Assembly (NCBI RefSeq): GCF_028583425.1
Contig: NC_072801.1
Location: forward strand, 58,853,766 to 58,917,765
Direction: 5' to 3'
DNA from: Eublepharis macularius
Taxonomy: Eukaryota; Chordata; Lepidosauria; Squamata; Eublepharidae
Length of the DNA stretch: 64,000 nt
The notes below the pieces were generated by a model, which was given only the letters and a program-made list of their open reading frames with translations, did not search any database and was not told the origin of the DNA. Both the position numbers and the translations under genes were made by a program. This document shows, in pieces, positions 1 to 64,000 of the stretch. How positions within the stretch are numbered: the stretch's first letter is position 1; each line of letters begins with the position of its first letter.

Positions 1-165
1 CTAGGAAACTGGGTCCTCATTTTACTGACCTTGGAAGGATGGAAGGCTGAGTCAACCTTGAGCCGGCTACCTGAACCTGGCTTCTGCCAGGATCGAACTC
101 AGGTTGTGAGCAGAACTTGGGCTGCAGTACTGCAGCTTACCACTCTGCACCACCAAGGCATATTT
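1..165 (-). repeat. tRNA-like or MIR-like SINE fragment
   Basis: Read on the - strand it contains a B-box-like AGTTCGATCCTG and an A-box-like segment near the other end. The layout is that of a degraded tRNA-derived SINE. Confidence 0.4.
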
Positions 166-1329
166 GTTAGGCAAAACAAAAGAAATATGGCCTGGACTGA
201 AATGAAAGGACTAGAACAGAAAGCTTTATTATTGTCTTTCTCCTTGTCTGTTTTGATCAACAGACAGTCTACGACAAGAGAGGAGGAGCTGTGGCTCTAC
301 AGTATAGTGTCTGTTTGGCACGCAGAAGGTTCCAGTTTCAAAACCTGGCATCTCCAGTCAAGTGGGTAAGGTAGCTGATGATATGAAAGGCTCCATTTGA
401 GAGAGACCCTCGGAGATGCTTCCACACCATAGCAGACAGTACTGACCTCAAGAGACCAATAGTCGGATTCAATAAAAGCAGCTTCTTGTGTTTGTGTGTA
501 AGAAAACTCCACTCTGCCCCAACCTGAATTCAAGACAGCACCGAATACATCAGCAGCTCTATTTGGCAATTCTGTTTGGTGGTCTGAGAATATAAGCATT
601 GGTTTTGGAGTACCAGCAAGGTAATAATCTCTCCCTCTCTGCAACTCTAGATTTAAAGAGGATCTAAGAAGATTTGTGTATCTTATTTTTGAACCATGGT
701 GGTTTCATGGACCCATGGGTCTATAGACACCACTCTGTAATTTGATTTTTGTTTCAGGAGGGACCTCTGGTCTCCTTTCGGACTATCTGGTTAATATCAG
801 TTCACCGTAGTATTTGTGATGGAAAAGACTTAATATGATCTACAGTTTCCCAAAATGAATCAGCCAAAATGGGTGGTTGCTGGCAAAGCAACCGAGGTCG
901 CAAATCAAACTGTTTGTTAACCTGTTTATAGCAACAATTATGCAAATGACGCAAGTTCTGAACATGCAGCCCAATCCTATGCATGTTTACTCAGCAGGAA
1001 GTCTCACAGAGTTCAAGGGATTTACTCCAGGAATTAATCCAAGGGATAGCAAAGGGTAATGAGTTCTCTCCCAAATATGTTCCACTTCTCTTTTGGTATC
1101 ACATTTTCCAGTCAAAGTATCTTAAAATCCTACAGCCTGGATGAACTATTTATTTCTATAAAAGTTGTATTAAGCATGTATGGCAAATCCATTGCTCCTC
1201 TAATAGTGGTCTTTGCCACCCCTTTCTACTTCCAAACTAGTTTTTCTGGTACCAAGCCAACACTTGGAAATGTATGTGCCAAAAACGCAGCAATATAATG
1301 CTTTATTTACCTGATCACAGTGGGAGTCA
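166..1329. other. Unassigned upstream sequence
   Basis: No splice-bordered coding exon or known repeat recognised. The short open frames here lack codon bias and homology. Confidence 0.4.
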
Positions 1330-1337
1330 TTTCTAAG

Positions 1338-1765
1338 CAGGGGTCATTTTGAGGGGGAACACGCAGGAACGCAGTTCCAGCAGTTCCCCAAAGAGGTCAC
1401 ATGTCAGGTAGCCCTTCCCACCTGACTCTCCGCCATTTTGGTCCCATTTCAGCCTGGATTTGGGCCGAAACAGCCTGGATTGGGCCTCTGACGGGTGGTG
1501 GATCACTCTCCCACTCAGCAGCGGCCCGATCCTGACCATTTTGGGCCCCTTTTTGGCCATTTTCAGCCCCTTTTTGCCATTTTGGGCCCAATTTCAGCCC
1601 TGAATGGCCAAGATTGGGTCCAAAACAGCCAGGATAGCTGATGTCAGGGGGTGTGGCATATGCAAATCAGTTATGCTAATGACACACTTCTGGTGATGTC
1701 AAGGGGCTTGACATATGCTAATGAGTTGTGCTAATATGTTCCTCCAGCTCTTTTTCTATGAAATG
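1338..1765 (-). mobile_element. hAT-type MITE, family 1
   Basis: Non-autonomous element of about 425 bp beginning CAGGGGTCATTT. It is flanked by 8-bp copies TTTCTAAG (1330-1337) and TTTTTAAG (1766-1773), 7 of 8 matching. It shares its whole length with the elements at 15478 and 53143. It carries ATGCAAAT, the octamer motif, near 1662. Confidence 0.7.
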
Positions 1766-2039
1766 TTTTTAAGTAAACTTGAAGGGAGCTGGGATGTTAA
1801 TTAATTCACTGGATTTATAAGCTCTCCCCATTTCCTATGAAAAGGGGAAGAAAGTTCCCATCTTACAGGCAGAGAAAAAAATAAGAGTATAGCTTAGAGA
1901 GATACTCTGGTAAGGTACAGAGATTATAGCCTAAGCTATTGGGTACGTCTGCTGATGGAGATAGGTTCTTACTGGGTACTTGTCATTGCTAAAGATGTCA
2001 TGTTAATTACTTATGCTTTAAAGTGAGAAAAGTTTAATC

Positions 2040-2240
2040 TGTGGCTTTCTACTCGTTTTTCAGTTTTGTGGCTACCATATCCTATTGGATCTGTTTTCAT
2101 TTAATGTCCTAACTGTTGATCATGTTGTATTTTTGCTCTGTGAATGTCCTAGCTATTGATTATCTTGTATTCACTTGCAGTGTGTAATCCACTTTGGATC
2201 TCAGTGGGAAAAAGCAGACTATAAATAAACAACAAAAACA
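2040..2240 (+). mobile_element. L2-like LINE 3' tail
   Basis: Ends TGTAATCCACTTTGGATCTC, then the AGACTATAAATAAA-type tail, matching the tails near 43.2 kb (+) and 44.0 kb (-). Confidence 0.5.
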
Positions 2241-2589
2241 ATAACAACAATAAATTTTCTTAGAAATTGTATGTCGTCAAAACTGCAGTCCATCACTGAA
2301 TATTTAAGTTTGCATGTAACATGTATTTCTTTGCCTTGTCTTGAAATAAAAAGCTTGCTTCTCTTATTATTATTATTTGTTATTTTTTTATTATTATGTT
2401 ATGTTTTCCCATCACTGTGAATGGCAGTTAACAGAGTAACAACAAAGATATGACACTAGAATCTGTGTGCCCATGCCTCTTCCTGGAAGCGTTGAAGAAA
2501 TCCACCTGTCTCCATAAAAAACTTGAGAGGTTCTGTGCTTGAGTTTAGTTGTATTTGCCATAACAAAACCACAAAGCAACAGATCTAGA

Positions 2590-2705
2590 GCATAAGAGCA
2601 GCCAAACTGGATTGGACCACTGGTCCGTCCACTCCAGCATCATCTTCTTTCACACAGTGGCCAACCAGATGCCACAGGAAGGCATGAAAGAAGGATATGA
2701 GCTTT
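2590..2705 (-). mobile_element. CR1-like LINE 3' fragment
   Basis: Antisense of the tail at 48.75-48.83 kb: ACTGGATTGGACCACTGGTC, then CCAGCATC and GTGGCCAACCAGATGCC. Confidence 0.5.
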
Positions 2706-2907
2706 CATGAGACACTTCTTCAAATACGGCTAGAATGTCACATTCCTGGAGATGTCACATTCTAGCTGTATCTGAAGAAGTGAGCTGTGTCTCACGAAAG
2801 CTCATACCTACAGTAAGTTTTGTTAGTCTTAGAGGTGCTACTAGTCTCTTGTTCTTTTCTAAAGGTACAGCCAAACACGGCCACCCATCTGGATCTATTT
2901 ACATGGG

Positions 2908-3118
2908 ATTGAGAGTTGCCAGCTCTGGGATGGGAATCCGGGAGCTTTGGGGGTGGAGCCCAGGGAGGATGGGGTTTGGGGAGGGGCCTCAGCAGCAGAG
3001 AGCCCACCCTCCAAAGCAGCCATTTTCTCCAGGGGAACTGATCTCTGTGTCCTGGAGATCAGTTGTAATTCCTGGAGATCTCCAGCCACCACCTGGAGGC
3101 TGGCAACCGCAGCTAGAC
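2908..3118 (+). mobile_element. MITE of the AGGGTTGCCA family
   Basis: Copy of a roughly 210-bp family whose ends read (T)AGGGTTGCCA and TGGCAACCCT(A). Its core reads AGCAGCCATTTTCTCCAG, GGGAACTGATCTCTG and GGAGATCAGTTGTAATTCC. Related copies lie at 5684, 10268, 29410, 33680, 45801 and 63872. Confidence 0.6.
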
Positions 3119-3399
3119 CCCACTTGGTCGGATGTATGAAATGTATCCTCAGTCAGCAGATATGTATAGAAGGGGAAAGCTTTTCTTTTGCATCATTTCA
3201 TGGGTCTTTAACCTCAGCAAGATCAACAGGGACTGTCCCGCTGGAACTTTCCCTGTGTGGACGGTGCGGAAAATAAACGTCGTTAACCTGAATCTCTCTT
3301 TGAGTAAAAAAAAAGAAAGTTCCACTTTAAGAAAGGGGAAAACAACCAACACTCAGCCCTGGGGAGGGGGAAGGGCAGGTCGGCTGGAAATTACAACCT

Positions 3400-3655
3400 G
3401 TGGGCGGGACTGGAATCTATTAATTTTTAATGCCTAAGCCACGCCTCCTCTTTTCACTATCTCCCCCCCCCCGCCCTTTCTGGCAGCCAATGAAAAATAA
3501 GCGGAGCGAATGGAGGAGGAAGGGCCCCTTCGGGTGGTTGAGTGAAATTGTTCGGAAACTTTGCTCTTTGGAAGGAAAAAGAAAAAGGGGGGTTGGTTGG
3601 TTGGTTTGGAGCGTGAGAAACTGTAGAAGCGACAATTCAGCGTGTAGAAGCAAGG
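3400..3655 (+). promoter_or_regulatory. Probable CD37 promoter and non-coding leader exon
   Basis: A GC- and purine-rich, mostly repeat-free island lies upstream of CD37. It has a KLF/CACC-type box (CCACGCCTCC near 3440), a CCAAT box (GCCAATGAAAA near 3486), purine tracts of ETS type, and a strong splice donor, CAAGG|GTAAGT, after 3655. The first coding exon begins with an acceptor only 9 bases before ATG, so an upstream leader exon is required; this is the best candidate. The transcription start cannot be read from sequence. Confidence 0.5.
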
Positions 3656-3884
3656 GTAAGTCATTCAGGGACTCGATCCTCATGACTGTTGGGGAACAGT
3701 AGAAGAGAGAATGGGGATTAATGTACTTTCATATTTGTTTGTGTGTGTTTGGGAGGGTGGATACGGTGGATACTGGGGAGGGTCTGCCTGGCGTGGCCGT
3801 GATCGTAGAGGGGCTTAACTATGTCGCCCTGGGGACTGCCTGGCCTGGGTCTTATCCTATAGGATGTATGAATGGGGTAGTTTC

Positions 3885-4190
3885 AGATGGGTAGCCGTGT
3901 TAGTCTCCAGTAGGAAAGTAAGATTCGGGTCCAGTAGCACCTTAAATACCAACTAGATTTCCAGGGTGTGAGCTTTCGAGCGTCAAAGCTCTCTTCGTCA
4001 GATCTCCAGACTACAGAGATCAGCTTCCCTAGAATCTATGGCATTATACTACACTGAGTTTCAGGCACGTAGCCATGGTGGTCTGTGGTAAAACAGCAGG
4101 CTTTGAGTCCAGTGGCTCCTTAAAGACCGACAAGATTTTTAGTGTGTAAGCTTTTGAGAGTCAAAGCTCCCTTCTTCAGGAATGGGGTGG
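3885..4190 (+). repeat. Two tandem copies of a reptile interspersed repeat
   Basis: Both read GTAGCCRTGNTRGTCT, then AGTCCAGTRGCACCTTAAA, GACC/ACCAACTAGATTT and GTGTGAGCTTTCGAG, ending TCTTCGTCAGAT or CTTCTTCAGGA. The same family lies at 20420 and, in two tandem copies, at 39863-40080. Confidence 0.55.
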
Positions 4191-4745
4191 AAGGAGCGAG
4201 GTGAGACATTTATGAGGTTAAAAGCTGAGATGGGATCTTGCAGGAACGGTGCTGAGAGATGGTAAAGGCAGTATGAGAAGCAGCAGGCTGTTTGGGGATA
4301 TTGAAGGCCTGGGTTTCTGGTGCTAGCTGGTGAAAAGTTGTATCTCTGGTGTGGCAGGCGCTATGAGCTGTGAAAGCTAATAGAAGAGAGAGTCTTGGGG
4401 GTTGGATGACTTAAAGGAGTACAGGTGGTCTGTAGTGGTTAGAAGAGATTCTTGTGGGTAGTGGGGAATGGCAGCTGGTGAGAATGCCTTTGCAAGTAAG
4501 TTAGGGGCTGGTTGTACACAGTGAGAGGGATTGATGTATGTATTTCTGGTTAATAATCTGTGAGGACAAAGGACTATGAGACTGTAGCATTTTTACTGTG
4601 CAAATTTGTGTGTTTTGCTAGTGATACCAAGGCAAAAATGAGTACCTTTTGATGTACGTATTACGTGTATGTGTGTGTTAGTTAGAAATGCTGTGTGAGG
4701 ATGAATGTTTGAATCTTGGTGTGCATTGTAAGTTCAAAGGGCCAA

Positions 4746-4778
4746 GTGTGTGTGTGTGTATGTGTGTGTGTGTGTGTG
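4746..4778 (+). repeat. TG microsatellite
   Basis: An uninterrupted TG run broken once by TA, followed by a purine-rich GAGA stretch. Confidence 0.9.
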
Positions 4779-5087
4779 ATGAGATAGAGGGAGACAGACA
4801 GAGGGAGACAGTGTGTGCATGTATGTTTTGCATATGGTCTGAGAATCTGTTGTGCAATTTGAAAAAATCTCATGAAGGCCTAAACATGTGTGTCATGTAG
4901 GGGTTACATAAGTTTCCATGGATTACGCATACTTCTGTATGCCTCAGAACATCTTTCCTGAATTAGGGTGCGAGTAAGAGGGCATGAACGAGGCATGTGA
5001 ACAAAAGTGGATATGGCTGAATTTCATGCTGAACAGATCATGCTTAAATGTACATCAAGGAACAGTGCCAGGAAAGTGTTTGTACAT

Positions 5088-5260
5088 TTATTTACTTCGT
5101 TTAAACTGCATCGTCCCCAGTGGGGAGAACCAAAGTGGCTTAAATAATTTCCTTCATTTTAGGCTGAGAATGTGTACTTGGCCCAAGGTCGCTAAACAAC
5201 TTTCGGTGACCAAATGGGGATGCATACCTGGGTCTCCTAGATCCTATTGTGGCACTCTAA
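5088..5260 (-). mobile_element. Degraded tRNA-derived SINE, reverse orientation
   Basis: Shares the order CATTTTAGGCTGAGAATGTG, then TGGCCCAAGGTCGC and CCTGGGTCTCCTAGATCCTA, with the better copies at 8515 and 34985. The reverse complement is tRNA-like at its start. Confidence 0.45.
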
Positions 5261-5683
5261 TGAGCGTACACAGAAGTGAGAGTGTACGCTTCCCCATAGG
5301 GAAGTGTACTCACAATGGAAAATAAATACCCAATTGTGCAAGCAAGTGCGCTCAGAAATGGAGGCCCTGTATGACATGGGCATTTCGATAAATGTGTGGG
5401 GTGTGATAAGTTAAGGCAGTAGTGTAGTGCTGGAGGATTTGATTCTTCGGTCCTCGCTGAAGGTAGCTATGTCATTGGTGAGATCTGCTCTGAATCAAAC
5501 CTCAGGAAGTGAGCTGATCTTTCTGAGAATCTGCGATGCATGGCAGCTTCAAAACCCACCACTTCCTCTTCTATCTGTTGCCTGTTGACATCAGCGGTTT
5601 TGCTAGCAAAGTTCAGCTATGAAACAACTTTTTGTCCTGGAACTTGCAAAATATGGGGAGAAGGTCCCTGGGCATGGGCTAGG

Positions 5684-5873
5684 GTTGTCAACTCCAGGCC
5701 GGAAAGTTTCTGAGACTTGAGGGTGGCACCTGGGGAGGGCAGGCTTTGGAAAGAGGAGGGTATAATACCATAAATTCCACTGTCCAAAGCTGCCATTTTC
5801 TTCCTGGGAACTGAGCTCTGTAGTCTGGAGATGAATATTAATTCCAGGAGCTCGCCAGGCCACACAATCCTAG
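5684..5873 (+). mobile_element. MITE of the AGGGTTGCCA family
   Basis: Begins TAGGGTTGTCAACTCCAGG and ends CACACAATCCTA. It is flanked by GCATGGGC and GCATGGCA, a decayed 8-bp target duplication. Confidence 0.6.
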
Positions 5874-6903
5874 CATGGCAAAGAGCATATTCTTCCTCAG
5901 AGAGTAAATGTCCACTGCTACATGTGAGATTAAGCTGTGTGTAGGGGCAGGGGAGGGGGCTGGCTTGTACATCTCAAGCGATGTAGCACCTGAATGTCTT
6001 AATATGGAAACTGTGCTGCTGTGGGCACTAGAAGGCCCCTGTGTTATCTTGAACCCTTTAACCACCAGCTTTATCGATATACCTCAGAATAGTTCATCTT
6101 ATTGTAATTTATTTCTTTGAGGTACAAATGGAATCCCCAGGCCTTGATATCTGAGCTCTGGGGCTTAGAGGCAACAGGCCACTATAGCCCATGCTTCAAG
6201 CCAAATAGAAATGTTGTATTTTGAATAGGAGTCTCTGGTAGAATAGATTTGCCGGTTGGCCAGGAAAAAGAAGAAGGGCCTGCCTTGCTTGGCAGGATAG
6301 GGGGAGGGGGGCGGATCTTAAGAGCAACTTGAATATGCAGAAATAAGCTGGTGAAGCTTTCTGGAGAATGCAAACAGACATCAGATAATGTTTATTTTCA
6401 AGGTGCTGGTGGAGGCCCGAGAGCGGGCCAGGCTTGTTGAAAAGTTGGCAGCCCCAATAGCAGGGTGTGGGACTTTAGAAGACTGGGCGGAGATATGTTA
6501 TCATTTGAAAGCAGCTGTCAGTCTCAAACAGATACTAAAAATCCTGGATCAGAGCACTTGGCAAACCTGCTGCTGCTGCTTCTCGCCCTCCTCCTGCAAC
6601 CAGAGAGGCCTTGAATGGAGCTGGTACCCCTCAAGATGAGAGCCTCTGTTTCCCCAGCAACCCATCTGGCCACTACTGTGACCTCAACCAAGTTTCTGGG
6701 TGATGGAAGAGGCTTTGGCCCCATCTATCTGGAAAGCCTTTTCAAGAAAACTTTCTTCACAGGATGGGGTAGTGATAACTTACACCGCTGTGGAATGAGG
6801 TGGGGAGAACAGGCCCCACCTAAAATCGACAGAAATCCTCCTATTTTGTGCGTTTCTCTCTCTTTGACTCCTTTTTTCCCGCCCCTCCCCACAGGAAGGC
6901 ACC

Positions 6904-9900
6904 ATGTCCCACAAAGGATGCCTCAGTGTCACCAAGTACTTCCTCTTCATCTTCAACCTCTTCTTCTTTGTGAGTAATTGGGGATGGGTAGGGAGGAACA
7001 GCAGTCCTGAGGCTGGGTTAGATGGGCTCACGGGTGTCATTCCCAAACAGTCTTGGATGGGTCAGGGAGGGAGGATTCAGGTAGATTTTTAGCCAGCAAC
7101 AGTCTTGCGTTATCACCCCCTTTCTGTTATCTCCTTATAACTCCAGATTCTTGGAAGCCTTCTCTTCAGTTTTGGTTTATGGATCCTCTTCGACCAGAAT
7201 AGTTTTGCCTCTACACTAGGTGAGTTCCCAGGGAATCTGAATCATCCCATTCTAGGCCAAGTGGCACTTAACCTAGGGGTCTCTGCTCCCACTAGCATTC
7301 CTTGTTCTCCCCCATCCACTGCCAGTTCCTTCTTTTCCTTTTGGACTGGTAAAGGTTTCTATAGTAGATTCCCCTGGATAATCCAGAATTATTCCCCAGA
7401 ATCCCCTCTGCAAGGGGGAAAGGACAGGGAAGTATTCCTACAAGTGAATTTTTCTAAATCTTCTCTTCCTTATGAGCCCCCTGCAAAGCAGGCCAAGATT
7501 GCTATGTCTCTTCCTCCTTCCCCAGGGTCATCAATTTTTGCCTTGAAGATCTGGTCCTATATTTTCTCTGGGGTTGGCATCCTCACAATGCTCATGGGAT
7601 TCCTCGGGTGCCTGGGCTCCCTCAAAGAAGTCAAGTGTATGCTGGGATTTGTAAGTATGTGGGGAACCAGGACTCTGAAGTGGGGCCAATGAGGTCCAGT
7701 GGCTCAGAGCAAAGCATTCTGGGAGTTAGGGTTTCCTAGAAACAGGGCCTAGCAGACTAGAGGTCCAGCTAGTCCGACATCTTGTTTCTCGCAATGGCCG
7801 GCCAGGAGCCCCAAGAAGCTGACAAATGAGGCATGAAGGCAGCATCCTTCTGCTACTGCTGCTACCTCCTCCCCCAGCAATTGGTATTCAAAGGTACCCT
7901 GTTTTTTAACATAGAAGTTCCATTAAGCTATCAAGGAATTAAGAGGGAGCTACACATCATGGCAATGCCATAGTGTGGCAGGCACTAACAGAAATACCAA
8001 CCAAAATTCATCACGAACCAGGCCAGTTCATGGTTTGTGAATTGGCAGTTTGTCAGAGATCATTTCTGACAAACCGCCACAAGTTTTAGGCAGGTTCATT
8101 TGGTTCGTTTTCCAGTTCATCACTGCAGACAGTCTGGTGCTGCCCCAGAAGTGACGTTTTCACAAACCAAACGAACCAGTTTGTGACCGGGCAAGTTTGT
8201 GAAAGTTTGTGATTCGTGAAACATTACGAACCACGAACTGCACGGTTCATTATTTTCCTGGTTCGTGCCCACCTCTACTCTCAAGGCATTGGCTTTCCTG
8301 TTCATGGGATTTATTTTTATTTTTCCTTTGGCTCATTTATAACATGGCGGCACTGATGAGTGTAGAACTGAATTTACCTTTTTTGACAGGGTTCTTCTAC
8401 TGTAGGTAGAAAAATGAACAGTTTACGCACTGGGTCCTTAATAAATTGGAATTCTAGTCAATGTCACTTGGAAATCAGAAATGCGTTCTCTAAAAAACAA
8501 AAGTAAATAATGTTTATTTATTTACTTCATTTAAACGCCACCTTTCTCCCCAATAAGGACCCAAAGTGGCTTTCATCATTATCCTCTCCTGTTTTTTCCT
8601 CACAACAACCTTGTGCAGTAGGTTAGGCTGAGAGGGTGTGACTGGCCCCTGGTCTCCCAACAAGCTTCCATGGAAGAGTGAGAATTCAAACCTGGGTGTC
8701 CCAGCTCCTAGTCCAGCACTCTAGGCCAATATACCATGCTGGTGGCATGAGAAAATACCTCCCAGTTACCCTGTTGTACTGAATATATTTATGAAGCAAT
8801 CCATGTGATCAAAAAATCATGTAATACAAAGTTCCTGGGTGTTGTCTCATTTCAGCCTGGTGGTGGGAGTCTGCATATTTTAATGCTTTTCTCTTGGGAG
8901 TGGGGGGGAAATGATCCCTGCATGTAGAAAACTGGCATATCAAATAGTATAGGTTAGATCTCTTTCCCTGATGTACTAGTTTTCTAAGGGGAGAGAATTT
9001 ATGGAGTAGGGCACACTCAGATTTGACTTTCCATCCAGCCACTCACTTCCTGCAATGGAACAGTCCCAGGAGCTCTTCACATGATTTATTTGCATGTGCT
9101 TAGAACATACAGAGGTTTGTTATAGCAATTTCTGTTTAATATGTATATTTTGAAACATATATTGCAACATCTTAAATCATGGCTTTTAGCTTTTAAGCGT
9201 TGCTTCTTGTGACACTTAAAAAAAAAAGGAATTAATATTAATTAAAAGAAAAATGAGCACACACACCCTTCCCCCACAAAATGCTTGAAGTTCACTGACC
9301 CCTGTCTTTCTCTGTCAACAGTACTTTGCCTTCTTACTGCTTCTCTTTGTTGCCCAAATCTCCATTGGAATTGTGGTATACACGCAGCGCAACACGGTGA
9401 GTCATACCATGACGAAACTCGCAATGTGTGCACTTGCATCTTGTGGGAAGGACACCCTTACTTATTTATTTAGTACATTTTTAGGCTGCTGTTTTCCCAT
9501 ATAGCTCAGGGCAAGCATACATTGTTCTCCCCTCTGCCATTTGATTCTCACAACCAGGGATTTTTTTCTGGGAAAAGAGGTGGTGGAACTCAGGACCGCA
9601 CAATGACGTCACTTTGGGTCAGCTGGAACAAGGAGGGAGTTTTTAAAAGTTTAAATCGCCCTCGGTGAAAAGGGTCACATGGCCGGTGGCCCCGCCCCCT
9701 GATCTTCAGACAGAGGGGAGTTTAGATTGCCCTCCATGCCAGCAGTGCGGAGGGCAATCTAAACTCCCTTCTGTCTGGAGATCAGGGGGCGGGGCCACCT
9801 GCCATGTAACCATTTTCAAGAGGTGCCGGAACTCCTTTCCACCATGTTCCAGCTGAAAAAAAGCCCTGCTCACAACAACTCTGAGAGGCTTAGTTACACT

Positions 9901-12900
9901 GAGGGAGAATGACTAGGCCAGATCTCCCAGTAAGCTTCAGGGCCTAGTGGGGACTGGGACCACTGTTTCCCAGATCTTAGTCTGACACGCTGATTACTAC
10001 ACTGCATGGCTTTGTGAAGGATTTTCGTCCTGGGAGAGCTAGGCTTCCTCACAGAATGGAATACTCTTTTTGAAGCCAAGCTCATGCACAGAAAAGATCA
10101 TGGGTCCTTTCCCTCTATGTTTGTATTTCTAGTCTGTTTCCTGCCCTGCATAGCTCATGGAACTGAGTGTGGTGAGAATAACACCAGGGCATACGGAAGT
10201 TCACACACGTCGCCCCTGTTCTTAGGCCTCATAGATGGGGAAAGGGTGGGGCACAAGGGGAAGGAAACGGGTTGCCAACTATGGCTTGGGAAATTCCTGG
10301 AGATTTGGAGGTGGTGCCTGGGAAGGAACTTTAGTTTTTTTTAAAAAAAATTAATTTGTTTTAGTTCCATCTTATTCTAATAACAAAATTAATCAAAAGT
10401 CTTACATTCTTTGGATACAGGTGCCTGGGAAGGAACTTAAGCTTTTCCTAGACCCTATGGTATACAATAGAGTCCAAACAGCAATGCTGCCTTTTTCTCC
10501 AGGGGAACTGATCTCTGTAGTCTTGGAGATCAGTTATAATTCTGGGAGATCCCTGGGCATAGAGCAGGGGTCACTGGGGGAAGTGAGTGGAGAAGAGATC
10601 TGTGAATTTCCTGCATTGTGTAGGGGGTGGACTAGATGACTCTTACCTTCCGGCACTATTTTTCACCTGGAGACTGGTAACCCTTAAAATGGCTGGGTTT
10701 TCAAGGGGCCAGTGGGAACTGGGCACCAGGATTGTTGCAGTCTTGATTATAGTGGTTATATTCTTCTCTGTGGGGAACTGAGATGGCTGGAAAAGGAAAA
10801 GCTGGCATCCCTAAGCCATGTTGACCTATTTGGTCCACTCAGCTTGGAAGGACACAATAGAAACTGTGATATCGGCACAGAGATCGTAAGAGCGTTATTA
10901 GCCTTGCCTTGGAGCTGGGGAAAGGTGCTCCTGACACTCTCCTTTAACCTGTGCTTTCTGCTACCTCGCAGATCCACGCAAAGGTCAGAGAATATGTTGA
11001 CGACATAATTCAGAATTACAAGCTGAACGGGTCCCTCACAGATAAGGAGGAGAGCTGGGATGTTGTGCAGGAGCAGGTAAGATATTCAAGGACTGATGTG
11101 CCCCTCAGGTTTCTCTGCATGCTGGGGGAGGGGCCATGGTTCAGAGCTTGCAGGCAGAAGTTTCCACATTTAATCCCCAACATCTCCATGTAAAGTGTGG
11201 CCGGGAGGTGATGGGGAATTGCTGAGAGCTTGGAGAGCTGGAAGCCAGAGGGGTAGACGGTGCAAATCAACTAGATGCCGAAATGGTCTGACTCAGTTGA
11301 AGGCAGATTATCCTGCGTTCTTATTTATGTTGGCCGCCTCTGCTATGACCTGCTAGCGGCGGCCTTGTTCACGGCTCACGTTTTAGACCTTCCCTGACTT
11401 CTGCTTCTCATGACCCTTGCTCCTTGATCTCTTTTTCCAGTTCCAGTGCTGTGGATGGAATTCCTACCTGGACTGGCGAAACAACCATGTAGTGCACAGC
11501 AATGGCTCCTCCCTCTACCCTTGCTCCTGCCGAAATAGTTCTCAGTCTGGCCAGCTGATGACCAACAACACGGAGACCCCCAAGCCAACAGAGCCCACAG
11601 AAGGCTTCTGTGTTACCCGGGGACAGTGGCCTGTCTACAAGGAGGTAAGTCGTGTAAGCATGACTCCTGGGGGAAGCTTGTAAGTGTTCCAGGCTTAAGA
11701 CTGCAGGCTCTTTCTCCCTCCCTGAGTTCCCCTTTTTAACATACTCCTGTCCATATCATAGGGCTGCATGAACAACGTCCAGATCTGGCTTGCCAACAAT
11801 ATAATCACTATTGTGGGACTCTGTCTTGGAATTGCTCTCATGGAGGTAAGAGATGTGGATTTGCTCTGGGAAGCTGGACTGGCTGCTGGTCCTCACACAC
11901 AGTGCTGCAGTTGCATAAGGAGAGGAGGCAGTCTTGTTGCTGTGTCTGAGTATCTGTTAGGACCATTCAACTGGCAGTCCCCTCCCCTCCCCTCCAGTAG
12001 GGGTGCTAGCTTCAGAAGAAAGACTGGCAGGCAAGACTGGTGGACCTACTAAGTCTTGTAGAGATGGCAGGTCAGTTCCAGGATTTTGGAGGGGGAGGGC
12101 TTGGGCTCAGTGTGCCCAGAGTGCTCCCTTGGCCACCACCAAGCCTCTCCACTCATGCCTTTTTTGCCCACCCACCTGCATGCCCCCTGCCTGCTTACTC
12201 CCTATAATCTTAGCTACTCACAATCTCCACTAGGATTGCGAGGTCCCCCAACCTCCTGGGCGGGAGGTTGGAGTCCCGGCACCTACCTTTTGGCTCCACG
12301 TGTGTGCACTCCCAGCCTGTGTGATGACGTCACTTCCGGGAAGTGATGTCATCGCACAGGCCACATGCTGCCATGGGAGTGCTCCCATGGAGTGCAGGGG
12401 GGCTGGTGCAGTGTGCAGAAGCGCACTGTGCTGCCCTGGAGCATGCCCCGAGAGGCATGTTCCTCCTGTTGGCCAGGTAAGTGGGAGTGGGGAGTGGGAT
12501 CAGGGGATCCCCAGCCCCCAGCGGGGGACTAGCAACCCTAGTCACCACATGCATGCCTTTTCTCCAGTGGTACTAGGTAGTGAGTGGGGCTGGGTGTGCT
12601 GCCACTATGTACCACCTACACACCATTTTCAGTGGCCTTGGGCAACATGTGCAGCCAAGAGTGTGTGTGGTAAAGCACTCACGAGTGAGTGCGGTGCCGG
12701 TAGGCCCTGCCAAAAGCCCTGAGCTCCAGCAGTTGCTCCCCCCTAAGGATATGCTGACAGTGGCCAGGAATGTTGGCCCTGTAAAGACAGGAAAAGACTA
12801 GAGGGACCCCACGGCCTGAACTTCCAGTAAAAATGGAAAGCGGCTATTAGCCATATACTTTGTCCTGAAAGTAAAAATGGAAAATCAGTTAAGATTTTAT

Positions 12901-15900
12901 TCCAGTATTGCTTAATAAAGACTGTGATGGTTTGTGACTTTAGAGTTTTCCCATCACTGGTTTCTTCCAAAAAAACATTCGAAGGGAAAGGAGAAGTTAT
13001 TTGTGGCTGCATTCCCAACAGTTGCCATCTGATGGTGTTGCAAGCAGAGCGGGGAAATGAGTCAGTGCTACACCTTGAGAAATGTGCCACTAGAGGGGGT
13101 CACTGAGGAAGAACTGCAAGTGGTAGTTGTAGAACAATTCCAGCCTTAGCTGCTAGCCACTGCTGGCTGCCTCTAGAGCAAGGGTCCCTGCATTTGCTGA
13201 AGTTGTCAAGTACCTTCGGAATACTGACCCAGGGTGGTGGGCGCAACCACAAAACGGCTGCCGTGGGAGGTGGAACCAATCACAAAATGTCAAGGAGTCA
13301 CATTGTACATAACACTGACAGTAACTCTTCCACGTGTTGGGCAGAAGTTCTGCTTAATAGTGCATTTAAAAATGAATATATATTGTTTAATTTTTTTCTT
13401 GCATACACACAGCTGACCTTCAGTCACACAGTATATATACTTATGCCATGGTGGCAGCTGCTGCTGAACCAACTTTAAAAAATCTGTGCAGCCAAAAAGA
13501 TCTCCAGTGGCTGGTCAAAAACCCTGCTAGGCAAACCCCCCACCTGGCCTTGCCACTTTGAAAAAACACTTGGTGGGAACCTGGAAAAGTGTCAGCAGGA
13601 TCCCTGCTCTAGTGAGAGTGTGTGAGAGAGAGTGTGTGTGCGTTTCTCCTCCTTGCTTGTACCTTTCTTGTAGTTCCTGCAGCTCTTGTGCAGGATGCTG
13701 ATCAGCGTTCTGGAGTACAGGGACTGGCATAGTGGTGGCTCCCAGGAGATTCTCTACTTCCCCAGCAGGTGGCACATGGGAGTGTGACTAGATGTGCATG
13801 GATGTGTTTAGGCATGCTTTCATACCTATGGTACATTTTGTATGGACTGTGCATATACGGCCATTGTGTAGTCTGTATATGTATGGGAAGTCCACCAACT
13901 TTGTCATGTGCATGGGCCAGAAAACCAGCAATGATCTCCAGGTCCTTGTGCAGTATTTGTGTATTTACAAGGTGGATAGCTGGCAAGGTCTGTGCTTCCT
14001 AGTGCAGATTTTGTGAATGTTCTTGGGCCACAGATGAAACCCCTATGAGATTTGGGGGGGGTGGGCTGGGGGGAAATTGGGGTGGCTTTTTTCCTAACTA
14101 AAATAAAAATTGTCTGAGCACACACAAAACAGCCATGTTCCTTGCTCCATTGAGATTAACCTATTGGAGTCAATCATCTGGAAGGCCTAAGTGGCAATGT
14201 TTCCTAACATGGGTACAAAACAGAGAAGATTGAACATAAGCAGCAGCTGCCATCGGCGTCAGACCCTCCCCCACTAGCCTAGTGTGGCTGTTTTACTCCG
14301 GCTTGTCCACAGGGCTGTCCACGGTCTCAGGAAGAGACTTTCCCAACCCCCAAGATCCTTGCACGGGAGATGCCAGGTCATGAACCTGGGACTTTCAGCA
14401 TGTCTTCTGCCCTGCTCCTTGCCTCTTACCTCCACGGTTAACGTTCTTTCTCTTTTCGGCTAAATGTTTCCTGAGCTGGGAGATAAAAACTTTCCCTGCC
14501 ATCCTCCCTGTGCTCTCCACTGTTGCTTCCAGCCAGCGGCAGCTGCTTCTTTTGGCTGTTTGAGCCCTTTTATCTAGTGAACTGAACATGCCCAAAAAAG
14601 GGTTTAGTATGAATCATCCCATCAGGACATCCAGCTTCCCTGGACTTGCTGGGCCAAAGCCAGCTGTTGAGCATTTGCATGCTTTGTGCATTGTCTGTCC
14701 TGCTTGTTCGGTGGATTCCCCCCCCCCACACACACAGACACATTTTCAGACATGTCTCTTTGTGCATGGCTATTGTTTCTGGGATGGTTGGTGTGGTCGG
14801 CTCCTCAAAGTGACACACTTCAGAGCCAGCGCATGCATGTTTGTCTCCAACCCCTGCCAGGCCTCTCTGCATAGTAACTTTCTCCTCCGTCTGTTTTAAC
14901 CCATTGCTTCCTGTGGCACAGGGACTTTTACCTGGAGTACTGGCAAGGTAACTAATTTCAGACAGTTGTTTGCGTGTTGAGAGAGTTTTTCTCCAGGGTC
15001 TATTGGGGGTTTAGTGGCTACGAACTTAACCTAAATCAGCGCCTCCTTCCTCCCGATTACCCCACTTCCTTCCTGCAGATGAATGGCATGTACCTAGCCT
15101 CTGTTGTGCTTGGCGAAGAGAGCTCTGACACCCTCAAAAGGCTAGGAGAGGAAGTGTACAAGCCTCCTGGACCCAGGATCTGACCTGGCCCTGGATTGGG
15201 CAGCAGTGTGTTGCAGTGATTTGATCAACCGGCTGGGAGAACTAGAGAGAGAAAGAGAGAGATGCACAGCAGACAGCAATAAAGGGCATTTTAAACATTT
15301 GAAAGTCCACAGGGAGTTCACAGTGAGGTTCTTTTATTGGCGGAATAAGCATGGGTGCGGGGTGGGGGGGTGGGAGAGGGGAGAGGTCTTCATTCAAGAA
15401 CTGCTATTGAGAATGTCCTTCCCTGAACTGTGTACCATGCTGTTCATACCCTTTATTTCCTAATTTTCCCTTGCTATCCGGTCATTTCATAGAAAAAGAG
15501 CTGGAGGAACTTATTAGCATACCTCATTAGCATGCCCCTTGACTTCACCAGAAGTGTGTCATTAGCATAACTGATTTGCATATGCCACACCCCTTGACAT
15601 CACCTATCCTGAATGTTTTGGACCCAATCTTGGCCATTCAGGGCTGAAATTGGGCCCAAAATAGCAAAAAGGGGCTGAAAATGGCTGAAAAGGGGCACAA
15701 AATGGTCAGGATTGGGCCGCTGCTGAGTGGGAGAATGATCCACCACCCGTCAGAGGCCCGATCCGGGCCATTTCAGCCCCAATCCAGGCTGAAACGGGCC
15801 CAAAATGGCTGAGAGTCAGGTGGGTGGGGCCACCTGACATGTGACCTCTTTGGGGAACTGCTGGAACTGCGTTCCTGTGCGTTCCCCCTCAAAATGAGCC

Positions 15901-17642
15901 CTGCTTGCTATCATTATCATCTGAAGGACTTAAAGGAACAGTCAGGTACACTACTTCTTCTGAATTCCAGAGCTCAGGGCTGGAGCAAGTAAAGCTCAGG
16001 CTAAACACCTCTGAACATACCTAGAGCCAGTTAGGTGTAGTGATTAAGAGCGCGGGACTCTAATCTGGAGGACTGGGTTTGATTCCCCACTCATCCGCTT
16101 GAAGCCAGCTGGGTGACCTTGGGTCAGTCACAGCTGTCTCAGAGATCTCTCAGCCCCACCCACCTCACAGGGAGTTTGTTGTTGTGGGGATAATAATTGT
16201 AAACAGCTCTGAGTGGATGTTAAGTCATCCTGAAGGGTGGTATATAAATCAAATGTTATTAGAATGCATCCCTCTTGCATCTACTGAATAGTTACTCCCT
16301 GCCCACGTACATCTGGGGCTTAGGGTCAGATGCAAGTTAACTCTTGAGCATCATGACCATGCCTGTTTTGCAATAATACTGCCCTTAAATAGAGTGAACA
16401 GAACCTCCCCCCCCCCGAAATGAAATTCTGCTTTCCTTCCTCTATACCTCCCCTCCTGCCCCGCATCATAAATGGGTGGTGGATGGATTTGTTCCATATA
16501 CCTCACTAACTTCCACTATTGTCTACGAGCTCTTGGAACTTATTTTGCCTCCCAGAGCAGGAGAAAATGGAGTGCCCAAAAATTCGTTTGATACCCTGTG
16601 CCTGGCCTGCAAGCCAAGTTGTTCCTTCCGAGTCTCTGCACCCGGCCTTCGAAATGCCTGCTCATTTCCCTTCCCATCAGCAATGACACGGCACCTTTCT
16701 TAGCCTCTTCTGGTAGCTGCTGGCAGCCCTGACCTGTCTGCCATCTTTCCTTATGACACTGTGCACGGAGCAGAACATAAAAAGAAATGGTAGCAGCCAG
16801 GACTGGGCATGCACAAGGTGGTGCCCGCAGGTGGGCTGACACGCCCTTCTGAATCATTGCAGCAAGAATAAGGTTCAGGCAAATCTTGCATTATGTAGAT
16901 CTTGCTGCTTCCACAGCTGAAGTACAAACAGGCCTGGGCAAAGAATATTCTGGGCTGCAAAGCTACATGGGGTGGACTAGGAGGCATGAGCGCTCATATC
17001 AACCACCCCCTTCAGTGACTGACGTGCCTTAAGTTGAAGTGCAAGCTGTGAAGGGGAAATGGAGTCAGAGTTGGGTTTTTTGCTGGGGAAAGACTCATCA
17101 TACAGTCATCTGGCCAGTGCTTGATCCAGAAGCCGTGGATTCATGATGTGGCACCTCTGTCAAACTACTGTGCCACACTCTCTCTCTCCCAGCCTCAGTT
17201 TCCCCGTCTGAAAAAAGGAAGTGATAATCACTGTTTACTTATTGGGGCTACTCTTTGAAAAAAGAGGGTTTGACCAGAATGTTTCCCATGGGTGCTGAAG
17301 ATTTTCATCTTTAGATTTACACAGAATTTGGTTTGTTAAAAAGTAAAATTGTGGAAGAAGGCTGAGGGAAGAAAGAAATGGATTTTTTCCTCTGTGACGT
17401 AAAAAAAATCCATAGAACATGACGACTGTGATACCTGTACCCAGTGAGATTCGCCTTTTGGATCACATGGATTATGTTGCTTGTGGGTGGCCTCACTGAT
17501 GACGGAAGCCATTCAAAGATGGCCCTAAAACCCCTCCTTAACAAGCTCTCTCTTTTCCCCACAGCTCTTCCTAATGACGCTATCGATGTTTCTGTGTAAG
17601 ACCATCGGGCCCAACTATGACAAGCTCGCTCGCTATTCCTAG
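6904..17642 (+). CDS. CD37: CD37 tetraspanin, eight coding exons
   Basis: Four-pass membrane tetraspanin of leukocytes, in mammals mainly B cells, that organises partner proteins in membrane microdomains. Coding exons, all with AG/GT borders: 6904-6969, 7147-7219, 7526-7650, 9322-9396, 10972-11076, 11441-11644, 11762-11845, 17565-17642. They total 810 nt, 269 residues plus stop. The start ATG lies 9 bases into an exon that opens after cccacag at 6894. Visible: membrane segments near residues 11-38, 55-78, 87-112 and 228-255; large loop with CCG at 151-153, PCSC around 175-178, and Cys 205 and 218; several N-glycosylation sites. The sequence also resembles CD82 (WPVYKEGCM), but the C-terminus (LFLMTLSMFLC, then NYDKLARYS) and the TEAD2 and DKKL1 neighbours point to CD37. 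Human CD37 is 281 residues. Intron 7 is 5.7 kb and repeat-rich. Confidence 0.9.
7735..7935 (-). mobile_element. CR1-like LINE 3' fragment in CD37 intron 3
   Basis: Antisense of the CR1-type tail: GGTCCAGCTAGTCCGACATC, CTTGTTTCTCGCAATGGCC, GGTATTCAAAGGTACCCTG and TTCCATTAAGCTATCAAGG. Confidence 0.5.
7985..8278. mobile_element. MITE rich in inverted GAACC/GGTTC motifs
   Basis: Dense repeats of GGTTCGT/ACGAACC and TTTGTGAA on both strands, ending GGTTCGTGCCCACCTCTAC, give it fold-back character. Family not firmly assigned. Confidence 0.5.
8510..8748 (-). mobile_element. tRNA-derived SINE, reverse orientation
   Basis: The reverse complement has a tRNA-like head with the B box GGTTTGAATTCTCACTC, then GGAAGCTTGTTGGGAGACC. 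The other end has the GCCACCTTTCTCCCCAATAA tail shared with LINEs. Confidence 0.6.
9455..10010 (-). mobile_element. tRNA-derived SINE split by a MITE
   Basis: The two halves (9455-9554 and 9869-10010) are one reverse-oriented SINE interrupted by the MITE at 9555-9868. The sequence runs on across the join at CTCACAAC. Confidence 0.65.
9555..9868 (+). mobile_element. hAT-type MITE, family 2
   Basis: Ends CAGGGATTTTTTTC and GAAAAAAAGCCCTG. Perfect 8-bp target duplication CTCACAAC at 9547-9554 and 9869-9876. The core is a long inverted repeat built on GATCTCCAGACAGAGGGGAG. It carries a perfect CRE, TGACGTCA, at 9604-9611. Lies in CD37 intron 4. Confidence 0.8.
10268..10682 (+). mobile_element. 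MITE of the AGGGTTGCCA family, twice interrupted
   Basis: The head (GGGTTGCCAACT) and the tail (CTGGAGACTGGTAACCCTTA) belong to one MITE. Inside lie an 89-bp insert with 18-bp flanking repeats (10332-10420) and a CR1 3' fragment (about 10540-10650, GTGAATTTCCTGCATTGTG, GTGGACTAGATGACTC). Confidence 0.55.
10332..10420 (-). mobile_element. Short retroposed insert with 18-bp target duplication
   Basis: Flanked by direct repeats of GTGCCTGGGAAGGAACTT (10314-10331 and 10421-10438). One end is a T/A-rich run, so on the - strand it ends in an A-rich tail, as expected of LINE-mobilised RNA. Source unknown. Confidence 0.6.
11120..11325 (+). mobile_element. tRNA-derived SINE (TGGTCTGACTCAGT type)
   Basis: Contains CATGGTTCAGAGCTTGCAGG, CCCCAACATCTCC and ATGGTCTGACTCAGTTGAAG, matching the copies at 56465 (+) and 31112 (-). 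Confidence 0.5.
12231..12538 (+). mobile_element. MITE with TGACGTCA palindrome (GGTTGCCAGGTCCCC family)
   Basis: Ends AGGATTGCGAGGTCCCC and GGGGGACTAGCAACCCT are inverted repeats. It contains a palindrome at 12316-12360 built around TGACGTCACTTCC / GGAAGTGATGTCA. Sister copies lie at 19516 and 62636. Confidence 0.65.
13179..13606 (+). mobile_element. hAT-type MITE, family 3 (CAGGGGTCCCCAA type)
   Basis: Ends CAAGGGTCCCTG and CAGGATCCCTG. Flanked by CTCTAGAG (13171-13178) and CTCTAGTG (13607-13614), 7 of 8 matching. The same family lies at 36443, 61717 and, partly, at 27133 and 54535. Confidence 0.7.
15079..15183 (+). CDS. Candidate alternative last exon of CD37
   Basis: Inside CD37 intron 7, a pyrimidine-rich tract and tcctgcag precede an open frame of 34 codons plus stop in phase 0, the phase in which CD37 exon 7 ends (ATG GAG|GTAAGA). 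An AATAAA follows at 15278-15283, about 95 bases after the stop. Joined to exon 7 it would finish the fourth membrane segment (MNGMYLASVVL) and give a new hydrophilic tail ending EEVYKPPGPRI in place of the usual tail. Acceptor, frame, hydropathy and polyadenylation signal agree, but no homologue is recognised. It could be chance or a lineage-specific exon. Confidence 0.4.
   Translation: MNGMYLASVVLGEESSDTLKRLGEEVYKPPGPRI
15478..15903 (+). mobile_element. hAT-type MITE, family 1, perfect target duplication
   Basis: Perfect 8-bp duplication CTTGCTAT at 15470-15477 and 15904-15911. The ends are CCGGTCATTT (decayed) and AAAATGAGCCCTG. Contains ATTTGCAT near 15574. Confidence 0.8.
16023..16261 (+). 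mobile_element. tRNA-derived SINE (Sauria-like)
   Basis: A-box region TAGTGATTAAGAGC, B box GGTTTGATTCCCC, body AGCTGGGTGACCTTGGGTC, tail CTCTGAGTGGATGTTAAG and GGTATATAAATC. Confidence 0.75.
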
Positions 17643-18960
17643 GAAAGAAATCTGTCTTGGAAGTTGCTCACTCACTGTTCCCAGGAGACGGATCTCCGTT
17701 TCCCAGATTCCTCATTTTAAAGGACTGCCTTAAAATCCACTCCTTTCAATTCACACATTCCACTGCAGGGGTTTAAAGCAGTGGGTGGTAGGGCTGCAAG
17801 GTACTTTGAATAGGTTTCTTTACCTAGTTTTATTTTCACCTGGTACAAGATAGGTTTATTCTAACCTTATCTTAGTAAATTAAATGAAACCTTCAAGAAC
17901 GGCGGCCCTGACGAGAAATGGCGTACGCTATATTCCCTTTGCTGGTCCAAAATGTACAGACTATCTCCGAAGTCCAATCAGTCCACTGTACCGTCATACT
18001 ATTTTACATTTGAACATTCACCTGAGCCAGCGCCCGCTTCAGTGTGAAGAAAACTGTTTTATAGCGAGGTACTGCTGCCGGTACCCGATGGTTTACCAAA
18101 TAGAAACTGAGAAGCCTTGGAACGGGATGTCTCAAAGCAGTATAAGCGCACCAGTATTTAAAATGTTTGGGTAAGTTGGTGTCATTTGCTAACTCTTGCG
18201 GTCTTTTCACTCAACAATGCACTGAGAAAATTGACCTCCCCCACTCCTTTGGATCTAGAGTTTGTGTCCTTCCTTTCTGAAGATCGTTTTGGTATCCAGA
18301 TAAATCTGATTTTAAAAACTTAGATGATATTCCAGCAAGAGGTAAATAGTAATAAACCACGAAGGATGCTGACTACCTCGCTGGCGAGCCTTACTTGTGA
18401 TTGGGAAAACAGGCCGGGAACATTGGGTCCCCTATTTGGTACTTGGGTTTCAGTACAATACTCTAAAGGGTGGAGGGGGTGTACCCGAAGAGCCTTGCGA
18501 TGTGTTCCAACCTGGAGCCTGTATGTTGCGAGAACCTCTTCTAAACAATGCCGCTGCATAACATCCTGAAGTGCTATCCTCGTCCTGACTTGACTAGCAT
18601 CTGAAGGAAATGGTTCTCGTGCCCGAGCCTCCATTTTGTTCTCTTCTTCCCTACAGCCCTCTCTAAACCTTCCTAATTCTAAGGGATTTTTGACCCTAAA
18701 TTCTCCCACCGTTTCCCTAATTGTTATTGACTGGAGTTACCTCAAAAAAAAATTCCATTCTGTTTTGTTCCATCACAGCCCCTTGCCTAAGCTTCTAACC
18801 ATGTGTGTGTGTGTTCTGTTCTCACAGCTCCTTGCATGTGCAGGAGCTCAAGGCATACAGTCAGCTCCAGCGCAAGCAAAGGTTTCTCCCTCTATTTCAG
18901 CTGCAGGAACAGATCAGCAGCCATGTTCTCACTGCCTGCGGCTTGGAAAATAAAAGGGGG
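17643..18960 (+). other. CD37 3' UTR and adjoining sequence
   Basis: Sequence after the CD37 stop. Possible polyadenylation signals are ATTAAA near 17879 and AATAAA at 18351-18356 and 18949-18954; which is used cannot be decided. From about 17885 to 18720 the sequence matches none of the repeat families seen elsewhere in the window and contains short open frames on both strands, none recognised. Confidence 0.4.
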
Positions 18961-19515
18961 AAACTTTTGCTTCTGCTGGCTGCGTGCACAGTTGTGCATT
19001 CCCAGACTTTGAGGGAGCCATGTATTCCCATACCTTACCTTTAGCAACTATATGGCATACTATTGGTCCCCTCCAAGCTAGGGTGAATTGTCTGACATGC
19101 TTTTGACCCCGTGTGTTTCATGCCTAACATTCACACAGTGGCAGATGGGAACACCCATGCCTAACTTTTACACGTGCATGTATGAAATGCATATAATCCT
19201 GAATGCCTGAGATGGTGGAATTGTGAAGGGAGCATGCAAGTTTTGAAAGGGTAGAGGGTGGAAGAGAATATGTATAATTTCACCCTTCTCTGCAGTGGGT
19301 TTGTTTTTTTAGCAGTATTGGATTTTCTTTGTGTAATGTAGTCTTCATTTGTAAATAAAAAAAAATTACATCTACCATTGTTGATGCTTTGTAGTTGGGT
19401 CAGTAGAGCCAGCAAGTGGTAGCCACGGGAGGACATCTATGAAAGTATGGAGAGCTTCACGCCTAATTCTGATTGGTCATTTTCAGCAATAAAAGACCCT
19501 TCTGGGTGAAATTTT

Positions 19516-19892
19516 AGGGTTGCCAGGTCCCCTTATCATCAGGTGGGAGGTGGGCCATCTGGCACTTGCCTTATTGGTGCCTTCGTGCGCATGCTCCCAG
19601 CCTGCTTGATGATGTCACTTCTGGGAGGTGACATCATCATGCAGGCCATGTGCCACCCTTGGGAGTGCTCCCGCTCTCTGCAGTGAGCGGAATAGGCCCA
19701 ATTCAGTTTGAATTGCCAGGGCAGCACAATGAGCCCTGGAGTGCTCCACAGTGACCTGTTTCAGGCCAAAAACGACCTACTGCGGCATACAGGAGCACCC
19801 CCTGGGAGGTGCGTTCCCCCACTGGCCAGGTAAGCGGGGGCAGAGGGTGGGAGTGGGGTATCCCCTGACCCCAGTGGGGGACTGGCAACCCT
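19516..19892 (+). mobile_element. MITE, GGTTGCCAGGTCCCC family
   Basis: Inverted ends AGGGTTGCCAGGTCCCC and GGGGGACTGGCAACCCT. Palindrome at 19601-19645 with GATGTCACTT / AGGTGACATC. No clear target duplication. Confidence 0.65.
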
Positions 19893-21439
19893 CTGTTGAA
19901 TGCACTATGGGCTGCTTGCAACTGCTAACTTGGCCAAATCAGTCCTTGAAAAGGGGAACTCTATTGTGATTTCCAGCCTCTTGGCTTGGATCGCTTTCAA
20001 AAGTAGAAACTATCTCGCCTTCTCTTACTTTATCAGACATATTGCCGCTTTTGATTTCTGTGTAACTCCATTTGATTCTTTTCAAGTTCAAATTGTAGAA
20101 TTCATTGCCTGAGGACAGATCCCTTTAAAGGGGGAGTGGGCTGATTCACAGAATAGGATCATCAGTGACTTAATAGGAACTCTGTGGCCTGAGGCCATAT
20201 ATCTCTGAATTACAGCGCTAGAAAGACTGCTGAATTGCAACTGATAATGACGCTCAAGACAATACATCCACCTGGACTGAATTGAGATCTAGGCTTCCTG
20301 TTTCATTACCAATGCTGATTTCTCCACCCCCACCACCCCTCTGCATACCCCACCCCCATTCAATCACACCTGCTATTGTCATTCAGCATCTGAAGTCACT
20401 CTACTCACCAAGATATAAGGACAGGTAGACTCACATTCTAGCTATCTGAAGTGAGCTACAACTCACAAAAGCTCATACCCTACCACAAATCATGTTAAGT
20501 CTTATAGGTGCTACTAGACTCTTGCTCTTTTCTAGTGCTAGAAAACATTGAGGAAAGGCCTTCACCTCTTTGCCCTAGTTTTTTTTAGTCCTCCAGGGCA
20601 ACAAGATGCTGAATTTGGTGGATGCTGCTGCTGGTCTGAACCCCAAACCCAGTGCTATCCCAAATTGCCAATACTGTAATGTGATTTGCAACCCTACAGC
20701 AGAAAGATCATCTTTCTGTTCCAGTGACCAAGACTGGGGGAGGGGCATTTATCTACTTTTGCTGTGGCATGCTATGAAGACAGTCCACCAACCACATTAT
20801 GTCAAAATAAAACTTTATGCAAGATCACATTTTTTTCTTTGCCACTATGATGGAAGACAGGAGCAGCTTTGTGAGTTTTGAGAGTTCGAAGAGGACATGA
20901 ATGCTGGCTGATCTTGTACATATTCCATTTTAAAAACAACCTGTACCTTCTGCCTTGAGCTTTGGGTGATCCCTTGCCCCCTTTTCGGCCTGCTTTAAAT
21001 CATGAGACTGCCGAGGCAAAAGGACTTACCTGTGAGACCTGCACGGGTAGCACATCAACGAGAGCATGGGTGGGTGTTGTGCTGATACTTGAATTACAGA
21101 TGCATTCGCTGCATTGCCCAGTTAGCAGCTTACTTTCAGTGAGGGGCAGGGGGAGTGGACAGTCCCACGGCTAAACACTTTTACCCCATCAGTGTCATGT
21201 TTCAATCAGGCCAGAGTCTCCTGTGAGGCAATATAGTTCGGAAAGGTCTTCACAGGCAGTGAGGATGGGGCATGCAGCTGGGCTGTACCACTTCACACTA
21301 CATGTGGAGGGATCTAGTGCTGGCATAAAGTTCTTTATACAGAGAAAACAAGCAGACCTAAAACTGATTAGGAGACTGAGAAAAGACAAGAAGTACACAG
21401 ATCGAGATCAGGAGAGGCAGGGCATGAAGGGATGAGCTG

Positions 21440-21655
21440 GTGCTCGGCTCTCGTGGCCCTTGATCGCTACTTTAGTGTCAGGAAAGACTTTTCCTCCAGG
21501 TCAGATTGGCCAAGGATCCTGGAAGTTTTTTTGCCGGGGTCACTGGGGGAGATGAACAGGGGACAGAGCTGTGAACTTCCTGCATGGAGCAGGAGGTTGG
21601 ACTTGATCAACCTTGGGATCCCTTCCAGCTCTGTGTTTTTAAGTTCTCTCTGCAG
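21440..21655 (+). mobile_element. CR1 LINE 3' end
   Basis: Reads CAGAGCTGTGAACTTCCTGC, GGAGGTTGGACTTGATCAAC and GGGATCCCTTCCAGCTCTG, the usual CR1 3' terminus. Confidence 0.65.
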
Positions 21656-21749
21656 GATTTTTTTTTAAAGTAGAAAGAAGGAAACAGGAGATTTGCACCG
21701 ATCACAGAAGAATGAAAATAGACAAAAGCTGATAGTGTCAAGTGGCGTA

Positions 21750-21755
21750 TTTATT
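21750..21755 (-). terminator. TEAD2 polyadenylation signal candidate
   Basis: TTTATT on the + strand reads AATAAA on the TEAD2 strand, about 635 bases past the stop codon. That is a reasonable 3' UTR length. Confidence 0.45.
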
Positions 21756-22388
21756 ATCCAAGTAAAAATTCCTTATGTTTCACTGTAAGGGTAGAGTGAG
21801 AGTCTGTTTTCTTACAGCAGAAGTGCAAAAACAGTAATGACTGTTTACTTATTTTCATTCTTTAAAAAAGAGAGAACCCTCCACACCTGCAACCTGATGT
21901 GGTACAGCCCAGAAAGTTTTACTTCTCTGTTGTTTGTGAGAACTAGTGGAAGGCCTCAATCTCTGCCCATTTAATAAAACAGTATTACAAAATCCTGTGT
22001 CTTTTCATGGAGTGTAAAGCAGAAGGGGAGGGGGAGGTACATGTAGGTTATCTGCTGTTCTATCCTGCATGCCAGGGATTAACCAAAAGCATACCCCCTT
22101 CATAGGCAAGCCCAAGATTTCCAGAGTACAAAGCTGTCCCCATGGTCAAGAGTGTATCCACTGAACAGTAGTGACCGCTGAAGGTAGGGCCTACAGCCCT
22201 GTTACTGCCAGAGAGAGAGGGATGTCTGTTGACTGGATCAGTTGCTGCAGGTACCCATGGGTCGCCATGGGATAGAAACAGGCCCTCCCAGAAGGCTCAG
22301 CAGTTCAGACAGGCTATCGGCCTAGCAGGTGTATAAAGAGGAGGCTGGCCCATTTCAGGTTATAGCAACACTGAGGTAAAACTGTCCA

Positions 22389-25300
22389 TCAGTCCCGGCC
22401 CAGTCGATAGATGTGGTGCTGTGCCCCCCGCTCGCTGGCAGAGACTTCAAACACAAAGGCCACACACAACAGCAACTCCTGAGTTTCTTGATCCCGCAAA
22501 ACCTGTAGGGAGGGGGAAAGATTTATGCAGAGGTTTGACCGTGGGGACACAGGACAGCCTCCTAGAGCTACCCCTTCTACAAGGAGTTTGCCACAACCCC
22601 AATGATATCTATAGGGAACTTGTTTTCTCCCACCCTCATTAATTTCGCAGCTAAAACCATATTTAGCTACGGGGCATCCACCCAAATTTCCTTTCCCTTC
22701 TTGCCTCTTCCAAGTTTCCCTCTTGGCCTAGTATACAAGCTGGGGGATACAAGTATTTTAATGGCTTGTTTTGGAATACTGGGAAAGGGAGTAGATTTGT
22801 TTCTGGCAGCCGGCGCTGAAGACAAGGCCAGCCAGGATTCCAGGCCTGGCTCATCGTGCCTCACGCTTGTGCTCCAAAGAAGGAGCAGCAGCAGCCAATA
22901 TTGCAAGTCTGGTCTACATCTGCAGCATAAACAGCGCTTGAGCGCTAAGATGGTAGAACGGACTATAATACTTCACGTCATCTTTTTAATGCTTCCCTGT
23001 TTAAAAATAACTCTTCATCCAGAAAGCTTAGTGCCTCAACAGGTAGTGTAGTTTGTACAGAACTTTAACTTTAAGTTTGCTGATTTTGATTTCTTTGACA
23101 CTTAAAAACATGATGACTACGGGAGCAAGGCACAACGCAATTTTGTAAAACATCTCTTAAAATTCTACTACCTACAAATTTGCTTTCATGCCTATAGATT
23201 TAAAGATTTGCTATGCTCTGGGCTATTTGTACTTTTTCTTGACACTACTTAACATAACTACCCAGGATCCACCTTCGTTGGTCTTGTTTATATTCCGTTG
23301 TGGTCACAAGAACATCTTTCAGTTGGTTTGTTGTGATTAATGAATTACAGTTTATTTTATGTTTGTTGTAAGCCCAGCAAGCCTCTCCAGTCCTGTCTGC
23401 CTGTAGTGGTTGCTGGTAGAAGGCCGTCCTATCGTTCTACACGCAAGCACAGAGGAAGGAGGAATGCAGTAATGTTCTCATCCTCCTCTGAACTGTGGAG
23501 TTTTGAGAGAAAGATACACTTTCTGTATCAGTTCACTTGAGGGCAGGTTCTGTTTACACAAAACTCTGGTTTTGGCGAGAATCTCTGTTCTGGCTGCCTA
23601 CCTCTTCCCCACCAAGTGTCTCCTCATTTCGCCCCCAGATACCTGCAGGATGGTGAAGTTTTCAAGCACACTATCCATCATCGGTTTTTCTGGCAGTGTT
23701 CGCAGTTTGCGGATAAAATTAATGAGGTACTCGCAGAGTGGAGAGCGCGGCAGGCTAAAAACAAAGCGTCCATCTTCCCAGTGGGGTGGCTCGGCTGTCT
23801 AAGCAGACAGGGTAGGTGAAAAGGAATGGTTAGTGGCGAACTGAGCAGAGCCGCGAGAACCCGTAATCTCTCAAACACCCCTCCCTCCTCCAACACAGGG
23901 ATCATTTCTCAAAGAACAAAGCTGCTATTCTACACAAACTTACCAGCATGTAAGCTCTACTCAACATCAATGGGATTCATTTTCTAATTCTAGGTAAATA
24001 TATTTAGTGAGGGTGTATAAATAGCCTGAACCCACAAATATGCCCAGGTAGGAGAACTGGCCAAAATCTTTCACAAACACAGAAGGTTCTTGATTCCCCC
24101 AGATCCCATGGCCCCCACTCCAAGCCTCTCTAGCATTTAAAATATATCTACAACCTTAATCCCAAAGTTCCCATCTCTATTACTCCCAAATCTCTGCACT
24201 GCTAAAGATCTGTAAGTCTCCTTTATATTAGCTCTCGGCTATCTCTTCTGCAAATCTAAATTTCTGAATAGCGTACCAGGGCTCAAGCCTGACTAGAACT
24301 CCTGAACTTTAATCTAGAAAGTCTTCCCTGCCAAAGACGAGAGATGTCAAGCTCTTGAGTACGGATGGTTCCTTTGTCTTGAGCTCCGGCACTAAACCCT
24401 GGTTTAGAGAAAGCTCTTATTTCCCCAAATCCGTAGCCATAAATATCTCTCCAGCTTCAAACTGACAGCCTGGCCACACAGCACAGCTGACTTGCCGCCA
24501 GAACTATGTATCAAAACACACAACCAAGCTTTAACAGCTGAGAATCCTAACGGTCCTCTTAAGACCAGTAGAGAAAGCGGGAGGGGAAACGTACAGGAAA
24601 GCCAAAGCAGCTGCCTCCCCGCTTTCTTATGGTTTTTCTCAGCTTTGTAGCTAATGTTCCCTGCTGCCCTTCTCCCTTGTGAAGGGAAATCAGCTGCAAA
24701 CCTGAGAAACGATGGGAAGAGAAAGGTGGCCAGCAATTCCAGCTTGGCTGGATTCTTATCTGCCATTCCTTCCAGCTCTCTCTTGCTCGTCTTCTTTACA
24801 GACAAGCTTGGCTTCACATGGCTATGTTTTATAGGGTTATTGTAACACATCTCTTAATGGTAAACCTCTCGTCCTTTTGATCCCGCAACCCCTCTGTTCC
24901 CTCACACCCTCCAACAGTGCCCCCCCGCACCCACCTCCAGTTTTTCCACCACTTGTTTGCCAAAGGAGCAGACCTTGGAAGTGCAACTCAGAGTCAGAGC
25001 CCGTGGGCCCTCGTATCGACTGCTCACCCCATAGAAGGCCCCTCCTGTGCCCCCAGGTTCTTCTTCGGGGAGGGGAAAGCTCAGATCAGCCTATGGCATG
25101 GGAGAATGAAAGAGAAAAGGTTGTTTTCATAGCTGATGTGTAAAACAGCACTTCTTACATCTCAGGTGTTTTATTAGTCCATTGTTAAGATAGCTATGTA
25201 GAACCTCCATATTGCGGGGCAGTTTCTGAGTATCAGATGCTGGAGGCAAGCAACATGGGAGAGGGAATGGCTATCAAGTGCATCTAGCAAGATGCTGTCT

Positions 25301-28300
25301 GAGTGTTGGATGCAGGGCCGGTACGCCCATTGAGACCAGGTAGGCGGTGGCCTCAGGGTGCGGGATGCCGGAGGAGGCATGGGGGGGGGCAGGAGTGCGC
25401 ACCACAGAGCTGCAGCCTCCTAGCCCTCCCACCCTGCGCCGCCGCCACCGCCAGCACATGCCCCCGGCCGGGCTCAGCAGCCACAGGCAGGCATCTGCAG
25501 CGGTGCAGGGCAACCGAGCGGGAGAGCTCGGAGGCCACCCGCGCGCTGTCCCAGCCGCCTGCCATAGCAATCGGGCTGGTGGCACGCGTGTGCCCGCGAT
25601 GACGTCATCACGCAGGCTGATGTGTGTGTGGGGGGGGGCGCCCAGCCTGCCAGCTGACCGTGAGCGCTGAAAACCCTGGCGCCACTGCTGGTTGGATGTA
25701 ATGCTTGGTCCAACAAGGCCATTCTTAAGTTCTGATGCTGAAATTAACATTTATTATTTTTTTAGATTGACTAAAGTCATTCCTAAAAAGATATCATTTC
25801 TAAAAAGGATTTTTATACCCTGGATGCCATGTTTCCAAAACAGTACACATTTTAAAATTTACATCTTTGGTTTTATGTAGAACTCTTGGGTTTTTATGCA
25901 TAACTAGAACGGCTTTCAGCTAGGCAGTACAAAACCTAATAAATAGGTCTTCTTGTTAAAAACTGTGCTACATTACATTATACAGTGGGACGAAACGAAG
26001 TGTGGAGAAAACATCCACAGATCAGAAGGGATTTGAACTCTTGTCCAAGAGCAATATCCTTTTTATTTATCCAAAAGTGATAAATCCAACTGGGATATCT
26101 GGATACATGTTGTCCAGGGCTGGCACTGTTGCATGGTCTGGACAAAGCCATGGTCAGCCGAGAGGTGATGGGTGGCCCCCTCCCTGGATAACCGCCACCC
26201 AAGAATCCCGGGAGGGTTCATCCACCCCCTGAAGCCAACACAGGGGGACATACCGCCCGGGAAGGCAGCAGGGATGCTGGCATGGCAGGCAGCAGCTGGG
26301 GGAGCTTCCCTGACAGCCCTCAGAACTGAGCCACCACTACCTCAAGAAGCAATGGTGGCCCACTGTAATCCTATGTACAGTTGTTCCAGTCTAACTCTGT
26401 TGATTTCAGTGGGCTCTGAATGAAGTAACACTGCATAGGATTGCAGTGTTGGTTTCTTTTTTAGGTGCCTCCCACCACTCAATAAATACTGGGGCAGGTC
26501 AAGCCCTTCCATGTAAGCTGGAACATCTTGAAATCTGTTCCATGTTTACCTGCTCAGTTCCTCCCCAATTAATCCACTGAACCTAGTAGGCTGGGTGGGT
26601 GATACTGGGAAGTGTCCGTGCTGCATTACCAGCTTCTTGGCTAGGCCTCCTTTTTAGTTAAGGATTCAGGAGAGCAGAGGGAAAGAGATCTCACCCAGAA
26701 CTTGACCAAGAAGAAGGCATGGGGAGGCCCTTGGTCGTACAAGTCTCGCAGCCCACCTCCTCGCTCAGGGAACTTGTCATAGATCTGCCGTACATCCACC
26801 ATCTCCAGGGGTGGGTCAGTGGTAGGGGCTGGGTCGATGTGCACAAAACGGTGCTGCTGCTTACATTGTGGAGAGCAAAGGGACACTGTCAGAGACAGAA
26901 CTAGCAGATACCCACATAGCTGCTTAGCTAATCCATCCATTGCAATAGCGAAGCTTTCTCTAGACACACTATGCAAGTTGGCAATGACTGCCTGGCTGTT
27001 AGACCTCTCAAAAATATTTAGTATTTAGACCACACTTGTTGCACTTAAAGGGCATTTTGTGTATGTTGTCAACATTTCATCCAACAATGCTGCAAGGTAG
27101 ATCCGTGTAATTCTCCCATATTATTATTAGGCAGGGGTCCCCAACCTTCTCCCAATGTTTTCACAACATAAAATGGCCCCCATGGGAGTGTCATTTGCCC
27201 CAGGAGAGGCTCCATGTGTACTGATAGGGTACATATAGATTTCTCCTGTGAGGTAAATAATAGTGCCCTTGGACAGTTTCAAGTCAGGAAAACTGAGGGG
27301 GGGGTATAAGCCCCCTCTCCACGCACACTGAGATGCTGATCTGAATTAGGCCTTTGCATGCCCAAGAACCAAGGTCACACTGGGAAACTCCCAATGCATG
27401 TCTGTTGGAAAGCCCTCATCGCAGATCGAGACTTTGAAACGTATTTAGGCCCTGAATGTTAGCAGTTGATGTAAAAGTCACTTGGCAAGTTTATCACCAG
27501 GCTGGACCGGAAGACATGCTGACCTCTTGCTCTTTTCATACCACACCAGCTCCTCAAAGCAAAACTAAAGATGGCTGTCAGCTTTCTGGCATCTTAACCT
27601 TCAATTTTTCATTCTCTGCATCTGGTTCGTCATATTTCTCCCTCCATCCCCTTTATCACAGTAGATACTGCCCTTCATCCAAGAAATTTTGGGTAATGTG
27701 GACGGGGGTACCAATTCTTTTTCCAACAGCCTTGTGGTGTGGGCCCACTAGAGGTGGTGATTGGCCCAAGACCATCCAGTCAACTTCTCTCTGGCCAAGC
27801 CAGATAATCACTACACCAAGATGACTCCCAATTTTCCATAAAAGTTTCCAGAAAAGTTTACCCTTACACACTGGGTGGGGGACTAGGCATGTGTCTCTCA
27901 CCGGATCCTGTTCACCCTGCCGCTCCACAAAGGCTGTGAATTCCACCAATCGAAGTGTCTCTGTACCAATGTGGCTTCCCTGCCAAGAACTTGTACTGGG
28001 GAGACGGGAGAGTCTCCCTGTGGGTGTGTGATAACCTGTCATGCACAAGAAAAGCTTGCTGAAGGCTGTCTGGCACACTCCCTCTTACTGGTGGGGAGGG
28101 GAAGAGAGCTAGGAGAAGAAAATGAAAATGGTCTCTTACCTGGCGCAGCAGGGGGCGCTGTGATCGGTGGAATGGTGTACGGCGCCTGGAGAATGGGCTT
28201 CACACTGTGGAGTGAGGACGAAACTGTATCAACATACAGCTGAACCCTGGTGAACATATCATTCAACCGTGGGGGCTGCGGCTCAAGGGCAGATTGGCCT

Positions 28301-31300
28301 TTTAAATTACTGGGAAAGTCCCCTCTGGCCTAGTGTCCTGGAGGGCTGTTGGTGGCCAGAAGTAAGCCGAACTGAGCCCCAACAGTGGTGGCAGCTCTGT
28401 AAAGGCCCTTTGGTTGGATGTGGTTTGCAGCAACATGAGAAGATGCAACAGATAACTTCATCCATTATTATCGCTGCCCCAGCCCGGTTCCAAACCAAAC
28501 GAGCCACTTGGCTTGTTCCTGGGCTATTTTAACGTCCTTATCTGTCCCCATTATGCTGCTCGCATAAAAAAAACAGATAAAATCTCTCTCTAGCACTGAA
28601 AGCCGCAGACACTTACTCTGGAGTAGTTCGAGACTGGTTTGCATCCCCCGTCCAGAACTGGAAGAACTCTGTTGACTGCAGTAAATTCAGAAGGAAAATT
28701 TAGAAGAGCCGGGCACTTGTCTAGGCTACATAAACTGATTTAAGTCATTCCCCCTCTCCTGGGAACCGTAGTTCTGTGGTGATCATCAACAGAAGATTCT
28801 TAGCACCTCACGAAACAACAATTATCAGGGTTCTTTGGGGGAAAGCCAAAACACAACTAATGGAACAGCATGGTATGGAAGCAGTCATAAAGTTTAACCC
28901 CACTGCTGTCTCACAACCCATGGTTCCATGTGCTTACTGTGGTGGTGGGTGGATAGCGGGGTTCTGACAGACCAAGTTTTTCCTGGAGGACTGTGGCAGA
29001 TACGAGCTGAGCAGAAGACATGGCTGCCATCGTCTGAAGGGCTTTGTCCTTTGCAACCTGGTCCTAGGAAAGAGAGGAATCTGGTGTCCGGCAGCCAGCA
29101 GGGCCAGACTTCCTGCCCTACTGATTTCTCTGCTGAGAAACTTCTGCAAACTGGTTCTGGAATGATACAGAGGATTCTGGGATACACTGGAAGACACAGA
29201 CTTGACTGTGAAGGGCACATGCTGTTGCCCTATATGAATCCATTGTGCTTGGCTCTTGTAGCCCTTTCTTATATGTCCAGGGTAATGTCCATTATCACTT
29301 TGGGGTCAGGAAGGAATTTTCCACCAGGCCAAATTGGCCAGGGATCCCAGAGGCTTTTTGCCTTCCTCTGGACATAGAGCAGGGGTCACTAAGGGAGGTG
29401 GGGGGATAGCTCACCAGGATATAAAACCACAGAGTCCACTCTCTGAAGCTACCTTTTCTTCCAAGTGAACTGATATGTCGTCTGGAGATCAGCTGTAATA
29501 CTGGGAGATTTCCAGGCCCCACCTGGTGGTTGGTAACCTTAACTCAGCCCCTACACACCTCCTGAGCCTTATCCGTCCCTCATCACTGTTATAATGGGAT
29601 CTATCACACACAACCACCACACCACAGAATCCATCCTTTAACACAGCAGCACAAAGGGTGATCCAGTTAATTAAAAATGTCTGGGATGAACATAATCCTA
29701 AACCAACACAAGTCCCCTTTCCCAACCTGGGCAGGTACAAAATTCTGGCAAAGCATTATGGGATTGTGACAAAGACACTTCACTCACATTCATTGCTGAG
29801 CGCTGAGTATTTGTAAAACATTATGGGAGTTCTGCCGAAACAGGTCCACATCTACTGCTTCTCTCCTTTCAGCAGGATGGGAGAGACATACTTGGCAGAA
29901 AAGAATCAGGTGCAATTGGAGGGGGTACTATGGAATAGAGGGGAAGGGTCTCACCTTAAGCTTGGCCTGAATCTCACGGGTTTTCCGCCGTGCCAATACT
30001 TGGATGTGGCTGGAGACCTATGGCAGAAATTGAAAAGAAGTGAGCAGGAAGGTCTCTGGGGAGGAATGGGAAGGTCCTAATCCCCACTTGGCCCTTCTCT
30101 CTAACCTGTTTCCTCGTCCGTGTTTTCCCTGTCCTCAGTTTGATGTAGCGGGCAATGAGTTCATTGCGACCTGAACAAGAGACAAATGAACTTGAAATCC
30201 AGAGAACGTCCTGCCCAGGCCAAGCACCATTGCCAGGCAATCCTGCCACCCATTCCCCCTGGCTGCGCCACTAAGGCCTGCAAAATTCAGTCCTGAAGGG
30301 CCAAGCATACTGCGCTTGTACGTTGCAACAAGTCAGCACATGGTCAGACAGACATACTCCCAAACACTTCTGGGTCTCTTGGACTGCCAGGACATTTCAC
30401 ACAGAGAACTAGGAGGGGGCTGAATGAATGCCTGTCTGCCTACCCCTAGCCATCCATGAACATGAATTCAGTTGTCCCATGTTATACGGACACTTGAAAG
30501 ACTGCTTGCCTGCCTCTGCTTCAAGATCCTCTGCTGAAGCCCAGCTGCAGAAGTAAGACTTCCAGTCACAGGGGCCTTTCTGTGGTTGCTCCTAGACTCT
30601 GGAATACCACCCACGGGCAAATTCATTTTTTCCACCTGCCTACTCTAATCTTTTTGAAAGTGCCAATTCATCCCCAGGCCTTTGCTGCCACTGGGTGTCT
30701 GTTACATGAGAGGTGGCTATTGCTGGCTGCCAGATCTGCTTGTTTTGAATTTTGATTAAAAAAAACACAACTTTAATTGTGATCTTCTTTGGAGGCCTTT
30801 GTTAGGAGGAGAGGACAGAGTATGAATGCCATAAGGAAAAAATTACCCAGATCAGATGCACAGTGTTGACTGAGGAGTTTTACAGAAGAAAGAGGTACCT
30901 CCTTTCCCCTGAATTTGTACACATAATTATCACGTACAGTTAGCAGGTTGCCTGCAAAGAGTCTTACTGCTTCAGGGGCAGAGTTGCATACAGACTTCTT
31001 GCCACAGAGTTACCTACATCGGAGGCTCTAGTTCCTTCTTCTAGCCCTGAATAGCTATTGGCTCTTCAGAAGTTAGAAAGGAGACAAAAAGCTCAACTCC
31101 AGCACAGCCTCCATGTGAACACGTGAAGCTGCTTTATTGGTCTATGAAGGTCAGAATTGTCTGCTCTGATTGGCAGCAGCTCTGCAAGGTCTCAAAGAGA
31201 GGTCTTCCACATCATCTTATCCTTTTAACTGGAGATACAAGAATCGAGCTCGGGAGCTTCTGTACATAAAGTGGATGTTGTACCACTGAGCCACAGCCCC

Positions 31301-31931
31301 CTGCATGGTGCAACCCAGTCTAATACAGAATTATGGAAGCTGCATATGGGACTGACCTGTAGTGGTTAAGAGCAGCAGGGCTCTAATCTGGAGAACCAGG
31401 TTTGATTCCCCACTCCTCTACCTGAAGGAGGGTCAGTCACAGCTCTCTCAGAACTCTCTCAGCCTCACCCACCTCACAGGGTGATTGTTGGGGGCGGGAT
31501 AACAACACACTTTGTAAACCACTCTGAGCGGGCATTCAGTTACTCTGAAAGCAGGTGTATAAATAGGATGTTATAAAGTTTATGGAACAAACACCTTTAG
31601 CACTGCCTTCCTACTGCACAGTGCAAGTAACAGCTGCCCATTCCATCTTCTAGGCGCTGGAAAGCTTCTTCCTTATATTTAAGCGTGCAGATTTTTAGCT
31701 TGTTCTGTCATTTCCAGGATGATACCCCCCCCCACCTGGGAGGCAAAGCAGTACCAATCTGCTACAGAAGGAATCCCACATACCGTACATCTTCCCCTCA
31801 TCCGAAAGAATGATCTTGCGTCTCCCGCAAGGTGGGTAGATAGCTAGTGCTTCTTGGAAACTCTGCTCAATGTCAGGGCTCCAGACCCCTTCGGCATCAT
31901 TGTCCAGAGCCTTCTCCCCAGCATCTCCCAT
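22389..31931 (-). CDS. TEAD2: TEAD2 transcription factor, eleven coding exons
   Basis: TEA/ATTS-domain factor that binds GGAATG-type sites and is driven by YAP/TAZ in the Hippo pathway. Exons in gene order: 31931-31784, 30170-30106, 30017-29955, 29063-28938, 28675-28617, 28204-28140, 28017-27902, 26859-26695, 25090-24935, 23798-23643, 22502-22389. They total 1233 nt in phase, giving 410 residues (human 447; the linker is shorter). The TEA domain spans about residues 16-92 ([19 protein letters not shown]). The YAP-binding domain covers the last 200 residues, with [12 protein letters not shown], the palmitoylated-cysteine motif SKVCSFGKQ (Cys 310) and the end [16 protein letters not shown]2 rather than another TEAD: FFQFW in the linker, the WQ...GT spacing before [18 protein letters not shown], and its place between CD37 and DKKL1. 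Starts at the first AUG; an upstream in-frame AUA may be used instead. Confidence 0.95.
25313..25690. mobile_element. GC-rich hAT-type MITE in TEAD2 intron
   Basis: Ends CAGGGCCGGTACGCC and CCTGGCGCCACTGC(TG). Perfect 8-bp duplication GTTGGATG at 25305-25312 and 25691-25698. Unusually G+C- and CpG-rich; includes TGACGTCA at 25600-25607. Confidence 0.7.
26340..26455. repeat. Short reptile repeat with GTAATCCTATGTACAGTTG
   Basis: Contains the recurring text CTGTTGATTTCAGTGGGCTC, as at 43732-43800 and 48080-48165. Confidence 0.4.
29225..29548 (+). mobile_element. CR1 3' fragment followed by AGGGTTGCCA-family MITE
   Basis: 29225-29400 reads like a CR1 tail (TCAGGAAGGAATTTTCCACC, CCAAATTGGCCAGGGATCCC). 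29410-29548 is the 3' part of the MITE (GTCTGGAGATCAGCTGTAAT, CCACCTGGTGGTTGGTAACC). Confidence 0.5.
31112..31303 (-). mobile_element. tRNA-derived SINE, reverse
   Basis: The reverse complement contains GGGGCTGTGGCTCAGTGGTA, then a B-box-like GAGCTCGATTCTTG and the GCAGCTTCACGTG end. Confidence 0.6.
31355..31577 (+). mobile_element. tRNA-derived SINE (Sauria-like)
   Basis: TAGTGGTTAAGAGCAGCAGG, the B box GGTTTGATTCCCC, CACCCACCTCACAGGGTG and tail GTAAACCACTCTGAGCGGGC. Confidence 0.75.
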
Positions 31932-31984
31932 CTCCTGGGAGGGGCTGGCCCTTGCACTGAGCTCTATGGTGTTAGGGTTGATAT
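31784..31984 (-). other. TEAD2: TEAD2 first coding exon with open 5' extension
   Basis: The exon begins at 31984 after ctttcag. The frame of the TEA domain is open through all of its 5' part. The first AUG is at 31931 (GAGATGG). Twelve codons upstream, at 31967-31965, is ATA in the context ACCATAG (A at -3, G at +4), followed by GAG CTC AGT, close to the TEAD1 start ATT GAG CCC AGC. Known biology: TEAD1, TEAD3 and TEAD4 start at AUU, AUA and UUG. Use of AUA here is inference; it would give 422 residues. Confidence 0.6.
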
Positions 31985-32242
31985 CTGAAAGACAACAGAG
32001 GAGGTGGCACTGGGGTGGACATGCTGTGTCAATACCAACAGGCTGTAAAAGTAAGAGCTTTGCACTTTTGATTCAAATGGATTGTTGGGGGGAAGGGTTG
32101 TTCAGAGTGGATTCTAATCAGCGAGAAGCGAGACATGAGACATTGTTCATCTGGGTACCTGATACTGATAATTTCTATTGTTTTTGTGCAAATTCCTTGG
32201 CAGGGCATGGTTGCTTCCTACAGAGCTCCATCCCACACATTA

Positions 32243-32340
32243 CTTGTTTGTAAGATAATCCTCTTGCTGGATCAGACCAGAAGTGCATCTAGTGTAACAG
32301 TCTCTCTGCAAGGCTGGCCAACCAGCTGCCTCTACAAAAT
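32243..32340 (-). mobile_element. CR1-like LINE 3' fragment
   Basis: TTGCTGGATCAGACCAGAAG, AGTGTAACAGTC and TGGCCAACCAGCTGCC, antisense to the 48.8-kb tail. Confidence 0.5.
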
Positions 32341-33679
32341 TCACAGCCACAGCACAGAGAAACAAACACCCCAGAAAAGTGTGCATGTACAGGAAAAAAG
32401 TTTTCCACAGGCTGTTACAGCCAGAAGTCAAAGAACTGTGGAACCAGTTTTTGCAAACCTAATAGGCTTCAAAACTGTTTTCCTTAAACATACCCCTGCC
32501 CTGTTTATTTGGCAACTGAGGAGAAACACAAACAGTTTGTGAAGAAGTATGGTAAATCACCAAGCAGTCGGAGCTTCCACAGGACTCGGACAAACCCTTT
32601 GCAAGAGTCTAAGCAATATTTTGGATTTGCATTTGAATTCTCTCATCCTTCAAGAAGTTCAGGGTGATACACATTCCTGTGAGGAAGGTTAGACGGTATG
32701 CCCAGCACAATGTCAGCAAGATTCATGGCTGAGTAGGGATTTGAACTCAGGCCTCTTCTATGAGGCACTTTATGCGCTGTGAAAATATCATGTTGGCTGC
32801 TTTTTTGAAGCCCTTGGTTGGCAGCTAAATTTTAACAGAGGTCATATTTTGAACTGAGGAAAGACTAAGGGCCAGCAGCCTTGGCTCTGCCCACTCTCCC
32901 CCTTAGAGGAGAGAATAGCAGCTCTTTGACCGCTTTCTTGTAGGGCCCTTTAACCCTTGCATCCCCAAAGTGGCTAGCAGAGCCTTCCCATAATGCACTT
33001 CAGCCGCACATTCCTCTTTGCCTGCGTTGTTGTTCAGAAACACACCACTGAGAAGCTGGTGTGCTTAAGAGGAGGACTCTTAATACAGCCTCTGTTACGG
33101 GTTCCAAGAACCACTTCCTTATGTTACACACTGAAAGAAAGATATTTATAACACATATCGCTCACCTTTCAATAACTTATCCCCAAGGTATCTTGCACAA
33201 TGTTAAAATTACAAAAATAAAACCGTCACAGTGAAACAGCTACAAGATCATGAAAATGCATGGGAAGTCATAGGGCTGATGCAATGGATTTTCTTAACTG
33301 CCTTGGCTGCCCAGTAGGGGCCAAACTTCCTGGAGGAGGGTACTCCACAGTCCTGGCACCACCACCCAAAAGGCCCTGTTGTGCATTGCCACCCGACTGA
33401 AGGGAGTACACAAAGACAGGTGAAACCAAGCACTGTGAATTTGTGCCTGGAAACGAATAGGATAATGAAGTTTCTAGAAAGTTTATGAAACTAGTAACTG
33501 ATAAAGAATAAAGGCTGTCGGATAGTTCTACCACTTTCACCCAAGCAGGACTACCACCAAAGGAAGATCAACCTGCCCAAGCTAGATATAAATTCCATCC
33601 AACTGGTTATCTTCATCTACCTTTCCCCTGCACCCTACTTCTTTTGTGTGTCTTAGGCTGTAAGACAGAGGGCAGTCTT

Positions 33680-33898
33680 TAGGATTACCAGCCTCCCAAC
33701 AGGGGCCAGATTTCTTCCAGAATTACAAGGGCTCTCCACATTCCAGAGATTAGAGGGGAGTTTGAGCTGAGCAGCACGGAGGGCAATCTAAACTCCCCTC
33801 TGTCTGGAGATCAGGGGGCGGGGCCACCAGCCATGTGACCATTTTCAAGAGGTTCCGGAACTCTGTTCCCCCACGTTCCCCCTGAAAAAAAGCCCCGC
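33680..33898. mobile_element. Fused remnants of two MITE families
   Basis: 33680-33750 is an AGGGTTGCCA-family piece (reverse). 33770-33898 is the 3' half of family 2 (GTCTGGAGATCAGGGGGCGG to CTGAAAAAAAGCCCCG). Confidence 0.5.
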
Positions 33899-34984
33899 TG
33901 GGGACAATTGTTGGGAAAATGGATTAAAAAAAAATAACAGGCAGATATCATAGATGGAAGCAGCCTCAAACCACTACTGGACAGCTTCTTCTCAGACAGC
34001 AGTTTTTGAGAATTTTTCCAAGGCAACTTCACGGAGAATGCTTTATTAGACTAGTCTGATCTGGTTGTTACTGGGGAGTGCGTGTTGATGGCCGGTCAGA
34101 CTTCTTTCTTTGCACTGCGGTGGAGTCCTCGGTATGAAGAGCTATGCGGGGGTCAAAGGAGAAGATCCTAGGAACTGTACTAGATTGTACAGGCCTCACG
34201 TTGGCTATCCTCCGCTGTAGGCAGAGTACAGTCCAAAACAAACATCTGAAGGGGAAGGGCAGGGTTGAAACAGAGTTTTATGAAGAACAAAAGCTGTTTT
34301 TGGAATGGGAGCACAGTAATTAAGTATCTTCCAGAGAAACCAGATCTCTGAAGGGGGAGGGAGGGGGAGTGTGTTGCATGGTCTCTCTCTCTCTCTCCAG
34401 TTCACTGCCTGTCAAGCCAAAACCCAGTTAACTGCCTGGTTGCTCCAGTTCAAATAAGCCTTGGGAGGGCGGTGCAGCAGCTAGACAAAGAAACCTTCCA
34501 GCACAGATTGCGTCTCCTGTTCAAGACAGGAAGGAGGTTGGATTTTTAATCTGTGATCAGATTTCTCTCCCGCCCCCTCCAGAATACTAGGCACACAAGC
34601 TTCCTTTCCTTCTCCCTCGCAAGACTCCAACAGCTGCAAACTTCAAAGACAGATAGAAGTTTTATGAAGAAAAGCTTCTCTGGTATAAGACTGATCATGA
34701 CCACTGAGTTCCTCAGTGCTGAGCCAAAGTTGCCACGCTTATATAAGTTAACACAACTGATTTTTTCCAGCTCTTTTTCATTTGCTGTCTTTTTTTTTTT
34801 TACATGGCTGGAAAACCAGGTTATTTTGAAAGCTGTTCTCTATAAAATCCCCAAAGACTTCCATGCTGTCTCCATTTTCTGAGGGAGTTTTCTGATTTTG
34901 GCCATTGCAATCCCCAAACCACGCACATAAATGATTTTCAGAGTATAGCCTAATATTTGAGAATCCAAAATACATAAGTTATTA

Positions 34985-35175
34985 CACCTTCCCCACTCTT
35001 CTTCTAAGGAATTCAGGGTGGAATACAAGGTTCACTGCACTTTTTTAATCTTCACAACAACCTTGTGAGGATGGTTAGTGTGGAGCTAGTCAAAGGCATC
35101 TGGTGAGCTTCACAGATGAGAGATTTGAATCCAAGACTCCTCACAGCCCTAATCTGACCATCTAACCTTTACATT
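34985..35175 (-). mobile_element. tRNA-derived SINE, reverse
   Basis: GGAATTCAGGGTGGAATACA, CACAACAACCTTGTGAGGAT and GATTTGAATCCAAGACTCC, the order seen in other reverse copies. Confidence 0.5.
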
Positions 35176-36442
35176 CTCCTGGCAGCAGAATTATTTGGAG
35201 TAAAGGCAGTAAATTATTTCTGCTCCTTGTTTAGCCAAAAGAAAAACCAGAGCTCTTTAGCATGCATTTTATTAGACACATGAAAGTTTGTGGTTTACAG
35301 GAAAAAACATTCTAGGGAGTGACATTATCAGAGCTAACTAATAAACCCATCTGAAGGGTTTTGCCACAGATAAGACACACACATTCCATTTCAGACTCTA
35401 CTGCGTTACTCTGGCACCTCTGCACATCAAAAGCCTGAAACAAATGGGGGGAGAGAAGAATCAGATATCCACATTGTAAAATAGGAAAAAGGGTTAGATG
35501 AAAGTGCTAGTGAGAAAGTTAAGAACTGAATTCTTTTGATGCTTATTATTACTATTATTGGAGCCTTCTGTGTTTTTTGTAAATACATGCTTTTAAAACT
35601 CTACAGCACAGCCTTGCGTCATCACCTGTGACAACAAACAATACTCTCCAGGGAACTGGAGTAGAAATAGATCAGAATCTTTAATAGTACTTTATCTTAA
35701 TATTCTTAAATGTTAAGATAACCAGTTACGTTAAGTAATAAGCACTGTTATTGTTAATAATTGCTATTGTTAAGAAAAGGAAAGATTAAGATGGAGCAAT
35801 AATGAAATAAGAGTTTTTTATTCTAGTCTACATTTCTTATTACTAAAATAACAAGTAGAAATAGGTTTGAATTTTGCATGTGTTGTTTATTTGGAAAAAT
35901 ATATACTAAATAGGCTTAATTATTATTCCAATTATTATTCTAATATCTATAAAGGTTATGATTTTTGTACTCTGTATTTTAACAATCCTTGTAGCACGTA
36001 GCTTTATATTTGCCTTGCTTATCCCCCCTTCCTTTTACCCTTCTTTTCTGTAGTCCCCTCTGTTTTAATAAAATAAAATATATATTTTTTTAAAAAATAC
36101 ACTCCAGGGAACCAGACCAAATTTTAAAAAAAAAATTTAGATCAAGTAATGTCAACATATACTAGTACTCTCTCTACTGTGCGCTGCTGATATCTCTTGA
36201 ATGTCTTAATAGGCATCCTGTCTAGTAAAGAACAAGGTTGAATCTTTAGTGGACTTACCTGAAAGTTTTATTTGCTATGTGAATTAGTGCATGTTTACTT
36301 TTGACTAGAGAGAGATCTTCTCTTAACATTTTCAGTTAGCCTTATTTCGCCCCCCCCCCACACACACACTGTGTACCACGTCAGCATTCTGATTTACAGT
36401 ACTGTACTACTGGAATAAATTAGCATTACTGATAAATTAGAA

Positions 36443-36834
36443 CAGGGTTCCCCAAGCTTTTTGAGTCTGTGGGCACCTTTGGAATTCTGACACGGGGTAC
36501 TGGGTGCAACCACAAAATGGCCGCCATGGGAGGTCACCCAGAGGAAATCCAAGAGCAGGGGAGAAGAGGGTAATTTTAAAAAATACACTGGGAAAGAACA
36601 GCGAGAGAATAAAATCAACATTTGTGGAAGATGCCACCAAAGCAACATTACCTGAATAGCCAAGGAATATCATTTTAATCTGCATGGCCAATTAGATCTC
36701 TAACAGCCTATCAGAAGCTGTGCTGGGCAAGAGCCCCACCCGGCTCCACCCACTTTCTGAAAACACTCGGCGGGTGTCAGGTGCGGTGCCAGTGGGTGCC
36801 ATGCCACTCACAGATACCACGCTGGGTACCCCTG
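36443..36834 (+). mobile_element. hAT-type MITE, family 3
   Basis: Ends CAGGGTTCCCCAAGC and GCTGGGTACCCCTG. Flanks AATTAGAA and AATTACAG match at 6 of 8. Text shared with 13179 and 61717 includes GAATTCTGACAC and CAACCACAAAATGGC. Confidence 0.65.
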
Positions 36835-39266
36835 AATTACAGTGTGTGATCCTAAACATGTTTTCAAGGAAGTGACTCCTGCTAACCATCAGGACATACT
36901 TCGGAGTTAACACGATGAAGACAGGCTGCAGTCCTATGCATACTTATCCAGGAGTAAAGCCTCATCAAACATGAGAAGTTTTCATTCTCTGTAAACATTC
37001 ATAGGCTACAAATGAAATTTTTAATATCTATCAGTATCAATTCCACAAGTCTGTGGAATGCAGTTCACTGATTTGGAACTTTCTGAGGCCTTTAATAAAG
37101 CAAAAGCCACAAAAACTGAGTAAAAGTTTCTCATATTTGTACTTTTAAAAGACAAGTTGAGAGCCAGGCATTTTTTGCATGCTGCATATTCCAGTTTGCA
37201 GAAATGTAAAATACTAAAAATAGTTCCTGAAGAACCTGCAAAACTGAATTGTCGGGAAAAACGACAGAGATAGGTGGACTCGGATTTTTTTTTTAATGCT
37301 GAAGTTATACATGCGGAAGGGCCTTTTGTTCAGCACAGATACAAATCTGAAATCCCACAAATGCAGTATCTTGATTTGCTTCTCATGATCCCAATTTTTT
37401 TTTTCAAGTCAAGAACTACAGGGGAGGTTAAAGAAGAGTCATTCTGCTCCACCTTCCAAAAAAGCGATTATGGGCCCCAGCCTCATCCTGTAATTTGAGA
37501 AGCTCATGCACACATGTGAAAGGTCATGTTTGTTTTTGGAACAAGTCACATCAAGGTCTTGTGCAGATGGAGACTGCTGTAGCCAAGTCTCCCCCCCCCC
37601 CCCACAATACTTTCTAGCTGTCTTGCTTGTAGGTTACACAGCAGGCAAGAACTGGAAAACCAGAGGTAACTCTCAAGAGTTTAACTCCCGCACACAGGCT
37701 CACCAAATCTGGCCCTTCCACTGTTCAATCACAAGTCCGCTCTCACACACAAACGTGCTCTCTTCTTCAGGAAAGACTTTTGTGGTTTTAGAGCCAGACA
37801 GCCTTTTTGTGGTTATAAAGCCAGACGGCCTTTATTAAAAAAAATATATATATTCTTAAAAAAATCTTCGGACTTAAATGTAATAAAGGAATAGTGAAAG
37901 GGGTGCAGGGATACAGGATTGCTATCCTGATAAAACTTTTTTGCTAAACGTAATTAAGGGTTGCCAAAAGGGAGGGTGGGGGAACTCAAGCCTAACAGAT
38001 CAATCTTGTTATAACTTTGCCAGATGGTTCCTATTTAAGATCGTGAGACCAGTAACAAAAGAGTTGCCACAAGTTTCCAAACGCCTCCCTTGAGTAGAAG
38101 AGATTTGCCTAAACGGGGCCGATGCAGTTCTAGGTGCTCTGAGCCGGTATTGTGCAATCCTCCCTTTGTTATTTCAGCAGGATTCGAGGCCAGGCGCTCC
38201 TTAGAGACCAACAAGGGTGTCAGCTTTCGAGACTCAGAGCTCTCTTCTTTGTTATTACAGGTTGACCCAGTGGATATATCTCCGAGCAAAGTTTATACGT
38301 CCGCAAGTGCACATAGAAAGGTCTTTGTAGGGGGGGGGGGCTAGTCTCTGCTTTTGCATATTTACTCCGAAGTAAGCCCCGCAGCGAATGGGCTTACTCA
38401 CAAGCGTGCATAAGAATTGCAGAAAGCGAGCCCGCTGATTGCGAGGGGAGATCAGGCTGGCCCAACGCAACAGAGAGCACACCCAGCCCAACTCCCGGTC
38501 GTGGTCGAGACGCGCACAACTCCCAGAACAGCAAAGCAAACTTCCCAACGCCTCGGAAAACGTGAAACATCGGCAACCCCCATGCCATCCTCCCCGGGAT
38601 CTCGCGACACCCAAACTCATTGGTCCCATATCCCCTTGCGATCACAGCTGCTTGCAAATGCATCGTTAAGCCGCTCTTGTTTCACAGCGACCGATCCTTT
38701 TTCCCCTTGTCCAAGACAAAGAGAAGGTCCCGAGTACACAACCGAGCCATTTCACAAGTGCGACACTTCAGCCTTTGCTTGAAAATCTCGCAGAAGGGAA
38801 AAAGAAGCACGCACAGACTTTTGCTATTCCTGTGCAAAATCAACCGGGAGAAATTGACCTCCGCCCCTAGTTTGGAAACTGATAAAGATCTGTTAAAAAC
38901 TCACATTTGGAAATAAGAGGCGAGGGGAAATCTTTAGAAAAAGGATTTCTATATTTTTTAAAAAGTCTTTAATTAACCCCCCCCCCTCCCGCGGTCCACT
39001 CCTATGCCCACTCCCATCGGCCACCTCTTTAAAAGCAAATTAAAAGGCACGCCTTATCCAGTTATCTAAACCGTCCCACCAGTGGGAGAAAAAGAGAAGT
39101 TTGCAAAAAGTTCTCTCCTCCTCCGACTAAAATCCAGTCTAACCACAGCTCCCTCCCTGGACGCGCATTTTAACGGAAACCTTCCCTTCCAGAACTTGCT
39201 TCCAAAGGAAGCTGTGATGAAGCAGAAACCAAACGGAGGAAAAAAAATGAATAGAATGTTACTTAC

Positions 39267-39600
39267 CTACCCGGGCGATTAGTTTGGATTGTATGAATGG
39301 AGGAGAAACTTTCTTTGAACTTTGCTTTCTTTTTTTAAAAAAAAGGGTGGGGGTGGGGAGGGGAAACAGAGGGGAAAAAAGGAAAAAGAATCAAAGTTTC
39401 TCCCCCCACCTTCAGGGTTAATTTTGGGCTTTTCCAAGGAGATCCTGCGCGCTCCTTGGGGTCGGAAAGGGAAGGGCTGGAGATTTGGAACGCGCTGCTG
39501 CGAGCCAAGCAGCAACAGGCCTGCGTGGTATTTTGGAAAGGTGACAGTTTTTCTCAGGAATCTTTGGAATGAGGCAGAGGAATTAAATTAAGCAGCAGTG
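39267..39600 (-). promoter_or_regulatory. Probable TEAD2 first (leader) exon and promoter
   Basis: On the - strand a consensus donor, CCCGGGTAG|GTAAGT, ends a candidate leader exon at 39267. The sequence just upstream (39.4-39.66 kb) is richer in G+C and CpG than its surroundings and holds GC-box-like stretches (GGGCGGAGCC). The first TEAD2 coding exon opens with an acceptor, so a leader exon is needed. A further CpG-richer stretch lies at 38.4-38.7 kb. The exact start site is unknown. Confidence 0.5.
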
Positions 39601-39862
39601 AGTCAGTTTCACTGGAGGAGGGAAGGGGCGGAGCCTGGCGCTTCGGGGTGGGGCTTAGGATACACAGGCCTCCCCTGCAGGAAAAGGTTGTCCAGGGAAG
39701 GAAGCCTGGAAGAGGAGAAACTGCAGACCTTCGAGAGTTGCGGTGTTGGGTATGCTGATGTAGAAATCAATCTCATTGACCTCAAATCACTTACTTCTAA
39801 GTAAACCTAAGCAAAACCTTTAGTATCTGAAGAAGGGAGTCTTTTATACCCTGGTCATAGAT

Positions 39863-40080
39863 CCAGAGGAGTTAGCCGTGTTAGTCTGTAGTAGCAAAAT
39901 CAAAAAGAGTCCAGTAGCACCTTTAAGACTAACCAATTTTATTGTAGCATAAGCTTTTGCTACTGGACTGATTTTTATACCCTGAAATCTTGAAACAGTA
40001 AAGAGTCCAGTAGCACCTTTAAGACTAACTTTATTGTAGCGTAAGCTTTTGAGAACCACAGTTCTCTTTGTCAGATGCAT
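39863..40080 (+). repeat. Two tandem copies of the GTAGCCGTGTTAGTCTG repeat
   Basis: AGAGTCCAGTAGCACCTTTA appears twice, each followed by AGACTAAC, TTTATTGTAGC and TAAGCTTTTG, ending TTTGTCAGATGCATATC. Confidence 0.6.
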
Positions 40081-40394
40081 ATCGTTCTTTAAGGTGTCAC
40101 TGGGCTCAAATCCTGCTTTATAAAACCATCATTTGATCTCCCAAGTTTCTCTTTGGTTCCTTCTGTGATGGTAGTGTTATCCCAGTGGGAAGTTAACCGT
40201 ACAAGAGCAAATTTATATGGTGTGGCAATTGCCAAATTGTTCTGGTGGGTTTAGGCAGAGCAGGCTGTTACTGAACCATCATGACAAATGGAAGAAAGCA
40301 TTCAAGTGGGCTTAAAAACATTTTTTAAGGGGACAGAACAGCAATAAAATTGAAATGTTCAGAAAACCAAAATTATTCACAGGCTGATTTATCT

Positions 40395-40500
40395 AAGGAA
40401 TGTGTGTGTGTGCTATGTGCCATCAAGTTGCCTCTGACCTATGGCGGCCCTATGAGTGAAAGACCTCCCAGACGTCCTATCATTAACAGACTTGTTCATG
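40395..40500 (-). mobile_element. Bov-B/RTE LINE 3' tail
   Basis: The reverse complement reads through GACTTATGG-type text to the CAACTTGATGGCACATAGCA end; compare 45640-45735 in direct orientation. Confidence 0.55.
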
Positions 40501-41628
40501 CTGTCATTCACCCACCCCTCCCAATTCTGCAAATGTATGGAATGGAATGGTTCAGCAGGGAATTCTTACGAAAAGAATAGAGGGGTAGTAAAAAGAGAAT
40601 TATTAAGGAAAATAGAATTGTTCAACAGGGCTCTTTTTATTCAAAGGAATCAAACTGTAGCTTTAATGGCTGAACAATTTAGACAGTTCTCACCTTTTGA
40701 AATTACTTATTGGGTGTATTATACTGTTTTTATTTCATTGTTAACTAATCTTGTAATGCAGTAGTAGTACAGTTTGTTTTAGTTAGTCTTTTAAAAATTC
40801 CAGGAGGGGATAGCTATACTAGTCTGTGGTAGTGAAAATAGCAGTCCTGTGTCACCAACAGGTGGACTATAAAATAAATAAACCAAAGTGCTTATTATAT
40901 TTTTGTGAGCTGAAGCTCACTTGATCATATCTTTCAAATGCTCCAATGACTCTCAGTTACTCTAAATAATTAAAGGAACCTAAATAATCCTTCTTTGAGG
41001 TGATGTACGTCTCTTCTGCGTCTATTACTAGTCTGGCATGGCTTTCTTATAATCAGCTCTTGTTGTGGAACAGAAGTTGGCTGCCTTTATGCGTATGATA
41101 TGACAGGATAATTCAATCAGTTCAAATGCTGAGACATGGCAAAATTACCCTCATGCGGTGCCTGTTGTATCTCTGCATGAGTAACTAACCGGTTTGGGCT
41201 TGCCCCCTCCCAATCAGGAACTAGTCATGCAAAAAGACAGGGTGTGGGCTTCTTTAAGATATCTTTATTCTTTTTTTAGTAAACAGTTTGAAGTGTGAGA
41301 GTGACAGGGCCCTCCAATTTTAATTCAGAAAAACAAACACAATGTTTGAACACTTCCATATAGGGAACACTGAAATTTATGGATTGGCTCTTACAGCTCC
41401 CACCAAGGATTCTTCCTGTAGGGAAAGCCAAGAAAAAGACAGCCAGTTATGAATGAAAGGCTGATCTTAGAGATTCTTTTCTCCATTGAAGGAAGACTTG
41501 GCATAAGGAAGTCATAGATGCAGGTTGGTGGACGGGGGCCGCTGCAAATTCTCAGCAAAGAGATGTACCGAATAAGTTTCCAATTCTCATTATTTGCGAC
41601 AAGAAAACCACAAGCAATCAGTAACATC

Positions 41629-42180
41629 AGGGCTTTTTTTCTGGGAAAAGAGGTGGTGGAACTCGGAACCGCACAATAACATCATTTTGGGTCAGCTGGA
41701 ACAAGGGGGGGTAGTTTTTTAAAGTTTAAATTGCTGTTGGTGAAAATGATCACATGGCTGGTGGCCCCGCCCCCTGATCTCCATACAGAGAGATCAGGGG
41801 GCGGGGAGAGCCAGTTTGGTGTAGTGGTTAAGAGCACGGGACTCTAATCTGGAGAGCCGGGTTTGATTCCCCACTCCTCCACAAAGCCAGCTGGGTGACC
41901 TTGGGCGAGTCACAGTTCTCTTGAGCTCTCTTAGCCCCACCCACCTCACAGGGTGATTGTTGTGGGGTAATAATAACACTTTGTAAACCGCTCTGAGTGG
42001 GCATTAAGTTGTCCTGAAGGGCGGTATTATAAATCGAATGTTATTATTATTATTACAGAGGGGATCTTAGATTGCCCTCCACACAGTCTGGAGATCAGGG
42101 GGCGGGGCCACCAGCCATGTGACCATTTTCAAGAGGTTCCTGAACTCTGTTCCCCCGCGTTCCTGCTGAAAAAAAGCCCT
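41629..42180 (+). mobile_element. hAT-type MITE, family 2, split by a SINE
   Basis: Begins CAGGGCTTTTTTTCTGGG and ends CTGAAAAAAAGCCCTG. A tRNA SINE (41807-42055) sits in its palindromic core. No clear target duplication around the MITE. Confidence 0.65.
41807..42055 (+). mobile_element. tRNA-derived SINE nested in a MITE
   Basis: AGAGCCAGTTTGGTGTAGTG, GGTTTGATTCCCC, GTGACCTTGGGCGAGTCAC and tail TTGTAAACCGCTCTGAGTG, then an ATT run. Confidence 0.8.
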
Positions 42181-43019
42181 GGTCCTCTCCCATCTGGGGA
42201 CAGTAATGGACAGTGGTGTACATGAAACACTTTGAGCATTTGAAAATGCCATACAAATGGCAGTAGGATTCTTGTCCTCCCTTCCTCTGTTTCTCTGTAA
42301 CAACTTGGAGACGTTAACCTGTCTCTGCCTATCGTTTGTTTGCAGCACAAAATTCTTAAACAGGCAACTTGAGCTGGAGTTATCATGACCTGAAATTGGA
42401 GGCAGAAGGCCAGATGTTGCTTTCCACTGTGCTGATTCCTCACCTGCTGCTGCAGTTTAACAATCATAACGTTCGGGCAGAGTTCTTTTACTTTAACAGC
42501 TGTAAGTGCTATGCTGTTAGAATACGTAAGAGACGCCAGTGACTCATGCAGAGTTGCATTAGCCACTGTCCTCTGAGAATGGATCATTTTTCTGCATCTC
42601 TGTATTGGGAAATAATTCTGCTGTAACCCTGTGCTTGGTACGGCTAACTCCTCTGGATCTTGGTTGGAAGGAGGCACCTCCAGAGCAGCAGTTCCTACAG
42701 AGACAAATGGGAAGTCTCCTGTTGAGGGGGGATCTTTCTACTCTATTCTGTACCAGGAATGATTGAAGAGAAGAAACAATTACCTATTTATTCATAGCAG
42801 AGGCTGATTGGAAGGTAGCAAGCCCAAAGCAGTGAATCATACAGAGTTACAGACATGCAACCTCCTTTGTTTCTGAGGTCTTTGGGTGCCAAGGAATGTT
42901 GTATTTGTCACGGCATCCTCACGGTTTTGCTATGGAACATTCTTTGGGCATTAGAGCATCTTGTGTGCCTTTTTACTGTGGGGGAAAGTACGGAGGAGAA
43001 ATCAAAAACATGCTACATA

Positions 43020-43255
43020 CCCAGCAATCTTTCAACCCTGTATTGGATCCTTGCTAATGCCATATCTCTGTAAACTTGTATTCATCAGCCCTATGACACT
43101 GCTTATGGAAATGTCCTTGACACTGTATGGAAAAGCCTACCCTTGTCCTTGCTACTTATTGTACTGATCTCACACTATGTAATCCGCCTTGAATCTCAGT
43201 GAAAAAGGCGGACTATAAATGACATAAATAAATAAAATAAATAAATAAAAATCCT
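43020..43255 (+). mobile_element. L2-like LINE 3' tail
   Basis: TGTATTGGATCCTTGCTAAT, then ATGTAATCCGCCTTGAATCT and GGCGGACTATAAATGA, then an AAATA-rich end. Confidence 0.6.
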
Positions 43256-43961
43256 TGTGGTTGGTGACCAGAACAGGAGAACAAAGAACTTTCTCCCCAC
43301 AAATCTGGGAGTCCACTGTATTTAATTAATTTTAAGGATTTGTACGCTGCCATTTGTGTGAATTTCTTTAAAAAAAAAACCTCAGCAGATTCATTACAAC
43401 ATATACAAATCGCAAAAAAAAAAATCAAGAAATTGAAGCTAACAACAGAAAAGAACTGTGGAGCAGGATTTTTTTTTTTAAATAGTAATTTTTCTGAAGG
43501 CACAAGAAAAAAAAAACAGAAGTCTTAACTAGCCTCTGCCAAGCAGACCTTCGGCAAAAAGGCATCCCGCAATTCCAACAATAACAAGGGAAACCCTGCA
43601 CCTTATGGGGGCTCACCCAGCTTCTGTGTAAATTGATGAAGCAAAGCGCCGTTTCCTTGATAGGTCTTAAGGGATGATTCATAAGGGAGGAGATGTTCCC
43701 TAAGCAGGTCCTTTAGGCCTGCAGAGATTAACAGTGCAATCCTAAATAGAGTCACACCCTTCTAAATCTATTGAAGTCAGTGGGCTTAGAAGAGCATAAC
43801 CCTTCTTACTGTGAACTCGTCCCGCTAACAATTTGGCAGCCCCATCCAGATGTCTCTAAATGGGCGAGATGTGAACTTACTAAGATTTGTCTGTGCCTGC
43901 TTGTTCCTTGTTCTACTCTGCTCGAGCTGCAGCTTCTGGATCCTCCCATACAGCACGTTAC

Positions 43962-44760
43962 TGTATATTTTATTTATTTATTTATAGTCCACCATTCTCA
44001 CTGAGAATCAAGGCGGATTACATAGTATGAGATTAGTACATACAGTATCAAGGAAATTTCCATAAACAATGCCATAGGGTAAATAGATACAAGTTTAAAA
44101 AGATACAACATTAGCAAGAATCCAATACAGAGTAGAAAAAATACTGAAACAACCAATTCTAAGACTGACATTAGACAACGTGAAGCACAAGTAGTACATA
44201 GGAGTACATATTTAAATCAACAGGTAATATGTAAGGCAACTTAGTGGTGAAGTCTATGGTCCCTAACTCATTAGCAAAGCATGTGAGACTGCATCCCTAC
44301 GATACAGCCCTCCCATTTTTAGTAAAAAGCCTTTTTGAATAATTCGGTTTTGCATTGTTTGTGGAAAGCCAGGAGCGTGGGGGCTCTCCTGACCTCTTCA
44401 GACAAATTGTTTCTCAGGGTAGGGGCCACCACAGAGAAAGCCCATGTATGGGCTGCTGTTGATTTCGCCCGTGTGCAGCTTGGCACCTGCAGGAGACCCT
44501 GTTCAGATGAGCGAAGCTGCCATGGAGGAACATAGGTAGGGAGGCAGTCCCATAGGTATGCTGGACCAAAGCCATGCAGAGCTTTGTGTGTAATAACCAA
44601 TACCTTGAATTGAGCATGATAACTTACAGGTAGCCAGTGGAGTGACTGTAGGATGGAAGTGATGCTCCTGCTCACTCCTGATAACAGTTGAGCTGCAGCA
44701 TTTTGCATATAGCCCCCATATAGTATCTGATGTAGTACATATATCTGATATGTACGTAGT
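43962..44760 (-). mobile_element. L2/CR1-clade LINE 3' part with ORF2 C-terminus
   Basis: On the - strand 44708-44319 encodes 129 residues typical of the end of LINE ORF2: NAAAQLLSGVSRS, LHWLPVSYHAQFKVL, THKALHGFGPAYL. The tail (GATTCTCAGTGAGAATGG-like, CCGCCTTG) reaches 43962. Not a host gene; upstream ORF2 is missing. Confidence 0.75.
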
Positions 44761-45289
44761 ACATATCGTATCTGATGAAGGGAGCTTTAACTCTCGAAAA
44801 TTTATACACTGAAAATCTAGTTGGTCTTCAAGGTGCTATTGGGCTCCTATAGTCCCCAAAGAATGAATGATGATGGCCAGGTCTTTGTCTTTGGGCAGCA
44901 GGCATCGGTGACTTATCAGCTGAACCTAAGAAAGCACTCAGTGCTGCAGCCATTACTTGAGTTCACAGGAGCCATGCTCGGTCCAGAAGGACCATGTGTT
45001 TTTGTTCTTACTTTTCTACTTTCTCTGACCCAATAGAAGGCAGGTTCAAGAGTTCATGGAAGCTGGGAGGAGGCTGTGGAAGCTTCAAAGGCAGATTTTC
45101 CTCTGCATAATGTGTGAAATGGCTACAAAATTCATTCCATTTCTCAGTAATGCTCCATATTTATACATGTGAAAACATGAACAATAAAATACAAATGGGT
45201 TCACTATTAATTGATGCGACATGCCCATATTTTATGCTGGGGAGGGAGAAGCAGCACGAAGTTGTTTTGCAAATGGGTCCCCATAAAGG

Positions 45290-45735
45290 GGGGGGGATTC
45301 TCCTTTGCTATATATGGATGTGAAAGTTGCACAGTGAAAAAAGCTGATAGGAAGAAAATTGATTCATTTGAAATGTGGTGCTGGAGGAGAGTTCTGCAGA
45401 TACCGTGGACAGCCAAAAATGACAAATAAGTGGGTTCTAGATCAAATCAAGCCTGAATTCTCCCTCGAAGATAAAATGACTAAACTGAGGCCATTGTGCT
45501 TTGGTCACATCATGAGAAGACAAGATTCTCTGGAAAAAGCAATAATGCTAGGAAAAGTGGAAGGCAGTAGGAAAAGAGGAAGACCCAAAATGAGATGGCT
45601 TGACTGAATAAAAGAAGCCACATCCTTGTTTGCAAGATCTGAGCAAGTCTATTAATGTTAAGATGTTTTGGAGGTCTTTCATTCATAGGGTCACCATAAG
45701 TCAGAAGCAAGTTGACCACACATAACACACAAATG
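45290..45735 (+). mobile_element. Bov-B/RTE LINE 3' end
   Basis: Encodes the Bov-B C-terminal motif YGCESWTVKKADRKKIDSFE, then MWCWRRVLQIPWTAKND and (after one frame change) FGHIMRRQDSLEKAIMLGK and RGRPKMRWLD. The tail GGGTCACCATAAGTCAGAAG ends in CACATAACACAC. Bov-B is typical of squamates. Confidence 0.8.
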
Positions 45736-45800
45736 TAACCCATAAATGAGCAGGAGGTCTATTCAGAACAAAGTCCCATTTAACTTGGTGGTGCTTACAT

Positions 45801-46014
45801 AGGGTTGCCAATTCTGTCTTGAGAAATTCCTGGAGATTTGATGGTGGAGCCCGGGGAGGGCAAGGTTTGGGGAGGGACCTCAGCATGGAACAATGCTATA
45901 AAGACCACCATCAATAGCACCCTTTTCTCCAAGGAAACTAATCCTTGTGGTCTGGAGATAAAAGTTATAATGCTTAGAGAACTCCAGGCTCAACCTGGAA
46001 GTTCGCAACCCTGG
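45801..46014 (+). mobile_element. MITE of the AGGGTTGCCA family
   Basis: Begins AGGGTTGCCAATTCTG and ends AGTTCGCAACCCTGG. Flanks resemble a decayed 8-bp duplication (GCTTACAT / GCTTGCAA). Confidence 0.6.
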
Positions 46015-47151
46015 GCTTGCAACCAAAGTTTAGAAGTGGGTCCTAAAAAGTACAGTAAATTTAGAAGTTCGTCCTGTATCTAAAAGTTTGAGAACTGCTG
46101 TTTTAAGGATTGGTTTATTTTCTGTGCTTTTTCTTCCTAGTTTTCAGTTTTCACAGTTTCCTATTTGTGAACATGCATTGTATTTAAATGGTTTAATGGT
46201 TTAAATAGCAGTTTTCATGAAGTGTGTTTTGATTTGTTGTTTCTGTATTGGTGCATTCTAATTTGGATAGACAATATTCTGATATCCCTGAAGTATGTTT
46301 GTATTTTAATGGGTAATGTGTGTATGCACACACAAACACAGCTAACTTTGATTTTAATGAATAATGTGATATTTTCTCCTAATTTCCACCCCATTTTGTG
46401 CAGATGGTACACATATGTGTGCAATGGAGAGGCGCCATTACAAAAAAAGCAAAATCCATTTGAGTAAAGAATGTATGTACAGAATCTGATTCCTACACAA
46501 TAACAAGCCCTTGTTGAATTTCCCATGATACTACCATCTACATCTGTAAATAAAGAGCCAGGAAGCCAAGACTAAAGCACAGCAGCAATGAACAGAGGGA
46601 CAGATAGATCTACATCTTCGTAGCAACAGAACAAGTTGGTACCTGGCATGGAGTAACAGAATACTGCAAAACCAGGCGTGGTGGTCTGTGTGCTGAAACA
46701 CACATACAAGAAGCTAAGAAGTATTAGCACACATTTCCCGTGTGATAAGCTGGTCGTTTGTATTTAATCTGCTTTTCATACACATGTGCGGGCATGCACA
46801 GGAAAATCTTCCCCAGGGAAAACATTTCCTGAACTTTTAGCAGAAGACCATACAGCAGGCCAGAGCCACTGAAATCTTACATCACCATCTAGTGGTGTCT
46901 TGGCAGAACTGCAGCCTTCGCCTTGTTCTTGCTTCCTGGACATGAGCTCATTCACAGGAACTGCTCTATGCTTTAATGCTGCTCACGCATCCATTGCAAC
47001 ATCTCGGCAGTCTGAAAAATATCAAGAGGCACCTTAAAGGCACATTCGCAGGGCGCTGATTGGTCCTGTGCAGCTATCTATACCCCATGGGAGCTAAGAG
47101 CGCACATGCAGAACACTGCCCTCTCACAAACCCTGTCTTTAGGGTTGCCAG

Positions 47152-47326
47152 CTTTATTATTGCCTCCTGCTCCTGTGCTTTTAACAGTATCCTGATCTGC
47201 AGATATTAGTAGGTGATCATATATATCCGTGCTGTCAAAAGCTTCACCTGCTGATTTCAAGCAACTGCAAAAGGCACAGAAGGAGATCAGTCTGTTATTT
47301 TTTCCTGGTTCATTGGCAACGCTATT
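47152..47326. mobile_element. Possible MITE with AGGGTTGCCAG / CATTGGCAACGCT ends
   Basis: Inverted ends of the GGTTGCCA type enclose about 150 bp with the reptile repeat text AGCAACTGCAAAAGGCACAG. Confidence 0.45.
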
Positions 47327-48189
47327 CAGCAACGCATTTTGAAAAGCCCTGCGGCCTGTGATACTTCATTAGTTTGTATAAAGAAGATGCCTGTAGTATA
47401 AACAGCTGTTTCTGCCTCAGAGGTAGCCGCATCTGTATTATGTAGGTGTGTAATGCAGCACAATGCCCAGCACAGATTCTAGGAGGAGCAAGTGCACAGC
47501 AGGACCACAAGGGATCTGGTAAAGCAGTGATCCTCAGATTTTACCAATCCTTTTGGATTAAATGTTTTTCTTTGACCTCTTTGGTCTCCTTTCCCTTGAT
47601 GGGGAGTGCGTTTCAATGTCTGTGCAACAAGCGACATGTGTCCCATGGAAGCTTCTGTCCTCTTGCATCTTCAGAACAGTATGATGAGTATTGTATCTGT
47701 TACATTTGAAAAGTTAGCTTAACCAAAAGTATTTGTATTATTAGTGCATGGCCTAACAGAGGGGAGCTGATTCTACAAGGCCACAACTCAAAAGGCCCTG
47801 ACCCAAGTTCTAATCAATCTTATCCCTTGGCACTATTTGGCATTACTTCATTATTGGTAATAACTTCCAGGAAGAGGCCAGCTGGGTGGGTGGAACATGG
47901 AAAAATTGATCATAGAAACAGAAAAAGGATATGTGAATGAGGTCTGAACTTGCTGAGACTGAGAAAGAGACCTTGGGGTTGTAGTGGATAGCTCAATGAA
48001 AATGTCAAACCAGTGTGCCACAGGATTAAAAAAAGGCAAACTCTATGATGGGGATTATTAGGAAGGGGATTGAAACTAACCATGCAGTCCTAAAAAGATT
48101 TATTCCAATCTAAGCCCAGTGATTTCAATGGATTTAGACTGGAGTAACTCTTCTTAGGATTGCTCTGTCAGCCAATATTACAATGCCCC

Positions 48190-48830
48190 GTGTAAATCTA
48201 TAGTGCGGCCTCATTTGGAATACTTTGTGCAGTTCTGGTCCATATCTTCACCGTATCTTGAATAGAACATTGCAGAGCTGGAAAAAGTACAGAAGAGGGC
48301 AACCAGGATGATTATGGAATTGGAGTACCTTTCCTAGGAGGAAAGGCTGAAGAGTCTGGGACTTTTCAGTTTAGAAAAGAGATGAGCAAGAGGGGGAAAC
48401 GAGAGGTTTATAAAATTATGCATGGGGTAGAGAGAATGGAGAGAGAACTTTTTCTCTCTCCATTCAAGGAATTCAAGAGCATCCAATGAAGATGATGGGC
48501 ATTAGATTGAAGACAGACAAAAAGAAATACTTCATTACTCAACAACTGATTCAAATGTGGAATTCTCTGCCAGAGGGTTTAGTGATGACCACAGGCATAG
48601 ATGAGATCAATGGACGATAGGGTCTATCAGCCATGGTGAACTTCCACATTCAGAAGCAATAAACCTCTAAATACCACTGCCACAAGGCAACATCAGGAGA
48701 AGGCCTCCACTTCTATGCCCTGCTGTTGGCCCTTTGAGGAACCAATTGGCCACTGTGTGAGACAGGATACTGGACTACATGGACCACAGGTCTGATCCAG
48801 CCGGGCTCTTCTTAGGTTCTTAAAAAGGCC
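48190..48830 (+). mobile_element. CR1 LINE 3' end
   Basis: Broken coding text of the CR1 ORF2 end: WYFVQFWSI, ELEKVQKRATRMI, EERLKSLGLFSLEKR. The 3' UTR ends CAGGTCTGATCCAGCCGGGC. Confidence 0.7.
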
Positions 48831-49773
48831 AGTTGAGAATCACCTCACCGAGGAATATTTTGTATGGAACTCTAATTGTCATTGGTATTAAATGATGAAA
48901 GTACTAATAAGTGGGATGGACAACAGTTTATATCTCAAATGAGAGGAATGGAACTGAAGCCTGAACTTGTGGAAGCCACAGCAGAACCCTCTGATCTGAA
49001 TGACCCATTCGCTACTCTTAGGGCGGGAGGGCTAGCTCTAGTTACTGAATACTGAATGTAAAGAATCTGCTCAGATGTGTCTGTGACTTCATCTATTCCT
49101 TTGAGGTGTTCAGAACAGATGCTGCGTGTGAGGTTTTCTCAGATCTACCTCATGTGGACTCTTGGCCAAGTTCCCCAGAATCGGACCTGGGACCCAAAAT
49201 GTCATTTTGGAGGGGGCCAGTGGCTTCCTCTAGGGAAGGATGAGGAAAGGCTTGTAAAAATAAATGATCCTTGGCAACCCAGGGGCAGGAGTGTGGGTCT
49301 TTGTGGACAAACAGAGATGTGCAGTGATGCGGGCAGGTTCCAGAACCGGAACCCTTTTCAAAACCATCACTTTGGTGAAAACTGGTCGCTTGGAGTTCTG
49401 GGGAGTTAACAGGCTGGTAAGGGAGCAGAAGGTATATGAGGGGCATCTTGGAGCTGTGGGGGTGGTCAAAAGGGGGTATTAGGAAGGGGTTGACTGCTGT
49501 GGAGGTTGATCTCTGTTGAAGCTGGGATTAGGGAAGAAGGCATTTTGGAGCTATGATTTCCTAGCAGGGTTGAGCCCCTGCCCCAATTGAATAGTTTGTA
49601 GATAGATTGCGGTCACGGTAAGGGACAGACAGGGATGCTGAGGGGGGAGGAATATCTGAGCAGCAGGAGCGGATGAGAGAAGGCCCCGCCCCTGCTGGTT
49701 TGCAGTCTTCCCTCTGATCTCCCTTCTGCCTTTGTGCAGTTCAGGCAGCCAGAGAGGCAGGGACCAGGCCAGG

Positions 49774-52700
49774 ATGCTGCCGCTGGTATGGGGGTTATGG
49801 TGCCTGACTCCTCTGATGCACGGAGAAACTGCATCTGCTGCCTTCCTGCCCTCCAGCATGGAGAGAATCTTCCAGGATTTCAACAGCCTGATGGAGAGAA
49901 ACCGGGTAAGGGGGTTGCATGGGACAAAGAAGGGGTTCAGGTGGGCAGATCAAATCTGCCCCCAAACAGAAGGAATGTTCCAGTGCTGGAGGGGGGGGGC
50001 ATGTTCTAGGGACTGCATTAAGAATCCTCTCAAATAAAGGAGGATTCTTGCAGTAAGGGGTATATCTGGCAAATGAGTGTCACAGCTAACATCTCTTTCT
50101 GCACTTCTCCCCGCCCCCACCCCCCCATATCAGCATATTCAAATTTCTCTCTCCTCCCCACTCCTCAACCTGTTTTACCGCACAGCACACACATCTGTAT
50201 TTTGGTGCAGATGCAGTTCTTATCATTGCTCTGGTAATAGATATGAGCATATTCTAGTGCTGTTTTAGGAGTTCAAAACAGAACTAGTTCTGTATCTTTC
50301 AGGAGAGAAGGTTTGATTGTCAGCTGTTCACTCATCTCTCATCTTCAAGAATCCTTGTTTTGGATGCAAAAGTAGGCTTTTCGAGGCTGTAAAATTCTAG
50401 ATTTGAGGGCACCCTTCCCCCCGATGTCCATAATTAGATTGGAGTGATGAAATTGCATAAACTTGGCAAATAATTTCTTGCAAGTCTTTGGGGCGTGGCA
50501 TTTGTTTTTTCAAATTTTAACTTGCACCTGTAGCCTTTATTCGATGGGGCATGACACACTCCAAAAATTACACCGACTGTACAAGTTGTATAACCAACCT
50601 TGCTTCTCACAAGACATCCTGGGAAGGGTTATTGCTTGGCAGTGCTGAGAATTCGTTCAGTTGTTCTAAGGCCAGATATTCTATGACAAGCTCTAAGATC
50701 AACTGAAGGTGCTCTCAGAAATTCACTATCATGTTCGGACTGCAGAATTACATGTAGAGGCATCCTCAGTGGCTGCTCCACAAATGTGTATTATTCTTAA
50801 TCTTTTTTTAAAAAAAATTAGACCTGCAAACTTTAGTGGATGAATCAACTAAAAAGTTTTTGATCATGTAAAAGGGGGATACTGATTAATCTGTCAACAC
50901 ATTTAAAGAGTTAACTATTTGAAATAGAAGCACTATGAAAGAGCAGATGACTTAGAATGGGGATTCCATTGGCACTCTTTTGCAGGAGGGAATGCTTTTT
51001 CTAAAGTGGTACCTGCTGTCACATGTACATGCACTATCTAAAAAAGAAAGTATCCTTTTCCCCTTAAAAACTATTGTTTTATTAATATGCAAATGTAATT
51101 ACTCAGAATGTGTATGATTAATCCTGTAACTCCCTTTCCCATTTATGAAATATCCATCTCCTGGAGACTTACAAGAATCCAAAGGTACATCTTTCATTGT
51201 CCCATGTTCTTTTTAATAGATGGCATAAAACACAACAAAATATACAGGTCAGTTACACAAACTCATGGTTTATTGGTAAAAGAACTACAAATTCTGAGCA
51301 TGCAATACTGGGAGGAAAGGTGCATAGACACAGAAATACCTAAAAAATTATTCTTGGCCAGAAGGAAAGAAAAGGTAATATGGAATGTGCCATGTGGCTG
51401 ATGTTGATGCCATTTTGATGCCCAGCCATGTGATGTTCTAGAAACACCATTCCAGGAGGTCCCTGCAGGAAACAGAAGACTGGAATAGATGATCTCTGAT
51501 GTCTGGTCTGATTGGTCAGAGCTTTTTTTAGGAGGAGGATGTTTCCATCTTTGTTGCTATTTGTTGCTAATAGGGAGCATTGGGGAAAGAGCAGTTTGAT
51601 GGTACGGTGGACATCAGCAAGCTACCTTCAAACTACCACAATGAGGAGGAAAAGCAGCGGAAAATGGGAAACGCCACGGTGTATAGCCACCATGTAATCA
51701 ACAAGGTGAGTGAGCAATTGAAAAAACTGGAGTGCATTAGTGCAGTAGGTGTAAAGCTGCCTTGTACTGAATCCGAGCATTGGCCGCCCAGAATCATCCA
51801 CTCTGGTTGGCAATGGCTCCCCAGGATCTCAGGCAGACAAATGTCCTACCATCTGCTTCTTGTGATCTTCTTGAGATCTTTCATTAGCAAGCCAAGTGGT
51901 GGGCTAGGTCAGAGAGGGAGGCAGACCCATGCCAGGGCCACACATGCCCCAGGAAGACAGTCTCTTCTTTATAGGCAGGCCTCGAACATGATGTTGGCTG
52001 CATGTGACTTCAGGCATGCCTGTGTTCACATGGCATCAGAGGCACACAGCTGACCTGGACACTCAGCAGCCCCAGAGCGCCAGATGAAAAGCATCTGTGG
52101 GCTGTCAGTGGCCCATGGGCTGTAGTTTGGATGTCCCTGCTTTAATGCTTCAATTGAATAAGGGAAAAACCATTTTGTGGGTGAATAAAATCTAGATTCT
52201 TCTTCCTGAATAATGCACTTTGAAGAGTAACATACACTATACGACAGACACAGATGGGGCTGAAATGTGTTTTGACAGTTTTGCCTGCATCGAGGCACCT
52301 TTTAAGCCTTGTTTGAATTTGGGACTGTTTAGTTTGTAGTTCCTGCTTCACAAACTGATTGTATTTGGAATGTTACTATTGTCTTGATAGTTTTACTTAA
52401 TGACTGATAGATGTTAATGTTTATATTATTAAACATATTATATTATTATATATATTATATTAAAAAGTATACAGTACACACATTTAATCTAATCCGTGAT
52501 TAAATCAACTTTTCTACTGTCTAGGGGGAGTTATATATATTAAAAGCCCTATATAGCTTGGGGCCTGCATACTTTAAGGACTGCCTTATGAACCTACCCG
52601 TCCATTCTTGTCATCTTTGGAGGCCCTACTTCGGGTGCCCCCCCCCTTCTGAAGCTAGACAGGCGGCAACCCGAGGAAGGGCCTTCTGGGTTGTGGCATC

Positions 52701-55700
52701 GAAACTTTGGAACTTCCTCCCCAGGAAGATTTGTCTATCTCCCTCAATCATTGTCTTCTATCCGTGGGTAAAAACGTTTTGTTTTGTTTGGCACACCAAT
52801 GACTGTTACTGGCCCTCTTCCCTGGGTTTTGGAGTTGTGTGTTTATATGATTTTATAAATTATTTTGAATGCTGTTTTAATGTTCAAATATTTTAATCTT
52901 TGGTATTCACCACCTTGGGGATCCTATTTGGGTGGAAAGGCGCCATGGAAATGGTTTAAATAAATACATATGTATATGTTAGAGCCAGTTTGGTGTAGTG
53001 GTTAAGAGCGCAGGACTCTAATCTGGAGAGCTGGGTTTGATTCCCCACTCCTCCACTTGAAGCCAGCTGGGTGACCTTGGGTGAGTCACAGCTTCTAGAA
53101 GCTCCCTCAGCCCCACCCACCTCACAGAGTGTTTGTTGTGGGCAGGGGTCATTTGGTAGAAAAAGAGCAGGAGGAACTCATTAGCATATGTCACACCCCT
53201 TGCCATCACTGGAAGTGTGTCATTAGCATAACTGATTTGCTTATGCCACACCCCTTGACATCGCCTATCATGGCTGTTTTTGGACCCAATCCTGGCCATT
53301 CACGGCCAAAATTGGGCCCAAAATGGCAAAAAGGGGCTGAAAATGGCCAAAAAGGGGACCAAAATGGTCAGGATCAGGCCACTGCTGAGTGGGAGACTGA
53401 TCCACCACCCATCAGAGGCCCGATCCAGGCTGTTTCGGCCCCAATCCAGGCTGAAACGGGCCCAAAATGGCCGAGAGTCAGGTGGGTGGGGCTACCTGAC
53501 ATTTGACCTCTTTGGGGAACTGCCGGAACTGCGTTCCTGCGCGTTCCCCCTTGAAATGAGCCCTGGTTATAGGGATAATAATGATATACTTTGTAAACCG
53601 CTCTGAGTGGGCATTAAGTTGTCCTGAAGGGCGGTATATAAATCAAATGTTGTTGTTGTTATCTATTTCCACACCATCATTCATGACAATAATCCATCTG
53701 CCTGTCCTTCTTACTCTTCAACCAACCCCTCGGCAACACATTCTTTAAGCATTATGGAAATGCCCAGGCAGCCGTTTGATAGACATATAAAGTCTCATCT
53801 CCTTGATTGAGGCTCCACACTGCGCCCTCAAATCCATACCTCACATGGGTGCCTTGAACCGCTTAGGAAGAAACTGCCATTGGACTCTAGAGAGGTACAG
53901 CCATAGTGTAAACCCATAAAGAGAACTCACTTTTCGGGAATCCAAATGAAATGTTCCTGTAGTGATACAGAGCCTTAGCCATGAGGGAGAGCTTTCCCCA
54001 ACAGCCACACTGCTGCTCAAATGTTTTAATTGGAACTGAAAGCCTGAATGTTAATTCTTAAGCCCATTCTTCTGTCAATGCCTGCAGGTGACTAATAACC
54101 ATACAGGTGAGATGATCTTTTCAGAGAAAGTGGTGACTTCTATTGAAGAGGAAGACACCCACCCAGAGAAGAAGGAGGTTAGTACACACCAACCAATTTT
54201 AGGATGTTTGTGACCTGATTTGGCTGTGTGAGAGGAAGAAGGGAGAGTCTGTAGACTGGCTGGTAGAATTGTTTTGCACACATTTTCAAGGGCCAAGCTG
54301 GAATGCTAACCCATGAAGCCCTCCTTCCCTGCCATTTTAGGAGGCTTGTGGGGCCAGTGTTCTCAGATGCATCTCCCAAACCTCCCGGGAACAGTGCAAG
54401 GACATGTTCACCTCATTTAGGAATAGAACATGAAGCGGAGCCTTAAGCAAGAACATCAGCCCAGATGAGCTGCAGGCTGGACAAGGTGTTCCTAATGTGT
54501 CATGAGACATATCCCAGGATAAACAGCTGCTACAGGCACATGGTGCCTGTGGGCGCCATGGTGCCTGCCAATACCTTTCCTGGCACCTGCCAAGTATTTT
54601 TAGGAAGTGGGCAGGGCCTTGTGGGGCTTTTGCCAAGCAAAGCTTCTGATTTACCATTGGAGATTTGATTGGCTGTGAAGATTTTTTAAAAAGATTTTAA
54701 ACATGTTTAAAAGGATCTTCACTTTATGACTGAAGGCAGCCATTTTGTGGCAGGCTCCCCTTCTGTGGCAGCCATTTTATGCCTGCACCGACCACATTGT
54801 GTAGTATTTCCAAAACTGCCTGCAGGAAAGCTTGGAGACTCCTGTACTAGACTGTTGGTTCTTCCCAGAGGATCCAGGGGGATTCTGTGTTTCTCTTGCA
54901 CTCCACCCAATAGATATTGTTCTCCTCTTCCCCCACAGGAGATTCTTGACAACATAAGAAAATTTATCCTGAAGCGTGTGATCCAAAATCCTATTTCCCG
55001 CAGTGCCCAGGCAGAAGTCCCCCAGAGAAACTTTAAAGCAGTATAAAGGCAACACTATTCCATTGTCATCCTCCCCAGCATCATGGAGGCAGTGGTATAA
55101 CTTGATGTGGATAAGTGGGGCAGCTGCCTCTGGCCCACCTGACAGGGTCACAGGTGCTGATCTCTTGAAGAAGCCCTGGAAGTACCATGGCACAGCCAGC
55201 TCATCCAAATGTCAATGTGGGTACACTGTCAGTTACATTGGACATGGCCATCATCATGGGACCAACCCACCAAAAGGAAGCAGTTAATGAAACTTGCTTA
55301 CCAGATAGTTACTCTCCAGATAGTCAGAGGCAGTAAACAGAGCCATTTAGCTATTGTGGCTGGCAGCTTTTGTTAGACCTGTCCTCTATGTCTAATCCTG
55401 TTAAAAACAATAAAAAAGAACTGAAGAGCTTCATTGTCTCCCCTCATCTCAAACCCCATGACTCCTCTTTCCTTCTCCCAGATTTACTCATCCTTTATTC
55501 TAACTATGAGCAGAACCACAAGTGACAAAAGGCACAGATTGGACACTTGTCAGCTTCCCTCAAGTTTTGAAGGGAAATGTAGGCATCCTGGTCTTGCAGC
55601 TTGGCTCTCTGACTGCTGTCCAATGGACTTTTCAACTGTCACTTGTCCAACATTCCGCCAAGCTGCCTACATTTCCCATCAAAACTTGAGGGAAGCTGAC

Positions 55701-56217
55701 AAGTGTCCAATCTGTGCCTTTTGTCACTTGTGGTTCTGCTCTATGACACACATCCCCAATCCCAGAAAACCAGGAATCCAGATCTTAGACCATTCTCTTC
55801 TCCCAGCTCTGAGCATAAGTTTTTCTGTGATTCACACAGGTCACTGAGGTAATATTATTTTTTTGGTCCATGTCTTTCCAGGTTCCTAAGCCAGTGACTA
55901 GTCAGAAAGAAACAGATCTTGAGGCAGACAGGGAGATTGATGGAGTCAGGTTCTTCACAGAGAGTCCTCCCCAGCCTAGGCCTAGGCTGACCTTTCTGAT
56001 CTTCCGCTTCCCCCACCGCCACAAGAGCAAGCAGATGTCTGAAGGCAGCTCGGTCAAAGAAGAGCCCGTCAGCGATAGGAAACACAGGCTGCTGGCCATT
56101 CGGAACGGCCTTTTAACAGCCCCTCGCCCCATCAAAAAGAAAGTTCTCCCTGTCCCCCCTCAGCCCAAGTTCAGCCCACAAAAGCGTCACTTCTTTATCT
56201 TCCTGCAGAAAATATAA
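49774..56217 (+). CDS. DKKL1: DKKL1 (soggy), short secreted form, four coding exons
   Basis: Secreted relative of Dickkopf-3; in mammals DKKL1 is expressed mainly in spermatocytes and found on the acrosome. Exons: 49774-49905, 51574-51705, 54088-54177, 55882-56217; every junction is phase 0; 229 residues (human 242). Residues 1-20 form a signal peptide (MLPLVWGLWCLTPLMHG). The soggy region includes SKLPSNYHNEEEK, GNATVYSHHVINK and TNNHTGEMIFSEKVVTSI, shared with DKKL1 and DKK3. The last exon matches the mammalian DKKL1 C-terminus: VPK start, LTFLIFRFPHR, SDRKHRLLAIRNGL and FSPQKRHFFIFL. AATAAA follows at 56356. The acceptor at 49739 just before the ATG suggests an upstream leader exon. The divergent neighbour is TEAD2, as in human. 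Exon 3 can also splice in phase to cysteine-rich exons downstream. Confidence 0.88.
49906..51573 (+). other. Intron 1 of the DKKL1/DKK3-like gene
   Basis: No recognised repeat or coding exon apart from A+T-rich stretches around 50.75-51.1 kb. Confidence 0.5.
52520..52975 (+). mobile_element. L2-like LINE 3' end
   Basis: Coding remnant KALYSLGPAYFKDCL, then FGCPPPSEAR, RGRAFWVVASKLWNFLP. Tail CACCTTGGGGATCCTATTTG and GTTTAAATAAATA. Confidence 0.65.
52981..53660 (+). mobile_element. tRNA-derived SINE split by a hAT MITE
   Basis: Halves 52981-53142 and 53566-53660 join at the MITE target site. A box TGGTGTAGTGGTTAAG, B box GGTTTGATTCCCC, tail TTGTAAACCGCTCTGAGTGG. Confidence 0.8.
53143..53565 (+). 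mobile_element. hAT-type MITE, family 1, nested in a SINE
   Basis: Begins CAGGGGTCATTTGG and ends GAAATGAGCCCTG. Flanks GTTGTGGG (53135-53142) and GTTATAGG (53566-53573) agree at 6 of 8. Its octamer is changed to ATTTGCTT. Confidence 0.75.
54535..54847 (-). mobile_element. hAT-type MITE, family 3, reverse
   Basis: The reverse complement reads CAGGAGTCTCCAAGC, then GGAAATACTACACAATGTGG, AAAATGGCTGCCACA and GCAAAAGCCCCACAAGG, as in the copies at 13179 and 61717. Confidence 0.5.
54939..55046 (+). CDS. Candidate extra terminal exon of the DKKL1/DKK3-like locus
   Basis: A strong acceptor (ttctcctcttcccccacag) is followed by 35 open codons and a stop, in the phase-0 register of exon 3. The peptide begins EILDNIRKFILKRVIQ and is basic and possibly helical. 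AATAAA follows at 55409-55414. No family resemblance is recognised and no internal donor is good, so if used it would be a terminal exon. It may be a cryptic site. Confidence 0.35.
   Translation, partial: EILDNIRKFILKRVIQNPISRSAQAEVPQRNFKAV
55409..55414 (+). terminator. AATAAA after the candidate exon at 54939
   Basis: Polyadenylation hexamer 363 bases after the stop of the 54939 exon and upstream of the DKKL1 last exon. Confidence 0.3.
55510..55739. mobile_element. Fold-back MITE with 75-bp inverted repeats
   Basis: Arms 55510-55584 and 55665-55739 are inverted copies with one difference noticed, beginning GCAGAACCACAAGTGACAAA. The spacer is 80 bp. Flanked by CTATGA on both sides (55504-55509, 55741-55746). 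It lies 143 bp upstream of the DKKL1 last exon. Confidence 0.8.
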
Positions 56218-56355
56218 GCCCCAGGGGCGGGGCGGGGGAGGGAAAGGAGGCTTGACATGTTTGGGCCAGGGAGAATTCTTCTGGTTTCCTAGATATTTCC
56301 TGTTATGTTACAGGGCGATTCTACAAAAAGGGGACATAGTTTCTCTCCATCTTGA

Positions 56356-56361
56356 AATAAA
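56356..56361 (+). terminator. DKKL1 polyadenylation signal
   Basis: AATAAA 139 bases after the DKKL1-type stop codon. It would end the short form before the cysteine-rich exons. Confidence 0.65.
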
Positions 56362-56464
56362 AGTCATTCCTTTGGAAAACAAAACTTTGAAGAGGAAGGA
56401 TGTGCAATATTTTTTTTTAGTGGATTGAAGCAATAAGGATACTACTTGTTTTCAGTATATTACA

Positions 56465-56670
56465 GGCAGGTCATGGCTCATTGGTAGCCTCCTTGCTTTG
56501 CATGTAGAAGGGCCCAGGTTCACCTTCTGGTATCTCTAGTTGAAAGAGAGTAGGTAGTAGGTGAAAGACCCCAAGACTCTGGAGAACTGCTGCCAGTCAG
56601 AACAGACAATACTGGCCTAGATAAACAAATTGTCTGACTCACTTGAGGGTGGTTTCCTGCCTGCATATGA
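56465..56670 (+). mobile_element. tRNA-derived SINE (TTTGCATGTAGAAGG type)
   Basis: CATGGCTCATTGGTAGCC, GCTTTGCATGTAGAAGG, B-box-like CAGGTTCACCTTC, CTGCTGCCAGTCAGAACAGA and TTGTCTGACTCACT. Confidence 0.65.
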
Positions 56671-58930
56671 AACACCCATAGACCCATTCTACACGTGCAG
56701 AAGAATGAGATGGGAATGAAGCGGATGACTTCTGAGGTGACAGCATGGAGTTGTACCCCTTCAGAGTGCCAATGCAGCGCATGTGTAAATGCTCCCCTTT
56801 TTTAAAAAATCCTTATATTGATTGAGAGTTATGTAATGAGTGGGCCACTGCAGGAGAAAGTTCTGGAATGGAAGAGTCAAATTGCAGTTGGTTCTAGTTG
56901 AGCTGACACTCATCTCTGATGCCTCCAGGTGAAATGGCTGCTGAATTTTGCAGTTTTGTTTTTACAATTTACAGAGCTGGACAGAGCAATGCAGGACCCT
57001 GATGTGCCCTTCTTTTTTCTTTGCTGAAAATCTAACCCCTCCCCCAGACACCTCTTCTTGGTTTCTGAGATTTCACCTGTGTTTAACAGCCTTTTGAGAC
57101 TAAGGATGATTTTAATGTTAGAAACTTACTTTTTAAGCAGCTGAACTGATACTAGGCCCACTTTTCCTGCATTTCCAACTTACCTACATGGAAATGTTTT
57201 CCTTTTGGAAAAGCAAAATGCTGCTCTAAGTTGTTACCATATTCAGGAGGAGGCGACACAACAGTCTGTGCTCACCTTTTGAATATATTTTTGGTAGGGG
57301 TAGCCTATGTTGAAAAACTGCTGTGAAGACCTGCAGCGGAGGGCACTATGGGTCTCCTATTGGGATCTGGATGTAAACAAAGGTGTGCTAGAAGTAATTG
57401 AGGACTGTCAACATCAGGAAGAGAAGAAGCCAGAAACATCCCCAAAGAGGGTGAACGCTCCTTGGTTCAATGTGTGTTTCTAGAGGCAGCTTGGCAGAGC
57501 AATGGGAACAAGCCCAAACAATAAGGTTTCACGCTGTGCCAGCTTGAAGCAAAGAACTTATGTGTGTAGGTGGGACACAGGCAGTCTTATGCTGCATACA
57601 CATGGCAACAATTTTTCATGTCCCTTCTGTTGCTGCTGTGAATGCAGAGACATTTGCAGTGGCAACCAAGTATTCACACAATAGCTTTCATTGCACTTTT
57701 CTTGCCCCTCCAACCACCAACAAAAGGCCTTTTTCTGTTTTTTTTAATGAATCAGTAACTGACATATCACCATAGCATTAAGGTACTGATATCTGTCATG
57801 TACTGATTTTAAGCTATCATGATCTGTCCATTACCTTAAAAAAAAAAAACAGAAATAGTCCCTGGGGGTGGTGAGGAGTAAGAATGGAGGCCACAAAGGA
57901 CTGGGATGAGAAAACTTGTACTGATGTGGCTGGGATCAACAAAAATGTACTCTTCCCCATCCTCACAACATGGAATCCACACAGCATGGAAAGGTGCTTT
58001 GACTGTGTCTTTTTCAGAAGGTCGTACCAAACCAGGTTTGGAAAAGACCAGCGCAGTGTGTGTGTGGGGGGGGGGGAGGGGGGAATAGACAATTGGGAGA
58101 CAATGTTGTGTGGATGCTCCAACCTCCTTCACTCTGATTTCAACATAAAACTGAAGCAAAACTGGAATAGCAGCTGAGCACCAACATCATGATAGGCAAT
58201 AGCATTCACTGAAAAAGACGTAAGCCTGTGACGAGGTAAGAATTGTTTTCAGTTGTATGGCTATTGTACGGGTCATGGCTTAAAAGTTCCCTGGGGCAAG
58301 GCTCAAGACCATGTACCTCTAAATTCATACTGGATGCTAAGATGACCATTTAGGTATGGAGGGCTGCTGAGCTCATCGCAGGTACTATAAGTGAATCTTA
58401 AATCATTTGAACTGAATCAGCAAAAACAGTTGATGATATGCATGAGAAGATGAAGCAACATCTCTTTTGCTTTCTGCTTACAATATTCTGGTTACCATTT
58501 GTGTGCTGAGTGCCCTGTTCACATGGGTGGGGCTTGGGATGAATGACTCAGAGATACTTATTTCAGTTCCTCATTTTGCAATTGCTGTATTAATTCAATC
58601 CACTGAAGTGAAATCTGATTCTGATTCATGTTTGTTTGCTTCCTAAATTTGCTACTAAGAAAATGTTAGGACACACTGGTTGTACTTAGAACGGTTATGC
58701 GCAAAATAGGCATTGCAATTTCCCAGGATTCTTTTCTTTTTGATTGGTAATTTAGGGCCAAAGTAGACGTTACGGTGGCCATGGGTTTGACCTGTGGCTG
58801 TTACTGCCATTTTAGGGAAGAATTTGACCATTGAAAATATGCTGTGAGGACTTGATCCTAATTGGGCCCATGGTGAGGGGGACCCAGGTGATCTTGTCCC
58901 CACCCCATCCACACCTTTTCAGGTACCAAA
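56671..58930. other. Spacer between the DKKL1 last exon and the LINE
   Basis: No coding exon or repeat family recognised apart from homopolymer runs near 57837 (A) and 58066 (G). Confidence 0.45.
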
Positions 58931-59281
58931 ACTGCCCATGTTCAAAGACTCCAACAGAATTTAACAGATGATACTCTAGAGACATCTAAAGATTTGCCTG
59001 TTTGGGATCCAGTTCACCAAACAAATTTAAATTGTCTATTGACTGTTTAAAGGCTGGTAAGGTGCCTGGGTCAGATTTGGTTCTGGCCTGTCTTTTGAGT
59101 TGACATTTGTTGGTGGTCACATGTAATTGCTGCCTTGTTTACAACAGTTGATAGAACAGGTACCTAACCAGAGGCAGCGGGCCGTGTATAAGAAAGGGGC
59201 AAGAAACAATCCTGCTAATTATCCTATTTGTCTTTTATCTGTCCTGGGTAAATTATATGCTTCCCACCTACACCTTAAACT

Positions 59282-59465
59282 GGGCCGATTCCAGACAGCC
59301 CCCCGCCTCGCGAAACGTCGCGTAGAAAACGCGAAATATCGCGTTTTCTCGTGCGAGTTTTGCGCGACATCGTGCAAAACTCGCGTGAGAAAATGCGATA
59401 TTTCGCGTTTTCTGCACGACGACGCGCGACGTTTCGTGAGGCGGGGGGCCGTCTGGAATTGGCCC
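59282..59465. mobile_element. CpG-rich near-perfect palindromic MITE
   Basis: Ends GGGCCGATTCCAGAC and GTCTGGAATTGGCCC. The arms CGTCGCGTAGAAAACGCGAA and CGCGTTTTCTGCACGACG pair almost to the centre. Inserted in the LINE. No clear target duplication. Confidence 0.75.
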
Positions 59466-59584
59466 TGGATAACTGGATGTGGGCAACTCAGACTTTGGGT
59501 CTGGAGTAGATTGGTTTCAAGAAAGGGGCTTTGCATTGCCCAATGCATTAGTCTGGTCTCATTTGGATGAGAAATATTTGTCAT

Positions 59585-59831
59585 CAGGGCTTTTTTTCAG
59601 CGGGAACATGGTGGAACGGAGTTCCGGAACCTCTTGAAAATGGTCACATGGCTGCTGGCCCCGCCCCCTGATCTCCAGACAGAGGGGAGTTTAGATTGCG
59701 CTCTGTGCCAAGAGCAATCTCAACTCCCCTCTGTCTGGAGATCAGGGGGCGGGGCCACCAGCCATGTAACCATTTTCTCCAAGGGCAACCCACTGAGTTC
59801 CACCACCTCTTTTCGCAGAAAAAAAGCCCTG
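59585..59831 (-). mobile_element. hAT-type MITE, family 2
   Basis: Ends CAGGGCTTTTTTTCAGC and GCAGAAAAAAAGCCCTG. Perfect 8-bp duplication TTTGTCAT at 59577-59584 and 59832-59839. Palindromic core with GATCTCCAGACAGAGGGGAG. Confidence 0.8.
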
Positions 59832-60696
59832 TTTGTCATCAAAAAAAGGGAAAGCTTACATTCATCAATTTACAGGTAGTGTTTAATTCAGTCTCCATAA
59901 TATGCTTACATCAGAAACTCAAAGCCACAACTATATCCCTGAGGCTGCTGTTTCTAATTAAGCAACTTTATAAGTCTTCCTTTTTAAAGTGTGATATAAT
60001 TCCTAAGGCTCTCTAAGTCAGTTACTGTTACCAAGGGGGTATGGCAAGGCTGTGTTTTTGCTCCCTATCTTTTCAAACTTGCTCTATCTGACCTTCCTCA
60101 GAAGTCAGCTTTTACTGACCTTCACGCCCTTTTATATGGCAAGGTCATTGTCTTAATTTGACTTTCTCTAGTTAGTATGTGTTGAACTTTAAAAATGTTT
60201 GCTGACTATTATAAATTTGAATCCTTATATGTCATAGCTATATTGTCTTATCTTAAACTAGAGCGGTCTGTGGCATTTGAACTAAGAACCTAAGGGAAAG
60301 AAGGAAATGGGTGGCTTGGCTTTGTTTTCCTTTCCAGCTGATGATAACATCCTCAGTTAGGAGCAGACTTATGCATAAGATTCCCACACAGGCTGTACAG
60401 GAAGCTTTCTGATTGCAGTCGCCAAAGATATAGTGCGTCTCAACCAATCAGATCATAGGAGGATCATGGCCAATCCTAAGCTCAGGTACGTGGACTCATT
60501 AGCATTAGCAGGTGCTCCATACCTCCTCCCAGGCATCCTGCTCAGCAAAGCACACAACTATGGACCCAATCCAATTTCCTCATTTAAGCCTTGAGGTAAG
60601 GGAGTGGATCTGCTTGAGTTCCAACTATTCCCCAGTAATGAGGGAACTGACCTGCTAGTACAACAGCCTTTACAGCATTCACTTCCTCCCCAACAG

Positions 60697-62567
60697 GTGT
60701 GTGTGAGTGACAGCAATTGTCAAAAGGACCAATTCTGCTTCCGGTCACTGCTTGCATCCCAGTGTCAGCAGTGTAAAGCCAAAGATATGGTGAGTGCAAA
60801 GGGTGAGTGCTGCATCTGTCATAGTGAAGTGTTTTTACCCCTGAAGATAGTGCTTAAAATGAGAGTTCCTCTGACTCCTGCTTGCTGTCCACTCTGAGAG
60901 TCCTTTGCAAATCATATGTGCCTCTGTTTTTTCCAACACAGCTAATTATTTGTATCTGTGGTGGGTTTTCTTACCCTGGTTCTGTGCTTATGTCCTGAAA
61001 TTAAAGTATGGAAACTGCAGTGTCAGAACTGGCCTTCAGAGTTAATATACTGGGAAATGTGATGATGCACAGTCTTTACATCTGTTGCATGAAGGAACAG
61101 GTCAGTGGGATGGGGGTACATGTTGCCAGCACATTACTTACTTTATCTCCTAGACTTGCCAAAATGATGGGGAATGCTGCTTGGGTTCCCTGTGTGTATG
61201 GGGCAAGTGTGCAGAAGGTGTAAGCCAAGGAGAGAGTGGGACGAGATGTGACCCAAACCAAGACAAGTGTGCTCAGGGATTGTGCTGCACCACCAGCAAA
61301 GGTGAGATACTTTTCAGCCTTTGCATGCTTTCCTCTCCTCTCCATTGAAACTCATAAAAGGCCAGAGATGTGATACAATGGGACACACTGGATATTTTAT
61401 TACTCCGGAAGTTACTTGCTAGCGCTGCTACACATTGCATTCTAAGGGCACATCATCTGCAAAAACACAGTACCCATGGCTATAACTGAGTTTTATTGAA
61501 TTCTGTTTGACCCTCTCATCCCCCATCTAGTCTTTCTTGTGCTGCTATATGCCAGTTAGCAGTATATGTGTGCAGACTGAGGAGCACGAGAGCTCAAGAG
61601 AGGGAAAATCAGTTTACTTGTAGGTATGATGGAGAAACTTAATTGCTTTGCTGGATCTGGCCAAAGTCCAGCATTCTAGCAGCACCTGGAAACAAGGAGA
61701 CAATATTTATTTACAGCAAGGGTCTCCAACCTTTTTTTGAGCCTGTGGGCACTTTTGGAATTCTTGCACAGATTGGTAGGTGCAGCTACAAAATGGCTAC
61801 TGCAAGAGACAGAACCAACCACAAAATTGTTGCCACACAGAAAATGTCAGGGAGTGAGGTTATGCATAACACTAATAGTAACTCTTCAGCATTTCTGGCA
61901 GAGGATCTATTTAACAGTACGCCTTTTAAAATCATATTGTTTTAAAATATTTTCTTGCATACACTTGTGGTGAAGATCCTTGTGCTATGGTGGCAGCTGC
62001 TGCTGAGGCAACTTTTAAAACGTCTGCACAGGCAATCCCATCTCCATTGGCCAATCAGAAGCCTTGGTGGGCAAAAGCCCCACCTAGCCCTTCCGACTTT
62101 CTAAAGCACTCGAAGAGCATCAGGAAAGGTATCAGCATGCACCATGGTGCCCTTAGGGACCCCTGATTTAGACAATGGCACTTCCTAGCAACAGCTTCGA
62201 GAACTTTTGGCTGTACTTCCTTGAATTCTGCTGATAATTAAGCCAATATTTCTTCACTAACTGTCCCGTAACACAAACCATAGATAGCTCTGAGAACATC
62301 TGTTATGGAAGACCCATTAATTTCAGCAGGCTAACACAGACGATGTTCTGAGCTTATTTTGATTCCTGCATTTTGTACATGTAACATTTCCCAGTTTCTG
62401 TCTTATCTCCTTGCAGCTTTCTCATTTCCAGTCTGTGCTCCTTATCCAAAAGAAGGCGAAGCATGCCAGACACCAAGTACTACTTTCTTTAGACTGATGG
62501 TTTGGGACAACCAGGCAGCATTTGCCAAATGTCCATGTGCCCAAGGGTTGGAGTGCAGAAGTAAAAG
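60697..62567 (+). CDS. DKK3-type cysteine-rich exons of the same locus (3' incomplete)
   Basis: Three exons with good splice sites: 60697-60789 (phase 0 in), 61154-61301 and 62417-62567. They encode the Dickkopf N-terminal cysteine domain with all ten cysteines (CVSDSNC, FC, SQCQQC, TCQNDGECC, LCVWGKC) and most of the second, colipase-like domain (RCDPNQDKC, GLCC, FPVCAPYPKEGEAC, KCPCAQGLEC). Spacing and the pieces LCVWGKC and PVCxPxPxEGExC are of DKK3 type. They join in phase to DKKL1 exon 3 (ending 54177), as DKK3 is built. The tenth cysteine of domain two is missing; a donor (AAAAG|GTAATG) ends exon 62567, so the last exon probably lies beyond the window. Without it the frame stops at once (TAA). 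Alternatives: a separate tandem gene, or a decaying remnant, though no break is seen. Confidence 0.8.
61717..62165 (+). mobile_element. hAT-type MITE, family 3
   Basis: Ends CAAGGGTCTCCAACC and GGGACCCCTG. Flanks ATTTACAG and ATTTAGAC agree at 6 of 8. Lies in the intron between the last two cysteine-rich exons. Confidence 0.7.
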
Positions 62568-62635
62568 GTAATGAGGACTTGTTCTGTGCTCCACCCCCAT
62601 CAAAAGAATTCTCTTCCTTACTGTGCAACCTAGTT

Positions 62636-63095
62636 AGAGTTTCCAGGTCCCCTTACCGTCCGGGCAGGAGACAAAAGACCTGGCACTCTGCTTTTTAATT
62701 GTCTTTGGTGCTGCACGATGACATCACTTCCTGGAAGTGATGTTGTTGTGCAGGCCTCGTGCTGCCTCTGAAAGTGCTCCTGCATTACACAGTGGGACAA
62801 TTTTGGCCCACTATGGAGCGTGGGAGCGCTGCCAGGGCAGCGTGATAGGCCCTGGAGTGTTCCTGCACTCAGCAACAGGACAATTTTGGCCTGTTTAGGG
62901 GCAAATAGGGCCCATTTGGGGACCAAATGGGCCTACTGTAGCGTGCAGGAGTGCACCATGCTACCTGGGAGCATGCCCTGGGAGGCATCCTCCCCTGCCT
63001 TTTCCCCTGTTGGGCAGGTAAGTAGTGGTGAGGGGTAGAGGGTGGGAGCAGGGGATCTGGATCCCCCACCCCCAGCGGGGGACTGGCAACCCTAA
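62636..63095 (+). mobile_element. MITE, GGTTGCCAGGTCCCC family, perfect target duplication
   Basis: Flanked by ACCTAGTT at 62628-62635 and 63096-63103. Palindrome at 62711-62753 (GATGACATCACTTCC / GGAAGTGATGTTG). The right end is GGGGGACTGGCAACCCTAA. Confidence 0.75.
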
Positions 63096-63189
63096 ACCTA
63101 GTTCTAAAACCAACAATAGAAGGATCCCCTGAAAAGATCATAGTGTTGAAAGAGTCAGCCTGGACAGACACTGTCAAGATACTGGTTGC

Positions 63190-63332
63190 TGGTCTATCTC
63201 ATGTACAGGATGGTTCACAGGAGGAGGTGGCCATTAAAATAGCCATTGTTCTTTTGTTGTACAGTAAATTGTAAACCACTGAGCGCACAGAGAAGTATGG
63301 TGAAAATATTCCAAATAAATAAATAAAATTGC
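63190..63332 (+). mobile_element. LINE 3' tail
   Basis: GTAAATTGTAAACCACTGAG, then a CCAAATAAATAAATAAA end of L2-like type. Confidence 0.4.
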
Positions 63333-63871
63333 TGGACTGGAAGGGTATGGTTATAGGAATGTATAAGCACTATGTGAACAACCATTTTAGTTCTGCTTAC
63401 AGCTGATTGCATAAAAGCAGTGCCCACCCCATGGGCAAAAGCTTACTATTTGTTTACCCAAAAATCTCATTCAAGAAAGGAGCAATTTCTCCCTGCAACT
63501 GCCCTTCATGAACATTTTCTTCCTTGCCCCTCTCTTTTAAAATGGCTTCTATCACTTTAATTAGCTGATCCTCATTTATTCTCCTGGCTGTTGTGTTCCT
63601 GAATTAATCAGGCAGGGTGGATTTAATTACTGGTTTTCTTCTTTGCTAGAGCAGTGCTCATTATTTTTTTTTAATTTTATTTTTTATTATTGCAATTGTG
63701 TCATTGTGGTTGAGATCAAAAAGAAAAAAATGAGCAATTGCTCTGGCTGCAAAGAGGAAATCAGAATGGCAAAGCCCTCGCCCCCTCCTCCAACAGGAAG
63801 CAACTGAAGATAGTCCTGGGACTGTGGAAGAACCTTGCCATTCTGATCAGGAGAAGCAGGTGCTATAACTA

Positions 63872-64000
63872 GGGTTGCCAACCTCTAGGTTGGGCCTGGA
63901 GTCCCCCCAGAATTACAATTGCTCTCCAGGCTAAAGAGATCAGTTCCCTCCAGAGAAAATGGCAACTTTGGAGGTTGGGACTCTGTGGCATTACACCCCT
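63872..64000 (-). mobile_element. MITE of the AGGGTTGCCA family, cut by the window end
   Basis: TAGGGTTGCCAACCTCTAGG, then CAGAATTACAATTGCTCTCC, AGAGATCAGTTCCCTCCAGA and GGCATTACACCCC; continues past the window. Confidence 0.6.

Follow-up and report, generated by a model that had tools for sequence, protein, structure and literature searches.

The locus of the gecko Eublepharis macularius studied here can be read towards two quite different 3′ ends, and it raises the question of whether a single gene gives rise to both a DKKL1-type and a DKK3-type protein, or whether the two ends belong to different genes. We analysed a stretch of 64,000 nt (the window), whose features are collected in Table 1. 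In our assessment, with a probability of about 0.85, both ends belong to a single gene, orthologous to mammalian DKKL1, that uses alternative last exons; its dual output would date from the tetrapod ancestor and would later have been reduced to one in several lineages.

Table 1. Features of the locus, numbered from the first base of the window.
Feature	Position	Strand	Remarks
CD37-like tetraspanin stretch	7141..7692	+	Pfam Tetraspanin E=2.3e-5, under curated cut-off; name CD37 from gene order
TEAD2 neighbour, YAP-binding-domain stretch	26641..27024	-	Pfam YBD E=5.4e-13; name TEAD2 from gene order
Exon 1 (both forms)	49774..49905	+	ATG, signal-peptide region, first soggy part; 132 nt, phase 0
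Exon 2 (both forms)	51574..51705	+	Soggy core; 132 nt, phase 0
Exon 3 (both forms)	54088..54177	+	End of soggy region; 90 nt, phase 0
Alternative terminal exon (short form)	55882..56217	+	DKKL1-type C-terminus; stop 56215-56217
Short-form polyadenylation signal AATAAA	56356..56361	+	Read from sequence
Cysteine exon c1 (long form)	60697..60789	+	Start of CRD1
Cysteine exon c2 (long form)	61154..61301	+	End of CRD1, start of CRD2
Cysteine exon c3 (long form)	62417..62567	+	Most of CRD2, with DKK3-type insert
Last long-form exon	64255-64582, counted on (C12:58918020-58918347)	+	Beyond the window, first base 255 past its end

The initial annotation had described three phase-0 5′ exons that join in frame to either 3′ end, a description borne out by the reading frames, by GT/AG borders throughout exons 1–3, and by identity with the NCBI protein P0001 ("dickkopf-like protein 1"): the translation of exon 1 is identical to its residues 1–44, and the long construct is 100% identical to it over all 248 residues. 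The donor of exon 3 (GAG/GTTAGT) is usable for both 3′ ends. Joining 54177 to 55882 gives an in-frame protein of 229 aa with a DKKL1-type C-terminus; joining 54177 to 60697 gives a frame that is open across c1, c2, and c3 and continues in phase into the last exon, for a coding stretch of 14.8 kb in total and a full long form of 357 aa. The short-form terminal exon, with its stop and AATAAA, lies inside an intron of the longer form, which is the layout of an alternative last exon. Scored with an approximate matrix, the six donors equal or exceed 97.9% of the 3411 plus-strand GT sites, and the six acceptors (exons 2 and 3, the 55882 exon, and c1–c3) equal or exceed 91.7% of the 4668 plus-strand AG sites. 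Besides DKK3, one copy each of soggy exons 1–2, the terminal exon, and this gene's cysteine exons was found in the genome, these copy counts being lower bounds. We also note a possible, unproven third terminal exon at 54939..55046 (plus strand), which would encode 35 aa before a stop, with an AATAAA at 55409-55414; its acceptor ranks second among all plus-strand acceptors by score, yet of the 159 that score at least 3.9, 41 open an equally long frame. One copy of the stretch was found in the genome, and none of the relatives' proteins that came up carried it. A candidate for the last exon within the window, at 63076 (reading NLVLKPTIEGS), was rejected, as the annotated last exon is the one in Table 1.

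Gene order at the locus is CD37–TEAD2–this gene–KASH5, which places the gene where DKKL1 is expected, between TEAD2 on the opposite strand and KASH5/CCDC155. The KASH5 end of this arrangement is marked by a KASH_CCD match above cut-off at C12:58932212 on the plus strand, approximately 13.9 kb past the last exon, with a second match 0.8 kb further on (elsewhere in the genome there are four more, the best on C9). The 55882 exon carries the C-terminal region of DKKL1, with a match to Gekko kuhli P0014 that spans 112 residues at 79% (E 6.6e-56) and one to the marsupial DKKL1 P0071 at 31% (E 1e-5). A profile of this exon gives 39.2 bits with marsupial DKKL1 and 19.4 bits with the newt-like entry P0068, where the match is confined to the first half of the C-terminus; in each case 0 of 2000 shuffles scored as high.

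Both forms recur widely. Among 71 relatives, E. macularius itself being represented by a single entry (the long form), 29 combine the soggy region with the terminal exon, 14 combine the soggy region with the cysteine-rich domains (CRDs) and tail, 25 have CRDs and tail, 2 have all parts, and 1 is DKK3. The 14 come from two geckos, a skink, lacertids, iguanians, an amphisbaenian, a cordylid, an alligator, a turtle, two salamanders, and one frog; the Pogona entry lacks c1 and the turtle entry most of CRD2. The dual output proposed initially finds its counterpart in species where both forms are annotated with a common 5′ part (as isoforms that may be predictions): Rhineura X2 and X4 have 121 of 121 residues in common and then diverge at this very junction, and a Podarcis muralis pair, both labelled X4, agrees at 184/188. 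Pairs taken across species split at the matching place, both in turtles (Platysternon and Mauremys, 111/117) and between the newt Lissotriton and P0068 (117/125), the latter a short form, the sole short newt-like entry, whose source contigs measure at most 1006 bases. Among the entries found by our word-limited protein searches, the short form occurs alone in snakes (6 entries), anguimorphs (3), Anolis (3), and mammals (1, a marsupial), and the cysteine form alone in frogs.

The alternative that survives best, though we consider it unlikely, is that two genes lie side by side, DKKL1 ending at 56217 and the cysteine exons being transcribed separately from a first exon of their own, in which case annotation programs would have joined the long isoforms. 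Several observations fit such an arrangement: two Paroedura picta proteins (P0010 and P0011) carry the cysteine exons behind other, unrelated N-termini, Phrynosoma has two separate models (P0013 and P0017), the soggy region is missing from 20 of 21 frog proteins and from 5 squamate proteins, and the turtle DKK3L is described as a gene of its own in PMC10967326. It is possible that the cysteine exons have separate promoters in some species. Against two genes, however, the Paroedura N-termini have no match in the window upstream of 60661, and the 14 entries with soggy region, CRDs, and tail are spread across many lineages. Exon phases and ends also match those of gecko DKK3, which is a distinct gene, located on contig C2, and has soggy exons of its own upstream of c1; exon 2 and its counterpart there share their end residues (INK) and phase. 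In a tree of the shared part, which included 11 of the 14 long forms and 14 of the 29 short ones, the two forms intermix (8 changes versus a shuffled mean of 8.4), and grouping all long forms in one clade is rejected (p 7e-6), and with it one old pair of genes; recent per-lineage duplicates fall outside the test.

Far less probable is that a local duplication left a tandem DKK3-like copy, that this copy then lost its 5′ exons, and that DKKL1 is now joined to it by read-through or as a chimera. Two entries, P0027 and P0028, do continue from the terminal exon directly to c2, but c1 is missing from both and they run beyond the position of the usual stop, so that they look like annotation artefacts. 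At the locus we found one set of soggy exons, and salamander entries too include both long and short forms.

The single gene that we favor would have a long product of the Dickkopf type. As read initially, the window encodes a ten-cysteine domain and most of a second (10/10 cysteines of CRD1 and 9/10 of CRD2), the tenth CRD2 cysteine being residue 255 of P0001, in the last exon past the window, for a total of 20. Pfam finds Dickkopf_N in the long form (E=1e-13) and not in the short form alone, which, in contrast to the locus as a whole, has no cysteine-rich domains, as in DKKL1. Like DKK3, the long form joins a soggy N-terminal region to two ten-cysteine domains, and its CRD2 carries an insert, FRLMVWD, at the place matching LDLITWE of human DKK3 (PMC10606412), where DKK1 has a 5-residue gap. 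The conserved tail ends in MGQYFGPGFY. We take certain basic and aromatic CRD2 residues of DKK1 to be its LRP6 contacts: H204, W206, K211, K222, K226, and H229 align with A, S, A, T, M, and D in the long form, and R236 with K, so that the contact residues of the LRP5/6-binding Dickkopfs (DKK1/2/4) are largely replaced. The long form may be secreted and work in the manner of DKK3, in which case LRP5/6 is probably not its route of action. AlphaFold models (mean pLDDT 59.2 and 53.9, with block means of 82–89 for long-form residues 121–210) were left out of our conclusions given their low overall confidence. The least probable reading, that in this species the cysteine exons are decaying and yield no product, could cite the four residues missing ahead of C237 in comparison with Euleptes and Paroedura. 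This deletion costs no cysteine, however, and the frames are open, the last exon brings the cysteines to the full 20, the splice sites are intact, and the tail is conserved.

In the one-gene model, exons 1–3 would supply the signal peptide and soggy region. Splicing in the 55882 exon and using its polyadenylation signal would yield the short soggy protein with a DKKL1 C-terminus; skipping it would let exon 3 join the cysteine exons and the last exon, yielding the DKK3-like secreted protein. Both junctions are probably used in this gecko. The choice may be one of tissue, with the short form made in male germ cells, by analogy with mouse and turtle, for which DKKL1 is reported in male germ cells or the acrosome (in turtle, expression is highest in testis, according to PMC10967326).

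Where the initial annotation saw an intermediate state kept by reptiles, the salamander evidence points to what is probably the state of the tetrapod ancestor. A dual state in that ancestor is most likely, since the terminal exon is seen not only in sauropsids but also in a marsupial and in a newt-like entry; the cysteine-exon architecture, common with DKK3, is the older one. Origin of mammalian DKKL1 by loss of the cysteine exons, also proposed initially, fits the distribution, gene order, and exon homology, with mammals represented by one marsupial entry. Mammals would have kept the short output, as would snakes, anguimorphs, and Anolis, to judge from the lack of long-form entries for them in the database; frogs would have kept the cysteine output. 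On balance, and with some reserve, we lean towards a broader scenario in which the ancestral dual gene was resolved in opposite ways: mammals and, independently, snakes plus anguimorphs and Anolis would have arrived at a soggy, sperm-type protein through loss of the cysteine exons, and frogs at a Dickkopf through loss of the terminal exon and, outside Ascaphus, of the soggy part, while many lizards, crocodilians, turtles, and salamanders would still make both. DKKL1 would then be one isoform of an older gene that became independent. If true, this explains concretely where a sperm protein of mammals that counts as a Dickkopf but lacks the defining domains came from; it points to a further DKK3-like gene that non-mammalian tetrapods carry, concealed by the name DKKL1; and it makes the lineages with seemingly opposite outputs a natural experiment on the role of each form. 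We found no published description of a dual-output gene in the literature searched. To that extent the gene is undescribed, as first supposed; its long form, likewise absent from those papers, was already annotated as DKKL1.

With DKK3 the locus shares the soggy region, two ten-cysteine domains, the CRD2 insert, and exon phases and ends; DKK3 differs in contig, clade, and tail, and in that a DKKL1-type exon was not found in the 45 kb scanned around it (C2:119195001-119239999), where the terminal-exon profile reaches at best 4.2 bits, and 4.1 in one portion scored separately, versus 165.7 in the window. Of the separate domain trees suggested initially, the CRD tree joins gecko DKK3 to sturgeon DKK3b at 100/100, leaves this gene outside that clade, and rejects grouping the two gecko genes (p 0.001), so that neither clade nor locus makes this gene a DKK3 orthologue; in the first CRD tree the position of Alligator was not settled. 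The soggy trees accommodate marsupial DKKL1 with DKK3 (p 0.165 and 0.214) as well as an amniote grouping (p 0.467), and on these sequences cannot by themselves place it. The Pelodiscus sinensis DKK3L resembles the gecko locus, as far as descriptions alone allow comparison, in having cysteine domains and being DKK3-related, and is described in PMC10967326 as a separate 201-aa gene with the soggy region absent. Mammalian DKKL1, or Soggy-1 (dickkopf-like acrosomal protein 1), resembles the locus in gene order, soggy exons, and a homologous C-terminal exon, and the locus differs from it, in the one marsupial entry compared, by its cysteine-rich domains and their MGQYFGPGFY tail. To our knowledge, cysteine-rich domains are absent from mammalian DKKL1. 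Genes with alternative last exons, such as calcitonin/CGRP, combine common 5′ exons either with a terminal exon that brings its own polyadenylation signal or, when this exon is skipped, with distal exons; unlike such genes generally, here different lineages appear to have dropped opposite outputs.

Three shared soggy exons can be joined in frame either to a DKKL1-type terminal exon (junction 54177-55882), giving a short form of 229 aa, or to three cysteine exons, c1 to c3 (junction 54177-60697), giving a long form whose frame is open for 248 aa and runs on; all of these exons, with their splice sites and phases, are present as the initial annotation claimed. The long construct is identical (100% over all 248 residues) to P0001, the database long form ("dickkopf-like protein 1 [Eublepharis macularius]", 357 aa), so the 54177-60697 junction already exists in a database model. 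In a genome search, which placed the window at C12:58853766-58917765, P0001 residues 250-357 had no match inside the window and matched just past its end. That search gave at least nine matches to P0001, seven at this locus and two weaker ones on contig C2, and at least one copy of the terminal exon, the single one found. Judged from sequence, the reading of the locus as one gene with alternative last exons stands, borne out by frames, annotated pairs and trees, but the reptile-only extent first proposed was too narrow, since salamanders are included; the dual-output gene appears older and wider than had been believed. The long form as such is known from its annotation, and its nature as an alternative last-exon product is not described in the literature searched.

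Features of the locus and its surroundings (window positions unless a contig is given)
Feature	Position	Strand	Length	Remark
Tetraspanin stretch	7141-7692	plus		Pfam match under cut-off; upstream of gene
YAP-binding-domain stretch	26641-27024	minus		upstream of gene
Exon 1	49774-49905		132 bases	phase 0
Exon 2	51574-51705		132 bases	phase 0
Exon 3	54088-54177		90 bases	phase 0
Inverted dispersed repeat pieces	54542-54826, 61742-62161			75-83% complementary; on either side of terminal exon and c1-c2
Possible third 3' end	54939-55046	plus		acceptor score second-highest on strand; opens a frame in phase 0 (35 aa, with stop); single copy found in genome
Foldback	55508-55741			two 84-base arms, 96% complementary; ends 140 bases before terminal exon
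Terminal exon	55882-56217			short form
Two foldback elements	59308-59429, 59636-59777			intron before cysteine exons
c1, c2, c3	60697-60789, 61154-61301, 62417-62567			long form
Last long-form exon	64255-64582			counted on from window; AG acceptor before, phase 2 as c3 demands
KASH_CCD matches	C12:58932212, C12:58933011	plus		one of two above cut-off

Pairing of the two inverted repeat pieces could influence splicing. The neighbours were named CD37, TEAD2 and KASH5 from gene order; the first KASH_CCD match lies ~13.9 kb beyond the last exon, and other contigs hold four more, with the top score on C9. The title of a cited reference places Soggy upstream of and opposite to TEAD-2 in mouse, and PMC10967326 puts DKKL1 upstream of CCDC155 in alligator and soft-shell turtle.

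Word-limited protein searches returned 71 proteins, classed by profiles built from some of the same 71: soggy plus terminal exon in 29, soggy plus cysteine-rich domains (CRDs) and tail in 14, CRDs and tail without soggy in 25 (5 squamate, 20 frog), all parts in two, and DKK3 in one, from sturgeon. The two with all parts, P0027 (Podarcis lilfordi) and P0028 (Pogona vitticeps), in which the terminal exon continues into c2 beyond the usual stop and without c1, are probably model hybrids or annotation artefacts. Among the protein entries, long forms occur in squamates (Eublepharis, Euleptes, Rhineura, Hemicordylus, Sceloporus, Zootoca, Podarcis, Tiliqua, and Pogona without c1), Alligator, Platysternon (most of CRD2 missing), Ambystoma, Lissotriton and Ascaphus. 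The Platysternon megacephalum entry, P0015, a partial long form, is called transaldolase in public databases. Short forms occur in squamates (including five snake species, Varanus, Elgaria and two Anolis), turtles, Crocodylus, one marsupial and an unnamed newt-like protein, P0068. Among these predicted proteins from word-limited searches, the cysteine part was found in 0/6 snake, 0/3 anguimorph, 0/3 Anolis and 0/1 mammal entries, and the terminal exon in 0/21 frog entries.

In Rhineura, isoforms X2 and X4 agree at every one of their 121 shared residues and diverge where exon 3 ends; long and short forms agree at 184/188 residues in Podarcis muralis (both labelled X4), 111/117 between Platysternon and Mauremys, and 117/125 between Lissotriton and P0068, with the same split point. 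P0068 comes from two contigs, the longest of 1006 bases, which cannot hold four salamander exons plus introns; it would thus derive from spliced RNA. The cysteine exons may instead be transcribed from real separate promoters in some species, or be misannotated: other N-termini precede them in Paroedura (P0010, P0011) and Phrynosoma (P0013), and the turtle study regards DKK3L as a separate gene (PMC10967326). Separate promoters, if real, would make the dual-output reading fail in the species concerned. The Paroedura picta proteins P0010 and P0011 have near-alike cysteine modules, contigs of equal length and unrelated N-termini, and represent either tandem duplicates or gene models that start from first exons of their own.

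For a tree of the shared part, sequences were trimmed to stop 4 residues short of the junction; it held 11 of 14 long and 14 of 29 short proteins; Rhineura and Podarcis (both with both forms), Ascaphus, Anolis, partial or near-copy rows and the marsupial were absent. Long and short forms are interspersed (8 changes, against a mean of 8.4 in shuffles), with adjacent pairs at starred support in geckos, phrynosomatids, agamids, crocodilians and newts, and at 82/70 in turtles. Forcing the long rows into one group was rejected (p 7e-6), and with it one old gene pair; recent duplicates in each lineage would be compatible with this result.

A profile was built from 20 sauropsid C-termini, one of them from the window; on it, marsupial DKKL1 scored 39.2 bits (best shuffle 9.6) and P0068 19.4 bits (best shuffle 9.4); of 2000 shuffles each (1898 and 1964 scored, respectively), none reached the real scores. 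In P0068, only the opening half of the C-terminus (RPRLAFLFMHLP) matches.

With sturgeon dkk3b as query, the true gecko DKK3 was located on contig C2; its exons equal those of the present gene in phases and ends, and a scan of that locus found no exon like the terminal one. The CRD tree (17 rows) parts DKK3 from this gene, with gecko DKK3 and sturgeon DKK3b on one side (100/100) and 15 rows from squamates, alligator, salamanders and frogs on the other; joining gecko DKK3 with the present gecko gene was rejected (p 0.001). If the root lies between these sides, the duplication would predate the split of ray-finned and lobe-finned fishes. The best soggy tree puts marsupial DKKL1 within the group of this gene, but grouping it with DKK3 is also compatible with the data (p 0.214 and 0.165 in two trees). 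Its soggy exon gives matches of 59% (E 3.8e-8) in the window and 43% (E 0.16) in gecko DKK3.

From salamanders to geckos, the long-form tail (P0001 residues 337-357, with MGQYFGPGFY at its end) shows strong conservation; sturgeon DKK3b lacks it. The long form has 20/20 cysteines and, in our alignment, lacks six of the seven DKK1 residues that we take to be LRP6 contacts. As to function, mammalian DKKL1 is a sperm acrosome protein according to PMC3442974, and turtle DKKL1 is highest in testis according to PMC10967326; a role like that of the mammalian protein is expected for the short form. PMC6078440 says that DKK3 does not bind LRP6 for want of the contact residues; PMC10606412 refers to in-silico work claiming LRP5/6 binding by DKK3, and describes a CRD2 insert in DKK3. 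The long form has such an insert too. Because of its 20 cysteines, this insert and the missing contact residues, the long form most likely works like DKK3 rather than as an LRP5/6 antagonist.
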